A DNA stretch of 33,213 bases from a virus: the IMG/VR virus record IMGVR_UViG_3300042516_004237, positions 1 through 33,213 of that record; one strand, written 5' to 3'. The translations under genes and the position numbers were made by a program. Shown piece after piece: positions 1 through 33,213 of this stretch (position 1 is its first letter; every line of letters starts with the position of its first letter). The notes under the pieces were generated by a model that was not told the origin of the DNA, did no database searches, and was given only the letters and a program-made list of their open reading frames with translations.

Positions 1-2573
1 TCAACTGCTGCGAGGTAGTCTGCATCGCGTTGCTGCTCCTCCTGCGACATCGTCACGCCTGCCGGTGCTGTGGCGTTCTTGGTGCTGCCTAGGATCTGCG
101 TGACGAACCGGTCCTTGAACTGCTGCAAGCTCATCCCAGAGCGGTTCGCCATGATGTAGGCCATCCGGGCGAACATGTTCGCGTGCGCACGGGCCACGCT
201 ATCCGAGGTGTTCTTGGTCGCCATCAACTGGGTGTAGACCTCGCCGGCCATGTCCACCACCTCGGGTGCCTGCCCCGGGGCAGAGCGTCTGGCTTCCGCG
301 TTGCGCTTCTCGATACGCGCAATCTCCTTGTCGATTTCCTGCTGGCGAGCGGTGATGGCCTCGATGCGTGCGCCTGCCTGCTGGGCTTGCTGGTCCTGCC
401 GGGCGAGCGCCTGGTACTCCTGCGCCAACCCCTGCAACTCTGCCGCGGCGGGGGCGTTGCCGGCCAGAATCTCCTGCAGGGCTTGCGGTGCCTGCGTCTG
501 GAGTTGTGACTGGATCTCCTGCATCCGTGCGGTGCGCTGCTCGGCCTGGGCTTGGAGTGCGCTGACCTGCTCCTGCAGGGTCGTTATCTCGGTGGCGAGC
601 GTCTGCTTCTCGGTGCTCAGTGCCGTGTAGTCTTGGTTGAGCTTGAGCATCTCCTCCACGGAGGCTTGCGTTGCCTGCAGGCCGGCCTGCATCTCCACCA
701 CGTTGGGTGCGTCCACGCTGCCAAGACGCAGCACCTGCGCGAGCGCTTCGTTGTGCTCGGTCGGGGCAAGCTTCTCGGTGTAGGCGCCAATCGGGATCTC
801 GAGATCGTGACCGGCCTCGCGTGCCTTGTCGTAACTCTCGGTCTCCCCAAGGGTCTCCTGCGCCACCTGACGGGGGTCAATCCCCTTGCTCGCGAAATAC
901 TGGTCCCACGCTGCGATGGGGGCAAAGACACGCTCCACGGGCCCGTCCTGCGCGGCAAGGTCGCCGAGCGCTCCGAGCATGCCTGGCACCCGCGTGCGGG
1001 TCTTCGACTCGGAAGACTGGGCGCCCAAGTCGCGGAAGAACTCCACCTGCGTTTGCGCACGCTCGGCAAGTTGTCGGGACTGGCGCACCATCCCCGGGCC
1101 GTACACCGCGGCGCCTGCCATCGGCAGTGCGGCAAAGGAGACGAGCTCCACTGCGTACTGCTCAGGATCGAGCTTCATCGACTCAAGGCCGGTGACTGCA
1201 CGCAGGATCTCGCCCAGTCGCTCTTCGCCGAACTCCTCGAGCACCCCGTCCCACTTCGCCTTGCGAAGCAGTGCGCTGAACTGCGACCACCCCTTGGTCG
1301 GGTTCAACTTGAACCACTTGGTGACCACGGCGGATTTGAGCGCCTCCAGGCCCGTCACCTTGCCGATGAACGCGCCTGCGCTCTCGGTGCCCACCTCGAT
1401 GCTCTGGTTGAGGATTGCCTTGCCAATGGCGGAGGCGAACCCGTCCTCGGAGTCGAGCACGAGTTTCTCGAGTTCCCCTTGTTCGTTGACCGACATGCTG
1501 GACAACTGGGGAACCATGCGCTGCATGGCGTCCACCGCAACACGGTGCGGCATCCCCACGGTGGCCTGCACGGCGGACCCGGCGACCCATCCTGCGGTCT
1601 TGACCACGCCGCGCAGCACGGCGCTTTCTGCGACCTCGCGTGCGCTCTTGTTGAGAATCTTCTTGGCCGCGTACAACCCGGCCTTGCGTGCTGCCTGAGA
1701 ACCTGCGGTGTACAGGCCACCGGTGGCAGCAATCTCGCCTGCGAATGCCGGCAGGTTCACAAGCACCGCGGCGACCTTTCCGCCGAAGTCGGTGCCGCGT
1801 CGGATCTCGTTGTCGTACTTCAGTAACTCGATCCAGTCGTTGTCATCAGCGGTGCCGTCCTTGACCCGGTTGGCCAACTGGGTGAGCGCATAGACGTCCA
1901 CCAACTCCTTGCCGGCGCCAACAAAGGGGACCGGCTCGAGGTTGGTCGTGCCGGTAATCATCCGCTCCCAGAACCCTTGCGGGGTCGAGTAAAGCTGGAC
2001 CGCTTTCTGGTCCATCTTCTGGGACTGCTGGTCCTGCGTATCCTGCGCGGGGTTCGTGATACCCATCCCGCCCACGCCCTGGAACGCCTTCACCTCGCCC
2101 GGGGTGCTCGAGTCCACTTCCTGACCGGCAGTGAAGTCGAGCGTTGGGAACCACTCGGAGACGGGGCGTGAGCCATCGACGATCTCGATCTGGTGACCCT
2201 TCTCGCGCAGTTGCTTGGCAATGGCATCGCGCACGTCCTTGCCGAACAGACCAGGCTCGAGCAACTCGGCGTTGCGAAGCGTGTCCTCCATCGCCATGTG
2301 CTGGATGAGTTCGTCACGCGAGACGGCAGCACGGTTGGGGTCCGACAGGAACTTGGCAGTGCCAGGGTAGTCCTTGGTGAGTTTCTCCGCGTCGAGCATC
2401 AGGTCGGACTGGTGCTGCGCCCACTGGGGGTTGCGTGCCACCAGTTCTGGCGGAAGCTGGAGCTTGTTTGCGAGGTTGACAACCTTCGCGTGCGCCTCTG
2501 GGTCCGTGCTGGTTGCGACGAGCATGGATGCCCGGAGATCTTCCGGTGTAGTGTCGAAAATGTCTTGCGCCAT
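1..2573 (-). CDS. Large ejection/polyvalent-type virion protein, N-terminal 857 residues (3' end outside window)
   Basis: The frame is open from an ATG at 2573 through the left edge, so about 857 residues are visible and the C-terminus is missing. The ATG overlaps the TAA of the upstream gene (TAATG), implying translational coupling. The N-terminus has a helical segment around residues 40-90 (LPPELVARNP, DYPGTAKFLSDP) of a kind seen at the start of very large podovirus internal virion or polyvalent proteins. A moderately hydrophobic Ala/Gly-rich stretch lies around residues 230-290. A long Gln/Glu-rich coiled coil lies around residues 650-790 (for example QEQVSALQAQAEQRTARMQE). By position after the gp14-like and gp15-like genes it probably occupies the slot of the large ejection protein (T7 gp16 position). 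No lysozyme or transglycosylase motif is visible in this part. The role is inferred from synteny and size, not from a catalytic motif. Confidence 0.7.
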   Translation of the reverse strand, partial: MAQDIFDTTPEDLRASMLVATSTDPEAHAKVVNLANKLQLPPELVARNPQWAQHQSDLMLDAEKLTKDYPGTAKFLSDPNRAAVSRDELIQHMAMEDTLRNAELLEPGLFGKDVRDAIAKQLREKGHQIEIVDGSRPVSEWFPTLDFTAGQEVDSSTPGEVKAFQGVGGMGITNPAQDTQDQQSQKMDQKAVQLYSTPQGFWERMITGTTNLEPVPFVGAGKELVDVYALTQLANRVKDGTADDNDWIELLKYDNEIRRGTDFGGKVAAVLVNLPAFAGEIAATGGLYTAGSQAARKAGLYAAKKILNKSAREVAESAVLRGVVKTAGWVAGSAVQATVGMPHRVAVDAMQRMVPQLSSMSVNEQGELEKLVLDSEDGFASAIGKAILNQSIEVGTESAGAFIGKVTGLEALKSAVVTKWFKLNPTKGWSQFSALLRKAKWDGVLEEFGEERLGEILRAVTGLESMKLDPEQYAVELVSFAALPMAGAAVYGPGMVRQSRQLAERAQTQVEFFRDLGAQSSESKTRTRVPGMLGALGDLAAQDGPVERVFAPIAAWDQYFASKGIDPRQVAQETLGETESYDKAREAGHDLEIPIGAYTEKLAPTEHNEALAQVLRLGSVDAPNVVEMQAGLQATQASVEEMLKLNQDYTALSTEKQTLATEITTLQEQVSALQAQAEQRTARMQEIQSQLQTQAPQALQEILAGNAPAAAELQGLAQEYQALARQDQQAQQAGARIEAITARQQEIDKEIARIEKRNAEARRSAPGQAPEVVDMAGEVYTQLMATKNTSDSVARAHANMFARMAYIMANRSGMSLQQFKDRFVTQILGSTKNATAPAGVTMSQEEQQRDADYLAAV

Positions 2574-4354
2574 TACTGTTGGAACTTGATGCCTCGGGTT
2601 TGCTGACGCAGGCGGATTTCATTGAAGTAGAAGCGCTGGATGTCCTCCTTTTCTGGAGTCTTACCCTTCGACTTCTGCCACTGCGTGCGTATCCGATTCT
2701 TGTCGGCATCGGGGATTTTGTCCCACGCAATCTTGCCTTGAGGGTCGTTCAGTTCCTCAGGGGTTAGCTGGAAGAGGTACTTGTCGCGGGAGAGCATCCC
2801 TTCGGCCTTCTTGAGCAACAACTCGTCGGCCATCTTCTGCACGTCCTCGGGCACCACCTTCTTGCCGCTGCGCTTTTCTACTTCGCGCACCCGCTCTTCA
2901 AGGCGCTTCTGGAAGTCGTACTTCTCTTGACTCTTGTCGGCAAACCCGGCGACCCGTGCAGCGTCCTCGGAAATCTCGTGGACGTTGCGGATGCTCTCGT
3001 ACTCGACTTTGGCGTTCTCGTCCAAGTGCGCCTTCTGTAGCTGGATCTGAATCTTGGAGAGCTCGTCGAACTCCTTGGGCGTGAGTCCCTGCTTGGCCAA
3101 GTCCATCGTGCGAAACGAGTCGCGCACCCGCTCGTCGTTGCTGTAGGCAAGCTGCTGGAAGCGGTAGATCTTCCCAAGGTCCTTGCCCAGGTCCTTGCCG
3201 GCCTCCTTCTCCTCGGCGAACTTCTTGACCATCTCCTGATGCGCCGGGTCCATCGTGTGGAAGCGAGGTTCCTTGATAAGCCGGTCGATCTTCTCCCCCT
3301 TGTTCAAGCGCTCGTAGTAGTCCTTGTAGCTGTCCTGCACGCTTTGCTGGTGCAAGGCGTTGCGCCGGTTGAACTCCGCGGTGACACGCTTTTGCACCTC
3401 ATCGCGCATCTTCGCGTCCTTGCTGTAGCGCTTTGCGATGAGTGCGTTGGCCTGCTTCTCCTGCTCGGTGAGGCTGATTTGCGGGATGTCCACCGCGAAC
3501 ATGATGTCGTCGGTGCCCTGCTGCGCTTCGTCGGCAACGGTCCCCGCTTCCACTGCCTTGATCACCCCGGGCTTGAACTCGAGCGGAATCAGGTCCCCGT
3601 AGCGCTCCACCATCGCTTTGGCCTCGGCGGTCTTGCCCTGAGCCAATGCCGTGTCGATGTAGAGTTTGACGGCCTCGCCCTTCTTCTTCTCCGACAGGTT
3701 GCGTGCCGCGGCTTCACGTCCCTCGGGGAATCCGCCCGGGTCGTTCTGCACGCGGTCCTTCACCGACAGGTCGATGCGAAGCAGCGAATCGTCGATGGCG
3801 GTGAAATCGGGCGCTCCGTCTGCCTTGTGCGGGACGGTCGCTTCGAAGTTGTTCTGCAGGTTGGTCGATACCGAGTTGACCTCTTGACGGACGTAGCCGT
3901 CCATCACCGCTTCCGAGGTCTTCTCCCGCTCGGATCCCACGCGCAACTGGACCGAGCGGTTGTACTCCTGCCAGAGCGAATCGGAAGCACGGTCGAACTG
4001 GCTTTTCACGCGCACGCTGCCCAGCGTTTCGCGGATGCCGCTCAGTTTCTGGCGAAACCCGTTGAGCCGGTCGGAGGCGATCCCGAACAGGTCGCCCCCC
4101 TGCTTGTACATGATCCCATCCTGGGGGTCGTACAGTTCGGCGGTCTGAAGTTCGCGTGCCTTGGAAAGCGCCTGCGTGAGTTGCTCGTCCTCGGCCTTGC
4201 GCTTCTCCTGCTCCCACATCTGGCCAAGCCCCTCGCCCAGTTGCGAGATGCCGCGCCCGATGGCCGACATGTCGGCGACGTTGGTGGAAAGTTGCCCACC
4301 GGAGAACTGCCCCGGGGTGACTTGCGGTCCGTTGTAAAGTGGTGCGGTTGGCAT
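2573..4354 (-). CDS. Internal virion (ejection) protein, gp15-like position
   Basis: A 593-residue protein that is strongly charged and mostly alpha-helical by composition, with many Lys/Glu/Gln stretches (WEQEKRKAEDEQLTQALSK near residue 50) and no signal peptide or membrane segment. The first 100 residues (AIGRGISQLGEGLGQM, then YDPQDGIMYKQGGDLFGIA) look like the N-terminal part of podovirus internal core proteins, where this pattern recurs. It lies between the gp14-like gene and the very large ejection-type gene, the same order as T7 genes 14-15-16. Start ATG 4354 is chosen because it is the first in the frame; a weak AAGGA lies about 15 nt upstream. The stop TAA overlaps the next start. 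Role: presumably ejected with the DNA to help build the envelope-spanning conduit. The assignment is by synteny and composition. Confidence 0.65.
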   Translation of the reverse strand: MPTAPLYNGPQVTPGQFSGGQLSTNVADMSAIGRGISQLGEGLGQMWEQEKRKAEDEQLTQALSKARELQTAELYDPQDGIMYKQGGDLFGIASDRLNGFRQKLSGIRETLGSVRVKSQFDRASDSLWQEYNRSVQLRVGSEREKTSEAVMDGYVRQEVNSVSTNLQNNFEATVPHKADGAPDFTAIDDSLLRIDLSVKDRVQNDPGGFPEGREAAARNLSEKKKGEAVKLYIDTALAQGKTAEAKAMVERYGDLIPLEFKPGVIKAVEAGTVADEAQQGTDDIMFAVDIPQISLTEQEKQANALIAKRYSKDAKMRDEVQKRVTAEFNRRNALHQQSVQDSYKDYYERLNKGEKIDRLIKEPRFHTMDPAHQEMVKKFAEEKEAGKDLGKDLGKIYRFQQLAYSNDERVRDSFRTMDLAKQGLTPKEFDELSKIQIQLQKAHLDENAKVEYESIRNVHEISEDAARVAGFADKSQEKYDFQKRLEERVREVEKRSGKKVVPEDVQKMADELLLKKAEGMLSRDKYLFQLTPEELNDPQGKIAWDKIPDADKNRIRTQWQKSKGKTPEKEDIQRFYFNEIRLRQQTRGIKFQQ

Positions 4355-4379
4355 ACGAAATCTCTAGTCCTTAAGGTTC

Positions 4380-4889
4380 TTATCCACCGCCACTGCTGCC
4401 ACTGGATGCGCTGCTCGATCCTTCGTATGAACTGGCAATGCGCCCTGCCCCGCCCAGGATCGTGCCCGTGGCGTTGGCCATGCCCTGCGCCATCGACATC
4501 TGACCACTGAGCACGCTGTTCACCGCGGCCTGCTTGTAGCCCCACGCCTCGAGCGCTGCGTTGTTGCGCACCGTGATGGCGTCAATCTCGCCCCAGTAGG
4601 CGGCTTGCTCGTTCGCCTGCGCGGCAGTGCCATCGTCGAGCAGCACGTTCTGGCCGGCATAGGCCACACGCTGGGCGCCACGCAACTGACCGGTGGCCAT
4701 GCGCTGACGCGTGCCCATCTGCTCGCCACGCTCCAGGGCGTACTGCCCTTGCATCTTGGCAACCTTCGCGTTGTAGTTGGCAAGCTGCTTGGCCCACTTG
4801 CCTTGGTAGTACGACGACACGGCGCTAAACGCCGTGCCTGCCGCCTGAATCCCTGCTGCTGCTGATGATCCTCCGCCTGATGCTGCCAT
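4380..4889 (-). CDS. gp14-like internal virion protein
   Basis: 169 residues from ATG 4889, which has the best Shine-Dalgarno in the structural block (AGGAG, 7 nt before ATG, overlapping the stop of the upstream tail gene). A longer in-frame start at 4931 lies inside the upstream gene and is rejected. The N-terminus is Ala/Gly-rich and weakly hydrophobic. The centre has a series recognisable in the T7 gp14 family of podovirus core proteins: a helix ending QYALERGEQMG, then GQLRGAQRVAYAGQNVLL with a small DGTAAQ segment, then the repeated-looking AYWGEIDAITVRNNAALEAWGYK. The C-terminus is Ser/Gly-rich. The family sits near the portal inside the capsid and is ejected early to form an outer-membrane pore. 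Assignment rests on motif pattern plus position. Confidence 0.75.
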   Translation of the reverse strand: MAASGGGSSAAAGIQAAGTAFSAVSSYYQGKWAKQLANYNAKVAKMQGQYALERGEQMGTRQRMATGQLRGAQRVAYAGQNVLLDDGTAAQANEQAAYWGEIDAITVRNNAALEAWGYKQAAVNSVLSGQMSMAQGMANATGTILGGAGRIASSYEGSSSASSGSSGGG

Positions 4890-4899
4890 AGTGGTTCTC

Positions 4900-7632
4900 C
4901 TATCTTGATGACACGGACACCTGCGGGACAACTGCCAAGACGGAGATGGGCAACGGATCTTTCTGCTGCACCATCACCAGGCCCTGCTTGTCCCACTGCG
5001 CCACCGTCTGAATCTCCACCAGGCCCGTGGTGAGCCGCGTGGGCTCCCCGTAGTCCTCGAGCTTTCTCTGCTTGTGTTCGCGCAGATGCGCCTCGTCGGG
5101 GCCGGCGTAGATGCCGCGGGAAGACTCCACGAGCATGGAGACCTTGGAGACGATCTTGTTCTTGTCGAAGAGCGTCTCACCGCCCGGGTTGTCGATGGCG
5201 AGAGTCTGAATCGTCGAGGTGTAGGCGAGCCCCACGTGGACCACCCCGCACGGGCGGTTCAGCGTGATGCTGCCCTCGATCACGGTGCGCGAAGGATGCA
5301 CGTCCCCGTCAGCGAGGATGGCGACCTCCTTGCCCTCGAGGTGGTCGAGTCCGGACAAAGAGTCCACCATGCGCGTCCACTGGCTGGAGACAAGCGGCAC
5401 GCTCGCAACGTCCTGAGAGGGGAGCACCTTCACTCTGCGCTCGTCGATGAACTCGATGACCTTGAATCGTATTCCGCCAACCTGGAACGCATCGCCCACA
5501 CTGTAGGGGGTGAACGTGTCCTTGTTCGCGTCGATGAACATGTCATCGCGCACGCTCGTGCCGGTCCCAGCGCTCACCGTCAGGGTGTGCGTGGAATCGG
5601 TGTTGAGCCCGTCGTAGGTGGCACCGCAATCGACGAAGAACGCATCGCGTGCCAAGTCGATCATCTGCGAGGTGTAGCGCGGGGCAAAGCGCTCGATGTA
5701 GCGTACCGGCACCCCGTTGAGACTGCGGCGCACCACCACGTAGACGGCGTCCTCGGTCCCCTCCGGGACGCATACGACGTCCTCGAACACCCCGTCCGTG
5801 GTGTGACGGTGCCACCCCCACACGTCGTGCTCGCGCACGTAGGTGAGCCCCAGGAGCACCCCGTCATCGCGTACCGTCCACACAATGGAGTGCGGGATCT
5901 GAGCGTAGTCCCACGTCACCAACTGATACCCGTCGAACATGTGGGCGGCGAACACGGTTAAGTCTCGCCCGTTGTAGCCATCGGTCTGCAGGTCGTAGCG
6001 CAGGTCGCGTGCGATGTTGCCCCGGGCCTGGATGTACAGGGCGTTGTTGCCGATTACGATGGGCGTGATCTTGGCCGCGCCCGAGTAGCCTTCCTGCTTG
6101 AGATTGATGGCCGCGGGTTTGATCACCCCGTCCGAGTCGCCCATCACGCGCCATTCCCCGCCAGAGGTGAGGATGAGCATCTGGCCGACCTCGATGAGGT
6201 GGCGCACCTCGTTCACCTGCCTGCCGGCGATGGTGAAGGTGATGGCATCGTCGTCCTGGAGCGGCGAGCGGATGGAGAAGTTCTTGAAGTTGCCCGTGCG
6301 CGAGAGCCACACCTTTTCCGGTTCGTTGGTGGTGCTGGCGAACACCGAGCGCTGCTGGAAGTAGGACACCGTGGCCGGGTAGTTGCCCGAGGTTGGGAAC
6401 GGGTCACGCGCCTGCGGAGGCGTGTCGGTAGTGTCTGCCGAGATGCCATCGTCCACGAAGGTCGAGTTCATCGCCACGACGGCACTGCCCTGCGTGAGCT
6501 TGGTGGAATCGGGGTTGGCAAAGGTGATGGAGTTGGCTGCGGAGGTGAGCACGGTGAACTGCCCGCTCAGGTAGGATCCGCTGAGGAAGAGCGGTTCGCC
6601 TGCGTTGTACTCGTGCCCGGTCGGGAAGTTCATGGTGACTGTGGTCGCCGTCCGGGTGAGCCGATTGCCAACCGTCGCCACGCCGCTAACAGGCCCCGTT
6701 CCGCCGATGGCGTCCGAGATCTCTACGACGTTGCCGTTGACCGAGTAGATTCGGTAGGACGACGCCGGGTTGTTGAGCTCGGTGTTGGTCGCATCGGCGA
6801 TGACCAAGTATTCGTTGACCAGGTAGCCGTGGTTATCCGGGAGCGTGAAGAAGATGCCGTTTGCCGTCGGCGCACTGACTCGCGTCCTGCGCTCGTAGTC
6901 CACGATCATCTTGTTGTCCAAGGGGCGCGTGGTGCCAACGTAGCCGTACACCCCGTTGATGCGCTTGTAGACGTTGAACTCGTAGATGCCCTTGGTGGCG
7001 CCCACGGTGATCGTGTTCTTGTTCGAGGTCGATGCCGTTGCGTTGGTGTTGCCGACAGGGTCGCTCGGCAGTGATTCCTCGTAGGTCAACTCCTTCACGC
7101 AGGTGACCACGTAGCTGCTCGCGTTGCCTGCCGTGCCGTTGATGACCACCTTGCTCGGCGGCGTGATGCTCGGGGCGTAGGTGATCTGGGCGAGCGTCCA
7201 CGAGGTGTCGCCGGTGCGCGAGAGCGTGCGCGGGGCGTAGTTGGGATGCACAAGCGTGATGACATCTGCCGACTGCACGTACTGGATGTCGCGCAGGTGC
7301 TCCTCTTGATAGGGGCTTGCAATCTCGTAAGGGCTTCCACCTGAGGTCAGTTGCACACCGTCTTTGATGACGCGGATGTATTCGTGCCCGAACTCGAGCA
7401 CGTAGGTCTGCTGCGCGTTGAAGACGAACTTCATCAGCCGGACCTTGCGGTTGCTGTCTTTGACCTGCGCGATGTACTTGGTGCCCGGGCGATTGCTGAC
7501 ACCGCCGTGGCGCATCACCGTGAAGTTCTCGCACCGGCGAAGCCCGGACTGGTACTTGCCTTGGTCGGATCGACCGTACAACGCGGGGGCAATCTCCCCG
7601 CCGGCGAATGAGCGTTGGATGTTGCTTGGCAT
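4900..7632 (-). CDS. Tail tubular protein B (gp12-like nozzle)
   Basis: 910 residues, close to T7 gp12 (about 790) and related podovirus nozzle proteins. The N-terminus has the family signature: SFAGGEIAPALYGR (residues 8-21), then YQSGLRRCENFTVMRHGGVSNRPGT (given here in two pieces: YQSGLRRCENF at 28-38 and TVMRHGGVSNRPGT at 39-52). A mid-region segment ARDPFPTSGNYPATVSYF and a later VWLSRTGNFKNF are also typical of this family. The protein forms the tip of the short non-contractile tail tube through which DNA leaves. Start ATG 7632 overlaps the TGA of the gp11-like gene (ATGA). The body is beta-rich, with many short Val/Thr/Gly strands and no membrane segment. Confidence 0.9.
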   Translation of the reverse strand: MPSNIQRSFAGGEIAPALYGRSDQGKYQSGLRRCENFTVMRHGGVSNRPGTKYIAQVKDSNRKVRLMKFVFNAQQTYVLEFGHEYIRVIKDGVQLTSGGSPYEIASPYQEEHLRDIQYVQSADVITLVHPNYAPRTLSRTGDTSWTLAQITYAPSITPPSKVVINGTAGNASSYVVTCVKELTYEESLPSDPVGNTNATASTSNKNTITVGATKGIYEFNVYKRINGVYGYVGTTRPLDNKMIVDYERRTRVSAPTANGIFFTLPDNHGYLVNEYLVIADATNTELNNPASSYRIYSVNGNVVEISDAIGGTGPVSGVATVGNRLTRTATTVTMNFPTGHEYNAGEPLFLSGSYLSGQFTVLTSAANSITFANPDSTKLTQGSAVVAMNSTFVDDGISADTTDTPPQARDPFPTSGNYPATVSYFQQRSVFASTTNEPEKVWLSRTGNFKNFSIRSPLQDDDAITFTIAGRQVNEVRHLIEVGQMLILTSGGEWRVMGDSDGVIKPAAINLKQEGYSGAAKITPIVIGNNALYIQARGNIARDLRYDLQTDGYNGRDLTVFAAHMFDGYQLVTWDYAQIPHSIVWTVRDDGVLLGLTYVREHDVWGWHRHTTDGVFEDVVCVPEGTEDAVYVVVRRSLNGVPVRYIERFAPRYTSQMIDLARDAFFVDCGATYDGLNTDSTHTLTVSAGTGTSVRDDMFIDANKDTFTPYSVGDAFQVGGIRFKVIEFIDERRVKVLPSQDVASVPLVSSQWTRMVDSLSGLDHLEGKEVAILADGDVHPSRTVIEGSITLNRPCGVVHVGLAYTSTIQTLAIDNPGGETLFDKNKIVSKVSMLVESSRGIYAGPDEAHLREHKQRKLEDYGEPTRLTTGLVEIQTVAQWDKQGLVMVQQKDPLPISVLAVVPQVSVSSR

Positions 7633-8309
7633 CAGGAAACAGTGAAGCCGCTGGGGAAGAGTTTGCTCACGGCATCATCCCCAGCAAAGTTGTTCGAGGC
7701 GTAGCCCCGGGTGTTGAGGAACTCGGTGTCGATGTCGCGCACCGGCTCGGATTCGTTGAACGAGATGCGCTCGGCAATCCCGCGTTCGGCCTGGTACATC
7801 TGCAGCGCCTGCTTGCGCAGTCCGTCCACTGCCGACAGGGGCATCGAGATCTCCGCGGCCAGTAGCCAGCAGAGGGCTGAAGTGAACGAGGGATCGAACT
7901 GCGCGGGGTCTTCCACCCGCTTGGTGTACTCGATGGCCGCGTCCTTCATGTTGGCGAAGATGAGCCGGCCCGATGCGTCCTGGCCCACGTCGAAGGGTTC
8001 TGCAATCGCCTGCCGGGGCCCCAGTGGCGTGAGCACCCGTCGCACCACCACCGCGTCCGTGGGGTAGCGGTAGGCGTACTGCCACTCGTTCGTCCACGGT
8101 TTGCCCTCGTTGCCGCTCACCAGGGCGAGCGTGGCGAAGGCGCGTGCGAATGGCCAATGCACCTCGCGCAGCACGCGGTCGCGGCATTGCTCGTAGAGAA
8201 GCTTGCACACCTGCGCTTCCTGCGAAGCCTCGTTGATGGAGTCGATGAACGTCGCCACGCCGATCCGGGCGAGAGCGGTGTTGCAGATCTGAACGATGGA
8301 TGTGGCCAT
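7632..8309 (-). CDS. Tail tubular protein A (gp11-like adaptor)
   Basis: 225 residues, close to T7 gp11 (196). The sequence begins with the conserved pattern ICNTALARIG (residues 8-17), then AQVCKLLYEQCRDRVLREVHWPFA (positions 32-55), and has the tryptophan/tyrosine-rich WQYAYRYPTDAVVVRR near residue 75. These mark the gatekeeper/adaptor that joins portal to nozzle. The gene ends with a 4-nt ATGA overlap into the gp12-like gene. There is no Shine-Dalgarno before ATG 8309; the leader is pyrimidine-rich and follows a strong GC hairpin (8318-8343), so initiation may rely on coupling or on S1. Identification is by family motif and by its partner. Confidence 0.9.
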   Translation of the reverse strand: MATSIVQICNTALARIGVATFIDSINEASQEAQVCKLLYEQCRDRVLREVHWPFARAFATLALVSGNEGKPWTNEWQYAYRYPTDAVVVRRVLTPLGPRQAIAEPFDVGQDASGRLIFANMKDAAIEYTKRVEDPAQFDPSFTSALCWLLAAEISMPLSAVDGLRKQALQMYQAERGIAERISFNESEPVRDIDTEFLNTRGYASNNFAGDDAVSKLFPSGFTVS

Positions 8310-8317
8310 AGAAGGAA

Positions 8318-8343
8318 GAGGGGCGGGTTTCCCCGCCCCCCTC
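8318..8343 (-). other. GC-rich intergenic hairpin before tail tube A
   Basis: GGGGCGGG at 8320-8327 is perfectly complementary to CCCGCCCC at 8332-8339, with a 4-nt loop (TTTC on the plus strand). Extra pairing by flanking GAG/CTC is possible. It lies between the stop of the 65-residue gene and the start of the gp11-like gene. It lacks a downstream U tract on the transcribed strand, so it is more likely an mRNA processing, stability or attenuation element than a full terminator. Confidence 0.6.
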
Positions 8344-8345
8344 GA

Positions 8346-8543
8346 CTACTTGTTGCGCTTCGGTTTGGGGTCCTCGCTCGCGTCCGGTTCGGGCGCGGGA
8401 GATTCCGCTTTCGGCATGGGGATGATCTCCATCCACACCTTGCTGACGAACTTCTCGTCGGCGAGCGTGAGCTCGTCGCCGGGGCGTCGTAACTGGTTGC
8501 CGATGAACCCGGCCCGTTTGACTCTGACGCGAACGTGTGACAT
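8346..8543 (-). CDS. Small structural-operon protein, 65 residues, function unknown
   Basis: Begins MSHVRVRVKRAGFIGN and has a short beta-type pattern (GDELTLADEKFVSKVWMEII), then a Pro/Glu/Lys-rich tail. It lies between the cement protein and the tail adaptor, in the position where podoviruses often have a small head-completion or unknown protein. It starts at ATG 8543, 9 nt after the cement gene stop, with an AGG-containing leader. I do not recognise a named family. Its compact basic-to-acidic layout and tight spacing support real coding. Confidence 0.6.
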   Translation of the reverse strand: MSHVRVRVKRAGFIGNQLRRPGDELTLADEKFVSKVWMEIIPMPKAESPAPEPDASEDPKPKRNK

Positions 8544-8552
8544 GGCCTAGCC

Positions 8553-9005
8553 TTAGCTGATGACGATTGCGTCCGTGTAGTTGCGCACCGCCTGAACGCC
8601 ACGCACCAGTGCGGCCTTGTAGGTCGCCACGGGGGATGTCCCGCCCTGCGTGAACTTCAAGCGCACGAACTGCTGGTAGTCGCCGAATGGCAAGCACACG
8701 TGGAAGACGTGTCCGCCAGCAGCAGGCAGCGCAATCGGCCCGTAGGAGGCGAGCGTTGCCGGCGAACTGAACGCCGCGTTGTCGTCGGTTTCAATCGCGA
8801 TGGTGACCGTTGGCGAGGTGCCCGACACGCCCGATGCAGTCACCTGCAGGTACACGTCTTCGCCCACGCCGAGGTCTTTCACGAGGTTCGCTCCGCCCAC
8901 TCCGCTGTAGAAGGGACCGAGGTCGATGCAATCCGTTGAACCGGTTGCCGACGTGCCGCTGATTTGCTGCCCGTCACTGAACATGTTTTGTCTGTCGAAG
9001 ATCAT
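8553..9005 (-). CDS. Bbp16-like capsid cement protein
   Basis: 150 residues from ATG 9005. A longer frame to 9395 runs antisense-like through the capsid gene and is rejected. It starts MIFDRQNMFSDGQ, the characteristic opening of the cement protein Bbp16 of Bordetella phage BPP-1, then has DCIDLGPF and a beta-rich jelly-roll-like body (VYLQVTASGVSG, TVTIAIETDDN, FVRLKFTQGGTSP, YKAALVRG). Such proteins decorate and stabilise the capsid between coat subunits. It follows the major capsid gene as in BPP-1. The leader contains CAGAGAATC rather than a canonical Shine-Dalgarno. Confidence 0.85.
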   Translation of the reverse strand: MIFDRQNMFSDGQQISGTSATGSTDCIDLGPFYSGVGGANLVKDLGVGEDVYLQVTASGVSGTSPTVTIAIETDDNAAFSSPATLASYGPIALPAAGGHVFHVCLPFGDYQQFVRLKFTQGGTSPVATYKAALVRGVQAVRNYTDAIVIS

Positions 9006-9034
9006 AGGATGATTCTCTGTGGATTGTTGGTTGT

Positions 9035-9054
9035 GCCCCCGGTTGCCCGGGGGC
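9035..9054 (-). other. GC-rich hairpin after major capsid gene
   Basis: GCCCCCGG at 9035-9042 pairs perfectly with CCGGGGGC at 9047-9054 around a 4-nt loop, 7 nt downstream of the capsid stop and 30 nt before the cement start. There is no U tract, so partial termination or 3' end protection of the very abundant capsid message is more likely than full termination. Confidence 0.6.
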
Positions 9055-9061
9055 GTTAGGG

Positions 9062-10057
9062 TTAGGCGACGACGGATTCGGTTTCGAGGATCTGGTCGCA
9101 GGTCTCGATGCGGATGCCGCGGAACTTGGTGACCGGTTTCCCGTCCACGTTGTCGATGTTCAACTGGTAGGCCGCTTTGGTGAGCGCCTGGATGTCGAGC
9201 ATCTCGCGCACCGTGCGGTTGCAGTAGAACACCGGACGTCCCGAGGAGAGATCCGGCAAGCGGTGGATCGCCTTGATCATCAGCTTGATGAGGTCGGCAG
9301 CACCGGATTCCGTCACGAGGTTGCTCACGTCGATGTTGGCGATACGAACCGCGTAGCGCCAGTCGCGCACGGCAAGCCCGCACTTCCATTGCCACCGGTC
9401 AATGAACGCCTTCATGCGCCCCGTCCCGATCCCGACTCCCGTCTGGATCATCTGCTCACCGAGGTCCTCGTGAATGAGGCCGGCTTTCGAGCCCTTGGGA
9501 TAGATCCCGCTGACCGTGTTCTCACCCCAGGCGATGAGCCAGATGGACGTGTTGTCCGAACCGGCGCCACCGGCGCTCAGGATGTTCTGCGAGTTGGTTC
9601 CCGACAGGGCAGCGTAGCGAGGCGCGAACCCGGTGAAGTACTCGGGTGTGATCCCGGCATTCCCGTAGAAGAGCGTCTGCGCCATCGTCTGGTTCATCGC
9701 TTCGATGAAGGCGGAAGCCTCTGAGAGGCGGAAGCCTGCGTCGTTGCCGTTGAGTTTGACGAGGTCAGCGTCAACTTCTGAGATTGCCTCGAACATCGCG
9801 CACTGCTCGTCGATTTGAGCGGTGGTCGATTTCGAGGGAACGACCCCTTCGTTGAGCCGGCGTGCCGTCACGGTCGGAAGACCGGTACGAACCGTCGTGC
9901 GGTGTCCGGTCGGGAGATTCCCTTCCTTCCACAACATGTCGTCGAGGATCGAGTTACGTTGACGGAGAAGTTCCACGATCATCGGAACTTTGCCGTCTGG
10001 GTCGAGGCGCTTCGCGTGATCCGCGAGCGTTGCCACATTGGATGCAAGTGTTGCCAT
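9062..10057 (-). CDS. Major capsid protein (BPP-1 Bbp17-like)
   Basis: 331 residues. It follows the scaffold-like gene and precedes the Bbp16-like cement gene, the BPP-1 order. Visible family patterns are MATLASNVATLADHAKR at the N-terminus, the segment GKVPMIVELLRQRNSILDDM (residues 22-41), an E-loop-like region with LPTGHRTTVRTGLPTV, then YGNAGITPEYFTGFAPRY and WRYAVRIANIDVSNL. These are the pattern of podovirus HK97-fold coat proteins of this group. Start ATG 10057 follows CAGAG and an A/C-rich AACAACCTACT leader with no Shine-Dalgarno. No maturation cleavage site can be inferred from sequence alone. Confidence 0.9.
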   Translation of the reverse strand: MATLASNVATLADHAKRLDPDGKVPMIVELLRQRNSILDDMLWKEGNLPTGHRTTVRTGLPTVTARRLNEGVVPSKSTTAQIDEQCAMFEAISEVDADLVKLNGNDAGFRLSEASAFIEAMNQTMAQTLFYGNAGITPEYFTGFAPRYAALSGTNSQNILSAGGAGSDNTSIWLIAWGENTVSGIYPKGSKAGLIHEDLGEQMIQTGVGIGTGRMKAFIDRWQWKCGLAVRDWRYAVRIANIDVSNLVTESGAADLIKLMIKAIHRLPDLSSGRPVFYCNRTVREMLDIQALTKAAYQLNIDNVDGKPVTKFRGIRIETCDQILETESVVA

Positions 10058-10066
10058 AGTAGGTTG

Positions 10067-10741
10067 TTACTCTGATTTGTTAGCCGACATGCTCGGGTAG
10101 AAAGCCTCGGCGAATGACTTTTGGGCACGTGCGGGTTGGGATGATGTGGTCACCATCTTGTCCTCGCGCATGGCTTTACCGACCCGGGAAAGCAACCTGA
10201 TCAACTCAGGATGATTCCCTACCCCGGACTGGTTCAGCAGGTTTTTGAACTCGGGGGTGCCGAACTTATCCAACGCGGTTTTCGCGTCGGTCACGCTCGA
10301 CTGAAAGTTGCCCCCGCCGATCTCTTTGTCGGCTTCGGCATCCTTTGCCCACTGTTCGGTTTTCTCACGCACCTGGGCCATGTTTCGCTCGCTTGCTGAG
10401 GACATGAGTCCCGCATCGCGTTCGACCAGTTTCTGTGCTGCCTCCTGCGAGAGTCCAAGTTCCTTGGCCAGGGCCTTGGTGTGCTCGAGGTATGAGGCGT
10501 CCAGGTTCGCACCCTCAGGCACCTTGAGCTCGTAAGCTTGGTTCTGGGTCTGCGTTTGCTGGGCACTGCCACTGGTGGCATTGCTCTGGGTTGTGGCCGC
10601 TGACGTGGCGGACTGTTGCTGTCCCTGCGTTTGACCATCGGCACTCGCCGCGGCCTGCTGGGTTGCTTGGTTCGTTCCGTCAGCACTGGTTTGCCCGCTC
10701 GTGAGTGAAGCTTGAGAGCCGGCGATTAAGGTGTCAGACAT
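10067..10741 (-). CDS. Scaffold-like head assembly protein
   Basis: 224 residues. The first 75 are low-complexity Gln/Ser/Ala/Thr (QTQGQQQSATSAATTQ), typical of disordered scaffold N-termini. Next comes YELKVPEGANLDASYLE (about 77-93) and a helical segment ALAKELGLSQEAAQKLVE. The C-terminal half has NHPELIRLLSRVGKAMRED and a basic tail. This arrangement is found in head scaffold-type proteins directly upstream of coat genes in podoviruses and siphoviruses. It is not obviously a protease, since no catalytic triad pattern is seen. ATG 10741 is preceded by TGAGAGAAAGCT, whose TGA closes a 10-codon ORF. Confidence 0.75.
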   Translation of the reverse strand: MSDTLIAGSQASLTSGQTSADGTNQATQQAAASADGQTQGQQQSATSAATTQSNATSGSAQQTQTQNQAYELKVPEGANLDASYLEHTKALAKELGLSQEAAQKLVERDAGLMSSASERNMAQVREKTEQWAKDAEADKEIGGGNFQSSVTDAKTALDKFGTPEFKNLLNQSGVGNHPELIRLLSRVGKAMREDKMVTTSSQPARAQKSFAEAFYPSMSANKSE

Positions 10742-10750
10742 AGCTTTCTC

Positions 10751-10783
10751 TCAGCGTGGTGAGATGGTTTGAAAACCGTCCAT
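10751..10783 (-). CDS. Possible 10-residue micro-ORF (MDGFQTISPR) before the scaffold gene
   Basis: ATG 10783 to TGA 10751 in the 51-nt gap between the fibre stop (10793) and the scaffold start (10741). It ends PR-stop, like the micro-genes at 12042 and 13625, which end DPRN-stop, and its stop lies 9 nt before the scaffold ATG. It has no Shine-Dalgarno and only one copy, so coding is uncertain; it could simply be the scaffold leader. Confidence 0.25.
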   Translation of the reverse strand: MDGFQTISPR

Positions 10784-10792
10784 GCAAAAAAC

Positions 10793-11740
10793 TTACAGTT
10801 CCGCGGAAAGCCACGAACTGCCTGTGGTCGTGACCACTCGAGCCGCTTGTCCTGCGGTCGCGCCGGTCACGGTCCCGTTGAACGTCGCCGCCAGGTAGCT
10901 TGCGTTGGCGATCGACGGTGAAGAGATGGCGAGGTTGCTCACGCCCTCTGCCTGCATCGTCCCCGCGGTGAGGATCGGCGCCGAGCGCATCGGCGCGAAG
11001 TAGCGGATGGATCCGCGCACCGCGGTGGTGGTGATGAAGTTGCCGGCGAACTCGCCCACCGGTTGCAGGTAGCGCAGGCACTGCGCCAACTCCAAACTCA
11101 AGGGCTTGGTCTCGAAGGGTGTTGCAGCGGGCCCGACCTCGATCTGGAAGTCGGCGATGTTGAACCCCTTGTTCGTGACCGCTCCCACCGTGAACGCCAT
11201 GTAGGGCACAATCCCGTTGGCAACGTCCGAAGCGCTCACCGCGAAACTCTTGCTGATGCTGACCCATGTCGCCGAAGGAATGCTGCCGACCGTGCTCTCG
11301 CCGAGAGTGGACACACTGCTGAAGTTGTCCGCCGCACCTGCCTTGCCGAGCCCGATGGCCGCGGTGACTGCCGCGCCACTGTCCTGGTACACCTTCATTG
11401 AAACGATGACCGTCTTGCCGGCGAAGTGCTGGCAGTTCTTCTGCTCGATGCGCTGACCGAACGAGACGACTCCAGATCCCGTGCTGGTGATGTTCGCGGT
11501 CTGGCAGAAGGTCGAGGACGTCGCCGATCCGCTTGACTGGTAGATCGACCCACTCAAGGCGCTGAAGCCTGCAGCGTAGACGTAGATGCGGTCGCATCCC
11601 GCGTACACCACAGACCCGTTGACGATACTGCCCCCGCCTCTCTGCGCGATGCGGCAGTCCCCGTTGATGATTGCGTTACGGAATCCCAAGGCCCCTCCGT
11701 CGAAGGCCATCATTGGATGTTGAAGTGTGGTCAGTGGCAT
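10793..11740 (-). CDS. Tail fibre / receptor-binding-type protein
   Basis: 315 residues. It begins with a short leader and then FRNAIINGDCRIAQRGGG (residues 20-37), the recognisable opening of a beta-sandwich carbohydrate-binding-type module found in many phage tail fibres (the N-x-I-I-N-G-D-F-x-x-x-Q-R-G pattern). The body alternates Ser/Gly/Thr strands, has NIADFQIEVGPAATPFE (typical of the same fold) and ends with LAQCLRYLQPVGEF and a short C-terminal domain. It lacks the IPK-anchor present in the three upstream fibre proteins. ATG 11740 lies 3 nt after the stop of the membrane protein gene with no Shine-Dalgarno, so coupling is likely. An internal ATG nine residues further in is an alternative start. 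Confidence 0.7.
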   Translation of the reverse strand: MPLTTLQHPMMAFDGGALGFRNAIINGDCRIAQRGGGSIVNGSVVYAGCDRIYVYAAGFSALSGSIYQSSGSATSSTFCQTANITSTGSGVVSFGQRIEQKNCQHFAGKTVIVSMKVYQDSGAAVTAAIGLGKAGAADNFSSVSTLGESTVGSIPSATWVSISKSFAVSASDVANGIVPYMAFTVGAVTNKGFNIADFQIEVGPAATPFETKPLSLELAQCLRYLQPVGEFAGNFITTTAVRGSIRYFAPMRSAPILTAGTMQAEGVSNLAISSPSIANASYLAATFNGTVTGATAGQAARVVTTTGSSWLSAEL

Positions 11741-11743
11741 GAA

Positions 11744-12040
11744 TCAGTGGTGGTTGAATCTCCTGGCTAAGAGTGCTGTGCCGATCACCGCGAGTGTCGG
11801 CAGCACGAAGTCTGTGATGCCCTTGAGCGTCCACGCCCGGGCCTGCATCCCGCCCCAGAAGGGCATGTTCGCTCGGCGCCCACCGTAGTGGTGCTCGATG
11901 TTGCGATACTCCGCTTGGGCGTACTCGCGCCCCACAAAGTAGGCCGACCCCGCGGCAGCGCCGGTCCACCAGTTGCCGGTCGCGATTGCGATGACGGACT
12001 GGATGGCGAGAGCGATAAGGGAGTGAGCGAGGTGGTGCAT
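11744..12040 (-). CDS. Small membrane protein, candidate lysis or tail-associated
   Basis: 98 residues from ATG 12040, chosen over ATG 12079 because it follows the micro-gene stop by one nucleotide (TGACATG). A hydrophobic segment at about residues 6-27 (LIALAIQSVIAIATGNWWTG) and a second at about 75-92 (TDFVLPTLAVIGTALLA) suggest two membrane passes. Between them is a charged REYAQAEYRNIEHH segment, then a Gly/Arg-rich stretch and FWGG. The REYAQAEYR pattern recurs in podovirus genes of unknown function. A holin-like role is possible but not shown; no endolysin or spanin is visible next to it. Confidence 0.6.
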   Translation of the reverse strand: MHHLAHSLIALAIQSVIAIATGNWWTGAAAGSAYFVGREYAQAEYRNIEHHYGGRRANMPFWGGMQARAWTLKGITDFVLPTLAVIGTALLARRFNHH

Positions 12041-12041
12041 G

Positions 12042-12107
12042 TCAGTTGCGTGGGTCGAACCAGAGCATGTCGATGTCAATGGGTGGTGGATTTTGGTGGG
12101 CGTTCAT
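12042..12107 (-). CDS. 21-residue micro-gene, copy B
   Basis: ATG 12107 to TGA 12044-12042. The peptide reads MNAHQNPPPIDID followed by MLWFDPRN. It is 35 nt after the spike 2 stop, and its TGA is one nucleotide before the ATG of the membrane protein. A second copy at 13625-13690 differs at six nucleotides: four are synonymous third-position changes (Asn, two Pro, Arg codons) and two swap neighbouring Gln and His codons. The DNA flanking the two copies is not conserved. This pattern is expected if the peptide itself is under selection. There is no Shine-Dalgarno; the leader ends GCATCCT. Function unknown. Confidence 0.65.
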   Translation of the reverse strand: MNAHQNPPPIDIDMLWFDPRN

Positions 12108-12142
12108 AGGATGCTTGATGATGCTGCCTGCGTGTGATCCGC

Positions 12143-13594
12143 TTATACGGATCGCCCGATTTCAATCCACTCTTCGCCGCCGACTCCGATTAAGGTTAGC
12201 GAGCTTCCATTTTGAGCTGAAAAGTTTGCATTGTTGTTTAACTGCATACATCCAACGGTTCCTGGGCCGCTGTGCAAGACAGTCAGGTTATTGGTAAACA
12301 GCAACGTAACAACTCTTCCTGGCCATGCGTGAAGAAGTGTTCCGATGTTGGTTGTTCCGGTGATGTGAAACGCCGAGTTTGTGTTTGGAAGCAGTAGAAC
12401 ACTAGCACTTGCAACAGACGCTAAACTCAAATTGCTAGTTGGATCTCCGCCAAAGTTTGTATAGACATTCCCGTTGCCCAATACAACATTTGACGTCGCA
12501 ACCGTTGCGTTTACTATCGTTGAGGCAATGCCTTTGACCCAAGAATTATCCAACATGACTCTTGAGGCTGAGCTTGTAACGCTAACCACATTTGTCACAT
12601 CACGAATTGAACATCCGTTAATGATTGCATCACCACCGTAAATCAAAACTCCGTGAGAAGATCCTCCCCACGCGCTGTGGTTCTGAATAAATGTGACAAG
12701 CGGAATTGAACCAGACGCGTTGTTGATGAACACCCCGGCAGTAGCTTGCCCAGCCGTTTGGCAACTAAGTAGCTTTATGTCTTCGCATCCGTTTGCAACG
12801 CTAATGCCAATGGAGTTTGGATGGCCTCCGGGAACGTTATCGAACCCGCATCCTGTAGCTGTTATTGAGTTGGCATTAGAAATGAACAAGCCACGAAGGT
12901 ATCCGTATGAAAAGGAGTTTGTAATCTTGTTCCAGTCTCCTCCATCATGAAAATGGTATGCCGTGCCGGGGCGTATCAAAGGAGTTCCATTTGCAATGGT
13001 TGCAAACGGCCAGCAGTGGCACTGGAGAATGTATGCAATGTCATAGCACTCGGCGATTTCGACGCAGTTGACATTGTCCATGTAGACACTTGTTAAACGC
13101 GGACGTTGATGGCCATACGAGTAGAAACCCTTGTCAAATCCAAGGATCATGCAGTTGTTGACAACAACGTCATCACCATCTGCTGTGATTGCAGTACCAA
13201 CCCATGCAGACACGCTGGTCTGAGGGAACGTCATCCCTTTTCTGTAAATCAACAGACCAGACAGAGACGCTCCGCCTTTCATCGAAATCGTTTGCGTTCC
13301 GCTCAAGATGAGCGATCCGCCCACAAGACTGTAGTTGGCAGACGAGTTGTCCTGCGGGCTGCCTACATACAAATGTGGGCCTTGAACTCCGACGTTTGGC
13401 TTTACAACTAAGGTAGAGTCCAAGACGCATCTCATGCCGTTTGGAATCACAACAGTGCCGCCAGCGACCCCTAGTGAATCAATCGCAGCCTGAATCGCCG
13501 CTGTGTCGTCCGTGACCCCGTCGCCTTTCGCCCCGAAGTCGGTGACGCTGACAAGTTTGTTCAGCTTGGTGGCGTTATTAAATGCTTTGCTCAT
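12143..13594 (-). CDS. Tailspike 2, beta-helix adhesin or depolymerase without the anchor domain
   Basis: 483 residues. After a short start (MSKAFNNATKLNKL) it has VSVTDFGAKGDGVTDDTAA (residues 15-33), the opening of the pectate-lyase-like right-handed beta-helix used in tailspikes. Repeated short strands fill the centre (VVVNNCMILGF, NSFSYGYLRGLFI, GVLIYGGDAIINGC). The last 75 residues (GRVVTLLF, NANFSAQNGSSLTL, EEWIEIGRS) match the C-terminal domain of spike 1. The gene is noticeably more AT-rich than its neighbours, with more A/T in third positions, as expected for a receptor-binding module acquired from elsewhere. It lacks the IPK-type N-terminal anchor, so it probably attaches through another protein. 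It is followed by micro-gene B. Any enzymatic activity is unproven. Confidence 0.8.
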   Translation of the reverse strand: MSKAFNNATKLNKLVSVTDFGAKGDGVTDDTAAIQAAIDSLGVAGGTVVIPNGMRCVLDSTLVVKPNVGVQGPHLYVGSPQDNSSANYSLVGGSLILSGTQTISMKGGASLSGLLIYRKGMTFPQTSVSAWVGTAITADGDDVVVNNCMILGFDKGFYSYGHQRPRLTSVYMDNVNCVEIAECYDIAYILQCHCWPFATIANGTPLIRPGTAYHFHDGGDWNKITNSFSYGYLRGLFISNANSITATGCGFDNVPGGHPNSIGISVANGCEDIKLLSCQTAGQATAGVFINNASGSIPLVTFIQNHSAWGGSSHGVLIYGGDAIINGCSIRDVTNVVSVTSSASRVMLDNSWVKGIASTIVNATVATSNVVLGNGNVYTNFGGDPTSNLSLASVASASVLLLPNTNSAFHITGTTNIGTLLHAWPGRVVTLLFTNNLTVLHSGPGTVGCMQLNNNANFSAQNGSSLTLIGVGGEEWIEIGRSV

Positions 13595-13624
13595 AGGTTG
13601 TCGTTATGCTTGTTGCCGTGTCGC

Positions 13625-13690
13625 TCAGTTCCGTGGGTCGAACCAGAGCATGTCGATGTCAATGGGCGGCGGGTTGTGTTGGGCGTTCAT
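13625..13690 (-). CDS. 21-residue micro-gene, copy A
   Basis: ATG 13690 to TGA 13627-13625. The peptide reads MNAQHNPPPIDID followed by MLWFDPRN. The ATG lies only 6 nt after the spike 1 stop, and the gene ends 30 nt before spike 2. It is the partner of the copy at 12042-12107, to which it is identical except for a Gln-His/His-Gln swap, despite four silent nucleotide changes. Both copies directly follow a beta-helix spike gene. The peptide has a Pro-rich centre, an acidic IDID segment, and a Trp-Phe-Asp-Pro-Arg end; there is no membrane segment. Function unknown; a small adaptor or assembly factor for the spike is a possibility. Confidence 0.7.
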   Translation of the reverse strand: MNAQHNPPPIDIDMLWFDPRN

Positions 13691-13696
13691 GTGGTG

Positions 13697-15805
13697 CTAT
13701 GCGCTGCGTCCGGTTTCGTACCATTGAACTCCATCGTGCTTTAACGTCAGTGATGTGTTCGCCGATGCCGAGAAGTTAGCTCCTCCAGAGAGGCGCATGT
13801 TCTGGTTGGTAGAGATTGCAGAATAGACGGTTAGGGAACCATTGAAGATCAGGGTGACCTCTCTGCCCATCCATCCCCATCTCATCGAACCGAACGCAGT
13901 TGTCCCAGAGACTCGGAACACATTCCCGGTCATTGGGATGACAAGTGGATCTGACGACGCGATGACTTGAGCAGTCGTGTTGTATCCCAGCGCGCCGCCG
14001 CTGGTGGAAGCGAAGTTTCCGAAGTTGCATTCGGACACAAAGATCGTGCTGTTTGCGACGGACGAATAGATCGGCCTGGTTGCGATGTCGTTGAACTTCA
14101 CGTTGGCAACGTGAATCACAGAAGAGGCATTGTCGGTCGAGATACCCAAGTCCGTGTTGCGGATTGTTCCTCCAGCGATTGAAACTCGCCCTTGCTGAAC
14201 ATAGATGCCGGCAACTTTTGGATACCACGTGGAGAACGAGTCGATGAAGGTGCTCTGACTTGCGATGGTATTAACAACGATGCCGTACCAGCACGCGGCA
14301 GATTGACACCCAATCAGTTTGGTGTCGTTAGCGTTTCCGCTGATGTCAAACCCAATGCTATCGGTGTGGGTGGCTGTGACATTGAAGTTCTGATCCGTGC
14401 CGCAACCAATCAGTGTGTTTGAGTTCGCGTTGTAGATCTTGAACCCAGTCTTGTACCCGTATGAGAAGCAGTTGGTGAACTTTACCCAGTCTGCTGTGTC
14501 GTGCGAGTAATAAGCGATTCCCGAACGGTAGGTTCCGGTGCTCGGGTAGATCGTAGTGTCCGAGGCGAACGGCCACATGTGGCAGTTTGAGATGTAGCAA
14601 ACGTCGGGAGAGTTCGTGATCTCGATCCCGTTGTTATTGTCCCCGTACACCCGGTCGATAACGTGCCGTTGTCCTGGCCCATAAAATAGCTTGTTGAAGC
14701 CCATCACCAGCAAGTTCCTGAGCGACGCAGAACTGCCTGTCGCCGTGATTGCCGTTCCGGCATAGCCAGTGCCGCTCTCAACCGGGAAGGTCATTCCGTT
14801 TCGATAGATGAGTAGATCCTCTATCGAAGCCCCTTGCTGCATGTTAATCGTCGCAGACGAGGCGAGACGTATACAGGACCCGGCAGTGCTAAATGTCTGT
14901 GCGTTCGCCGTCCCTACGGTGTCTGGATTCCTCCATTCCCCTTTCAACCGCACCTTGGCCTTGATTGTCAGCGACGAGCCAACCAAATACTTGCCGTCGT
15001 TCCCAATCGTCACGGTGCCGCCGGCTGTTCCAAGCGCATCAATCGCCGCCTGGATTGCCGCGGTGTCGTCCGTAGTGCCGTTACCGACCGCACCGAAGTC
15101 CTTTACCGATACGACATCGCCGAGCTTCGAGGCTACCCCGCGTGAGATGGATCCGGTTGCACCCAGTTGGTACACCGTGGAGTCGTTCGCGATGCGTCCC
15201 ACCAGGAAGATAAACTGGTCGCTCACCGTGGCGCCAGAGGTGAGCGTGATTGTGCTCGAGTTGGTCTCGGCGTAATCGTCGCCCGGGGTGAGCAGGAGAC
15301 CGTTGCGGAACACGCGAAGCGACCCGCTGCTCGGGGTGTAGGTGGCCGAGGTGAGGGTGAACACCGTCTGCCCAGCGGTGGCGGTCTTGGTCTCGGTGGC
15401 GAAGTTGCTGCTGGGCGTGACGTTGGCCTGGTAGCCAACGATGAAGCCCGTGACACCGTTTGCCGGTGCGCTCGAGAAAACGATCTGCCCGTTGCTGATG
15501 GTGTACGCGGTGCCGTCAGGGGATTGAGGCACGCCGCCGAGCACGACGAGGTAGCTTTTTGGGTCGTTGCTCGAGTAGCCGCTGAGGCTGAAAGTTGTGG
15601 TGGACCCGTTGCCCGTGATGCTGGTGAGGGTCGGGGTGAACGTGCTGCCGCTGATCTCACCGACCGTGCCGTCTTCCTTCTTGATGTACAGCTTGCCCGT
15701 GAAAGTGTTGGATGCGATTTCACCCAGTTGCAATGCCGATGCCTGCGGGCCCGTGGCGCTGCCTGCGGTTGAGTTTCTCTTGGGGATGATCGGATTGGTC
15801 GGCAT
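13697..15805 (-). CDS. Tailspike 1 with N-terminal particle anchor and beta-helix
   Basis: 702 residues in a clear domain order. Residues 1-50 are the shared anchor (IIPKRN, LQLGEIASNTFTGKLYIKKEDG). Residues 58-205 are two beta-sandwich repeats (TSITGNGSTTTFSLSGY; ATAGQTVFTLTSATYT). From 229 comes the pectate-lyase-like beta-helix opening (VSVKDFGAVGNGTTDDTAA), then short-strand repeats to about 625. The last 75 residues (GREVTLIFNGSLTV, GGANFSASANTSLTL, WYETGRS) are paralogous to spike 2. Base composition shifts near 15000-15100: the anchor and sandwich part has the high GC of the structural operon, the beta-helix part is more AT-rich, which suggests module exchange. It is probably a host-surface glycan binder or depolymerase; no catalytic residues can be assigned. 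Confidence 0.85.
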   Translation of the reverse strand: MPTNPIIPKRNSTAGSATGPQASALQLGEIASNTFTGKLYIKKEDGTVGEISGSTFTPTLTSITGNGSTTTFSLSGYSSNDPKSYLVVLGGVPQSPDGTAYTISNGQIVFSSAPANGVTGFIVGYQANVTPSSNFATETKTATAGQTVFTLTSATYTPSSGSLRVFRNGLLLTPGDDYAETNSSTITLTSGATVSDQFIFLVGRIANDSTVYQLGATGSISRGVASKLGDVVSVKDFGAVGNGTTDDTAAIQAAIDALGTAGGTVTIGNDGKYLVGSSLTIKAKVRLKGEWRNPDTVGTANAQTFSTAGSCIRLASSATINMQQGASIEDLLIYRNGMTFPVESGTGYAGTAITATGSSASLRNLLVMGFNKLFYGPGQRHVIDRVYGDNNNGIEITNSPDVCYISNCHMWPFASDTTIYPSTGTYRSGIAYYSHDTADWVKFTNCFSYGYKTGFKIYNANSNTLIGCGTDQNFNVTATHTDSIGFDISGNANDTKLIGCQSAACWYGIVVNTIASQSTFIDSFSTWYPKVAGIYVQQGRVSIAGGTIRNTDLGISTDNASSVIHVANVKFNDIATRPIYSSVANSTIFVSECNFGNFASTSGGALGYNTTAQVIASSDPLVIPMTGNVFRVSGTTAFGSMRWGWMGREVTLIFNGSLTVYSAISTNQNMRLSGGANFSASANTSLTLKHDGVQWYETGRSA

Positions 15806-15830
15806 GGCTTGAAGAAGTTCGGTTCAAATA

Positions 15831-15859
15831 CCGGCCCCACCCGTGGAAGGTGGGACCGG
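15831..15859 (-). other. Long intergenic hairpin before spike 1
   Basis: CCGGCCCCACC at 15831-15841 and GGTGGGACCGG at 15849-15859 form an 11-bp stem with a 7-nt loop. The single non-Watson-Crick position is C-A on the plus strand but G-U on the minus strand, so the structure is best formed by the leftward mRNA. It lies between the fibre stop and the spike 1 start, without a U tract. Processing, attenuation or stability roles are possible. Confidence 0.65.
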
Positions 15860-15873
15860 CAAACTGTCGCGGC

Positions 15874-16821
15874 TTAGTAGGTTCCGCCAGAGATGACGTC
15901 GCCCTCTTTCACCACGCTCGTCGGAGCGTAGCCGGAGCCGTCATACACGAGCGCTTGTCCGCTCGAAGGACCGGTCGAGGAGATCCCAACGCCGCGCAAG
16001 GCCACAACCGAAGCCGATTGCGAACCATTGCCCGATGCCGTCACGTCGCCCGTGAGCTCGGTGATGCCCGTGTCGATGAAGTTCTGAGGCGTTGTCGCCA
16101 CCCACTGCGCACCGTCCCACGCGAGGACCTGTCCGCTGGAAGGAGCGCTCGAGGACACCGTCTGGCCCTGGATCTTGGTGACCGTAGCGGACACCGATCC
16201 ACTGCCCGAGGCGCTCACGTCCCCGCTCAGTTCTGTCATCCCCGTGTCAGGGAAGCTCAGCGTCTGCGGTCCCCATCCTGACCCGTCGTACACGAGCGCT
16301 TGCCCGGTCGAAGGGGTCGTGGACCACACCAACTCGCCTTGGAGCCCGGTGACCGTGGGGTTCGGGTACGTCCCGCCCAAGTCCCCGCCGGCGTTGCCGG
16401 TCGGAGCGCCACCAGAGATGATGGCAACGTACTGCGAACCGCTCCAGCGGTAGGAGACGTTCTCGTCCGTTGACACATAGATCTTGCCGGTCTCCCCAGG
16501 GGAGGGGAACGAGGCGACGTTGGCAAACTCCACCACGTCATCGACATAGGAGGGCAGGTAGCTTGAGTCGATCTTCGCACTGCCGTCGAGCGGTGCTACA
16601 CCGTTGGCCTGACCAACGCTCGAGGAAGCCACCGCGCCGATGTCGCTGGGTGCGATGTCGGAGACTGCCTTGAACTCCTTGACGGAGTGGTCTTCTGTCT
16701 TGAGGAACAGACGACCGAGAAACGCGTTGGACGCGATTTCGGCGATCTGCAGATCGCTGGATGAAGGTACGTTCGTTGATCCTTGCGTACCGTTTGTTTT
16801 TGGGATGATGGGGTTAGCCAT
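15874..16821 (-). CDS. Tail fibre with particle anchor and three beta-repeats
   Basis: 315 residues. The N-terminal anchor (residues 1-50: NPIIPKTN, LQIAEIASNAFLGRLFLKTED) is shared with spike 1 and the 95-residue protein at 16833. A linker with SSYLPSYVDDVVEF and GKIYVSTDENVSYRWSG (about 86-128) is a common phage fibre module. Three repeats of roughly 45-50 residues follow (about 140-183, 194-240, 252-299), each with a GD-Gly/Ser-rich run and ending in PSxGQxLxxDGxx. The end is EGDVISGGTY, matching NGDQLTGGTY at the end of the 95-residue protein. It starts at ATG 16821, after TGAGAGAAAACAAC. It is probably a structural arm in the fibre complex. Confidence 0.75.
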   Translation of the reverse strand: MANPIIPKTNGTQGSTNVPSSSDLQIAEIASNAFLGRLFLKTEDHSVKEFKAVSDIAPSDIGAVASSSVGQANGVAPLDGSAKIDSSYLPSYVDDVVEFANVASFPSPGETGKIYVSTDENVSYRWSGSQYVAIISGGAPTGNAGGDLGGTYPNPTVTGLQGELVWSTTPSTGQALVYDGSGWGPQTLSFPDTGMTELSGDVSASGSGSVSATVTKIQGQTVSSSAPSSGQVLAWDGAQWVATTPQNFIDTGITELTGDVTASGNGSQSASVVALRGVGISSTGPSSGQALVYDGSGYAPTSVVKEGDVISGGTY

Positions 16822-16832
16822 GTTGTTTTCTC

Positions 16833-17120
16833 TCAGTAGGTTCCACCGGTTAACTGGTCACCGTTCTTCAGAACAGGTTGACCGTTGACTGTCGGTGTGC
16901 CAGTCAAAGCGGGTGAGTTAAGTGGTGCTGCTCCCGCCACGTCAGCGACTACCAAATCCTCGACGGGTTTGAACGATGCGAGCGTGTCGCCGTCCTTGCG
17001 CATGTAGATCTTTCCCGTGGTGCGGTTGCTCGCAATCTCGCCAATCTGCAGGGCAGCGGCTTCGGGTCCAGCCGTGGACCCATCCTGAGCGTTCGTCTTG
17101 GGAATGACCGCGGATGCCAT
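16833..17120 (-). CDS. Short anchor protein of the fibre family, 95 residues
   Basis: It consists almost only of the anchor (residues 1-50: AVIPKTN, LQIGEIASNRTTGKIYMRKDG) plus a short tail (ALTGTPTVNG, then NGDQLTGGTY). The same ends occur in the 315-residue fibre at 15874, so the two are paralogues that differ by the repeat-containing middle. It is the first gene of the adhesin locus, followed after 11 nt by that fibre. It could be a minimal adaptor, a competitor for the same binding site on the particle, or a decayed fibre; the intact frame favours a functional gene. Confidence 0.7.
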   Translation of the reverse strand: MASAVIPKTNAQDGSTAGPEAAALQIGEIASNRTTGKIYMRKDGDTLASFKPVEDLVVADVAGAAPLNSPALTGTPTVNGQPVLKNGDQLTGGTY

Positions 17121-17125
17121 GATTT

Positions 17126-17161
17126 TCAGCGTGGGAACATGGAGTCAGAATCGTCCACCAC
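17126..17161 (-). CDS. Possible micro-ORF ending DDSDSMFPR before the anchor protein
   Basis: A GTG at 17161 opens an 11-codon frame ending TGA 17128-17126, five nucleotides before ATG 17120. Its C-terminus (DDSDSMFPR) has the acidic-then-F-P-R character of the 21-residue micro-genes. The frame extends upstream without a stop into the end of the 17166 gene (reading SPPEF before VVDDSD), so a frameshifted extension of that protein is an alternative. Evidence is weak. Confidence 0.2.
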   Translation of the reverse strand: MVDDSDSMFPR

Positions 17162-17165
17162 AAAC

Positions 17166-17462
17166 TCAGGCGGACTCGTGAGAACGTGCTTCTTTGAGCA
17201 TCAGCAGATACTCGTCGAACGCGATGCGCTCGATCTCCTGCTGCAGGCGAAGCCCCACGTTGCGCTCGCCCTCACGGAAATAGGTCTCGGAGTTGCCGGT
17301 GTAGCTTGAGCGGCGCATGCCGGTATTGCAGAGCACGCGCCAGAGCACGCGCCGGCCTTGCGGGGTGGACATGACAAAGCGCAGGTCGTCTTCTTCGACA
17401 TTGGCCTTGCGCTTGAGCTTGGCTTCGACCTCGGCAACCTTCTGTGGATCAGCGGCATTCAT
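17166..17462 (-). CDS. Bbp19-like conserved phage protein
   Basis: 98 residues with the recognisable pattern of the small protein encoded next to the portal in BPP-1-like phages: TPQGRRVLWRVLCNTG (residues 33-48), SSYTGNSETYFREGERNVGL (52-71), then EYLLMLKEAR. It starts at ATG 17462, which overlaps the portal stop (ATGA) and has a near-perfect AAGGAGG six nucleotides upstream, inside the portal's last codons. Its role is not known to me; position suggests a head or packaging accessory. Confidence 0.75.
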   Translation of the reverse strand: MNAADPQKVAEVEAKLKRKANVEEDDLRFVMSTPQGRRVLWRVLCNTGMRRSSYTGNSETYFREGERNVGLRLQQEIERIAFDEYLLMLKEARSHESA

Positions 17463-19123
17463 CGCATCCCTCCTTGCGCTGCTGCCATGCGCGTGAGCGC
17501 TGAATCACCGTTCATGTCGGTCTCGGAGAGAAGCTTGGCCCCCTGCGCGATCTGCTGCAGTTGCTCGGCGCGTTGCTGCGCGGCAATCTGTTGCGCACGC
17601 CCTTCACGGATCTTGGCCACCTCTTCGTCTGCGCGGACGATCTTCGGTGGCACCCCGAGCATGTCGGAGTACTCGTCAACGACCTGGTCGAAGTCGAGCT
17701 TGTCGGCGATGTCAGGCTTGGCCGCGGCGAGGTTACCGACGAACCCGACGAAGCGCTCGAGGCCGGCAGTGGCCACAAGCTTTTGCGCCTGCGCCATGAT
17801 GCTGATGTACTCGACCTTGAGCTCCTGCCCCGAGATTTCGGGCGGGGGCGCAGGCACCTCACCCCGGCGAAGCATGATGGCGAACGTGCGGTCGATCAGC
17901 GGGTCGAGCAGGTCCTCGTTCTGCCGCTCGAGCACGGGCCCCAGCATCAGAAGCTTCTCCTCGTGCCGCTCCTCGATCTCGCGTGCGGTAATCTGGCGCC
18001 GGTCGGAGTTGGCGAGCATGAGGAAGAGGTCCTCATAGAAACACCGCTTGATGCGCATCTGCGTCTCGTTGACGAGCACGCTCAACTCCTGCAGGGGCAT
18101 GCGAATCTCGTGCGCCGGCTTGAACCCGGTCGAGCCCTGCGTGGTGTCCACGTAGGTGATGTCGCCAGGCAGCAGCGAGGCTTTCTTGTTCTGCATGCTG
18201 GTTGGCGCCACCATCGGCGGGTTCACCATCTTGTCGATGCTCTGAATCATGCGACGTTGCATCGCCTGCAGTTGCTGAATGTCCCCGAGTGCGTCCATCC
18301 CCGGGGAGTGCCCGTAGACGTCCTCGCCGGTCAAGTTCCACCGCGGAGCCATGACCGGAAACTCGTCGAACCCAGACTCGTCGAGGAACTTGCCCTCTTC
18401 GTCCGAGCCCAGTTCCCAGTAGCAGGAGGAGAAGCGCTTGTGTTTGGCGTGTAGCTTCTCCGGGTCGTGATCCTCGTTGGGGTGGATCATGTGCGCCACG
18501 TCGATCCACGTCTCCATGTTGCCGTTGTTGTACTGGTCTTGAACCGAGCGGGAGCAGTTCTCCAAGCCAAAGCGCTGCACCAGTTGTCGCACCGTCATCG
18601 CGTACTCGCGCACGAAGGTGTCCACGGTGTGCCGGTGTGACTGCGCCAGGCAGTACGAACCGATGGGGAACGAGTAGCAGCGGATCACGTCCTGGTCATC
18701 CTCGAGCACTGCCATGGCCGAGGTGCCGAACAGGCCTTGGTCGCAGTAGAGCAGCGGCAGTGCGTTGTAGAGGTTCGACTTGAGGAAGATCGTGCGCATC
18801 CGCTTGGTCACATCGTCGAGCCACGATTTGACCGGCCCGAACTCGGCGAGTCCTGGGTCGGGCGTGGTGAGCGAGAACCACGGGCGTGCAGGGGATGTGA
18901 GCCCCGACATCATCCCGGCCATGAGGTTTCGCATGGCGAGCGTCGCGGTGGAGTCGATGATCTTCTTGTTGCGCCGGTCCCCCTTGTTGCGCTCGGCGAT
19001 GGTGTAGCGTGCGCGGCGGGGCATCACATAGTCGGACAGGTCACGCCAGTGCGGCATGAACGACTCACGCTCCGTGCGGAGCATCATGCGCATCTTCTCT
19101 AGCTGCTGGCGTTTAGTCTCCAT
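17459..19123 (-). CDS. Portal (head-tail connector) protein
   Basis: 554 residues, the size expected for podovirus portals (T7 gp8 is 536). The N-terminal pattern is typical: LRTERESFMPHWRDLSDYVM (residues 15-34), then IIDSTATLAMRNLMAGMMSG and LTSPARPWFSLTTPD. Central parts include WLDDVTKRM, FGTSAMAVLEDD and VYGHSPGMDALGDIQQLQAM (the wing and stem region). The C-terminus is a Gln/Ala-rich helical tail. Twelve copies form the DNA entry ring that binds terminase and then the gp11-like adaptor. ATG 19123 lies three nucleotides after the upstream stop, without a clear Shine-Dalgarno. Confidence 0.92.
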   Translation of the reverse strand: METKRQQLEKMRMMLRTERESFMPHWRDLSDYVMPRRARYTIAERNKGDRRNKKIIDSTATLAMRNLMAGMMSGLTSPARPWFSLTTPDPGLAEFGPVKSWLDDVTKRMRTIFLKSNLYNALPLLYCDQGLFGTSAMAVLEDDQDVIRCYSFPIGSYCLAQSHRHTVDTFVREYAMTVRQLVQRFGLENCSRSVQDQYNNGNMETWIDVAHMIHPNEDHDPEKLHAKHKRFSSCYWELGSDEEGKFLDESGFDEFPVMAPRWNLTGEDVYGHSPGMDALGDIQQLQAMQRRMIQSIDKMVNPPMVAPTSMQNKKASLLPGDITYVDTTQGSTGFKPAHEIRMPLQELSVLVNETQMRIKRCFYEDLFLMLANSDRRQITAREIEERHEEKLLMLGPVLERQNEDLLDPLIDRTFAIMLRRGEVPAPPPEISGQELKVEYISIMAQAQKLVATAGLERFVGFVGNLAAAKPDIADKLDFDQVVDEYSDMLGVPPKIVRADEEVAKIREGRAQQIAAQQRAEQLQQIAQGAKLLSETDMNGDSALTRMAAAQGGMR

Positions 19124-19126
19124 GCG

Positions 19127-19432
19127 TTACTGGCCGAGGAGGGTTTTCCCCATGTTCTGGAAGTTCTGCTGCTGCTGCTGACCGTTCCCGCCCAGGCCTT
19201 GTGAGCCCGTCAGGATGGTGTCGGTGCGACCGGTGGCAGCGAGCGCCTGCTTGCGTGCCCGGTCCTGACGCGACTGGGCGTTGGTGGCGATGTCGTCCTG
19301 GTTCTTCAGCCCGGGGTCACCCGGGCTCTTCGGGATGTTCGGCTTGTTCTGGTTTGCCGCGATCATTGCAGCGCCACCACCAGCAACGGTGCCTGCTGCC
19401 AATGCGATTAGAGTTGCTGTTTCAAGTCCCAT
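19127..19432 (-). CDS. Small conserved structural-operon protein
   Basis: 101 residues. The first 25 are a hydrophobic Gly/Ala stretch (TATLIALAAGTVAGGGAAMIAA) that could be a membrane or fusion-like segment. The middle has ARKQALAATGRTDTILTGSQGLG, a pattern seen in small proteins beside podovirus portal genes. It ends with poly-Gln and KTLLGQ. It is coupled to the upstream GNAT gene (TGACTATG). Function unknown; the hydrophobic N-terminus could suit a minor virion protein. Confidence 0.6.
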   Translation of the reverse strand: MGLETATLIALAAGTVAGGGAAMIAANQNKPNIPKSPGDPGLKNQDDIATNAQSRQDRARKQALAATGRTDTILTGSQGLGGNGQQQQQNFQNMGKTLLGQ

Positions 19433-19434
19433 AG

Positions 19435-19890
19435 TCAGTTCAATCGTTTGATGTAAATCGTCTCCGCTGCCTGATAGCCCATACGCTCGAGCAGGGGCTT
19501 GATGTTCACTCCAGCGCTCACGTGCTGAGTGACGAAGAACGCGCCATCGGCCTGCAGTTGCTCGTCACAGAAGCGCAGGAAACGCATGCCTGATGTCCCC
19601 CTTCGCTCGGATGGGTGCAGGAAAAGCGTGTCGTGGAATGCGCAGCGCACACCGTGCTGGTGGTGAATCGCCATCGCGAACACGTTGTACCCAACGAGCA
19701 TCGCGTCCCGGCGTGCAGTGAACACCCGCAAACGGTCCGCATTCTCGAGCGCTTCGTATTGCTCGAACGGAATCCTCGCCGGCAGGTCTGCGATGGGTCC
19801 GCTCACCTCCTCGTGGTGCCCTTGGATCAGCGGACGTGCCTCCTCTCCCAGTGCGGGTGTGAATCGCTCGCGTTGGAAGGTGAGTGCCAT
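19435..19890 (-). CDS. GNAT-family acetyltransferase
   Basis: 151 residues from ATG 19890; a longer frame start at 20187 lies inside the terminase gene and is rejected. The pattern fits a compact GNAT fold: RDAMLVGYNVFAMAIHHQHG (a beta-3/beta-4 hairpin), HDTLFLHPSERRGTSGMRFL (residues about 89-108; the R-R-G-T-S-G part resembles the acetyl-CoA-binding Q/R-x-x-G-x-G/A loop), then a C-terminal NIKPLLERMGYQAAETIYIKR. Such genes are often found beside terminase and portal genes in podoviruses. The target is unknown. Confidence 0.75.
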   Translation of the reverse strand: MALTFQRERFTPALGEEARPLIQGHHEEVSGPIADLPARIPFEQYEALENADRLRVFTARRDAMLVGYNVFAMAIHHQHGVRCAFHDTLFLHPSERRGTSGMRFLRFCDEQLQADGAFFVTQHVSAGVNIKPLLERMGYQAAETIYIKRLN

Positions 19891-19922
19891 GTGATTCCAT
19901 CGTTGGGGGCGTTGCGTATCCG

Positions 19923-21233
19923 TCAAGCAGCGAAAGGGTCGTACTCGGTGAGCGCATGCCCACCGGCGTGCAGGTTCGCCCCCGGTCCGCGTGACGGAGC
20001 GACGGGGAACGCGAAGGTCAGTGCCAGGGCATCGGCGATGTCCGGTGAGGGCAGGCCGCGTTTCTTGAGGTCGTCCTTGCTCTCGAGTTCGAACTTGTTC
20101 GCCGCGTTGGCGTAGCTGTAGGTGGGGGCGCACAACTCGATCTTGAGTTGCGGGATGTTCGGAATCGACGCACCGGCTTTCAACCACTGACTCATGTCAA
20201 ACCACATCTCCCCACGCTTGTTCACGAACTGGGGCTTAGTCGGTGAGCCACCGAAGTTCACGCCCACAACAGCATGCCCGAGTTGATGCAAACGGTCTAT
20301 CACCCCCTCGCCACGTCCCGCGTCGATGAACACCGCGTCCGGTTTCCACTCGACAATCGCCTGCGCCACCTTGGCCGCAAGCTCCATGTTGTTGAGCCCT
20401 TGGTACACCTGAGGCTCGAACGATACGAGGCCCTGACGACCGAAGATGACCGACTTGTCGTCACCGTAGCGTGCGACGTCCACCCCCAGGATCCGCGGTG
20501 AGTGCTCGTAATCGCTTGCCGGCAGGTGCTTGCCCACTGCTTCCTGCACGGTCTCGAAGGCAATCAACTGGTCGGGGTTGGATGCACTGAAGTCGTTCAG
20601 CATCTCTTGTCGGAACTGGTTCTCACTCATGTCTTTGCGCATGGATTCAATCTCGTCGGGGCTCAGTGCGTCGGTCTGGTAGCAGGTGTAGTTCGCCGCG
20701 AACCACTCGTCGGGGTTGTTGATGGCCTCGAAGTATTTCTCGCTCAGCAGGTTCACGCCCTTCACCGTGCCGATGAAGATGGCCCACCCGCGGCGGTCTG
20801 CGATGGCCGGTCGCAGGATCTCGCCCCAGGTCTCGGGCTTCATGTCGGCGACCTCGTCCAGCACCACGCCGTCGAAGTAGAGTCCGCGCAGGGAGTCCGG
20901 GTTGTCCGCGCCGAACAAGGTGATAGTCGCCCCGTTGGGGAACGTGACGCTCAGTTCGGATTCGTTGATCTTGATGCCGGGGACGGGGAAGCTGAATCGC
21001 TTGAGGTAGCGCCACGCGATTTTCTTGGTCTGCTTGAGCAGTGGCCCGACGTACCCGAACTGCCCCTCGGGCTTGGTGCATTTGAGCGCCGCGTGGACCA
21101 ACTCCATCACGGCCATGACGGTCTTGCCACCACGCCGATGAATGACCACCACCGAGAATCGCTTGAGGCCGCGGTGAACCTTGCGCTGCCAGTCCCGGGG
21201 CGAGTAGCCGAGGTCGATGCGTTGGGATGCCAT
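19923..21233 (-). CDS. terL: Terminase large subunit
   Basis: 436 residues with both domains. ATPase: Walker A RRGGKT at 33-38, Walker B VVLDE at 123-127, then a coupling segment IFIGTVKG. Nuclease: LGVDVARYGDD (249-259) supplies the first acidic residues, VFIDAGRGEG (301-310) the second, and SPDIADALALTF near 395 the third. The protein powers DNA packaging through the portal and cuts concatemers. It is followed by the GNAT and portal genes and preceded by a candidate small subunit, 12 nt away. There is no Shine-Dalgarno before ATG 21233, so coupling is likely. The packaging type (cos, pac or repeats) cannot be told. Confidence 0.95.
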   Translation of the reverse strand: MASQRIDLGYSPRDWQRKVHRGLKRFSVVVIHRRGGKTVMAVMELVHAALKCTKPEGQFGYVGPLLKQTKKIAWRYLKRFSFPVPGIKINESELSVTFPNGATITLFGADNPDSLRGLYFDGVVLDEVADMKPETWGEILRPAIADRRGWAIFIGTVKGVNLLSEKYFEAINNPDEWFAANYTCYQTDALSPDEIESMRKDMSENQFRQEMLNDFSASNPDQLIAFETVQEAVGKHLPASDYEHSPRILGVDVARYGDDKSVIFGRQGLVSFEPQVYQGLNNMELAAKVAQAIVEWKPDAVFIDAGRGEGVIDRLHQLGHAVVGVNFGGSPTKPQFVNKRGEMWFDMSQWLKAGASIPNIPQLKIELCAPTYSYANAANKFELESKDDLKKRGLPSPDIADALALTFAFPVAPSRGPGANLHAGGHALTEYDPFAA

Positions 21234-21245
21234 CAGGTGTGCCGG

Positions 21246-21524
21246 TCAATCCTCGTCCTCGTCCTCAATCGGGTCGTCAGGGCAACGGTCGATGCCCGTG
21301 ATGACCTCGATGCGCACCGGACCATCCCCAGCACCGGTCACCTGCATCGGCAGCACTTTGCCCAGCAGCGTGAGGAACGTGCGCGGGTCGAGCCTGGCCA
21401 CCGTCTCGAGGTACTCCACCCCGCCAGCACGCTCGTAGGCTTGCAGGATGGCTTCCTTGAGCGAGGTCGTGATCTTGTTCGGTTTGCCCTTCCTGCTGCC
21501 CCCTATCTTTCCCTTTGCACTCAT
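21246..21524 (-). CDS. Candidate small terminase subunit or packaging accessory
   Basis: 92 residues from ATG 21524. The basic N-terminus (GKIGGSRKGKPNKI) and the following pattern (LKEAILQAYERAGGVEYLE, then DPRTFLTLLGKVLP) belong to a small protein found next to large terminase genes in many phages and prophages. The C-terminus is acidic. I chose this start over ATG 21554 because a promoter-like -10 hexamer lies 6 nt upstream of it, and the conserved part begins just after it. It is the first gene of the leftward structural operon. The small-terminase role is inferred from position; no HTH is evident. Confidence 0.6.
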   Translation of the reverse strand: MSAKGKIGGSRKGKPNKITTSLKEAILQAYERAGGVEYLETVARLDPRTFLTLLGKVLPMQVTGAGDGPVRIEVITGIDRCPDDPIEDEDED

Positions 21525-21558
21525 ACCAAAACCATAGCCCTCACTGCGCAACACGCAA
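21525..21558 (-). promoter_or_regulatory. Leftward promoter of the packaging/structural operon
   Basis: On the minus strand: TTGCGT (21558-21553), a 16-bp spacer, TATGGT (21536-21531), then 6 nt to ATG 21524. The spacing predicts transcription starting at or very near the start codon, i.e. a leaderless mRNA. A 10-bp inverted repeat (21561-21600) abuts the -35 on its upstream side, where an activator could bind. Confidence 0.55.
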
Positions 21559-21560
21559 CC

Positions 21561-21600
21561 TGTCTATGCCCGTGTCTACGCCCAGCCCTAGGCATAGACA
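21561..21600. promoter_or_regulatory. Inverted repeat upstream of the structural promoter
   Basis: TGTCTATGCC at 21561-21570 and GGCATAGACA at 21591-21600 form a perfect 10-bp inverted repeat separated by 20 bp; the spacer holds another TGTCTACGCC (21573-21582). It begins 2 bp upstream of the leftward -35 box. It is a good candidate for an activator or repressor site. Confidence 0.55.
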
Positions 21601-21856
21601 ACCCGCTCGCTCGCCATCACGCTTGCCATCAGCGACTTGCGCCACAAAAATCGCTTGTCTTCACAAGTTCGTCAACGCGCCGCACAACATAATCCTGATT
21701 TGTCACACAGTAGCTGCAGCAGTTGTATCCCTCTGTACTACTTTTCCCCATAAGTTAGAAAGAGAGAGTAGACAGAGTAGACAAGGAGGAAGTGATGGAA
21801 TCCAAAGGACTTCCGTTGTCTTCACAAGTGTCTACAACCCCCAACCGTCTACGCCC
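21561..21856. repeat. Array of TGTCTAC-type repeats in the control region
   Basis: Seven copies of TGTCTA(C/T) or a close variant in either orientation: 21561, 21573, 21594 (reverse), 21768 (reverse), 21777 (reverse), 21829 and 21846 (CGTCTACGCCC). A second element, (C/G)TTGTCTTCACAAG, occurs at 21654-21667 and 21815-21828, 13 of 14 bases identical. Such clustered sites suggest a regulator-binding region or replication origin. The rest of the gap has no recognisable gene apart from the weak candidate at 21795. Confidence 0.55.
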
Positions 21857-21992
21857 ACACCCATCCACTACCTGCCTTTCGGCTACCCTGCACCGCTCAC
21901 ACCTACGCAAAACAACGTGTAATCGCGTAGCCAATCTGGGACGCACGGCATACCGTTCTACCCAACAAAACCGTAGCGGGACGATGAAGTAG
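21795..21992 (+). CDS. Possible small basic protein within the control region
   Basis: ATG 21795 follows a strong AAGGAGG with 5-nt spacing, and the frame runs 65 codons to TAG 21992. The peptide is Thr/Arg/Ser-rich with no domain I recognise, and its DNA carries several of the TGTCTAC repeats, so its composition may reflect the repeats rather than protein selection. The good ribosome site is the only positive evidence. It ends 4 nt before the -10 box of the next gene. Confidence 0.3.
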   Translation: MESKGLPLSSQVSTTPNRLRPHPSTTCLSATLHRSHLRKTTCNRVANLGRTAYRSTQQNRSGTMK

Positions 21993-21996
21993 CGTG

Positions 21997-22002
21997 TACA
22001 TT
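21997..22002 (+). promoter_or_regulatory. -10 hexamer for a leaderless start
   Basis: TACATT followed by 6 nt and GTG 22009. No convincing -35 hexamer lies 16-18 bp upstream. The arrangement matches that of the structural promoter at 21525 and the regulator promoter at 30181. Confidence 0.4.
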
Positions 22003-22008
22003 TGCCCC

Positions 22009-22656
22009 GTGAACCATAACCAAACAACCCAAGAAGAAGTTCAATACCTACGCGCCGAGCTCGCCGCGGTATCGACAGAACGCAATACGCTGCTCGGACT
22101 GGTGCGTGAGATTCGCGCATTGGTGCTCTCGCACACCGAGACGATAGTCGCACTGGAAGAGCCCTGGATTCCCGTGCTGCGCGAGTACCTCGACGACGTC
22201 TGCACGTACACCCTGACGGGCATTCTCACCGAGGGGCTGGGCATTCCTCGGGACCAGCAGTCGCTCAACGTGCGCACGCGCCTGGGCGCCGCAATGCGCA
22301 CCCTCGGATGGAAGTCCTCGATTGCCAAGAGGCAGGAAGGATCGGTGCGTGTGTGGCAGAAAGCCAGCACCGGCTCGAGCCCGGCCCGAGTGCTCGGCGA
22401 TGATGCCAAGCAGAAGCTCACGGCATACCTGCGCCTGACCAACCCCTACACCACTGAGCGCATCCTCGAGAAGGTGTTCGGGTACGCGAAGGACAAGCAG
22501 AACCGGCGCATGCAGTTGGATCTGGCCAGGCACCTGCAAGACCTCGGCTGGAAACCGGTGATCCTCAAGGACGAGAAACGCCGCTCCATGCGTGCGTGGC
22601 GCTACCGTCCTCGCATCCTGCCCATGCAGTCGGCCAACGACGAAGGTCCATTCTAA
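22009..22656 (+). CDS. Putative DNA-binding regulator with two winged-helix-like repeats
   Basis: 215 residues from GTG 22009; a GTG at 21994 is in frame but would include the -10 hexamer in the coding part. Residues about 10-45 form a coiled coil (TQEEVQYLRAELAAVSTERN). Two related domains follow. The first is near 65-115, with LTGILTEGLGIPRD and RLGAAMRTLGWK. The second is near 135-195, with TTERILEKVFGYAKD and DLARHLQDLGWK. Each ends with a basic segment and an aromatic strand (RVWQK; RAWRY). The repeat resembles the winged-helix tail of phage VapE-type primases, here detached and doubled. The gene sits alone in the control region, opposite the structural operon, so a regulator binding the nearby repeats is a reasonable inference. 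Confidence 0.65.
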   Translation: MNHNQTTQEEVQYLRAELAAVSTERNTLLGLVREIRALVLSHTETIVALEEPWIPVLREYLDDVCTYTLTGILTEGLGIPRDQQSLNVRTRLGAAMRTLGWKSSIAKRQEGSVRVWQKASTGSSPARVLGDDAKQKLTAYLRLTNPYTTERILEKVFGYAKDKQNRRMQLDLARHLQDLGWKPVILKDEKRRSMRAWRYRPRILPMQSANDEGPF

Positions 22657-22661
22657 GCACG

Positions 22662-22691
22662 AAAAAACCCGTCCCTCACTCGAGGAACGGG
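22662..22691 (-). terminator. Intrinsic terminator, strongest on the minus strand
   Basis: The plus strand shows A6 (22662-22667), then CCCGT (22668-22672), an inner CCTC/GAGG stem, and ACGGG (22687-22691). Read on the minus strand it is a hairpin followed by six Ts, a classical rho-independent terminator ending leftward transcription of the middle block. On the plus strand only a short CCTTTC follows, so it may terminate the 22009 gene weakly. Confidence 0.75.
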
Positions 22692-22735
22692 CCTTTCGTT
22701 CGACCGGGCGTGCCACCCCTGACGCGCACCGGCAT
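22676..22735 (-). CDS. Possible leaderless 19-residue micro-ORF
   Basis: ATG 22735 starts 5 nt after a TAGATT box and the frame ends at TGA 22678-22676, inside the terminator hairpin. The peptide is MPVRVRGGTPGRTKGPFLE, basic and Gly-rich. Promoter, ORF and terminator fit in about 110 bp with no room for another gene. The transcript could equally be a structured small RNA (CACC/GGTG and GGG/CCC pairings are visible near its 5' end). Confidence 0.35.
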   Translation of the reverse strand: MPVRVRGGTPGRTKGPFLE

Positions 22736-22740
22736 TGGTG

Positions 22741-22768
22741 AATCTATCCCCGTCTGACTGCGTGTCAA
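22741..22768 (-). promoter_or_regulatory. Consensus-like leftward promoter
   Basis: On the minus strand TTGACA (22768-22763), a 16-bp spacer, and TAGATT (22746-22741). This is the best sigma-70-type match in the window. It overlaps the stop codon of the 22765 gene and points at the terminator 50-80 bp away, so its transcript would be about 70 nt. Confidence 0.6.
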
Positions 22769-22998
22769 CGGGGATTTGTTGCGTTCTCCGCAACGGGCAT
22801 CTCGGTCGATGTGGTGATGCGGAAGTGCAGGTGCGACAGATTGAACATCCTGGTCGCCGCTTTGGCCTCTTCCACGCATTGGAACGTCGTTGACCACCGG
22901 ATGTCCCGAAACGACACCCAGAGGTCCTTGTCGCGTTCGGCAGATAGCCAGCACCCCGTCTCCCGGTGTTGGATGCGGTAGGGCTTAGTCGAGCTCAT
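22765..22998 (-). CDS. Small protein, 77 residues, unknown function
   Basis: Starts at ATG 22998, with GGAG seven nt upstream; a longer frame to 23043 overlaps the upstream gene more deeply. The sequence has YRIQHRETGCWLSAERD, then DIRWSTTFQCVEEAKAATRM and a beta-type LHFRITTS. This looks like a compact alpha/beta fold with a C-terminal tail, but I recognise no family. It overlaps the previous gene by 14 nt and is the last gene of the middle block. Confidence 0.6.
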   Translation of the reverse strand: MSSTKPYRIQHRETGCWLSAERDKDLWVSFRDIRWSTTFQCVEEAKAATRMFNLSHLHFRITTSTEMPVAENATNPR

Positions 22999-23185
22999 CG
23001 TCGATCTCCGCCTCTTTCTCGGGGTCAGCGAGCACCACGGCAATCCCGATGGTCTGCCCGTCGAAGTTGCCCCCGGTACACTTCGCCAGGTAGGTCATCT
23101 GGGGCTCATCGAGTTCAAGCATCAGCCTAGCCAGTTGCGTGGCTAGGCTCAGCATCTCGTCGCGGATCTCTTGGTCGTCGGTCAT
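22985..23185 (-). CDS. Small acidic protein, 66 residues, unknown function
   Basis: MTDDQEIRDEMLSLATQLARL opens a helix; a beta-type GQTIGIAVVLADP follows; the end is acidic (EKEAEIDDELD). The ATG at 23185 overlaps the TGA of the alternative frame of the methyltransferase locus (ATGA at 23185-23182), whereas the methyltransferase frame itself stops 50 nt earlier. No family recognised. Confidence 0.55.
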   Translation of the reverse strand: MTDDQEIRDEMLSLATQLARLMLELDEPQMTYLAKCTGGNFDGQTIGIAVVLADPEKEAEIDDELD

Positions 23186-24474
23186 ACGATGCGCTCAATC
23201 ATGTCAGCGAGGCGCCTCAGTGTCTCGGCAATCTCACTCAACGACGGGACGCTCGGGGCGACCGGGGCATCCTGCTGCAAGGTCGGCGGCGAGGACGGCA
23301 AAGGCTCGGGCAGCGGTTGCGGGGACGACTCCGTTTCCGAGCATACGGAGTTCATCAGTGCGATTGTCACTGGCGCGGCACAGGAGGCCATAGTCCACCC
23401 CACCGGAAGCCCCATCAGCGTTTCCACCCAGCGTGGGTTGAGTTTGCCGTTGTCTCGGTTCCACTGACCCGTCGGAGCAACTTCGGTTTGCGATGGCAGA
23501 TCCGAGTGGTTGCCCTCCCGAATCATCCTGCCCTCGGCTCCCTTCGCATCCCTCGCTTGAGGCGTTGCCCATGCTGTCACCTGACTGCCAAGTCTCGGCC
23601 ACACTTTCCCGTCCTGCCCCACTTGGTAGCCCACGTGATTCTTCGCCTCCGGTGTCGCCCACTGCGGGTTCTGCACCGCTGCGCAAAGGTTCGGACTCCT
23701 CCCACTCCCCTGCTTCGTCCTCCCCTCCTCCACTGCCTGCTTTACACGCTCCCGCCTCTCCATCATCCCCTGATGGAACTTCTCCCACGGCACTCCGTCG
23801 TTGGCCTGCGTTGCGTCCGGGGTTGGCCACAACTCGCGGTGGTTCCCACCACTGCTGGGGTTCGCCTGGTCGGCTTGGCCACACGTCTTGAGCACAACAT
23901 TGCGCTCCTGCCTGCCTGAGCCACTCTCTCCCTTGTGGTCCCTCGTCGCCGCGGTAGGCCATGACGAACACTCGCTTGCGCTGGTGAGGAGCGCCGACTT
24001 CGCTCGCACTGAATACTCCCCACGACACTTCGTAACCCAACTCCTCCAGGTCTGAGAGCACGCTGGAGAGTCCCAACGTAATGTGCCCCTCGACGTTCTC
24101 GAAAAAGCACACTCGGGGTCTGAGAAGTCGAATGCCGTCTGCGATGGCAGGCCAGAGGTGACGGGGGTCGTCGGCGCCGAGTCGTTTGCCTGCGCTGCTG
24201 AATGGTTGGCAGGGATAACCTCCAGAAAGGATGTCCACTCGGTCAGAAAATGCGCCCCAAGGGAAGGTTCGCAGATTGCTCCAGATCGGAGCCGGGTCAA
24301 GCGACCCGCCTTCCATTCGCGCAAGTAAGAGCTCGATGGCACTTGATTCGATCTCCGCATAAGCGACTGTGCGCAGATCTGGGAGCACTCGTTTGAGTCC
24401 GAGGTCAATGCCTCCGTACCCGGAGCAAAGACTGATGTGAGTTGGTTGATGATAGGTCGTGGGAGTATCCACAT
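23182..24474 (-). CDS. Overlapping alternative-frame protein of the methyltransferase locus (WPTP/GWT type)
   Basis: An uninterrupted frame of about 430 codons, fully overlapping the C5 methyltransferase gene in another phase. It carries features of a protein family that I know as separate phage and bacterial proteins: an N-terminal ECAFSRTSRGTLRWDS-like segment, then ECSSWPTAATRDHKG, repeated W-P/A-T-P modules (LWPTPDA, WATPEAKN, WATPQARDAKG), and LNPRWVETLMGLPVGWT near the C-terminus. Its TGA overlaps the next gene's ATG. The true start is unclear: ATG 24474 overlaps the methyltransferase GTG, and internal ATGs exist. Either the locus is dual-coding, or one frame is a conserved by-product of the other. 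Confidence 0.5.
   Translation of the reverse strand: MWILPRPIINQLTSVFAPGTEALTSDSNECSQICAQSLMRRSNQVPSSSYLREWKAGRLTRLRSGAICEPSLGAHFLTEWTSFLEVIPANHSAAQANDSAPTTPVTSGLPSQTAFDFSDPECAFSRTSRGTLRWDSPACSQTWRSWVTKCRGEYSVRAKSALLTSASECSSWPTAATRDHKGESGSGRQERNVVLKTCGQADQANPSSGGNHRELWPTPDATQANDGVPWEKFHQGMMERRERVKQAVEEGRTKQGSGRSPNLCAAVQNPQWATPEAKNHVGYQVGQDGKVWPRLGSQVTAWATPQARDAKGAEGRMIREGNHSDLPSQTEVAPTGQWNRDNGKLNPRWVETLMGLPVGWTMASCAAPVTIALMNSVCSETESSPQPLPEPLPSSPPTLQQDAPVAPSVPSLSEIAETLRRLADMIERIV
23234..24472 (-). CDS. DNA cytosine-5 methyltransferase
   Basis: 412 residues from GTG 24472; the in-frame stop just upstream leaves no other start before motif I. Visible motifs: I SLCSGYGGIDLGL (14-26), IV GGYPCQPFSSAGKR with the catalytic Cys88, VI FFENVEG (123-129), VIII QRKRVFV (164-170), and X MLGNGVVPATAARAF near 377. 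The region between VIII and X, where target recognition lies, is Gly/Glu/Ser-rich with repeated VGDTGG/MGNASS-like pieces and is also the part covered by the second reading frame. It transfers a methyl group to C5 of cytosine, probably protecting phage DNA from host restriction; specificity cannot be read. No restriction partner is nearby. It lies 7 nt after the stop of the small membrane protein gene. Confidence 0.9.
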   Translation of the reverse strand: MDTPTTYHQPTHISLCSGYGGIDLGLKRVLPDLRTVAYAEIESSAIELLLARMEGGSLDPAPIWSNLRTFPWGAFSDRVDILSGGYPCQPFSSAGKRLGADDPRHLWPAIADGIRLLRPRVCFFENVEGHITLGLSSVLSDLEELGYEVSWGVFSASEVGAPHQRKRVFVMAYRGDEGPQGREWLRQAGAQCCAQDVWPSRPGEPQQWWEPPRVVANPGRNAGQRRSAVGEVPSGDDGEAGACKAGSGGGEDEAGEWEESEPLRSGAEPAVGDTGGEESRGLPSGAGRESVAETWQSGDSMGNASSEGCEGSRGQDDSGGQPLGSAIANRSCSDGSVEPRQRQTQPTLGGNADGASGGVDYGLLCRASDNRTDELRMLGNGVVPATAARAFAVLAADLAAGCPGRPERPVVE

Positions 24475-24479
24475 TATTG

Positions 24480-24626
24480 TTATTTGATTAGGGTGTAGGT
24501 CGGGTTCAGTATCTCCTCTGCCCATGCACGGGCGAAGCGTTTATGTTTGCCCCGCTCCCAGGCGTACCCGGCAAGGCACGCAAGGGAGACGAGGATGATG
24601 GCGATGGTGATGCGGTAAGCGTTCAT
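24480..24626 (-). CDS. Small single-pass membrane protein, 48 residues
   Basis: MNAYRITIAIILVSLACLAG gives an N-terminal hydrophobic helix, followed by a basic cytosolic-looking stretch (WERGKHKRFARAW) and a short tail. ATG 24626 overlaps the previous stop (ATGA). Unknown function; superinfection or lysis-related roles are open. Confidence 0.55.
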   Translation of the reverse strand: MNAYRITIAIILVSLACLAGYAWERGKHKRFARAWAEEILNPTYTLIK

Positions 24627-24802
24627 TGCCCGGGGCAGTCTTCGTTGATGCACTCCCAAGATCCGCACGGTCCGCACTCGTCGGCGTCGTCGATCCACTC
24701 CATCAGGTGTTGGCAACACCGGCACTCGGGCGGGTCAGGTTGCTCGTCCGGGTTGTTCGTGAGCCATGCGTCGAACGACGATGGAAGTCCGTCCCTGCTC
24801 AC
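24623..24802 (-). CDS. Small Cys-rich (zinc-ribbon-like) protein, 59 residues
   Basis: GTG 24802 has a clear GGAGG upstream and overlaps the preceding stop (GTGA). Seven cysteines are packed in the second half: ECRCC, then DECGPCGSWEC and EDC. This spacing is consistent with metal binding, though not with one standard zinc-finger pattern. No family recognised. The operon context is small accessory proteins. Confidence 0.5.
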   Translation of the reverse strand: MSRDGLPSSFDAWLTNNPDEQPDPPECRCCQHLMEWIDDADECGPCGSWECINEDCPGQ

Positions 24803-25023
24803 GGCTGCACCTCCTCTCCAACCACCGAGGAATCCTCGGCAGTTTCATTAAACACTCTAGCCGCAGCAGATGTGAGTAGGGACTTCCATCCCTGTCCCTT
24901 TGCGACAATGTGGTTCTCGCCATTACTGTCCCGCACAAGCAAAACAACGACATGTGCGTTTGTCTGCGCCTGCACAAGCGAGGGGATGCACCCAACAACC
25001 TGCTCTATGTTGTGACTGCTCAC
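24799..25023 (-). CDS. Small protein, 74 residues, unknown function
   Basis: GTG 25023 is used because it carries the same GGAGGTGCAGCC ribosome site as the next gene and overlaps the preceding stop (GTGA). The sequence has a helix (NIEQVVGCIPSLVQAQ), a hydrophobic strand (HVVVLLVRD) and ends EEVQP, whose codons form the next gene's Shine-Dalgarno. No family recognised. Confidence 0.5.
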   Translation of the reverse strand: MSSHNIEQVVGCIPSLVQAQTNAHVVVLLVRDSNGENHIVAKGQGWKSLLTSAAARVFNETAEDSSVVGEEVQP

Positions 25024-25310
25024 GGCTGCACCTCCTCCCACTTGCCCAGCGTGCGTAGAAACGCCTCTGCGCGTTGTCGTGCGGTGGCTTTTGCGCAGGA
25101 TGGCTGAGTGTCGCCTAGGTGTACGCAATAAATATCCCACTCATCAAAGGTGGTCAGCACCTTCTCCGCTTCGTGCATAGCGTTGAGGTCTTTGCAGTAG
25201 TCTGGCTCTGGCGCGTAATAGCCATGTGGACTAAGCCAGCCTAATCCACGGTTATCAGGCGTCCACCCACACGCCTCGGCGATTGCCACGTTGATTTTAT
25301 GGTTGGTCAT
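25020..25310 (-). CDS. Phage ABA sandwich-like protein, copy 1
   Basis: 96 residues from ATG 25310 with a GGAGGTG Shine-Dalgarno. MTNHKINVAIAEACGW at the start, PDYCKDLNAMHEAEKVL in the middle and ATARQRAEAFLRTLGKWEE at the end fit the Phage ABA sandwich domain family, small proteins common in phages with no established role. The C-terminal 53 residues are identical to copy 2 at 25307, encoded by a 160-bp direct repeat with three differences. Compared with copy 2 it has an additional segment near residues 17-33 (TPDNRGLGWLSPHGYY). Confidence 0.7.
   Translation of the reverse strand: MTNHKINVAIAEACGWTPDNRGLGWLSPHGYYAPEPDYCKDLNAMHEAEKVLTTFDEWDIYCVHLGDTQPSCAKATARQRAEAFLRTLGKWEEVQP
25029..25188. 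repeat. 160-bp direct repeat, copy 1
   Basis: Matches 25316-25475 with three differences. It covers the 3' half of the ABA sandwich-like gene at 25020. All three substitutions are silent in the protein (Lys, Glu and Ala codons). Confidence 0.85.
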
Positions 25311-25543
25311 TTCGCCACCTCCTCCCATTTGCCCAGCGTGCGTAGAAACGCCTCTGCGCGTTGTCGTGCGGTGGCTTTTGCGCAGGATGGCTGAGTGTCG
25401 CCTAGGTGTACGCAATAAATATCCCACTCATCAAAGGTGGTCAGCACCTTCTCCGCCTCGTGCATCGCGTTGAGGCACGCGCAGTAGTCCGCTTCCCATC
25501 CATACACCGCGGAGATGGCGGCGTTGATTTGTTCGTCGGTCAT
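25307..25543 (-). CDS. Phage ABA sandwich-like protein, copy 2
   Basis: 78 residues from ATG 25543, preceded by AAGGAGGTGG and overlapping the previous stop. It shares the N-terminal pattern (MTDEQINAAISAVYGW) and an identical C-terminal half with copy 1. It lacks the middle insertion of copy 1. Tandem duplication followed by divergence of the N-terminal halves is the simplest explanation. Confidence 0.7.
   Translation of the reverse strand: MTDEQINAAISAVYGWEADYCACLNAMHEAEKVLTTFDEWDIYCVHLGDTQPSCAKATARQRAEAFLRTLGKWEEVAK
25316..25475. repeat. 160-bp direct repeat, copy 2
   Basis: Second copy of the repeat at 25029-25188, in the gene at 25307. Homologous recombination between the copies would fuse the two genes and delete 287 bp. 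Confidence 0.85.
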
Positions 25544-25704
25544 CGCGCCACCTCCTTCTGCAGTTTGGCGGTGATAGCGTCTTCCGCTTCAATCAAGTCA
25601 ATCTGCGCCTGCGCCTGAGCGATGGTCGCCTGAGCCTCTGCAATGACTCGCCGAAGGTGCGCCAACGTCGAGCACTCCATTGTGTGTTCTGTCTGTGTGT
25701 TCAT
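25540..25704 (-). CDS. Small coiled-coil protein, 54 residues
   Basis: From ATG 25704. A single helix dominates: LAHLRRVIAEAQATIAQAQAQ, rich in Ala/Gln with heptad-like spacing. It ends KEVAR, whose codons supply the ribosome site of the next gene, with a 4-nt overlap. No family recognised; the longer frame to 25794 overlaps the membrane-protein gene and is rejected. Confidence 0.5.
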   Translation of the reverse strand: MNTQTEHTMECSTLAHLRRVIAEAQATIAQAQAQIDLIEAEDAITAKLQKEVAR

Positions 25705-25706
25705 GG

Positions 25707-25835
25707 TTAGTTTTTTCTTTCGCTGATGACGCCGGCGATGAGTCCGCCGACGACAAAGGTTGTGAGAGGCCACCAGAGCGTGGCGACTTTCCAAAGGCAG
25801 GCGCCGAGGACTTGGATTTTTTCGGGAAGGGTCAT
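25707..25835 (-). CDS. Small membrane protein, 42 residues
   Basis: MTLPEKIQVLGACLWKVATL then a hydrophobic segment (LTTFVVGGLIAGVI) and a basic end (SERKN). ATG 25835 is the last good start of a longer frame; its leader (ACCAAGAAACAAGAC) is A/C-rich without a Shine-Dalgarno. It is the first gene of the middle leftward block. Unknown function. Confidence 0.5.
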   Translation of the reverse strand: MTLPEKIQVLGACLWKVATLWWPLTTFVVGGLIAGVISERKN

Positions 25836-25890
25836 GTCTTGTTTCTTGGTTCGTTGTTTTGTTCGCGTTGCGTCATCCGCAACGGTGACC

Positions 25891-25934
25891 AGCATGCCAT
25901 GCGCATTGCGTGAGTCAACGTGATTTTCTGTGGG
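25891..25934 (-). promoter_or_regulatory. Candidate leftward promoter of the middle block with shared upstream element
   Basis: CGTGATTTTCTGTGGG (25919-25934, plus strand) is repeated with one mismatch at 30086-30101, in both cases 74-84 bp upstream of the first gene of a leftward operon. Next to it on the minus strand is TTGACT (25918-25913); 16 bp on, CATGCT (25896-25891) is a weak -10. Confidence 0.4.
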
Positions 25935-25938
25935 AAAC

Positions 25939-25974
25939 AAAAAACCCCACCAAGCACTTGGCTCAGTGGGGTTT
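25939..25974 (-). terminator. Intrinsic terminator after thyX
   Basis: AAACCCCAC (25942-25950) pairs with GTGGGGTTT (25966-25974); the loop contains a small CAAG/CTTG stem. On the minus strand the hairpin is followed by a run of six Ts (25944-25939). It lies 29 nt after the thyX stop and ends the recombination operon. Confidence 0.85.
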
Positions 25975-26002
25975 ACGCTGGGTTGGGTGAGGCTCGAGTG
26001 GA

Positions 26003-26635
26003 CTATTCGTGCGCGATTTTCAGCGCCTCATGTACGGTCGGGAATACCTGAGCGAAACACTGCTCAATCGCCTGCGCAATCTCACGGTGTTCCTTCTGGG
26101 TGTGCTCGTCCAGCCTGACCTGCAGGTAATGAATCCACGACCGGCAAGTGCCTGACATGTACAAGGTTGTGCTCGTCGCGAGTGGCAGCACCATGCGTGC
26201 GCATTCGCGTGCAACACCGGCCTCGATGAGGTCTCCGTAGTACGCTAGTGCCTGCGCCATAAACGCTTCGACCGAGTACGGTAGCAACTCGCTACTGCTC
26301 TGCCGGTTCTTCTCAGCCTGACGGCGCAGTTCCACCGGTTCGATACCAACCGCTTCCGAGTACCGCTGACTGAACTCTTGGAACGAGAACGACTTGTGAC
26401 GCAGCAACTGCGCCGCAATCGCCCGGGATGTTCGGATCTCCACCGTCATGCTCGCCTGCTCGAACACGGACCAGTGCCCGTGCTTCATGCAGTACCGCAG
26501 GAGACGCTCCCCTGTCTCCATGTTCAGTTGGTTCCCCGGGTTGGACACCCGGGCGCAGTACACGATGAGGTCCTCCGCGGACCTCACCCCCTCGATGATT
26601 GGCGTCGTCGATGCGACTAGTCTGACCTGGCTCAT
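26003..26635 (-). CDS. thyX: Flavin-dependent thymidylate synthase
   Basis: 210 residues, the usual ThyX size. The signature appears as RHKSFSFQEFSQRYS at residues 79-93, i.e. R-H-K-x7-S with S89, in place of the common R-H-R-x7-S, followed by the Q-R-Y that binds dUMP. HGHWSVFEQASMTVEI (52-67) is the other hallmark, and RSWIHYLQVRLDEHTQKEHREIA near the C-terminus (residues about 165-187) carries the final conserved arginine/glutamate block. It makes dTMP from dUMP using methylenetetrahydrofolate and FAD. ATG overlaps the previous stop. It is the last gene before a strong terminator. Confidence 0.93.
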   Translation of the reverse strand: MSQVRLVASTTPIIEGVRSAEDLIVYCARVSNPGNQLNMETGERLLRYCMKHGHWSVFEQASMTVEIRTSRAIAAQLLRHKSFSFQEFSQRYSEAVGIEPVELRRQAEKNRQSSSELLPYSVEAFMAQALAYYGDLIEAGVARECARMVLPLATSTTLYMSGTCRSWIHYLQVRLDEHTQKEHREIAQAIEQCFAQVFPTVHEALKIAHE

Positions 26636-27102
26636 AACCCAGCAAGTGAACGCAACCGCGTGATGAACCCAGCATTGTCGCGAGCACTCTCGAGCTCTCG
26701 GATCTGCTGGGCCTGCTGCTCAAGTAACTCGTCCTGCCGGGCGAGTTTCTGCGTCAGTTCCTTATGGTCTTTATCGCAACCCTCAAACGAGGTGTTGCAC
26801 CGGATGGTCTCCTCCAACTCCACAATCCGCAGGCGTAGCTTCTGGGACTGCGCCTGCTCGCTTTTGCACTGCATTTCCGAACGACGCAGTTTTTCGTGCG
26901 CTCGCTTTACTGCACTCTGCAGTCGCTTTTCTTTGGCGATGCTCGACTTCTTCGAGCCCTCAGGGAGGAGTTTCCCAAGGTGTTCTACCTGAGTGCGTAG
27001 CCGGCAGATTGTGACGGAGCGTTTCTTGGCCTCATCCCGAAGTTCGGTGATGCACTTCTTCGCGTCTTCGAGCGTTTCTATTTTGCTGAGTCTTTTTCCC
27101 AT
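26632..27102 (-). CDS. Coiled-coil protein, 156 residues, unknown function
   Basis: Almost entirely charged heptad-like helix (ITELRDEAKKRSVTICRLRT, then EKLRRSEMQCKSEQ, KLRLRIVELEETI, QDELLEQQAQQIRELE). Three cysteines lie in the middle. There is no catalytic motif. Its leader is (CAA)n-rich, ending CAACAGT before ATG 27102. It overlaps thyX by 4 nt. Confidence 0.6.
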   Translation of the reverse strand: MGKRLSKIETLEDAKKCITELRDEAKKRSVTICRLRTQVEHLGKLLPEGSKKSSIAKEKRLQSAVKRAHEKLRRSEMQCKSEQAQSQKLRLRIVELEETIRCNTSFEGCDKDHKELTQKLARQDELLEQQAQQIRELESARDNAGFITRLRSLAGL

Positions 27103-27121
27103 ACTGTTGTTGTTGTTGTGT

Positions 27122-27352
27122 TTACTGCACCACGACCTCCACTACGTTGTGGAATGAACCCTCGTGGAAGGTTTGCCCACCCGGGCGAATCACTGCGCCC
27201 TCGGGCGCCATCTCTGCGAGTGCCGCTAACGCTTTCACCGGCACAGGGCAGATGAGTTGCGCCCACACCTGCTCCTCGCTCGCAGGTTGTTGCTGTTGTT
27301 GCTGCTGTTGCTGTTCTTCTGTCCAGTCTTCGTGCATGTCATGTGGTCCCAT
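27122..27352 (-). CDS. Small protein with a polyglutamine tract
   Basis: 76 residues from ATG 27352 (two nt after the previous stop; TAACTATG). After HEDWTEE there is a run of nine or so glutamines from mixed CAA/CAG codons, then a compact part with LICPVPVKALAALAEMAPEG and FHEGSFHNVVEVVVQ. The repeat is prone to length change, so this gene may vary between relatives. Function unknown. Confidence 0.55.
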   Translation of the reverse strand: MGPHDMHEDWTEEQQQQQQQQQPASEEQVWAQLICPVPVKALAALAEMAPEGAVIRPGGQTFHEGSFHNVVEVVVQ

Positions 27353-27354
27353 AG

Positions 27355-28035
27355 TTATGCGAATGTGAGTTGTCGTTTGTCTCTTTGCTGCCGGCATACA
27401 AAGTCGGCGAGCGGTGTTGTTGTTGGTTCCGCGTTGAGTCGGGCCCATGTCTCAAGCCCTTCAGTCTGAGTGCGGTTGCCGCGTGCCCATCCAGTGCCGT
27501 CGCAGGACTCGATGCCGAGTTTCTGCAAATACCAGAGTTTGTCAGGCATGTTGCACCGGAGAAGGTGGACCCGCGGGAACGCCCCAGCCCACTCTTCGAC
27601 GCTCGCCCACTTCCACTCGGTAGTCCCACCAATGCAGATCACGTCAGGCTTCACCGACGCGGCCTGCTCCACGGTCATGCCGTCTTGCACGGCAAGCGCT
27701 CTTGGAAAAGGAATCTCCGCGGCGAACCGGGCGTAGCGCTCAAGAGTCGCCTCTGCGTTTCCGGGCACGTCGGGGACAATCGCCCACCGGGGTTCCTGCA
27801 TCTGAGAGGATGCCCAGAAGATGAGGCGCCGCCAGGCATCGACACTCCAGCGTGACTCGTCCCAGCGGTTAGCTTTGGAGTCCCACGCCGAGAACGCACC
27901 GTTGTCCAGTGCGTATGGCATCCATGGCCACGGGCCGCGTTGGCCACCCGGTGAGAACAGGTGACCAATGCGCGAGGTCTCGCGTGCAAGGCAATGCCAG
28001 AACCAGCCGGTGCAGTTGGCAGGCATGACAATCAC
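27355..28035 (-). CDS. TGT/DpdA-like barrel protein
   Basis: 226 residues. GTG 28035 follows GGAGG by 7 nt and overlaps the previous stop (GTGA). The pattern MPYALDNGAFSAW (about residue 40), RWAIVPDVPGNAEATLERY (about 85-103), ALAVQDGMTVEQ, then VICIGGTTEWKW and GIESCDGTGWARG is a family of phage and mobile-element proteins that looks like a tRNA-guanine transglycosylase-type TIM barrel (LD-G, VPDV, QDG, GGTTEWK and DGT at strand ends). Enzymes of this superfamily exchange bases in tRNA or, as DpdA, in DNA. I see no zinc-binding C-x-C-x2-C-H motif, and no preQ0 synthesis genes are in the window. The function is therefore open; a nucleic-acid base-modifying role is an inference. Confidence 0.6.
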   Translation of the reverse strand: MIVMPANCTGWFWHCLARETSRIGHLFSPGGQRGPWPWMPYALDNGAFSAWDSKANRWDESRWSVDAWRRLIFWASSQMQEPRWAIVPDVPGNAEATLERYARFAAEIPFPRALAVQDGMTVEQAASVKPDVICIGGTTEWKWASVEEWAGAFPRVHLLRCNMPDKLWYLQKLGIESCDGTGWARGNRTQTEGLETWARLNAEPTTTPLADFVCRQQRDKRQLTFA

Positions 28036-28232
28036 CCCTGCACCTCCTCCTTCTGACTGCACTCCCAACTCTCCACGTCCTCGAGCCGGTAGCGCACCGG
28101 CCCCCTCTTCCCCGCCAGGCGGATGTAGGCAGGACCGATCCTGCGTGTTCGCCAGTTGGCGAGCGTGCCCAGCGCAATCTGCAACCTGTCGGACAACTGC
28201 TCTGGCGTTAGCCAAATGAGACTCGTCTTCAT
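28032..28232 (-). CDS. Excisionase/AlpA-like HTH protein
   Basis: 66 residues. WLTPEQLSDRLQIALGTLANW (residues 7-27) is a MerR/excisionase-type helix-turn-helix, followed by the wing (GPAYIRLAGKRGPVRYRLED) and a terminal EEVQG whose codons provide the Shine-Dalgarno of the next gene. It could be a transcription regulator or, if the phage integrates, an excisionase; no integrase is visible. Confidence 0.75.
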   Translation of the reverse strand: MKTSLIWLTPEQLSDRLQIALGTLANWRTRRIGPAYIRLAGKRGPVRYRLEDVESWECSQKEEVQG

Positions 28233-28255
28233 GTTTATGCTCAGGTTGTGGGGCC

Positions 28256-29050
28256 CTAGAAGGGCCCCGATTCGTCTGCCTGCTCCCCAAACGGCACGTC
28301 GTCCTGTTGCTCTGGTGCGGGTGCCGGTGCTGCCTCAACTGCTGGTGCTGAATCTGGTGGCGGCGTGGTGCGCAGTTTCGCCATAGCCGACTTCACTTTC
28401 GACGGCACGCTGCCCTTGGTGGCGAGCGCCGCTTTCCTCTCGTCCTTAGCCTTGATGAGCTCGGCAACCCCTTCGTCGTCGCCCAGTGCGTCAGCGGCGT
28501 TGTACGCGTCGGTGTACGTGGCTTTAAGCACGTCCAAGCTCTCAGCCCGACGGATTGCCACCAGGGCATCGTCGAGGCTGAACGGGCGCCCCTGAGGTGC
28601 CGGTTCGGGTTCGGTCGCGTCAGGCCGGCGGATAGCCACCTGTTTGCGTGGTGCGGAGCCTGTTGCGGCGTTTCCATCGTCGTCGTCCTGGACGATACCG
28701 ACCATCGCGGCGAGAGCGTACCGGCGAGCGTATGTCACTGCGGACCCGACTCCCTGAGCGTCTGGTTTGCTGACGGGAATCGTGAACGTCGATTGAATCC
28801 ACTCCCCGGATTCGTGAGCGAGGATGGTCGTGAGCTCGATTGTTTTGTCGCCAATCTCCCCGGGCGTCTGGATCACTGCCAGTCCGTTCGTTGCGAGCGG
28901 CTCCCGGCACGCGTCCCACACGCCGGCGAGGTCTGCATACCTCGAGCGGAAGTGCGGGTTCACCGAGTCCTTGAGTGCGGCACGCATTGCACCCTGCGCT
29001 TTTGCGAGGGAACCTGCGAGCTTTGCTATTGAGTCTGATGCTTTCAACAT
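28256..29050 (-). CDS. ERF-family single-strand annealing protein
   Basis: 264 residues from ATG 29050; an in-frame ATG at 29074 would add eight residues (MTRTRTHS) and cannot be excluded. The core fits the ERF domain: AQGAMRAALKDSVNPHFRSRYADLAGVWDA (positions 19-48), LAVIQTPG, then VGSAVTYARRYALAAMVGI with a Gly/Asp-rich DDDDGNAA. The C-terminal half is Ala/Pro-rich and ends acidic (DVPFGEQADESGPF), like the SSB-contacting tails of many recombination proteins. It anneals complementary single strands during phage recombination. It works with the YqaJ-type nuclease just upstream. Confidence 0.85.
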   Translation of the reverse strand: MLKASDSIAKLAGSLAKAQGAMRAALKDSVNPHFRSRYADLAGVWDACREPLATNGLAVIQTPGEIGDKTIELTTILAHESGEWIQSTFTIPVSKPDAQGVGSAVTYARRYALAAMVGIVQDDDDGNAATGSAPRKQVAIRRPDATEPEPAPQGRPFSLDDALVAIRRAESLDVLKATYTDAYNAADALGDDEGVAELIKAKDERKAALATKGSVPSKVKSAMAKLRTTPPPDSAPAVEAAPAPAPEQQDDVPFGEQADESGPF

Positions 29051-29088
29051 ACTGTGTGTTCTTGTTCTTGTCATTGATACTGCGTTAC

Positions 29089-30012
29089 TTACTTGCTGCT
29101 TTTCTTCACGTTGATACGGAAGTTCCTGAATGCCTGGCGCACGAACGCCGGCACCTCCTTAGCCTCGGTCATCCCCGCGGAGATGGACCACCCCGGTCCA
29201 ATCACCTTCTCGGCAGTGCCGATGCGGGTTAACAACTGAGCCTTCAGAGAGTCTTTGATTTCCTCGAGACCCTTGATCTCGGAGGACACGTGCCGGTAGC
29301 GAGAGACCAGGTCGTCTGTCTCGATGTCGCCGGTGGCGTCGAGCACCTCGCCAGGGTTGGCGCGTGCATGGAGTTTCGAAACCACGCCGGCGTCCTCGGG
29401 GTACTGAAGTTCTGGCGCGACACCGGATTCGACCGACACCCAGAACCGGGCGACCTCGTCGAGGATCTGCGCATGGACCTCGGGGTCAGCTTTGCGGATG
29501 CAGTACTTGATCGTGTTGCCGGCGACGAGTGCCGCAATCACGCCCCACGACCTGCCCGTCACGAGCAACTGATGCTGAAGCTGGAGCTCGATGTGAGCAG
29601 GTGCTTCGACCACGCCGTCCTCGTCGCTCCACTTGTCACGAAACACGAGGAAGTCCACGTTTTTAATCTCGAGGAGTCCGGGACCGTCAGGGTGGTTGAG
29701 GATCTCGAAGTCAAACGAGGATCCGATGCGCCGTTCCTCGATGCGGGAGTAGACGTTGCGAGCACGCACGTCCCAGTTCATGTCCTCGGCAATGCCACGG
29801 GCGATGGCATCCTGCAGGCGGTTCCCCCAGCGCATGCGCTCGGATTCTTCAACCGTGTCGGCGAGGCCACCGGTCTTCTGGTGCCACAGTTGGAGACGCG
29901 TCTTGTACGGACTGAGGCCGAACAAAGCGGACACGTCGGTGGATGTGATGTCCTTGCCGCGGAGGGCAAGCCAGGCTTCCCGGTCTGACGGGAGTGTGTT
30001 TGTCGTTTTCAT
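29089..30012 (-). CDS. YqaJ-type recombinase exonuclease
   Basis: 307 residues. The early ITSTDVSALFGLSPYKT (residues 22-38) is the YqaJ family opening. SSFDFEI (98-104), LLEIKNVDF (113-121) and HIELQLQHQLLVTGRSWG (141-158) carry the expected D...E-x-K and Q-x-x-Q-L nuclease residues. The C-terminal third has an additional helical segment (about 235-270). It resects DNA 5' ends; with ERF it forms a two-gene annealing recombination system. The ATG 30012 leader is A/C-rich (AACGCCAAAACAC) and contains a 7-bp inverted repeat upstream. Confidence 0.85.
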   Translation of the reverse strand: MKTTNTLPSDREAWLALRGKDITSTDVSALFGLSPYKTRLQLWHQKTGGLADTVEESERMRWGNRLQDAIARGIAEDMNWDVRARNVYSRIEERRIGSSFDFEILNHPDGPGLLEIKNVDFLVFRDKWSDEDGVVEAPAHIELQLQHQLLVTGRSWGVIAALVAGNTIKYCIRKADPEVHAQILDEVARFWVSVESGVAPELQYPEDAGVVSKLHARANPGEVLDATGDIETDDLVSRYRHVSSEIKGLEEIKDSLKAQLLTRIGTAEKVIGPGWSISAGMTEAKEVPAFVRQAFRNFRINVKKSSK

Positions 30013-30021
30013 GTGTTTTGG

Positions 30022-30040
30022 CGTTGTCGTTTTGACAACG
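30022..30040. promoter_or_regulatory. Inverted repeat before the exonuclease gene
   Basis: CGTTGTC (30022-30028) and GACAACG (30034-30040) around GTTTT. It begins 10 nt before ATG 30012 on the leftward transcript. It could be an operator or an RNA hairpin controlling translation. Confidence 0.5.
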
Positions 30041-30046
30041 GGATGG

Positions 30047-30101
30047 ACGCTAATCCCAAGAGCATTCAGCGGTCAAGCGGGTTCGCGTGATTTTTTGTGG
30101 G
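30047..30101 (-). promoter_or_regulatory. Candidate leftward promoter of the recombination operon
   Basis: CGTGATTTTTTGTGGG (30086-30101 on the plus strand) matches the element at 25919-25934 in 15 of 16 bases. On the minus strand TTGACC (30076-30071) follows, then an 18-bp spacer and TAGCGT (30052-30047). The distances to the first gene are similar in the two operons. Confidence 0.4.
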
Positions 30102-30180
30102 GCTTTTAGGGAGTTACAGGAATCTCCTGATGCATCGTGCTAAAGATTAAGCACTTGTATAACCATTCAGCATCTGCCTG

Positions 30181-30209
30181 TTGCACTCTGTTGCTGGTCC
30201 AGCAACAAT
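30181..30209 (+). promoter_or_regulatory. Rightward promoter with embedded operator
   Basis: TTGCAC (30181-30186), a 17-bp spacer, AACAAT (30204-30209) and 6 nt to ATG 30216. The perfect palindrome TTGCTGG-T-CCAGCAA (30191-30205) fills the spacer, the expected place for a repressor that blocks RNA polymerase. The upstream part of this gap (30102-30180) holds only a small GTGCT/AGCAC repeat (30137-30154). Confidence 0.6.
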
Positions 30210-30215
30210 GTTCGC

Positions 30216-30524
30216 ATGACCTCTGCTGACATCGTCATCGCTCGTTTCGGTGGAATCCGCGCAACTGCACGTGCCCTGCGCATTCATGCGTCTTCCGTGC
30301 TGCGCTGGAAACGCTCGGGCAGCGTGCCTCTTAAGCGTTGGAACGCACTGCTTTCCGCCGCGCAGCGCAATGCCGTTCCGCTCGAGGTCACCGACCTGCT
30401 CCCCAACATTTCTGTTGCGTCCAACGCAACACCTGATAACGGTGCGGCATGCAGCTCCGTGACTACCAACTCGACCTCCTCGACCGGACCCGTCGTTCTC
30501 TCGCCAGTCATCGGCGAACCCTGA
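30216..30524 (+). CDS. Cro/YdaS-like HTH regulator
   Basis: 102 residues. MTSADIVIARFGGIRATARA, then LRIHASSVLRWKRSGSVPLKRW, gives a helix-turn-helix of the Cro/YdaS type (F-G-G-x-x-x-x-A-x-x-L, V-x-x-W, G-x-V-P). The tail after residue 65 is Ser/Thr-rich and unstructured, and its last 76 nt overlap the start of the helicase gene in another frame. The gene starts 6 nt after a -10 box whose spacer holds a palindrome, so autoregulation through that site is likely. It leads the replication operon. Confidence 0.75.
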   Translation: MTSADIVIARFGGIRATARALRIHASSVLRWKRSGSVPLKRWNALLSAAQRNAVPLEVTDLLPNISVASNATPDNGAACSSVTTNSTSSTGPVVLSPVIGEP

Positions 30525-31855
30525 TGGTATGCCCCACCGGCGGGGGTAAAACCGTGATGTTCTGCTACATGTCACAACGTGCCGTGGCCCGTGGTGGACG
30601 TGTAGTGATTCTCGTGCATCGGGACGAGCTCATCGACCAGGTCGCCGGCACGCTGCACCGGTTCAACGTCCCCTGCACTTTCGTCGCCACTGGACGCAAA
30701 TACAGGCACAACCTGCCGGTCGTCGTCGCGTCCGTCTTTACGCTCAAGAACAGGCTGGATGTCGTTCACTCCCCGACACTTGTCATCGTGGACGAGGCGC
30801 ACCACGCCACCGCGAAGTCCTCGTGGGGGCGCGTGCTCAACACGTGGGCCGCGTCGAAAGTCGTAGGCGTAACAGCAACGCCGCAACGCCTCTCAGGCGA
30901 AGGGCTTAACGAGTTGTTCGACGACATGGTCGTGGGCCCGACCACGGCGGACCTCATCGAGGCCGGTCACCTGTCCTCGTATGAATACTTCTGCCCGTCA
31001 GAGGTAGACCTTACCGGCGTGGGCTTTGCGATGGGGGACTACAACAAGCACGACCTCGAGGGGATGATGAACAAACCCGGCATAACGGGTTCAGCGGTCG
31101 AGCACTACCGCAAACTCGCTGATGGCAAGCGTGCGGTGATTTTCTGCGTGAGCCTCAAACACTGCGCCGCGGTGCGCGACCAGTACCTAGCCGCCGGCTA
31201 CCGTGCTGAGATCATTGACGGCACGATGGACAAACTCGCACGACGCTCTCTCGTCCAGCGCTTTGCCTCCGGTGGGCTCGACCAGTTGGTGTCCTGCGAC
31301 GTCGTCTCCGAGGGGTTCGACCTCCCCGCCATCGAGGTCGTCCAAATGCTGCGCCCGACCGCATCAACCTCGCTCTGTTTGCAGCAGTGGGGACGCGGAC
31401 TGCGCACGTTCGCCGGTAAGACGCACGCAATCATCCTGGACCACGTCGGCAACTGCCGGCGCCACATGTTCCCAGACTCCGACAGGGAATGGACGCTCGA
31501 GGGCAAGAAGCGGAAGAAGCGTGACGCCGAGCAGAAGATCCCAATCCGCCTCTGCCCCGTGTGCTTTCGCGCACTCCCCGGGGGAACGCCGGTGTGCGGG
31601 TGCGGTCACCGGTTCGCGCCGCAACCTCGCGAGGTCACCCAGAAGCAGGGTGAGCTCGTGAAGGTGAGCGCTCAGATGAAACTTGCCCTGCAAGCGCAAC
31701 GCAAACAGGAGCAGAGCAGTGCGAAGACATACGAGGATCTCGTCGCACTCGGACAATCTCGTGGGTATCGTTTCCCACGCGAGTGGGCCCAGAAGATTCT
31801 GGCCTCACGTAAAACGAGAACAAGAAACAGAACAACAACATCATGGCATCACTAA
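30449..31855 (+). CDS. SF2 DEAH-type DNA helicase
   Basis: 468 residues. LRDYQLDLLDRTRRSL (3-18) contains the Q-motif, Walker A CPTGGGKT at 28-35, motif II DEAH at 115-118, motif III GVTATPQRL, and motif VI QQWGRGLRTF near 310. A C-terminal C-x2-C / C-x-C cluster (CPVCFRALPGG then VCGCGHRF) may bind zinc. The extreme C-terminus (RTTTSWHH) is encoded by the A/C-rich leader of the ssb gene. It starts at ATG 30449 inside the regulator gene, because the Q-motif follows at once. This family of phage helicases acts in replication or recombination restart. Confidence 0.88.
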   Translation: MQLRDYQLDLLDRTRRSLASHRRTLMVCPTGGGKTVMFCYMSQRAVARGGRVVILVHRDELIDQVAGTLHRFNVPCTFVATGRKYRHNLPVVVASVFTLKNRLDVVHSPTLVIVDEAHHATAKSSWGRVLNTWAASKVVGVTATPQRLSGEGLNELFDDMVVGPTTADLIEAGHLSSYEYFCPSEVDLTGVGFAMGDYNKHDLEGMMNKPGITGSAVEHYRKLADGKRAVIFCVSLKHCAAVRDQYLAAGYRAEIIDGTMDKLARRSLVQRFASGGLDQLVSCDVVSEGFDLPAIEVVQMLRPTASTSLCLQQWGRGLRTFAGKTHAIILDHVGNCRRHMFPDSDREWTLEGKKRKKRDAEQKIPIRLCPVCFRALPGGTPVCGCGHRFAPQPREVTQKQGELVKVSAQMKLALQAQRKQEQSSAKTYEDLVALGQSRGYRFPREWAQKILASRKTRTRNRTTTSWHH

Positions 31856-32220
31856 ACAAGGTCCTCCTCATGGGCAACTTAACCCGTGACCCGGAAACCA
31901 AACACACACCAAAGGGCACTGCAGTCACGCAGATGTCCCTCGCAATCAACCGGAAGTACACCACCGAAGGTGGCGACCACAAGGAGGAGGTCACCTATGT
32001 CGATGTCGAAGCGTGGGGGAGGTTGGCAGAGAACTGCGCTGAACACCTCTCGAAGGGCAAGCAAGTGTTTGTCGAGGGGCGACTTAAGCTTGACACGTGG
32101 GAAGACAAGAACACCGGTGAGAAGAAATCCCGTCTGCGTGTCGCCGCGGACATGGTGCAGTTCCTCTCCCCGAGAGAGTCGTCGCAGCAATCCTCCTCAC
32201 GTCCACGTCGTGACTTCTGA
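31843..32220 (+). CDS. ssb: Single-stranded DNA-binding protein
   Basis: 125 residues. The OB fold is clear: MASLNKVLLMGNLTRDPETK, TQMSLAINRKY, VTYVDVEAWGRLAENCAEHL, GKQVFVEGRLKLDTWED and KKSRLRVAADMVQFL. The C-terminus (RPRRDF) lacks a strong acidic tail as in E. coli SSB but ends with D-F. It overlaps the helicase end by 13 nt, with an AACAACAACATC leader and no Shine-Dalgarno. Confidence 0.95.
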   Translation: MASLNKVLLMGNLTRDPETKHTPKGTAVTQMSLAINRKYTTEGGDHKEEVTYVDVEAWGRLAENCAEHLSKGKQVFVEGRLKLDTWEDKNTGEKKSRLRVAADMVQFLSPRESSQQSSSRPRRDF

Positions 32221-32518
32221 GACGCGGATACAGAGTGAGATCCAGTTGGCCGCGTCCCGGGTTGGGGCGCGGCTATGGAGGAACCAGGTCGGCAAGTACG
32301 AGTTGTCCGATGGACGGTGGCTTTCATCGGGACTCTGCGTTGGGTCCTCGGATCTCATCGGCATCACGCCTGACGGTCGCTTTCTCGCTATCGAGGTGAA
32401 GCGTCCGGGTAAGACTGCAACACCCGAACAACGTGCATTCGTTTCCCTGGTTAGGGCAATGGGTGGCGTGGCCGGGGTGTGCCACTCGGTCGAGGACTTC
32501 CTCGCCCTGTTGGCTTAG
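32210..32518 (+). CDS. VRR-NUC-type nuclease
   Basis: 102 residues from GTG 32210, which overlaps the ssb end by 11 nt. The frame is open further upstream, but that part lies inside ssb. SETRIQSEIQLAASRVG gives the N-terminal acidic residue, GSSDLIGITPDG the catalytic Asp, and FLAIEVKRPGKTATPEQ the E-x-K core (about residues 57-73). VRR-NUC enzymes act as structure-specific or Holliday-junction nucleases. It lies between ssb and the primase in the replication operon. Confidence 0.85.
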   Translation: MTSETRIQSEIQLAASRVGARLWRNQVGKYELSDGRWLSSGLCVGSSDLIGITPDGRFLAIEVKRPGKTATPEQRAFVSLVRAMGGVAGVCHSVEDFLALLA

Positions 32519-32548
32519 TCGGCAGCAAAACACACAAACACACGGAGG

Positions 32549-33213
32549 ATGAAACGAGACTTCAAAGCATTGCGAACGGACCTGCTGACCCGCGCACGCG
32601 GACTCCTGCAGGAGTGGTTCCCCGAGGGGCGCTTTCACGGACACGAGTTCGTGGTCGGCAACCTGTCGGGCGAAAAGGGTGACTCCCTCTCAGTCAATGT
32701 AAACACGGGCGTCTGGTCCGACTTCGCCGGCGGCGACAAGGGTAGCGACCTGATTGCACTCTACGCCGCGAAACACGGGTGCAGCATGTCGGAAGCTTAC
32801 GACGCCATCGCCGGCACAAGCTACGTGCCGAACACCACGCCGCCACCACCCATCCCGAAGAAGGCCACGCTCGGACTGCCCCCAGAGGGGAATAAGCCGG
32901 CCCTGTTCATCCACAAGGTTCACGGCAGGCCGACGTGCGTCTGGACGTACAAGACCGCCGACGCAAAGCTCATCGGCTACATCGCACGCCACGATCCGAA
33001 GGGTGCTCGCAAACAGTTCATCCCTTGGTTCTATGACACCGAGAAAGCCGAGTGGGTGAATCAGATGATCGGGGAGAACCGCCCCATCTACGGGCTCGAA
33101 CTGCTCGCCCAAAACCCCGGCAAGCCGGTGATGCTCGTCGAAGGGGAGAAGGCCGCGGACGCTGCCCGTGCGCTTGCCGGTCACCACTACGTGGTCCTTT
33201 CGTGGCCTGGTGG
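32549..33213 (+). CDS. DNA primase (TOPRIM type), N-terminal part, cut by the window end
   Basis: 221 codons are visible from ATG 32549. Residues about 45-75 (SLSVNVNTGVWSDFAGGDKG, then SDLIALYA) are the pattern of the CHC2-type N-terminal domain of phage primases, although no zinc-binding cysteine set is present. VMLVEGEKAADAA near residue 195 is the TOPRIM start (E-G-x-x-x-A). A linker with PPPPIPKKA separates the two. A fused helicase may follow outside the window. The ATG is directly preceded by GGAGG, too close for a normal Shine-Dalgarno; the leader is A/C-rich (AAAACACACAAACACAC). Confidence 0.8.
   Translation, partial: MKRDFKALRTDLLTRARGLLQEWFPEGRFHGHEFVVGNLSGEKGDSLSVNVNTGVWSDFAGGDKGSDLIALYAAKHGCSMSEAYDAIAGTSYVPNTTPPPPIPKKATLGLPPEGNKPALFIHKVHGRPTCVWTYKTADAKLIGYIARHDPKGARKQFIPWFYDTEKAEWVNQMIGENRPIYGLELLAQNPGKPVMLVEGEKAADAARALAGHHYVVLSWPG

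Follow-up and report, generated by a model that had tools for sequence, protein, structure and literature searches.

A micro-gene carried behind phage spike genes is very probably selected as a peptide and probably doubles as a joint for spike exchange

Spikes and fibres set the host range of phages, and the exchange of whole spikes between unrelated phages is a practical question. Conserved boundary or linker sequences occur at the module joints of mosaic phages. At the level of genes, the excerpted account of Alteromonas phages A5 and V22 describes modules, composed of a tail fibre and its cognate downstream chaperone, that are shared between distant phages (PMC10579305). KP32-like Klebsiella phages, as excerpted, carry anchor-branched double receptor-binding protein (RBP) systems in which spike bodies are exchanged (PMC6872550), and excerpted work on single-strand annealing proteins reports that these act on short diverged sequences (PMC8093625) and promote their recombination (PMC8093625, PMC5928155).

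The locus described here lies in a viral sequence of 33,213 nucleotides (IMG/VR record IMGVR_UViG_3300042516_004237, positions 1 to 33,213), referred to as a whole as the window. The capsid protein of this phage belongs to the GP7 family (PF20911), like that of epsilon15/phiV10-like phages, and a tRNA scan of the window found none. The minus-strand gene order of interest is spike 1, micro-gene copy A, spike 2, micro-gene copy B, a phrog_1443 gene and a fibre-like gene. Spike 1 (13697..15805, minus strand; 702 aa) consists of an N-terminal anchor region and a pectate-lyase-like beta-helix, the anchor region preceding residue 225, from which the alignment with spike 2 runs. Spike 2 (12143..13594, minus strand; 483 aa) is anchorless, and its N-terminus, MSKAFNNATKLN, is a variant form of MSSKAFQNADKLN, the constant peptide with which second spikes begin. 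The two are paralogous, with identity in 200 of 485 aligned columns (41% at the protein level), and both match the pectate-lyase-like family PF12708, in agreement with the first-pass annotation, which had placed each copy behind a paralogous beta-helix spike. The 98-aa PHROG 1443 protein (11744..12040, minus strand) starts 1 nt past copy B, and the same strand encodes an ERF-family single-strand annealing recombinase (28256..29074) adjoined by a YqaJ-like viral recombinase/exonuclease (29089..30012).

Some further features of this neighbourhood are recorded here as observations. An anchor-like segment, PIIPK.N...GS...LQ(I/L).EIASN...G.L(Y/F).K, opens three successive minus-strand genes (13697-15805, 15874-16821 and 16833-17120), which encode spike 1 and proteins of 315 and 95 aa, the last scarcely more than the segment itself. 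A 196-nt repeat with 91% identity (25007-25202 and 25294-25489) is common to two small neighbouring minus-strand genes (25020-25427 and 25307-25543), whose products begin MTNHKIN and MTDEQIN, and related DNA also occurs in the micro-gene contigs L004 and L109. Proteins of phrog_1443, annotated as hypothetical or membrane proteins and with two predicted membrane segments, occur in 68 phage records; in the E. coli phages phiv142-3 and 21 (L117 and L118), which are unrelated phages, the gene follows tail fibre genes.

Both micro-genes are 66-nt ORFs read on the minus strand, copy A at 13625..13690 (ORF translation MNAQHNPPPIDIDMLWFDPRN, then stop) and copy B at 12042..12107 (ORF translation MNAHQNPPPIDIDMLWFDPRN, then stop), with the common product MNA(QH/HQ)NPPPIDIDMLWFDPRN. 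As first annotated, copy A starts 6 nt past the spike-1 stop and copy B ends 1 nt before the following ATG; the start of copy B lies 35 nt past the spike-2 stop. The copies are identical at 60 of 66 nt (91%), and every one of the six differences falls at a third codon position, four being silent and two producing the QH/HQ pair, so that the neighbour swap and silent changes noted earlier are borne out, as is the lack of mutual conservation in the flanking DNA. The longest uninterrupted identity is 35 nt (13632..13666 in copy A, 12049..12083 in copy B, both minus strand). Judged from the letters of A and B alone, six of six differences at third positions ((1/3)^6 = 0.0014) are modest evidence of selection; the strong evidence comes from relatives rather than from the A/B pair.

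Relatives were collected from a viral collection, in which the first peptide-core pattern returned six stretches; wider patterns and an alignment-based search brought the set to 18 contigs. Together with the window, these hold 24 copies of the micro-gene, with 15 distinct 15-codon cores and a family core of PPPID[IM][DE][IML]LWFDPR[NS] followed directly by the stop codon. The genes are 21-28 codons long (32 in one contig); the core is held at the amino-acid level, and both the sequence and the length of the N-terminus vary. With a looser scan, for W[FY]DPR[NS]-stop, 43 stretches were obtained; 16 belonged to family contigs, and in none of the 27 others was anything of PPPID..L found ahead of the W, which gives the family a sharp edge within the view of that scan. 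Contig 3300042387_001262 is a close copy of the region and carries both window copies, identical in sequence. Elsewhere the two N-termini of the window occur singly, MNAQHN in L001, L003 and L110 and MNAHQN in L004 and L005. This, and the disparity between 41% protein identity for the spikes and 91% DNA identity for the micro-genes, argues against the earlier suggestion that spike and micro-gene were simply duplicated together.

Across the 24 copies and their 15 distinct cores, the minimum numbers of changes at codon positions 1, 2 and 3 are 2, 1 and 24 (24 of 27 at third positions), and the pooled pN/pS is 0.094, a value that is biased because the searches required conserved amino acids. A less biased check was restricted to codons 1-9 of copies found again by a scan conditioned on the six last codons; among its 10 distinct sequences the changes are 1, 0 and 14, so that 14 of 15 fall at third positions. 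When the C-terminal end was left free in the search, all 22 matches stopped immediately after PRN or PRS, and when the start was left free, an in-frame ATG was present in 21 of 24 copies. Shine-Dalgarno cores precede 4 of the 24 copies; they are likewise absent ahead of 18 of 20 window genes checked (two have one). An RNA element was considered as an alternative and rejected for want of covariation, the predicted fold having eight pairs of which none was changed on both sides.

The first-pass annotation had held that broken homologues, or homologues away from spikes, would count against a gene. No such homologues were found: a DNA-profile scan of the window and the loci collected by then returned full-length copies, plus weak matches at E of at least 0.002. 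The homologues are thus full-length in that scan, but not uniformly intact, since three near-identical copies of the 24 (L111, L112 and L115) have lost the ATG and retain a TTG start alone. The earlier proposal of a real peptide-coding micro-gene gains support from the 24-copy family and its third-position bias, and on these comparisons the micro-gene is almost certainly coding and selected as a peptide.

The earlier remark that no described family is known for the peptide likewise stands, within the sources covered. Four peptide variants searched against PHROGs and Pfam gave no match up to E = 10, the PDB gave no match to the peptide, and neither 72,556 plasmids nor 50,697 phage records yielded a credible match. 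Six mycobacteriophage tblastn records (E of 5-9) lie inside lysin A genes and were taken as chance. Bacterial genomes gave 12 pattern matches, none preceded by PPPID, and a literature text search for LWFDPRN found no mention, papers rarely printing peptides. No described family was thus found in Pfam, PHROGs, the PDB, plasmids, phage records or literature text.

Upstream sequence is available for 22 of the 24 copies, and all 22 follow an ORF, starting 4 to 111 nt past its stop codon. These ORFs are of 221 aa or more in 20 cases, the two others (L004 and L109) being cut by the contig end, and 8 of 10 scanned have beta-helix/pectate-lyase matches; the exceptions are the partial ORFs of L045 and L114. 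The usual start offset is 4-6 nt or 32-35 nt past the spike stop, with seven copies at exactly 4 nt and five at exactly 6 nt. Stop-codon readthrough that appends the peptide to the spike C-terminus was considered, and window copy A and its relatives in L001, L003, L004, L005, L108, L110 and L113 do lie in frame behind a single stop. Copy B and the copies of L095 and L109, on the other hand, are out of frame with the spike, stop codons differ, and each ATG-bearing copy has its own start. With the reading frames differing in this way, the extension was rejected, and we regard it as scarcely credible.

Downstream, the next gene is phrog_1443 for 10 copies, a second spike for 10 and a gene starting MKYILARL for four. 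Short gaps, and a -1 overlap (TGATG/TAATG) with phrog_1443 in L045, L090 and L095, would suit a translational coupler, a micro-ORF that does no more than hand ribosomes on from the spike to the gene behind it. Such a coupler would not need a conserved PPPID...LWFDPR, however, the next gene differs (10/10/4), and many spikes lead directly to the next gene, at gaps of -4 to 8 nt, with no micro-gene between; a coupler is very unlikely. The narrower proposal of a leader or coupler for phrog_1443 was rejected, as a different gene comes next in 14 of 24 cases and phrog_1443 is absent from 8 of 9 tested contigs, some of which are short fragments. In L108 (1711-1756), a short remnant of phrog_1443, its start joined to its end, lies right behind an intact micro-gene.

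A micro-gene may stand behind either spike, behind both or behind neither of them. Among 78 phrog_1443 loci that were not selected for the micro-gene (two of 80, L082 and L084, were dropped because the match lay at the locus edge), nine carry it and 69 do not. An anchorless second spike, recognised by the constant N-terminus MSSKAFQNADKLN and its variants, stands ahead of phrog_1443 in 62 of the 78. The first-pass annotation had suggested, as speculation, that the peptide serves as an adaptor attaching the anchorless spike 2. The micro-gene does occur in genomes with such a spike, the window included, but 55 of the 62 anchorless-spike loci have none in the stretch examined, and it is therefore not an obligatory adaptor; moreover, 6 of 14 whole contigs searched hold no copy anywhere, and second spikes have their own constant N-terminal peptide, of an attachment type known from the excerpted KP32 account (PMC6872550). 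The adaptor proposal is thus largely refuted, and we consider it highly improbable. Second spikes with very different bodies (L011-L086) were seen to have in common an N-terminus of about 13 residues, MSSK(A/S)FQNA(D/S)KLN, which resembles the KP32 type.

Presence of the micro-gene is associated with one kind of spike end. Junctions behind spikes ending in GRS or SRS have it in 6 of 8 cases, compared with 4 of 125 others, in a count that took ORFs of at least 150 aa to be spikes, not individually tested, and that also left out L087, L088 and one L052 upstream ORF judged not to be a spike; after dereplication the figures are 4 of 6 and 4 of 83 (Fisher p = 0.0004). Exceptions occur in both directions, and spikes of the same C-terminal type in L056 and L063 are without a micro-gene. 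No spike clearly needs it, given these two cases and the 69 of 78 phrog_1443 loci that do without. We consider it highly probable that the micro-gene is a spike-linked accessory gene.

The place behind the spike is also used by other small ORFs. Many spike junctions leave little room (gaps of -4 to 40 nt), and 33 of 89 dereplicated junctions exceed 60 nt. A 27-residue ORF, MNLYDYCLETPVYQQLHEHWLQHGYDV, occurs with close variants in the junction gaps of L038 (3848-3928), L043 and L049 (3553-3636), directly ahead of the micro-gene in the first two and alone in the third, and has no PHROG match. Other gap ORFs are coiled-coil-like with 43-63 residues, or have about 57-73 residues and start MK.(I/V)TLTFTQEQLQVLN. 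Behind spikes ending in GTQRKLAIIA or a close variant (L022-L025, L030, L037, L015) we observed a 43-residue ORF, MDPRKMLVEQLGQLLLANIEQAALIEKLKADLENLKQSASEAK, followed by a further ORF of about 100 residues and then the second spike. On visual inspection, a given type of spike end tends to be followed by the same short ORF, the GRS case alone having been tested. The slot itself is old, since E. coli phage 21 has a 92-aa protein (PHROG 1361) between the side tail fibre and phrog_1443; short ORFs of the viral contigs gave no match to PHROG 1361.

That several unrelated small ORFs use the same slot, together with the patchy presence of the micro-gene (9 of 78 loci) and the occurrence, in several contigs, of the MKYILARL gene or an endolysin after it, would fit a host-directed accessory gene (a moron) whose peptide acts on the host, for instance in anti-defence, superinfection exclusion or lysis timing, the slot merely tolerating insertions. 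A gene of this kind would have no need to stand behind each of two spikes, as it does in four lineages (the window with its close copy, 08448_6158, 21962_7649 and 35664_14), nor would it be expected to associate with GRS-type spike ends, and we think such a role unlikely.

The relatives also record exchange. For 119 nt, L003 matches copy A and the flank upstream of it exactly; afterwards it tracks copy B and the phrog_1443 gene, so the switch must fall within the 35-nt run common to both copies, in copy A at 13632..13666. L003 is thus an A/B hybrid, and the event was either a spike gain in the window phage or a spike loss in the L003 lineage. The body of spike 1 and the micro-gene are 90% identical between L003 and the window over 1,476 nt; other L003 genes (DNA ejection, DNA transfer, Sak4-like protein) differ from those of the window, and the window's capsid family was found in one of 14 contigs tested, its own close copy, in a comparison that may include fragmentary records. 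In the three-way mosaic L110, the upstream flank resembles L005, the middle L109/L116, and the end and the following spike start L091/L114. Such comparisons make it highly probable that the micro-gene is a real crossover joint, a property that appears as events rather than as a selected function, and the ERF and Sak4-like proteins may be the makers of the crossovers.

These events bear on the earlier claim that the copies are kept alike by selection on the peptide and are not a repeat kept by DNA identity. Its first half holds; the second was overstated in view of the 35-nt identical run, since DNA identity is not irrelevant in L003 and L110. The opposite extreme, a linker kept at the DNA level for productive crossovers and encoding a functionless peptide, would account for the 35-nt run, the L003 hybrid and the L110 mosaic, and recombinases are present in both backbones. 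It does not predict, however, that diverged copies should vary at third positions while keeping amino acids, start and stop, and it was already weakened by the codon 1-9 check (14 of 15 third positions); a linker without a functional peptide is quite improbable.

With somewhat better than even confidence, we favour a reading in which the micro-gene is an accessory companion of spikes, selected as a peptide, whose DNA also provides a crossover joint for spike exchange. The peptide would be made by translation coupled to that of the spike, right after it, and would act on spikes in general rather than on one particular spike, with a disordered N-terminus and a short conserved C-terminal motif that would bind something common to many spikes; it might be a small assembly or stability factor. 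An assembly-type role is our leading, though tentative, suggestion for the peptide. When the end of spike 1 was modelled with readthrough into copy A (a monomer, with an 8-sequence alignment), the peptide had pLDDT below 50 and was undocked, the mean pLDDT being 72.2 overall; this tethered prediction cannot decide the matter because real spikes are trimers. For its part, the DNA of about 66 nt would be used as a homology arm by phage annealing recombinases (ERF in the window, Sak4-like in L003), and a crossover inside the micro-gene joins the spike end of one phage to the downstream genes of another.

A bolder extension of the favoured reading, rather doubtful as it stands, is a modular kit in which every spike end that can be exchanged is accompanied by a tiny gene of its own. 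The 21-residue peptide would be the smallest companion known here, a minimal peptide chaperone or cap, and its conserved DNA a socket for recombining in new spikes; if so, selection would have acted on one sequence in two ways, for its peptide and for its use as a recombination handle in changing host range. ORFs this small usually escape gene finders, and such companions may therefore be common yet unseen. Should the peptide aid spike folding or stability, it would be an unusually small assembly factor, handy for spike production; should it give no such help, it would exemplify a tiny gene spreading via an exchange point. A crossover placed within a 35-nt stretch of a coding micro-gene is a concrete joint to seek in other phages.

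Comparison with the described systems places the micro-gene near several of them. Like the excerpted A5/V22 modules, it is small, lies immediately behind the gene for a receptor-binding protein and is exchanged with it across phage backbones; unlike the chaperones in that account, it encodes only about 21-28 residues, is optional, has a crossover inside the small gene and has no sequence match to a known chaperone family. The same holds for Tfa/gp38-type chaperones, whose position directly downstream of the receptor-binding protein it shares (22 of 22 copies; spike-type Pfam matches in 8 of 10 upstream ORFs), with no match to a chaperone family for four variants searched in PHROG and Pfam up to E = 10. 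Alike in position and exchange, and different in size, sequence and internal crossover, it is not filed here as a chaperone. Nor does the peptide have a Pfam match that would make it an intramolecular chaperone of the Peptidase_S74 type (PF13884), a domain that occurs in the spike ahead of the L108 copy, separate from the micro-gene. As in the excerpted KP32 systems, the first spike is anchored and the second anchorless with a short constant starting peptide; in contrast to the KP32 attachment peptide, which belongs to the N-terminus of the second RBP itself, the micro-gene forms an ORF apart from the spike, spike 2 carrying its own constant peptide, and the excerpted KP32 accounts contain no micro-gene. 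The window ERF and the L003 Sak4-like protein are of the same kind as the annealing proteins introduced above, and may act at the joint. Like boundary linkers, finally, the micro-gene is a short conserved sequence that joins unrelated neighbours, being shared between unrelated flanks and crossed over internally, and unlike them it codes for a peptide constrained at the amino-acid level (14 of 15 third positions).
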